The notes beneath the pieces were generated by a model. It was not told the DNA's origin and did no database searches. It worked only from the letters and a program-made list of their open reading frames with translations. This document shows positions 1 to 15,003 of a DNA stretch of 15,003 nucleotides, piece by piece. The position numbers and the translations under genes were made by a program. Origin of the DNA: Pseudomonadota bacterium (GTDB taxonomy: Bacteria > Desulfobacterota > WTBG01 > JAGOGO01); NCBI GenBank assembly GCA_021160085.1, contig JAGHDE010000130.1, positions 1 to 15,003 of the forward strand, given 5' to 3'. Position 1 is the first letter of the stretch. Each line of letters begins with the position of its first letter.

Positions 1-206
1 AGTTAAAAATCAAGCCAGGAGATACTACTGATGACCTTAACTTTACGGTGGAAGCGGTAAACTGTCTTGGTTCTTGTGCCTTAGCTCCCCTGGTAGTGAT
101 AGATGGAAAATACCACGGTCATATGTCCGGGAAGAAGATCCAGACTCTTCTCCAAAAGACCAAAAAGCTAAAGAGAAGTGAGGAAGAAAATGGCAATGAT
201 AAGTGA
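1..206 (+). CDS. nuoE: NuoE-like [2Fe-2S] subunit, 3' end only
   Basis: The reading frame is open from the window edge (first full codon at 3) to a TGA at 204-206, giving the last 67 residues. The visible part is the C-terminal half of a thioredoxin-like [2Fe-2S] domain. It has the second cysteine pair in the motif CLGSC, followed by APLVVIDGKYHGHMSG, which is typical of the 24-kDa subunit (NuoE/HydC/HndA). In this family the subunit passes electrons to or from the NuoF-type flavoprotein in NADH dehydrogenases, bifurcating hydrogenases and NAD-linked formate dehydrogenases. The tail is lysine- and glutamate-rich. It overlaps the next gene's start by about 17 bases, which suggests one operon and coupled translation. 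The N-terminal cysteine pair lies upstream of the window. Family assignment is firm. Which complex it serves is open. Confidence 0.85.
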   Translation, partial: LKIKPGDTTDDLNFTVEAVNCLGSCALAPLVVIDGKYHGHMSGKKIQTLLQKTKKLKRSEEENGNDK

Positions 207-2049
207 CCCCCAAAAACTGGAAAAAGTGAGGGAATCTATTCTTAAGGATCGAGAGAAAGATTCTGGTAAAACCCAGGTAACTGTTTGCGGAGGAACTGGT
301 TGTCGGGGAGCGGGAGCGGAAGAGGTGGTGGGTACTTTCAGAGAAGAACTTGGAAAACTGGATGGAAAGGCGGAGGTCAAATTTAAAGAGACCTGTTGTC
401 ACGGTTTCTGTGAACAGGGGCCGATAGTAATCATTGATCCGGAGAATATTTTTTATAAAAATGTTACCCCCAAGGATGTTCCTGAGATTATCAAAGAAAC
501 CATTTTAGGGGGAAAGGTTGTTGATAAACTGCTTTATACCGATCCCAGTACCAAAAAGAAAGTGGTTCATGAAAAGGAAATTCCTTTCTATCAGAAGCAG
601 AACCGATTGATATTCGGCAATAATCGCTTTATTGATCCTACCAGTATTGAAGACTATCTTGCCCTGGAAGGTTACAAAGCTTTGGTGAAGGCCCTTACCG
701 AGATGACCCCGGAAGAGGTGATTGAAGAGGTGAGGAAGGCTAATCTCCGAGGCCGGGGCGGAGGAGGCTTTTCCGCAGGAGTTAAATGGGAATCTTGCCG
801 GAAGGCAGAGGGAGAACCCAAATATGTTATATGCAATGCTGATGAGGGAGATCCTGGAGCTTACATGGACCGAAGCTTACTGGAAGGAAATCCCCATAGC
901 ATTTTGGAAGGTATGACCATCGGGGCTTATGCTATTGGTTCTCATGAAGGATATATTTATGTAAGGAACGAATATCCCCTGGCGGTGAAAAATGTTACTA
1001 TTGCCATCCAGCAGGCGGAAGAGAGTGGATTTTTAGGAGATAACATTCTGGGTTCGGGATTTGATTTTAATGTTCGGGTTTCTCGGGGAGGGGGCGCCTT
1101 TGTGTGCGGAGAGTCCTCTGCCCTGATGACTTCCCTGGAAGGAAGGGTAGGCAGACCCCGCGCAAAATATATCCATACAGTAGAAAAGGGTCTATGGGGA
1201 AAACCGTCTAATCTGAATAACGTAGAAACCTGGGCCAATGTAGTCCTGATCATCAAAAAAGGAGCAAATTGGTACAAAAAGATCGGAACGGAAGGAAGTA
1301 AAGGAACAAAGATCTTTTCTCTGGTGGGAAAGATCAATAATACCGGGTTAATTGAAGTACCCATGGGGATGACCTTGCGAGAAATTATCTATGATATTGG
1401 AGGAGGAATCCCTAACGGAAAGAAGTTCAAGGCGGTCCAAACCGGAGGACCCTCTGGTGGCTGCCTTCCCGAAAGCAAGTTGGATCTTCCGGTAGATTTT
1501 GATGAGTTGACCAAATCCGGTTCTATGATGGGTTCCGGTGGGATGATCGTCATGGATGAGGATACCTGTATGGTAGATCTGGCCCGCTATTTCCTGAATT
1601 TTTTGGTAGAAGAAAGCTGCGGGAAATGTGTGCCCTGCCGGGAAGGGGTATGGAGAATGCTCCAGATCGTAACCGACATCTGTGAGGGGAGAGGAAAAGA
1701 AGAGGATATTGAATTGTTAGAAGACCTTTCTGATAGTATCCGGGATACTGCCTTGTGTGCTCTGGGTTCCACCGCTCCAAATCCGGTCTTGACCACCCTT
1801 AAATATTTCCGGGACGAATATATTGCCCATATTAAAGACAAAAAATGTCCCGGAGGAGTATGTACTGCCCTAATCGAATATTCCATTGATGAGGAGAAAT
1901 GTACCGGTTGTGGAGTTTGCCTCAAGGCCTGTCCCAGTGAGGCCATTTCGGGAGAAAAGAAAGAGCTCCACTCAATCGACAAAAAAAAGTGTATCAAGTG
2001 CGGGATGTGTAGAGATGTCTGTAAGTTTGATGCCGTTATAATAACTTGA
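190..2049 (+). CDS. nuoF: NuoF/HydB-like NAD(H)-binding flavoprotein with ferredoxin domains
   Basis: Predicted 619 residues. Domains in order: an N-terminal thioredoxin-like [2Fe-2S] domain (C33, C38, C70, C74); the FMN/NADH domain with GRGGGGF at 188-194, the CNADEGDPGA stretch from 215 and GGGAFVCGE around C306; an SLBB-like segment; the N3-type [4Fe-4S] site (C477, C480, C483, C523); and a C-terminal 2[4Fe-4S] ferredoxin (C571/574/577/581 and C601/604/607/611). This arrangement is that of HydB/HndC/HylB subunits of cytosolic NAD-linked, often electron-bifurcating hydrogenases and formate dehydrogenases, and is longer than complex I NuoF. It should oxidise or reduce NAD(P) with FMN. The frame also opens at GTG 178, but ATG 190 is preferred because GAGG at 180-183 sits six bases upstream; ATG 196 is possible. 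It overlaps the nuoE-like gene upstream, and its stop abuts the next gene. Confidence 0.93.
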   Translation: MAMISDPQKLEKVRESILKDREKDSGKTQVTVCGGTGCRGAGAEEVVGTFREELGKLDGKAEVKFKETCCHGFCEQGPIVIIDPENIFYKNVTPKDVPEIIKETILGGKVVDKLLYTDPSTKKKVVHEKEIPFYQKQNRLIFGNNRFIDPTSIEDYLALEGYKALVKALTEMTPEEVIEEVRKANLRGRGGGGFSAGVKWESCRKAEGEPKYVICNADEGDPGAYMDRSLLEGNPHSILEGMTIGAYAIGSHEGYIYVRNEYPLAVKNVTIAIQQAEESGFLGDNILGSGFDFNVRVSRGGGAFVCGESSALMTSLEGRVGRPRAKYIHTVEKGLWGKPSNLNNVETWANVVLIIKKGANWYKKIGTEGSKGTKIFSLVGKINNTGLIEVPMGMTLREIIYDIGGGIPNGKKFKAVQTGGPSGGCLPESKLDLPVDFDELTKSGSMMGSGGMIVMDEDTCMVDLARYFLNFLVEESCGKCVPCREGVWRMLQIVTDICEGRGKEEDIELLEDLSDSIRDTALCALGSTAPNPVLTTLKYFRDEYIAHIKDKKCPGGVCTALIEYSIDEEKCTGCGVCLKACPSEAISGEKKELHSIDKKKCIKCGMCRDVCKFDAVIIT

Positions 2050-2060
2050 GGGAGACGAGA

Positions 2061-2816
2061 ATGGAATTGACAATTAATAGCAAGAGAGTTTCTGCCGAGC
2101 CCGGGATGACGATTTATCAAGCGGCCAAAAAGGCAAATATTTATATTCCTGCCCTTTGTTATCATGAGGCCTTGAGCTCTATGGGTTCCTGTCGTTTATG
2201 TATTGTAGAGCTGACCAAGGGAAACCGGACCAAAATTGTAACCTCCTGCAATTATCCGGTGGAAGAGGGAATCAAGGTGGTAACCGATTCGGAAAGGGTG
2301 CTAAAGAACAGAAGGATGATTGTAGAGCTGCTTTTGGCCAGGTGTCCCGAAGTAAAGATAATCCAGGATCTGGCTCAAGAATTAGGAGTAAAGAAGACTC
2401 GATTCAGGATTGATGAATATAAGGAAAATTGTATTCTCTGCGGGTTGTGTGTCCGGGTCTGTGAAGAGGTGGTGGGAGTAGGGGCGATCAGTTTTTTGGG
2501 TCGGGGAAAAGATGAGAAGGTAGACACCCCATTTCACCGGGCATCGGATGTCTGTATTGGATGTGGCGCCTGTGTGACCATCTGCCCCACCGGGTGTATT
2601 AAAATGGAGGATATTGACGGTAATCGCAAGATTGATCGCTGGCAGGCTTCTCTTCCGCTTCAGAGATGCAAGATATGTGGAAAGCCGGTGGCTACCCGGA
2701 AACATTTAGAGCAGATTAAGGAAAGGTTTGCCTTGCCTCCGGAAATTCTGGAGCTTTGCCCTGATTGCAAACGCAACTACTATAAGAAGCAGGTTGTGGC
2801 CCAGGGACATCTATAG
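2061..2816 (+). CDS. NuoG/HydA N-terminus-like (HoxU-type) Fe-S subunit without catalytic domain
   Basis: Predicted 251 residues. It begins with a plant-type [2Fe-2S] domain (C33, C44, C47, C63) and continues with two [4Fe-4S] ferredoxin motifs (C124/127/130/134 and C165/168/171/175). It ends with a short domain carrying CxxC pairs at 203/206 and 233/236 that resembles a zinc ribbon. This matches the N-terminal electron-wire part of HydA/NuoG or the HoxU subunit of NAD-linked hydrogenases. The usual His-Cys3 [4Fe-4S] site between the [2Fe-2S] and ferredoxin domains is missing: the equivalent stretch, LLLARCPEVKIIQDLA, lacks the CxxC pattern. There is no H-cluster and no molybdopterin domain. 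A TTG at 2046 overlaps the previous stop, but ATG 2061 has GAGGGAG at 2048-2054 at good spacing. Likely role: electron wire between the NuoEF pair and an unknown partner, possibly CODH or an enzyme encoded upstream. Confidence 0.85.
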   Translation: MELTINSKRVSAEPGMTIYQAAKKANIYIPALCYHEALSSMGSCRLCIVELTKGNRTKIVTSCNYPVEEGIKVVTDSERVLKNRRMIVELLLARCPEVKIIQDLAQELGVKKTRFRIDEYKENCILCGLCVRVCEEVVGVGAISFLGRGKDEKVDTPFHRASDVCIGCGACVTICPTGCIKMEDIDGNRKIDRWQASLPLQRCKICGKPVATRKHLEQIKERFALPPEILELCPDCKRNYYKKQVVAQGHL

Positions 2817-2846
2817 ATATAACAGCAAGGTTTTTAAACATACAGA

Positions 2847-2855
2847 TTAAGGAGG
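2847..2855 (+). promoter_or_regulatory. Strong ribosome-binding site of acsA
   Basis: TTAAGGAGG lies five bases before ATG 2861. The near-perfect anti-16S match agrees with high expression of CODH and fixes the start. The same TTAAGGAGG precedes acsB and acsE. Confidence 0.75.
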
Positions 2856-2860
2856 ATAAA

Positions 2861-4807
2861 ATGGCTGATGGCAAATTGGTAAGCATTGATAAGACGGTAG
2901 AAGTTCTTTTGGATAAAATGGAAAAAGACGGGGTGGAGTCCTGTTGGGACCGCCATCTTCAGCAGGAGCCCCGCTGTCAATATGGAGACCTCGGGCTTTG
3001 CTGCCGGCATTGCGGCCAGGGGCCCTGTCAGATTGATCCCTTTGGCGGTGAACAGCAAAAAGGAGTATGCGGAGCCACGGCCGAGACCATTGCCGCCCGC
3101 CATTTTATTCGGATGATTGCTGGTGGCGCCGCTGCTCATTCCGATCATGGTCGGGGAGTTGCCGAGGTATTCCTGGCTGCGGCTAAGGGAGAAGCAAAGG
3201 GTTATGAAATCAAGGACGAACAGAAGCTCTTGACAATGGCCATGGACTTTGGCGTGGAGATTGGAGATAAAAGTATAGAAGAAATAGCAGTAGAAGTGGG
3301 AGAGATCGCTCTCGCCCAGTTCGGACAGCAGGAGGGGGAACTCAAGTATATCAAAAAGGCTCCCCTAAAGCGGCAGGAACTGTGGCATAAGTTGGGGGTT
3401 ACTCCCCGGGGAGTGGATCGAGAGATTGTAGAGATTATGCATCGGACCCACATCGGGGTGGATAACGATTACAAAAACTTGCTTTTACAGGGGACCAGAG
3501 CGGCCATAGGCGACGGCTGGGGGGGGAGCATGATTGCTACCGATCTGCAGGATGCCTTGTTTGGAACTCCCTATCCGGTGCTGGGCAGAGTAAATCTGGG
3601 GGTCTTGAAGGAGGACGAGGTCAATATTATCATCCATGGTCATGAACCTCTTCTCTCAGAATTGATTGTGGTGGTATCCCAGGAGAAGGAGATGCTGGAT
3701 CTGGCCACGTCAAAGGGGGCTCAGGGGATAAATCTTGTGGGCATGTGCTGTACCGGTAATGAGATTCTCATGCGGCACGGTATCCCTGTTGCGGGAGACT
3801 TTTTGCAGCAGGAGATAGCCATTGCTACCGGAGCAGCGGAAGCGGTGGTGGTAGACATTCAGTGTATCATGCCCTCATTGCCTTCAGTTGCCGATTGTTA
3901 TCATACCAAGGTTATCTCTACTTCTCCCAAGGCGAAATTTCCCGGGGCTACTCACATTGAATTTGATGAACACAACGCCCTGAATTCAGCAAAAGAGATT
4001 GTGAAAACAGCTATCAATAATTTTCCTAATCGATCCAGAAATGTGAATATTCCAAAAGAATCAGTCGATCTGATAGCCGGTTTCAGCTACGAGACAATCA
4101 ATTATCTCCTGGGGGGAATGTTCCGGGCTTCATGTCGTCCGTTAAACGATAATATCATTAACGGAAGGATCAGAGGGATTGCCGGAGTGGTCGGATGTAA
4201 TAGTGTTAGGACCAGGCATGGTGAGGGCCATGTGGAAATGGTCAAGGAACTGATCAAAAATGATGTAATTGTTCTTCAAACCGGTTGCAGTGCCATCGAC
4301 TGTGCAAAGGCGGGCTTAATGGTTCCCGAGGCGGCAGGTAAATATGCCGGGTCCGGTCTTGCGGAGGTTTGTGAAACAGTGGGGATACCCCCGGTGCTCC
4401 ATATGGGTTCCTGTGTTGATAATGCTCGAATCTTGATTGCCGCCACCGCGGTGATCAAAGAAGGTGGGCTCGGGGATGATATCAGTGAGATGCCGGTTGC
4501 CGGTGCGGCCCCCGAATGGATGAGCGAAAAAGCGATCTCCATCGGACACTATTTTGTGGCTTCCGGGGTTTACACCGTTTTTGGAGCGAACTTTCCTACC
4601 TTGGGCAGCAAAAAGCTTACCAAACATTTATTTGAAGAATTAGAAGAACAAATAGGTGGAATGTGGGGCTTTGAGCCGGATCCGGTTAAGGCGGCCCAGC
4701 TGATGATTAAACATATTGATAAAAAGAGAAAAGCTTTAGGTATTGATAAAACTCGGGAAAGAGTACTTTATGATATGGCCATGAGAAGAGAACTGGAGGC
4801 AGTATAA
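2861..4807 (+). CDS. acsA: Carbon monoxide dehydrogenase, Ni-Fe-S catalytic subunit (CODH)
   Basis: This gene encodes 648 residues, full length for the bacterial CooS/AcsA family. It interconverts CO2 and CO and would feed CO to acetyl-CoA synthase encoded next door. D-cluster cysteines are C39 and C47, and B-cluster cysteines are C48, C51, C56 and C70. Candidate C-cluster ligands are the HGHEP segment (H259/H261), the CC pair at 296-297, C335, C446 (in GCNSVRTRHGEGH), C476 (in QTGCSAIDC) and C518 (in MGSCVDNAR). The SEKA segment near residue 550 carries the conserved lysine next to the active site. All positions expected for an active Ni,Fe-CODH appear to be present. It lies in the acs cluster, 44 bases after the HoxU-like gene and about 70 bases before acsB. 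It acts in the cytoplasm in complex with AcsB. The symbol cooS is equally valid. Confidence 0.97.
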   Translation: MADGKLVSIDKTVEVLLDKMEKDGVESCWDRHLQQEPRCQYGDLGLCCRHCGQGPCQIDPFGGEQQKGVCGATAETIAARHFIRMIAGGAAAHSDHGRGVAEVFLAAAKGEAKGYEIKDEQKLLTMAMDFGVEIGDKSIEEIAVEVGEIALAQFGQQEGELKYIKKAPLKRQELWHKLGVTPRGVDREIVEIMHRTHIGVDNDYKNLLLQGTRAAIGDGWGGSMIATDLQDALFGTPYPVLGRVNLGVLKEDEVNIIIHGHEPLLSELIVVVSQEKEMLDLATSKGAQGINLVGMCCTGNEILMRHGIPVAGDFLQQEIAIATGAAEAVVVDIQCIMPSLPSVADCYHTKVISTSPKAKFPGATHIEFDEHNALNSAKEIVKTAINNFPNRSRNVNIPKESVDLIAGFSYETINYLLGGMFRASCRPLNDNIINGRIRGIAGVVGCNSVRTRHGEGHVEMVKELIKNDVIVLQTGCSAIDCAKAGLMVPEAAGKYAGSGLAEVCETVGIPPVLHMGSCVDNARILIAATAVIKEGGLGDDISEMPVAGAAPEWMSEKAISIGHYFVASGVYTVFGANFPTLGSKKLTKHLFEELEEQIGGMWGFEPDPVKAAQLMIKHIDKKRKALGIDKTRERVLYDMAMRRELEAV

Positions 4808-4863
4808 CTAAGACATGTTATTAATACTTATATAGAAAAAAGTTTAACTGAGAATTTATAATT

Positions 4864-4870
4864 AAGGAGG
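4864..4870 (+). promoter_or_regulatory. Ribosome-binding site that decides the acsB start
   Basis: AAGGAGG ends eight bases before ATG 4879 but only two bases before the in-frame TTG at 4873. The ATG is therefore the likely start, and the protein is two residues shorter than the longest open frame. Confidence 0.75.
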
Positions 4871-4878
4871 ATTTGAAC

Positions 4879-7083
4879 ATGTCAAAAATAATAGCTTCAG
4901 CCGGTATCCGTGGAGCTCATAAGATTGTCGAGAGAGCGGAAAAAAAATGGAAAGAAGCCATGGATAAGTGGGGTGCCAATGAGCCGGTGGGATTTCCCAA
5001 TACCGCCTATTTTTTGCCGGTAATTTATGGAATACTGGGATACAAAGTAGAGAAGTTAGGCGACATTGAATGGGTAGTTAATAAGTGTAAAGACATTCTT
5101 CCTCCTTTCGTAAAAGAGAATGTGCATCTTCCCTACCTGGGTCCGGCGCTGGATGCGGGCATGGCTACTTTTTTTGCAGAAGAGGTGATCGAGGCGATAA
5201 AATATCTGGAAGATCCCAATTGTTATACCAAACAGGAGGATCCCACCGAGGATAATTTATGGCTGGGGGCGGCCGATGACGTTATTTTGCGAAAAAGAGG
5301 GGTAGAGTTTGTTGATGGAACTGCTCCGGGTTTTGCCGCTATCCTGGGAGCAGCTCCCACCAATGAGATTGCCGTAAAAATAGCAGAAGAGCTGCAATTA
5401 AAGAATCTTTATGTTTTTATGGCCGCCGAACACGAGGGAAAGAGATTTTCCGAGCAGTTACAAGAGGAGGGAGTCCAGATCGGTTGGCCTACCCGGTTGG
5501 TATCTTTTGGTTCGGATATCTCCGCAGCGGTTTTTGCCGCAGGCTTCGCTATCCGGGCGGCTATGTCTTTCGGAGGAGTCGAGCCGGGAGATTTCCGAAA
5601 ACTTCTAATTTATAATAAAGATCGGATTTTTGCATTTGCCTTGACCCTGGGATATGTAACCGATGAGTGGTACGCCAATGGCCTTGGGTGTGTAAATTTT
5701 GGTTTCCCGGTTATTGCCGATACCCCGATACCCGAAATTCTGCCCACCGGGGTTTGTACCTATGAACATGTGGTATCCAATGTTCCTCATGACCAGATTG
5801 TCCAAAAGGCGGTGGAAGTGAGGGGCCTCAAGGTTACTGTCGCAGAAGTGCCGGTGCCGGTTGCTTACGGTCCTGCGTTTGAAGGTGAAAGGGTGAGAGG
5901 GGCGGATATTTATCTGGAGTGTGGTGGGGGGAGAACCCCCATGGTAGAGTGGCTTACTACCAAAGAGATGGACGAGGTGGAAGATGGAAAAGTAGAAGTG
6001 ATTGGTCCTGATATAACTGATGTACAACCAAAATCTAAATTGCCATTGGCAATTTGTCTGGAAGCGGCAGGAAGAAAGTTTGAGAAAGATTTTGAGCCTA
6101 TCCTGGAGCGGCAGATTCATCATTTGGTTAATTATGCCCAAGGGGTGATGCATATCGGGCAAAGAGACATTGCCTGGCTTCGAGTAGGCAAAGGAGCAGT
6201 GGAAAAGGGATTTAAGCTCGAACACCTCGGCAAACTACTTTATGCTAAGCTTCACCAGGATTTTGGCACTGTTTTTGATAAAATTCAGGCCAGGATCTAC
6301 ACTGAGGAAGATAAGGTAAAAGAGATGGAAGAAAAGGCCCGGAAGGCTTATGCCGAAAGGGATGCCCGCATTGAAGGGATGACCGATGAGACCACGGATA
6401 CTTATTATTCCTGCACCCTCTGCCAGTCATTTGCCCCCAGCCATGTCTGTATAGTAAGCCCTGAGCGAACCGGTCTTTGCGGGGCATACAACTGGATGGA
6501 TTGCAAGGCATCCTATGAAATAAACCCCACCGGGCCCAATCAGCCGGTAGAAAAAGGGGAATGTCTTGATCCTAAATTAGGAATGTGGAAAGGGTGCAAT
6601 GCGTTTGTTGAAAAGGCATCCCGTGGTAAAATCGATCATTATTATTTTTACAGCATCGTTAATGATCCTATGACCACCTGTGGTTGCTGTGAGTGTATCG
6701 CGGCGATACTCCCTATGTGTAACGGGGTGATGACAGTGAGTCGAGATTATATGGGAGAGACTCCCTGCGGGATGAAGTTTACCACCTTAGCAGGCACTGT
6801 GGGGGGAGGGTTGAGCACTCCCGGATTTGTTGGCCATAGTAAATATAATATCTGCCAGCGTAAATTCATTTTGGGTGATGGAGGGTTAAAGAGGATGGTC
6901 TGGATGCCCAAAATACTCAAAGAGGAGATCGCTGACAGGCTTAAGGCAAGATCAGAAGAGATCGGAATTCCCAATCTTCTTGACATGATTGCTGATGAGA
7001 CAGTAGGTATTAGCGAAGAAGAGATCCTTCCCTTCCTGGAAGAAAAGGGACATCCAGCCCTTACCATGGATCCATTGATGTAA
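4879..7083 (+). CDS. acsB: Acetyl-CoA synthase, alpha subunit of CODH/ACS
   Basis: Predicted 734 residues, the length of the bacterial enzyme including the N-terminal domain that contacts CODH and forms the CO tunnel. Archaeal CdhC lacks that domain. The enzyme joins CO, a methyl group from the corrinoid protein and CoA into acetyl-CoA. A-cluster residues are all visible: cubane cysteines C512, C515, C524 and C534, and the C601-G602-C603 motif for the distal nickel, in TTCGCCEC. These sit exactly six residues after the positions I recall for the Moorella enzyme (506, 509, 518, 528, 595-597). The N-terminal region contains FPNTAYFLPVIYGILG, and the middle domain carries YLECGGGRTPMVEWL. It lies between acsA and acsC in the same orientation with short gaps. 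The assembly factor AcsF/CooC is not encoded nearby in this window. Confidence 0.97.
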   Translation: MSKIIASAGIRGAHKIVERAEKKWKEAMDKWGANEPVGFPNTAYFLPVIYGILGYKVEKLGDIEWVVNKCKDILPPFVKENVHLPYLGPALDAGMATFFAEEVIEAIKYLEDPNCYTKQEDPTEDNLWLGAADDVILRKRGVEFVDGTAPGFAAILGAAPTNEIAVKIAEELQLKNLYVFMAAEHEGKRFSEQLQEEGVQIGWPTRLVSFGSDISAAVFAAGFAIRAAMSFGGVEPGDFRKLLIYNKDRIFAFALTLGYVTDEWYANGLGCVNFGFPVIADTPIPEILPTGVCTYEHVVSNVPHDQIVQKAVEVRGLKVTVAEVPVPVAYGPAFEGERVRGADIYLECGGGRTPMVEWLTTKEMDEVEDGKVEVIGPDITDVQPKSKLPLAICLEAAGRKFEKDFEPILERQIHHLVNYAQGVMHIGQRDIAWLRVGKGAVEKGFKLEHLGKLLYAKLHQDFGTVFDKIQARIYTEEDKVKEMEEKARKAYAERDARIEGMTDETTDTYYSCTLCQSFAPSHVCIVSPERTGLCGAYNWMDCKASYEINPTGPNQPVEKGECLDPKLGMWKGCNAFVEKASRGKIDHYYFYSIVNDPMTTCGCCECIAAILPMCNGVMTVSRDYMGETPCGMKFTTLAGTVGGGLSTPGFVGHSKYNICQRKFILGDGGLKRMVWMPKILKEEIADRLKARSEEIGIPNLLDMIADETVGISEEEILPFLEEKGHPALTMDPLM

Positions 7084-7114
7084 TAAAGAAAAAATCTTTA
7101 AAAAGGAGTAAAAG

Positions 7115-8458
7115 ATGGGACTTACCGGGATTCAAATATTCAAACTTTTGCCTAAGACCAATTGCAAGGAATGTGGATATGCTACCTGTCTTGCTTTTGC
7201 CATGTCACTTGCATCAGGTAAAGCAGAATTATCAGCCTGCCCTTATGTTTCAGAAGAGGCCAAGGAACAGCTTTCAGAAGCAGCAGCTCCTCCTATTAGG
7301 CCACTTACTATCGGAGTGGGTGACAGTGCGCTTAAGATTGGGGGAGAAACAGTAGCTTTTCGCCATGAAAAGAGGTTCGAGAGTTCTCCCGGCCTGGCCA
7401 TACTGGTAAGTGACACTATGGATGAATCCGAGGTTGATGCCAGAATTAATAAACTAAAAGATCTTCAATATGAAAGGGTCGGCCTTATTCTTAAACCAGA
7501 TCTGGTAGCCTTAAAAAATGAATCGGGTGACGTGAATAAATTTGAAGCCCTGGTAAATAAGGTTAAAACCAATGATGGGTTTGGGATGGTTTTAATGAGT
7601 GATAATCCGCAGGTGCTGGTAAAAGGAGTAGAAGCATGTGTGGACAGAAGACCCTTGATCTATGCAGCAACCAAAGATACCGTGGATATATTGGGTAATT
7701 TGGCCAAAGAGAAGAATTGTCCCTTAGCGGCTAAGGCTTCAAGCCTGGAGGAGCTTGCAGATCTTACCGCAGAACTGACCGAGTTGGGGGTTAAGGATAT
7801 TGTAATAGATTCCGGGTCTCGCTCAATGAGAAAAGCCTTTGAGGACCAGATAGTCATCAGGAGAGCTGCCCTGGAAAAAAAATTTAAACCCCTGGGGTTT
7901 CCAACCATCACTTTTCCCTGCGAGATGACTGATGATCCTATGAAGGAAACTTTAATCGCCTCTACCTTTATCTCTAAGTACGGAGGAATCATTGTTCTTT
8001 CTGATTTTGAAGGGCATAGCCTCTTTCCCCTTCTGGTAGAGAGAATGAATATCTATACTGATCCCCAAAGGCCTATGGCAACCACCGAGGGAATTTATCC
8101 TGTCAATGATCCTCAGGAGGATTCACCGGTATTGGTTACCACTAACTTTTCTCTCACCTATTTTATTGTTTCCGGGGAAATTGAATCCAGCCGGGTTCCC
8201 TGTTGGCTCCTGGTAATGGATACCGAAGGACTTTCAGTGATGACTGCCTGGGCAGCAGGGAAATTCGTAGGAGATGCAATCGGAATTTTTATGAAAAAGA
8301 GCGGCATCCTGGATAAGGTTAAAAAGAAAATGGTCATTATCCCAGGGTATGCTGCTGCAATTAGTGGTGATTTAGAAGAGGAACTGGGAGACTGGGAAGT
8401 GAAAGTTGGTCCAAGAGAATCATCCCAGATTCCTGCTTACCTGAAGACAGCTTTGTAA
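7115..8458 (+). CDS. acsC: Corrinoid iron-sulfur protein, large subunit (CFeSP gamma)
   Basis: This gene encodes 447 residues, nearly the same length as the Moorella subunit, and is alignable along its whole length from memory. The N-terminal [4Fe-4S] domain has C17, C20, C25 and C42 in the pattern CKECGYATC...CPYV. A TIM-barrel domain follows. The C-terminal B12-binding region contains TTNFSLTYFIVSGEIESS and DTEGLSVMTAWAAGKF, and the protein ends with VGPRESSQIPAYL. It carries the methyl group from AcsE to the AcsB A-cluster on a cobamide. The start ATG 7115 is preceded by AAAGGAG at 7102-7108. It normally works as a heterodimer with the small subunit AcsD, which is not found on either side here: acsE follows directly after 32 bases. 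The partner must be encoded elsewhere or be absent. Confidence 0.96.
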   Translation: MGLTGIQIFKLLPKTNCKECGYATCLAFAMSLASGKAELSACPYVSEEAKEQLSEAAAPPIRPLTIGVGDSALKIGGETVAFRHEKRFESSPGLAILVSDTMDESEVDARINKLKDLQYERVGLILKPDLVALKNESGDVNKFEALVNKVKTNDGFGMVLMSDNPQVLVKGVEACVDRRPLIYAATKDTVDILGNLAKEKNCPLAAKASSLEELADLTAELTELGVKDIVIDSGSRSMRKAFEDQIVIRRAALEKKFKPLGFPTITFPCEMTDDPMKETLIASTFISKYGGIIVLSDFEGHSLFPLLVERMNIYTDPQRPMATTEGIYPVNDPQEDSPVLVTTNFSLTYFIVSGEIESSRVPCWLLVMDTEGLSVMTAWAAGKFVGDAIGIFMKKSGILDKVKKKMVIIPGYAAAISGDLEEELGDWEVKVGPRESSQIPAYLKTAL

Positions 8459-8490
8459 CCCAAGACAATAACTTAAGGAGGTTAAATATC

Positions 8491-9384
8491 ATGCTGCGAA
8501 TTGGTGAAAATCTAAATGTTATGGTGAAAACTATTGGCGCAGCCATGAAAGCAAAAGATCCGGGCCCGATCAGGAAATTGGCCGAAGAAGAAGCGGAAAA
8601 AGGGATAGATTGGATTGATATTAATCTTGGCCCGGCAAGAAAAGGTGGACCTGAACTGATGGAATGGGTAGTAAAAACAGTTCAGGAAGTGGCTCCTGAT
8701 ATTCCCCTTGCTCTGGATACATCAAACGTAGAGGCTGTTGAAGCAGGATTAAAAGTGCATAAGGGTAAGGCAATTATAAACTCTATCATGGCCCGTCCGG
8801 AGAGAATGGAAGCGATGATCCCTCTGGTAAAAAAATATGATGCAGCCTTTATAGCGCTTCTCTGGGGCCCTCCGGGAATGCCTAGGGATGAAAATGAAAG
8901 ATCGGAAAACGCCGTGACTCTTATTACCGCAGCATTAGAAGCAGGCATTCCTCCCGAAGATATTTATATCGATCCCATTGTAACCCCGGTCAATACCCAG
9001 CAGGACCAGGTAAAAAGCCTGGTAGAATTTATGAAGATGCTTCCGGATATTGTTGAGACGATGGCTCCGGGCGTAAGATCTACCTGTGGACTGTCCAATG
9101 TTTCCAACGGTTCTCCTAATCAACTCAGGCCGATTCTTAATCAGACTTATCTGACGATCATCGAGAAATACGGGATGTATTCAGCTATTGTCGATGCCTT
9201 TGATGATGAGATCGCCACTTTTTGTCGGGGAGAGAAGTCAGAAATCAAAAAGATAATAAATGACGTTTGCGATGGAAATGATCCGGATCCAAGCTCTCTT
9301 TCCAAGGAAGGGCTTGATTATATGAAGACCACCAAGGTTCTTTTAGGCCATTCCCTTTATTCCGATTCCTGGCTGGAAATTTGA
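8491..9384 (+). CDS. acsE: Methyltetrahydrofolate:corrinoid iron-sulfur protein methyltransferase
   Basis: Predicted 297 residues, a pterin-binding TIM-barrel protein. It moves the methyl group from methyl-H4folate to the cobalt of the corrinoid protein. Matches to known AcsE include the N-terminal LRIGENLN, the strand DINLGPA, ALDTSNVEAVEAGL, YIDPIVTPVN and CGLSNVSNGSPN, where the asparagine after LS is the likely pterin-contacting residue. The C-terminus is GHSLYSDSWLEI. It is about 35 residues longer than the Moorella form. The extra segment lies near residues 245-280 (FCRGEKSEIKK... to ...LDYMKTTK), between the last barrel strands and the conserved tail. ATG 8491 has TTAAGGAGG at 8473-8481. 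It is the last gene of the acs cluster before the intergenic gap at 9385-9669. Confidence 0.93.
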   Translation: MLRIGENLNVMVKTIGAAMKAKDPGPIRKLAEEEAEKGIDWIDINLGPARKGGPELMEWVVKTVQEVAPDIPLALDTSNVEAVEAGLKVHKGKAIINSIMARPERMEAMIPLVKKYDAAFIALLWGPPGMPRDENERSENAVTLITAALEAGIPPEDIYIDPIVTPVNTQQDQVKSLVEFMKMLPDIVETMAPGVRSTCGLSNVSNGSPNQLRPILNQTYLTIIEKYGMYSAIVDAFDDEIATFCRGEKSEIKKIINDVCDGNDPDPSSLSKEGLDYMKTTKVLLGHSLYSDSWLEI

Positions 9385-9408
9385 TTGACCTGTTATTCCG
9401 GGTATTAT
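9381..9408 (+). promoter_or_regulatory. Possible sigma70-type promoter for the Hdr-like cluster
   Basis: TTGATT at 9381-9386 and TATTAT at 9403-9408 are spaced by 16 bases and overlap the acsE stop codon. The -10 box matches the consensus in five of six positions and the -35 in four. It would leave a long 5' leader of about 250 bases before ATG 9670. This is weak evidence from consensus only. Confidence 0.25.
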
Positions 9409-9669
9409 TTCAAATTTCGCAAGCTTTACTAAGAAAGAAGTAAGAGCTTATCAATTTATCTATATAAGTTTTTGATGGTTACTTTAACTATGTGCCCATA
9501 AGATTTTTCCGGTAAGTAATCAATCCACCTATGCTGGTGAGGATACCAATCCGGCAGCTTCAGAATTGGTCGGTCGCTTCGCTGGATCAACTTTGCCAGT
9601 GCTGTCAACCACTTCCTTCTTGCTGTAGAATCAAAATGACGACGAGAATTTAGATTAAGGTTATTTCCC
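9385..9669. other. Intergenic region between the acs cluster and the Hdr-like cluster
   Basis: These 285 bases separate two plus-strand gene clusters. They contain a hairpin at 9421-9449, a promoter-like pair near the acsE stop, and a short inverted repeat ACCAAT (9545-9550)/ATTGGT (9565-9570). A minus-strand open frame of about 72 codons (9456-9671) covers most of it, but I cannot assign it to any family. I see no tRNA, rRNA or riboswitch consensus. It is the most likely place for independent regulation of the downstream membrane-complex genes. Confidence 0.5.
9421..9449 (+). terminator. Hairpin after acsE, possible weak terminator
   Basis: AAGCTTTACT (9421-9430) pairs with AGTAAGAGCTT (9439-9449) around an eight-base A-rich loop, giving ten base pairs with one bulged G. 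The stem is AT-rich and is followed by ATCAATTTATCT, not by a clean U tract, so rho-independent termination would be inefficient. It could instead be an mRNA 3'-end or processing hairpin. Confidence 0.3.
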
Positions 9670-11454
9670 ATGTTTTTCACCATTTCTTTATATATTGCTT
9701 TAGCCATTTTTGGAGTCGGTCTGCTCTATAAAGTGTGGACCTGGTTTCGATACAAAATCGATATAGATACCAGAAATATTTCGACCTCAGCGAGGTTTTT
9801 TGCCGCCATCAAGGGAATTATACGGACTTTGTTCAGCCCGAAAATTTTTACCCTTTTAAAAGTATTTGTCCTTGATATACTTTTGCAGACAAGAATATTA
9901 AGGGAGGACTTTCTCAGGTGGCTCATGCACATGTGCATATATTGTGGTTTCATGCTGCTTCTTCTGATGCATGCTTTGGACGAGGTTATAACCTCTGTTT
10001 TATTCCCAGACTATTTTTCGACCATCAACCCGTTTATGTTTTTGAGGGATCTGTTCGGTGGAATGGTGATCATGGGATTGGCCATTGCGGTTTATCGGCG
10101 TTTTATTTTGAAGGTGCCCCGTCTAAAGACCAACGCAATGGATGGCTACGCAATAATCATCGTGGCCATCATTATTTTTTCCGGAATTATTTTAGAGGGC
10201 ACAAAAATTACATCTTACTCAACCTACCAGCAGATGCAAGGGGACTACCTTGAACTGGACGATGAGCAAGAGCTTAGAGCCTTGGAGTCCTATTGGGTAA
10301 AGGACTTTGGAGTTGTCTCCCCCAATTTGAAAGGGCCATTTGACACTGAGACGCTGGCGCAGGGTAAAGAACTCCATGAAATGAGCTGCGCCATGTGTCA
10401 CTCCCGCCCCCAATGGGCATTTACAGGCTATGGAGTAGCCAGAATCATCAGGCCGATAGCCCTGGGATTAGACCGGGCTAATATGCCTACCACCATCTGG
10501 TATATACATTTCTTGGCCTGCCTGATTGGTTTGGCCTATCTTCCTTTTAGTAAAATGTTCCATATTTTTGCCAGCCCGCTGAGCCTGATGGCCAATGCGG
10601 TCATGGATAAAAAAAAGTCAGATCCGGCCAACATAGCCACCAGACAGATCATGGAGCTGGATGCCTGCACCCATTGCGGTACGTGCACCTTGAACTGCTC
10701 GGTTGGAGTGATTTTTGAGGAAATTCCCAACTTCAATATTCTTCCATCCGAAAAGATAGCCTCAATAAAGTCACTCGCCGCTGGCAAGGAACTGAGTGAG
10801 CAAGAGCTTAAGATTATTCAAGAAGGAGTTTGTCTTTGTACCAATTGCTATCGGTGCACGGTGGTCTGTCCAGTGGGAATCAACCTGCAGGATTTGTGGT
10901 TCAACGTTAAGGAGTCCTTGTTGCAAAAGGGTTATCCTGAGTTTCTCTCTCTTTCGCCCCTTTCTTACTACCGTGGATTAATGAAAGAAGAAGTGGTAAA
11001 AGATAAGTACCAGGAGCCCCTGGATCGGGCTCGAGAGGCTATCGTTGCTGAGTGCGAATTAATGAAAATAATGAAGATGGGGGATAAAGTTTTGCCTCTG
11101 ACTTCTACCGATAGGGATTTTCAAAGTGGGCTAAGCTTATCAGCCCAGGCAAACACTTTCTCGGCTTGCTTTGGCTGTGTTACCTGTACCACCGTTTGTC
11201 CGGTGGTAGCCAACTACGAGAACCCGCAAGAAGTCCTGGGACTCCTGCCGCATCAGATTATGCACTCCTGTGGATTGGGCCTCAGGGACCTGGCCTTTGG
11301 TTCAAATATGCTATGGGACTGTCTTACCTGCTATCAGTGCCAGGAACACTGCCCTCAGGGGGTATGTATTACCGATATACTCTATGAACTTAAAAATTTA
11401 GCAATCAAACAGGTAAAAGAAAAAACCTCACCGCTGATGGAAAAAACATTATGA
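9670..11454 (+). CDS. Membrane cytochrome b with heme-c loop fused to two HdrC-like Fe-S modules
   Basis: Predicted 594 residues. The first ~300 residues form a NarI/DsrM-like cytochrome b with about five membrane helices (roughly 5-23, 85-106, 124-143, 157-175, 277-297). Candidate heme-b ligands are H87 and H101 in helix 2 and H280 and H298 in helix 5; the 18-residue step of the latter pair matches NarI. The loop between helices 4 and 5 contains a c-type heme motif, CAMCH, at 240-244. With five helices and cytoplasmic Fe-S domains, this loop should face outside the membrane. The C-terminal half has two HdrC-like pairs of [4Fe-4S] motifs: C333/336/339/343 with C390/393/396/400, and C500/503/506/510 with C551/554/557/561. 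It ends in an ATGA overlap with hdrB. TTAAGG at 9655-9660 supports ATG 9670. Likely role: electron transfer between the HdrB-type site and quinones or a periplasmic partner. It resembles QmoC/DsrMK/HdrDE-type proteins, but I know no named equivalent. Confidence 0.85.
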   Translation: MFFTISLYIALAIFGVGLLYKVWTWFRYKIDIDTRNISTSARFFAAIKGIIRTLFSPKIFTLLKVFVLDILLQTRILREDFLRWLMHMCIYCGFMLLLLMHALDEVITSVLFPDYFSTINPFMFLRDLFGGMVIMGLAIAVYRRFILKVPRLKTNAMDGYAIIIVAIIIFSGIILEGTKITSYSTYQQMQGDYLELDDEQELRALESYWVKDFGVVSPNLKGPFDTETLAQGKELHEMSCAMCHSRPQWAFTGYGVARIIRPIALGLDRANMPTTIWYIHFLACLIGLAYLPFSKMFHIFASPLSLMANAVMDKKKSDPANIATRQIMELDACTHCGTCTLNCSVGVIFEEIPNFNILPSEKIASIKSLAAGKELSEQELKIIQEGVCLCTNCYRCTVVCPVGINLQDLWFNVKESLLQKGYPEFLSLSPLSYYRGLMKEEVVKDKYQEPLDRAREAIVAECELMKIMKMGDKVLPLTSTDRDFQSGLSLSAQANTFSACFGCVTCTTVCPVVANYENPQEVLGLLPHQIMHSCGLGLRDLAFGSNMLWDCLTCYQCQEHCPQGVCITDILYELKNLAIKQVKEKTSPLMEKTL

Positions 11455-12326
11455 AGTTTGCCCTATTTCTTGGTTGCAATATCCCGGCTCGTCTCGAACA
11501 ATACGAATCCTCAGCCAGGGGGGTTTTAGGTAAACTCGGTGTGGGATTGGTGGATATAAAAGAATTTAATTGTTGTGGATATCCTGTAAGAAATCTCGAT
11601 TTTAAAACTTTTGTTCTCGCTTCAGCCAGAAATCTGGCCCTGGCTGAAAAGAAGAACCTGGATTTGCTGAGTTTGTGCAAATGTTGTTATGGCAGCCTAA
11701 AGAAGGTAGACCATCTTATGAAGGAAGACGCTTCCTTACGGAAAGAAATCAATGCAACTCTGGAAAAAGAAGGTCTTAAATATGAGGGAGGTATTGAGGT
11801 AAAACATTTGCTCTCTGTTTTATACCACGAAGTAGGTCTTGGGCCTCTCAAAGAGAAGATAAAGAATTCCTTTGAAGGTCTTAAAATTGCAACCCACTAT
11901 GGCTGCCATGTTCTGCGCCCAAGTCAAATAGTCCAATTTGACAATCCAGTGGCACCATCCATATTCGATCAACTGGTTGAAGTCACCGGCGCCAAGAGTA
12001 TTTTTTGGCAAACTAAGCTTGAATGCTGCGGCGCTCCCTTGTGGGGGGTAAATGATGATCTATCCATGGATTTGACTGAAAAGAAACTAACAGACGGGAA
12101 GCAATCTGGTGCTGACTACCTTTGCACTGCCTGTTCATACTGCCAGATGCAGTTCGATACGGTTCAAAAGATGATTCTTGCCAAACGGGGTACGAATCAT
12201 CATCTTCCCTCTATTCTCTATCCACAGCTTCTCGGACTCAGCATGGGCCTCAATCGGGAAATCCTGGGGTTAGAGAAGAACCAGTTGCCTATCAGCGGCA
12301 TAGAGGATTTTTTGGTTTTTTCATAA
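11451..12326 (+). CDS. hdrB: HdrB-like subunit (two CCG domains)
   Basis: Predicted 291 residues, the usual HdrB length. Both cysteine-rich CCG motifs are complete. The first is C9, C41-C42, C76 and C79. The second is C152, C192-C193, C225 and C228. In methanogen HdrB these bind two noncubane [4Fe-4S] clusters that reduce heterodisulfides; in bacteria the natural substrate is mostly unknown. The start codon overlaps the stop of the cytochrome b/HdrC fusion (ATGA), so the two are translationally coupled. The preceding protein supplies the HdrC-like ferredoxin domains and membrane anchor that HdrB normally needs. A soluble cytoplasmic subunit is expected. Alternatives within the family are DsrK- or GlpC-like Fe-S oxidoreductases, but the two full CCG motifs in a short stand-alone protein fit HdrB best. 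Confidence 0.92.
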   Translation: MKFALFLGCNIPARLEQYESSARGVLGKLGVGLVDIKEFNCCGYPVRNLDFKTFVLASARNLALAEKKNLDLLSLCKCCYGSLKKVDHLMKEDASLRKEINATLEKEGLKYEGGIEVKHLLSVLYHEVGLGPLKEKIKNSFEGLKIATHYGCHVLRPSQIVQFDNPVAPSIFDQLVEVTGAKSIFWQTKLECCGAPLWGVNDDLSMDLTEKKLTDGKQSGADYLCTACSYCQMQFDTVQKMILAKRGTNHHLPSILYPQLLGLSMGLNREILGLEKNQLPISGIEDFLVFS

Positions 12327-12436
12327 AAAAGTTGGTATGCGGAAAAGATTTAAAGATTCGGGATGGTTTTTATGTATTCTTTGTTTCGATTGAAGGAGGA
12401 GATTTAGTAAGTGAGACTGGAAAGGGGTAAACAAGA
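12327..12436 (+). other. Gap with an unused strong Shine-Dalgarno and a 9-codon frame
   Basis: Between hdrB and the GltD-like gene, AAGGAGG at 12393-12399 stands 11 bases before a GTG at 12411. That GTG opens a nine-codon frame ending at TGA 12438-12440, which overlaps the downstream GTG start (GTGA). The arrangement would permit coupled reinitiation, or it may mark a frameshift near the true N-terminus. No known small protein is recognised. Confidence 0.3.
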
Positions 12437-14263
12437 GTGATTTCACAAGGAGCTCAGGCCCAGGTTGAAGAAGTGATTGATGAACTCAGCGGTAAGGTGT
12501 GCCTACCTCCGTGTCAAATAGCTTGTCCTCTTGGAGTGGATATCCAACGGACTAATACCATGATTGCTCACCTTCCTCTGGATACTCAGGAGGCTTCCAG
12601 CCTGATAATTAAGATAGGCGATGAGCTTTATGAGAAGAATCCTATGTTTCCGATATGTGGTTATATTTGTGGGCTGTGTGAGAAAGAGTGTAATTATAAG
12701 GATCAGACTGGAGCAGTGAGAAGAAAATTGTTGGTGCGCTTTATTGCTGACTATTATCTTCCTCACCTTGAAACCAGACCCCGGCTTGCTTTTCCCTCCA
12801 AAGAAAAAATTGCTGTAATTGGGGGAGGTCCAGGGGGCTTGATGTGCGCTTACATGCTGGGTAAAAATGGCCACCGAGTAACCATTTTTGAAAGAGGCTT
12901 TGAGATGGGCGGTGTCTTGAGACTCGTCCCTCAATACCGACTTTCTAAGGAGACAATAGATACCACCTTGAATACTCTCGTAAGAATCGCCCATATAGAG
13001 GTGAAATACGGAGTTAAAATCGGCAATGGTGGAAAAACATTGGATGACCTTAAAAACGAAGGTTACCGGGCAATATTTATTGCCACCGGTACCCCTTTTC
13101 CCAGACCCCTTACTTTTGGAAGGGAGCTGGTGGCAGGGACAAAATTAGAGGGAGTCCTGTTCGGTTTGGATATCCTCACAGATGTGAATCAAGGGAAGGT
13201 GTCTCCACAATTGTTTCAGGATAAGAAGGTGATTGTATTGGGTGGAGGCAACGTAGCATTTGATGTGGCGAGGACAGTTAGAAGGCTCGGTGGAAATGTC
13301 TCTGTTGTCTGCCTTGAATGTGAAGATAAATCATCAAAAGACGGCATACCCGCTGATGTAGAAGAGATAGAAGGTGGAAGGGAAGAAGGGATAAGTATAA
13401 CTTATTCCCGAGGTGTGGAAGAGATAATCGGAGAGGATAGTAAATTTAAGAAAATAAAGTGTCCTCGATGTACATCAGTCTTTGATGAAAACGGAATTTT
13501 TAATCCCAGGTTTGACCAGAGTGATTCTATATATCTTGAGGGTGATGTACTTTTGGTTACAATAGGGCAGGCACAGGAGCGGTCGTTTTTCCAGCAGGAA
13601 GATTTGCTTGATGAGAAAGGCAGTCTCGATATCGACCAGCTTACCCTCATGAGCAATCGCAAACAAGGATTTTTTCTCGGAGGAGATGTAAGGCGGGTGG
13701 GTTTTGCCGCAGAGGCGATGAGGGATGGGATGATAATAGCAGAGTCTATAGAACGTTATCTCAAAGGCGAAGACCTGAGAGTGGAAAGGAAGAAAGAATA
13801 CGAAGGTGCACCTATCCTGGAACTCCGGGATTACAAGCCTCAGACTGAACTTAGCTGGAAACCAGTGGAAGAGAGGATGGATTTTAGCCCCTTCGAGAAA
13901 GGGTTCACCCTGGAAGAAGCAGTGGAAGAGGCCAAAAGATGTCTCTGTTGTGGCCCATGCGTGAGTTGTAAGGCATGTATAGCGCTGGAACTTCAGCCGG
14001 AAATACCGGAAATAGAGATCAAACAGGATATTTGCATAGGTTGCGGTTTATGTGAGTCCCTTTGTTCTTATCATGCTGTCAGACTGAAGCCTTATGAGGA
14101 GGGAGGGGAGAAAGCAGCAAATATTGTTATTTCCTGTAAGGGGTGTGGACTTTGTGTCGCCAGCTGTCCTCAAAGGGCAATAACCATAAGCCATTTTAGT
14201 GATGACCACTTGGTAGGTAAAATTTGGACATTGGCTGAGGAAGGATTGAAAGAAGTTTCTTGA
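12437..14263 (+). CDS. GltD/NfnB-like FAD-NAD(P) oxidoreductase with N- and C-terminal Fe-S domains
   Basis: Predicted 608 residues. The N-terminal Fer4_20-type domain has cysteines C22, C26, C30 and C74, C78, C81, C85. The first Rossmann fold binds FAD (GGGPGG at 129-134). The second has GGGNVAFD at 269-276 for NAD(P)H. An FLGGD segment before RRVGFAAEAMRDG is the usual FAD-contacting GD motif. The C-terminus adds a cysteine-rich linker (C502 to C514) and two ferredoxin motifs (C533/536/539/543 and C567/570/573/577). The core resembles the GltD small subunit of glutamate synthase and NfnB, but no glutamate synthase large subunit is present. It sits where an HdrA-type flavoprotein would be expected, between hdrB and an mvhD-like gene. 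GTG 12437 is the only plausible start, because an in-frame stop lies at 12428; AAGGGG precedes it. Likely role: NAD(P)H-linked electron entry or bifurcation for the Hdr-like complex. Confidence 0.88.
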   Translation: MISQGAQAQVEEVIDELSGKVCLPPCQIACPLGVDIQRTNTMIAHLPLDTQEASSLIIKIGDELYEKNPMFPICGYICGLCEKECNYKDQTGAVRRKLLVRFIADYYLPHLETRPRLAFPSKEKIAVIGGGPGGLMCAYMLGKNGHRVTIFERGFEMGGVLRLVPQYRLSKETIDTTLNTLVRIAHIEVKYGVKIGNGGKTLDDLKNEGYRAIFIATGTPFPRPLTFGRELVAGTKLEGVLFGLDILTDVNQGKVSPQLFQDKKVIVLGGGNVAFDVARTVRRLGGNVSVVCLECEDKSSKDGIPADVEEIEGGREEGISITYSRGVEEIIGEDSKFKKIKCPRCTSVFDENGIFNPRFDQSDSIYLEGDVLLVTIGQAQERSFFQQEDLLDEKGSLDIDQLTLMSNRKQGFFLGGDVRRVGFAAEAMRDGMIIAESIERYLKGEDLRVERKKEYEGAPILELRDYKPQTELSWKPVEERMDFSPFEKGFTLEEAVEEAKRCLCCGPCVSCKACIALELQPEIPEIEIKQDICIGCGLCESLCSYHAVRLKPYEEGGEKAANIVISCKGCGLCVASCPQRAITISHFSDDHLVGKIWTLAEEGLKEVS

Positions 14264-14302
14264 AGGATTTACCAGTATAGCAAGGGGTAAAGCTAAGAGG
14301 AT

Positions 14303-15003
14303 ATGACGGAAGATAAAAAACCGAACAAAAGAATTAAGACTCAAGCATCTGAGCCCACGGTATTAGCTTTTTTATGCAACTGGTGTGCCTATGCCGGGGT
14401 AGATTCAGATTGGATATCGAAATTCCAATATCCCCCTAATATTAAGACAGTTAGGGTAATGTGTTCCGGCCGGGTGGATCCGGTGTTTATCTTGGAAGGG
14501 TTTTTAGCCGGTTTTGACGGAATAATGGTTTTTGGCTGTCCCCCCGGTGATTGCCATTATCTAAATGGAAATATTGAGGCAGAAAAAAAGATTAATGTTA
14601 CGAGAAGGCTTCTCAAAATTGCTGAGTTTGATAACGAAAGATTATATCTTGACCGGGGCTCGGCAGGAGAGCGGCAGCGATTTTCCGAGGTGATAACCCA
14701 GTTTGTGACTAAAGTCAGGGAAAGGGGCCCCTTGGAATTAGACGAGTTCGTAAAACGAAAACTACAGGCAGTAAAAGGGGTCTTGGAGGGAGAGAAGTTC
14801 CGCTGGCTGGTGGGAAAGAGCAAGGTGCTGGTAGAAGAGGGAAATGTTTACGGAGAAAAGGTATCTCAGGAAATAATGGATGAATTGTTGGATGAAATTT
14901 CCCACTCAGAATATCTGAAGAATAGAATTTTTCTCGTCTTAAAGGAAAAGCCTTTAACCACCGAGGAAATTTCCCGGAGTCTGGGTATGGAATTAAATGA
15001 TAC
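14303..15003 (+). CDS. mvhD: MvhD-like [2Fe-2S] electron-transfer subunit with C-terminal extension, partial
   Basis: The frame runs from ATG 14303 to the window edge without a stop, giving 233 residues so far. The N-terminal ~140 residues are an MvhD/FrhD-like [2Fe-2S] domain with the five expected cysteines C25, C28, C54, C79 and C84. Key motifs are FLCNWCAYAG, MCSGRVDP and FGCPPGDCHY. In Hdr complexes this protein passes electrons between a hydrogenase or dehydrogenase and HdrA; here its flavoprotein partner is probably the GltD-like protein encoded just upstream. Beyond the core, a charged extension continues past the usual length of about 140 residues. It ends at the edge in a helix-turn-helix-like segment (206-233: RIFLVLKEKPLTTEEISRSL). 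The ribosome-binding site is unclear: AAGAGG is only two bases away and AAGGGG is fifteen. The next upstream in-frame stop, at 14294, excludes an earlier start. Confidence 0.9.
   Translation, partial: MTEDKKPNKRIKTQASEPTVLAFLCNWCAYAGVDSDWISKFQYPPNIKTVRVMCSGRVDPVFILEGFLAGFDGIMVFGCPPGDCHYLNGNIEAEKKINVTRRLLKIAEFDNERLYLDRGSAGERQRFSEVITQFVTKVRERGPLELDEFVKRKLQAVKGVLEGEKFRWLVGKSKVLVEEGNVYGEKVSQEIMDELLDEISHSEYLKNRIFLVLKEKPLTTEEISRSLGMELND

Follow-up and report, generated by a model that had tools for sequence, protein, structure and literature searches.

A predicted membrane-bound HdrBC arm beside a free-standing GltD-like flavoprotein and MvhD on a Wood-Ljungdahl contig

Membrane Hdr arms as such are already known. 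In HdrDE, DsrMK and QmoC a NarI-type cytochrome b is joined to HdrC/HdrB-type clusters (PMC9478090). The mycobacterial EtfD (PDB 9ojn) joins a NarI-type heme b membrane domain to HdrC-type clusters, has the CCG domains within that one polypeptide and an ETF as donor; one b heme has been modelled and the protein is proposed to hand electrons to menaquinone (PMC13083937). The Hdr-type methylene-THF reductase MetVF-HdrABC-MvhD has been described in Moorella and Sporomusa, and the HdrA of Moorella contains a GltD domain (PMC9430772). S. ovata and T. phaeum membranes are reported to show methyl-THF:quinone-analogue activity and the enzyme activity is partly membrane-associated, yet the subunits are described there as having no membrane helices (PMC9430772, PMC6895022), which for S. 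ovata is a prediction (PMC9430772). How acetogens link the methylene-THF step to the membrane has yet to be explained. A GltD module that is fused to HdrA and stands beside MvhD is described as the port of the Hdr complex for NAD(P)H in the HdrL (HdrA-glutamate synthase fusion) of Desulfobacterium autotrophicum (PMC2702500) and in archaeal type III HdrA (PMC12054007).

The window analysed here is the complete 15,003-bp contig G000:C40, the end of which cuts off mvhD. Four consecutive plus-strand open reading frames were found, coding for a cytochrome b/c-HdrC2 membrane subunit of 594 aa (9670-11454), an HdrB-like subunit whose start overlaps the stop of the preceding gene (11451-12326), a GltD-like FAD/NAD(P)H flavoprotein (12437-14263) and an MvhD/FlpD-like [2Fe-2S] protein, open at the contig end (14303-15001). 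The order, strand and families given in the original prediction were borne out by the reading frames and profile matches. As the scores lie mostly below the equivalog cut-offs, the four proteins are relatives of these families and not standard members. Upstream on the same strand lie the Wood-Ljungdahl genes cooS, acsB, acsC and acsE (2861-9384), and before cooS an NADH module of NuoEF-like and HoxU/NuoG-N-like genes (178-2816). The 15,003-bp stretch holds no hdrA, and no ETF domain was found among the ten window proteins scanned.

The membrane subunit revealed a NarI-like heme b domain at residues 1-319 (9670-10626, plus strand), matched with 25.4 bits, just over the Pfam cut-off of 22.9, and its hydrophobic helices form a membrane domain of NarI/EtfD type. 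Four candidate heme ligands (H87, H101, H280, H298) lie in this domain. The single CxxCH motif (residues 240-244; 10387-10401, plus strand) is placed in the loop that precedes the final membrane helix, where the predicted topology would make it periplasmic. Two dicluster modules of 2x[4Fe-4S] follow on the same strand, one HdrC/SdhB-like (residues 329-404, 10654-10881), in which C333, C336, C339, C343, C390, C393, C396 and C400 are invariant, and one HdrC-like (residues 498-565, 11161-11364), which matches TIGR03290 with 73.9 bits (cut-off 160). Across 104 aligned near-full-length sequences, chosen for length and 44-86% identical to the window protein, H87, H101, H280, H298, C240, C243, H244 and the 16 Fe-S cysteines were all invariant, so the motifs are not due to chance. 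The best structural match of the model was EtfD, and HdrC and NarI folds were also matched; this supports, at the level of a structure prediction, the earlier proposal of a membrane-anchored Hdr-like arm with hemes that is probably linked to quinone. A preceding prediction from a shallow alignment was discarded (pLDDT 42). The PADLOC scan of this gene was empty and irrelevant.

The comparison with the described membrane arms showed differences. The CCG domains fused in EtfD stand here in a separate HdrB reading frame, the ETF gene is missing from the window, and a second HdrC module, the CxxCH motif and four candidate His ligands are present in addition. HdrDE, DsrMK and QmoC, as far as they are described in PMC9478090, differ in domain order, and the duplicated HdrC, the heme c, the separate HdrB and another partner flavoprotein are features of the window. 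The match of the membrane subunit to the QmoC model gave only 60.9 bits (cut-off 300). In QmoC the HdrC-type domain is N-terminal to the cytochrome b, and the flavoproteins QmoA and QmoB are adjacent; in the window the cytochrome is N-terminal and the neighbours are HdrB and GltD. Identity of the subunit with QmoC, DsrM or EtfD itself was ruled out by domain order, separate HdrB, duplicated HdrC and heme c. No published description of a cytochrome b/c-HdrC2 subunit was found in the titles and abstracts searched; related clusters may be contained in PMC10553843 (neighbourhood figures S10/S11).

The HdrB-like subunit has two CCG domains and matched TIGR03288 with 255 bits (cut-off 345) and HdrB of the PDB with an E value of 1e-64. 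Its N-terminal cluster motif is of the CxCC type, which is the usual form; of the 94 HdrB proteins aligned, 15 showed CxCG. Soluble HdrABC-MvhD shares with the window the HdrB with its pair of CCG motifs and the 2x[4Fe-4S] HdrC, here the C-terminal domain of the membrane subunit. It differs in having no membrane subunit and in its HdrA with a bifurcating FAD domain, in whose place the window has the GltD-like protein; an HdrA of this genome lies on another contig, C161. The flavoprotein has an N-terminal Fer4_20 domain and extra C-terminal [4Fe-4S] domains (PRK12771, 324 bits, cut-off 516). It aligns to Nfn chains, but the NfnA (DHODB-like) subunit that accompanies the GltD-like NfnB in the NfnAB transhydrogenase is missing from the window proteins; the motif rules for its nucleotide conflict between NADH and NADPH. 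Unlike the fused GltD of HdrL and type III HdrA as they have been reported, it is free-standing. Its identity to the GltD half of the HdrL-type protein in locus L105 is 35%, compared with 79% for the adjoining HdrB, and orthology to that half was rejected on these values. The MvhD/FlpD protein (PF02662, 143.5 bits) carries a C-terminal extension and lacks about the last 30 residues by comparison with P0242 (263 aa).

The membrane gene and HdrB form a conserved pair, found in 74 of 76 testable loci out of 80. Four loci with less than 300 bp after the membrane gene were left out, one of which still shows a partial HdrB and brings the HdrB loci to 75; L042, counted as lacking HdrB, carries a broken copy of the membrane gene. 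For the gene after HdrB 13 of the 75 were left out, and a free-standing GltD of the window kind was found in none of the 62 testable loci. Synteny of the four-gene composition in relatives, which the original prediction proposed to look for, was not supported. The four genes as such do not form a conserved unit; the membrane part is widespread, but the exact combination is rare and seems to recur on one metagenome contig only. In relatives the gene after HdrB usually codes for HdrA or an HdrA-GltD fusion, accompanied by MvhD and by MetVF, NADH-type or other modules. The flavoprotein that comes after HdrB in L070 and L071, truncated by the contig end, matches the HdrL type best. The loci are limited by contig ends, which makes the downstream counts lower bounds: within 8.5 kb, NuoEF homologs follow HdrB in at least 9 of the 75 loci and MetV/F in at least 6 of 75.

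The best explanation of the whole, to which we give a probability of about 50%, is a conserved membrane HdrBC arm, here carrying a GltD module in place of HdrA together with an MvhD onto which a further enzyme would dock. HdrB and the cytochrome b/c-HdrC2 subunit would form a membrane-anchored complex working like EtfD or HdrDE. Electrons would pass between the cytoplasmic flavoprotein, the HdrB clusters, the four [4Fe-4S] clusters and the b hemes to menaquinone, and the periplasmic heme c may be a second exit. The most plausible function is electron transfer of the NAD(P)H (or MvhD-partner):menaquinone/cytochrome c type, in which menaquinone as the membrane partner, NAD(P)H as the soluble one and the direction of transfer are presumed. 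The gene orders in relatives show a swapping of the modules that go with the arm, namely HdrA or HdrL-MvhD with MetVF, NuoEF/HoxU-like NADH modules, AsrAB/HydBG-like modules and others, and present the arm as a common socket for varied cytoplasmic modules. On this contig the module would be the GltD flavoprotein, with the enzyme docked by MvhD encoded past the contig end. The partner of MvhD is most likely a methylene-THF reductase or a [NiFe] hydrogenase, and the CODH/ACS context makes us slightly favour a C1/NAD(P)H function.

The first of these partners would make the set a membrane-integral methylene-THF reductase, in which MetVF, encoded past the contig end or on C161, passes electrons through MvhD and GltD/HdrA to the arm and menaquinone in acetate oxidation or CO2 fixation. 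This account is possible, if tentative. It is in accordance with acsE lying upstream and with the activities of S. ovata and T. phaeum membranes cited above. HdrB, HdrC and MvhD are shared with the Hdr-type reductase, and some relatives add HdrA/HdrL and MetVF in one cluster. The order in L105 (80% identity in the membrane gene) is cytb/c-HdrC2, HdrB, HdrL, MvhD, MetV, MetF, and that in L136 (77%) is cytb/c-HdrC2, HdrB, HdrA, MvhD, MetV, then the contig end. MTHFR-family genes precede the membrane gene by 18-270 bp in L014, L054, L056, L066 and L081, and AcsB and MetF accompany it in L088, L113 and L117. The genome itself carries HdrA-MvhD-MetV-MetF on C161 and matches the membrane gene only once. 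However, of its only two MvhD matches (C40 and C161) the one beside MetVF is that of C161, which differs from the window MvhD, and exact overlaps of 12-300 bp between the C40 ends and five fetched contigs, including C161, were absent. In the MvhD tree, where the 19 stand-alone rows were the top matches to the window MvhD and group with it by selection, the window protein fell outside the group from most MetVF-bearing loci with support of 88/91, which is not strong. It was therefore rejected as the kind adjoining most MetVF, yet the MetV-bearing L056 and L116 also fell outside and show that such loci can carry other kinds of MvhD. MetV/F downstream in 6 of 75 loci is also a low count, and the membrane subunit was not associated genome-wide with bacterial-type AcsB (26 of 39 versus 147 of 258 genomes, Fisher p = 0.30; the 39 have the membrane gene at E <= 1e-60, some matching only part of it). 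The methylene-THF/Wood-Ljungdahl guess of the original prediction thus stands in the relatives, where MetV/MetF or ACS/CODH genes occur in 12 of 80 loci, and falters in its own genome, where metVF lies on another contig behind HdrA and a different MvhD, and in the AcsB comparison. A wider reading, which we regard as rather doubtful, takes the arm as the membrane anchor that has been sought for the Hdr-type methylene-THF reductases. Menaquinone and, via heme c, periplasmic cytochromes would then be direct partners of methyl-THF/methylene-THF (plus NAD(P)H via GltD or HdrL) in Desulfobacterota-type bacteria, which would turn the Wood-Ljungdahl pathway itself into a respiratory chain. Unlike in the S. 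ovata enzyme as described, HdrC here shares one chain with a cytochrome b/c anchor, and GltD takes the place of HdrA. With heme b and heme c sites of its own, and lying beside MetVF and CODH/ACS genes in several lineages, the HdrBC arm is a concrete and purifiable candidate for the membrane tie of the methylene-THF step.

GltD and MvhD could also be the first genes of a GltD-MvhDGA [NiFe] hydrogenase, which would either simply come after the membrane pair or combine with it into an H2:menaquinone/NAD(P) enzyme. The ten closest GltD relatives found in same-phylum genomes (46-54%; E <= 1e-150 among 297 genomes, Pfam check in two of the ten) are all directly followed by MvhD, MvhG and MvhA, so the flavoprotein may be part of another enzyme that only happens to lie here. 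These clusters share with the window a same-family GltD followed by MvhD, but the window MvhD fell outside their MvhD clade (100/100) and the GltD-fused clade, hydrogenase genes were not seen up to the contig end, no NiFe hydrogenase domain was found in the 76.6%-complete genome, and MvhG/MvhA matches occurred in one of 98 fetched membrane-gene loci (L114), upstream. We consider this origin unlikely. That the contig is chimeric or mis-binned, in which case the CODH/ACS-Hdr neighbourhood would say little on one organism, is highly improbable. The membrane gene is missing from all 16 other family and class genomes, 14 of which have AcsB, which makes transfer or mis-binning conceivable, and AcsB is 67-68% identical to family members and up to 79% to another family. 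The same acsE-cytb/c-HdrC2 junction nevertheless occurs in L094, L096, L113 and L117, relatives of the membrane, GltD and MvhD genes seem to stand together on an independent contig, and the G+C content of the contig genes (0.43-0.50) is similar to that of five other contigs of the genome (0.43-0.47). A dsrA search of the genome, 76.6% complete, was negative. Promoter-like sites numbered 9 against a mean of 9.6 in shuffles, and terminator-like sites 7 against 5.7 (sd 2.3), both about equal.

The genome contigs were scanned with the cytochrome b/c-HdrC2 membrane subunit (gene 1, cytb/c-HdrC2; 9670-11454, plus strand) and the best 80 of 287 loci were retained, from records labelled Deltaproteobacteria, Desulfobacterales, Syntrophaceae and similar taxa, with one Latescibacterota. 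Among these best 80, HdrB (gene 2; 11451-12326, plus) directly followed gene 1 in 74 of 76 testable loci. One of the two loci lacking it was L042, in which the cytb/c-HdrC2 gene (5834-7567) was broken into three ORFs with no HdrB after it. In the same best 80, 62 loci were testable for the gene after HdrB: it encoded an HdrA/HdrL-type flavoprotein, or part of an HdrA, in 52/62 and a stand-alone GltD of the type present in the window in 0/62. Conserved co-occurrence of the four families in this order, which the original note proposed to look for, was not supported. The 8.5 kb past HdrB in 75 HdrB-bearing loci of the best 80 of 287 carried AsrAB/HydBG-like proteins with MvhD (11), MvhD only (13), NuoEF (9), MetV/MetF (6) or none of these modules (36, the contig often ending). 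Gene 1 and HdrB, a conserved pair, would form a membrane-anchored HdrBC arm accepting various cytoplasmic modules, and on the window's contig, C40, this module would be GltD-MvhD. The only second occurrence found was a JGI contig of 8,484 bp and rests on genes 1, 3 and 4: P0001 (86% to gene 1), P0122 (88% to gene 3) and P0242 (76% to gene 4) are each recorded from a single contig of that length, which we infer to be the same one.

The window spans the complete contig C40 of a metagenome-assembled genome (1.34 Mb, 273 contigs, completeness 76.6%). On C40 a NuoEF/HoxU-like pair (178-2816) lies before cooS, acsB, acsC and acsE, in this order (2861-9384), and the four Hdr-type genes follow 285 bp after acsE. 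Genes 1 and 2 overlap by 4 bp, and the gaps are 110 bp between genes 2 and 3 and 39 bp between genes 3 and 4. In L074, L086, L092, L095, L106 and L115 such a NuoEF and HoxU-like pair separates HdrB from an additional HdrA. AcsB is present in 14 of the 16 other family/class genomes; the window's AcsB is 67-68% identical to those of same-family genomes and up to 79% to that of another family, while gene 1 had no match in 16/16 of the family/class genomes searched, so transfer or mis-binning of C40 is possible.

The suggested link to methylene-H4folate and the Wood-Ljungdahl pathway was upheld in part of the loci only. ACS/CODH genes lay upstream of gene 1 in 6/80, and MetV/MetF or ACS/CODH genes on either side in 12/80 (L054, L056, L066, L081, L085, L088, L094, L096, L105, L113, L116 and L117; best 80 of 287). 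Pfam identified MTHFR/MetV domains in nine proteins of these 12 loci and one of L014, and confirmed them in the L105 pair and in L054; the MetV of L116 was assigned from a 42% tblastn match. The closest locus with neighbours among the best 80, L105 (gene 1 80% identical), reads cytb/c-HdrC2, HdrB, HdrL-type GltD-HdrA protein (1474 aa), MvhD, MetV, MetF. Across 297 phylum genomes (gene 1 and AcsB searches at the same settings, taken as covering the same genomes), bacterial-type AcsB occurred in 26/39 with a gene 1 match vs 147/258 without (Fisher p = 0.30), a blunt test since the 39 include partial matches and the best AcsB-like match in at least one close relative, G008, is distant (38%). This lack of association and the GltD-MvhD-MvhG-MvhA [NiFe] hydrogenase arrangement, found in 10/10 further genomes of the phylum that carry a close GltD homolog (46-54%; L164-L173), count against a simple Wood-Ljungdahl role. 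In the window's genome gene 1 has a single match, and another contig, C161, carries HdrA (last 613 aa), MvhD, MetV and MetF; no exact end overlap joins C40 to C161, and neither a NiFe hydrogenase domain nor dsrA was found in this 76.6% complete genome. Short pieces resembling NuoL (by eye) and AcsE (54%, 175 aa) downstream of metF on C161 look like gene remnants.

The GltD-MvhD form is predicted, as its likely reaction, to exchange electrons between menaquinone and either NAD(P)H or the partner of MvhD; a periplasmic cytochrome c may take the place of menaquinone as well. Combined with HdrA/HdrL-MvhD-MetVF, as in relatives, the arm would make a membrane-integral form of Hdr-type methylene-THF reductase. 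The subunits of the S. ovata enzyme are described as having no membrane helices, MvhD being proposed as membrane linker (PMC9430772), and the T. phaeum reductase is reported as quinone-linked, yet helix-free (PMC6895022). Coupling of a NarI-type cytochrome to Hdr is already known from HdrDE, DsrMK and EtfD, and GltD-HdrA fusions from HdrL and type III HdrA; the literature search found no description of a heme b/c domain fused to two HdrC modules beside HdrB, or of GltD standing in for HdrA.

The GltD-like flavoprotein (gene 3; 12437-14263, plus) has an N-terminal Fer4_20, FAD and NAD(P) domains and C-terminal Fe-S domains. Among the best 120 of 1981 matches, one being the window's own sequence, 16 bear a C-terminal FlpD/MvhD domain, and the window GltD (68-71% identity) and then MvhD (26-31%) align to consecutive segments of these fused chains. 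In 121/122 aligned rows (the 120 matches and two from loci), beta strand 2 of the NAD(P) domain is followed by a glutamate, which suggests NAD as cofactor at the sequence level; the loop GGGNVA conflicts with this, being of the GXGXXA kind assigned to NADP (PMC12054007). A response-regulator receiver domain (PF00072) occurs on 13 of the best 120 of 1981 (P0139, P0147, P0150, P0156, P0177, P0190, P0202, P0204, P0209, P0219, P0225, P0226 and P0233), apparently a flavoprotein linked to signalling.

The mvhD gene (gene 4; 14303-15001, plus) is cut by the contig end, and as the nearest relative has 263 aa the product is short of about 30 residues. Its five cysteines align with cysteines in the solved MvhD-type chain 7bkb_F, and it bears a C-terminal extension. 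In a tree built from 64 MvhD sequences, in which the 19 stand-alone rows grouping with it had been selected as its best hits, it fell outside the [NiFe] hydrogenase-adjacent and the GltD-fused clades (support 100/100 each) and, with moderate support (88/91), outside the MetVF-linked group. The latter includes the C161 MvhD; L056 and L116, both MetV-bearing, likewise fall outside it. The mvhD genes of L105 (7169-7549) and C161 (6689-7072, minus; L186) each have a single in-frame TGA within the FlpD domain, in L105 at the position of the first cysteine of the window's GCPPGDC motif. The TGA most likely encodes selenocysteine, which is reported for mvhD of D. autotrophicum (PMC2702500).

The window HdrB is of ordinary length with both CCG domains. 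In HdrB proteins from gene 1-type clusters, C9, C41, C42, C76 and C78 were kept in 94/94 aligned. Position 79, which aligns with the canonical ligand of a solved HdrB, is Gly in 15/94, including those of MetVF-bearing L056, L081, L088, L113 and L117, so the N-terminal CCG motif reads CxCC or CxCG, with C78 as an extra invariant cysteine.
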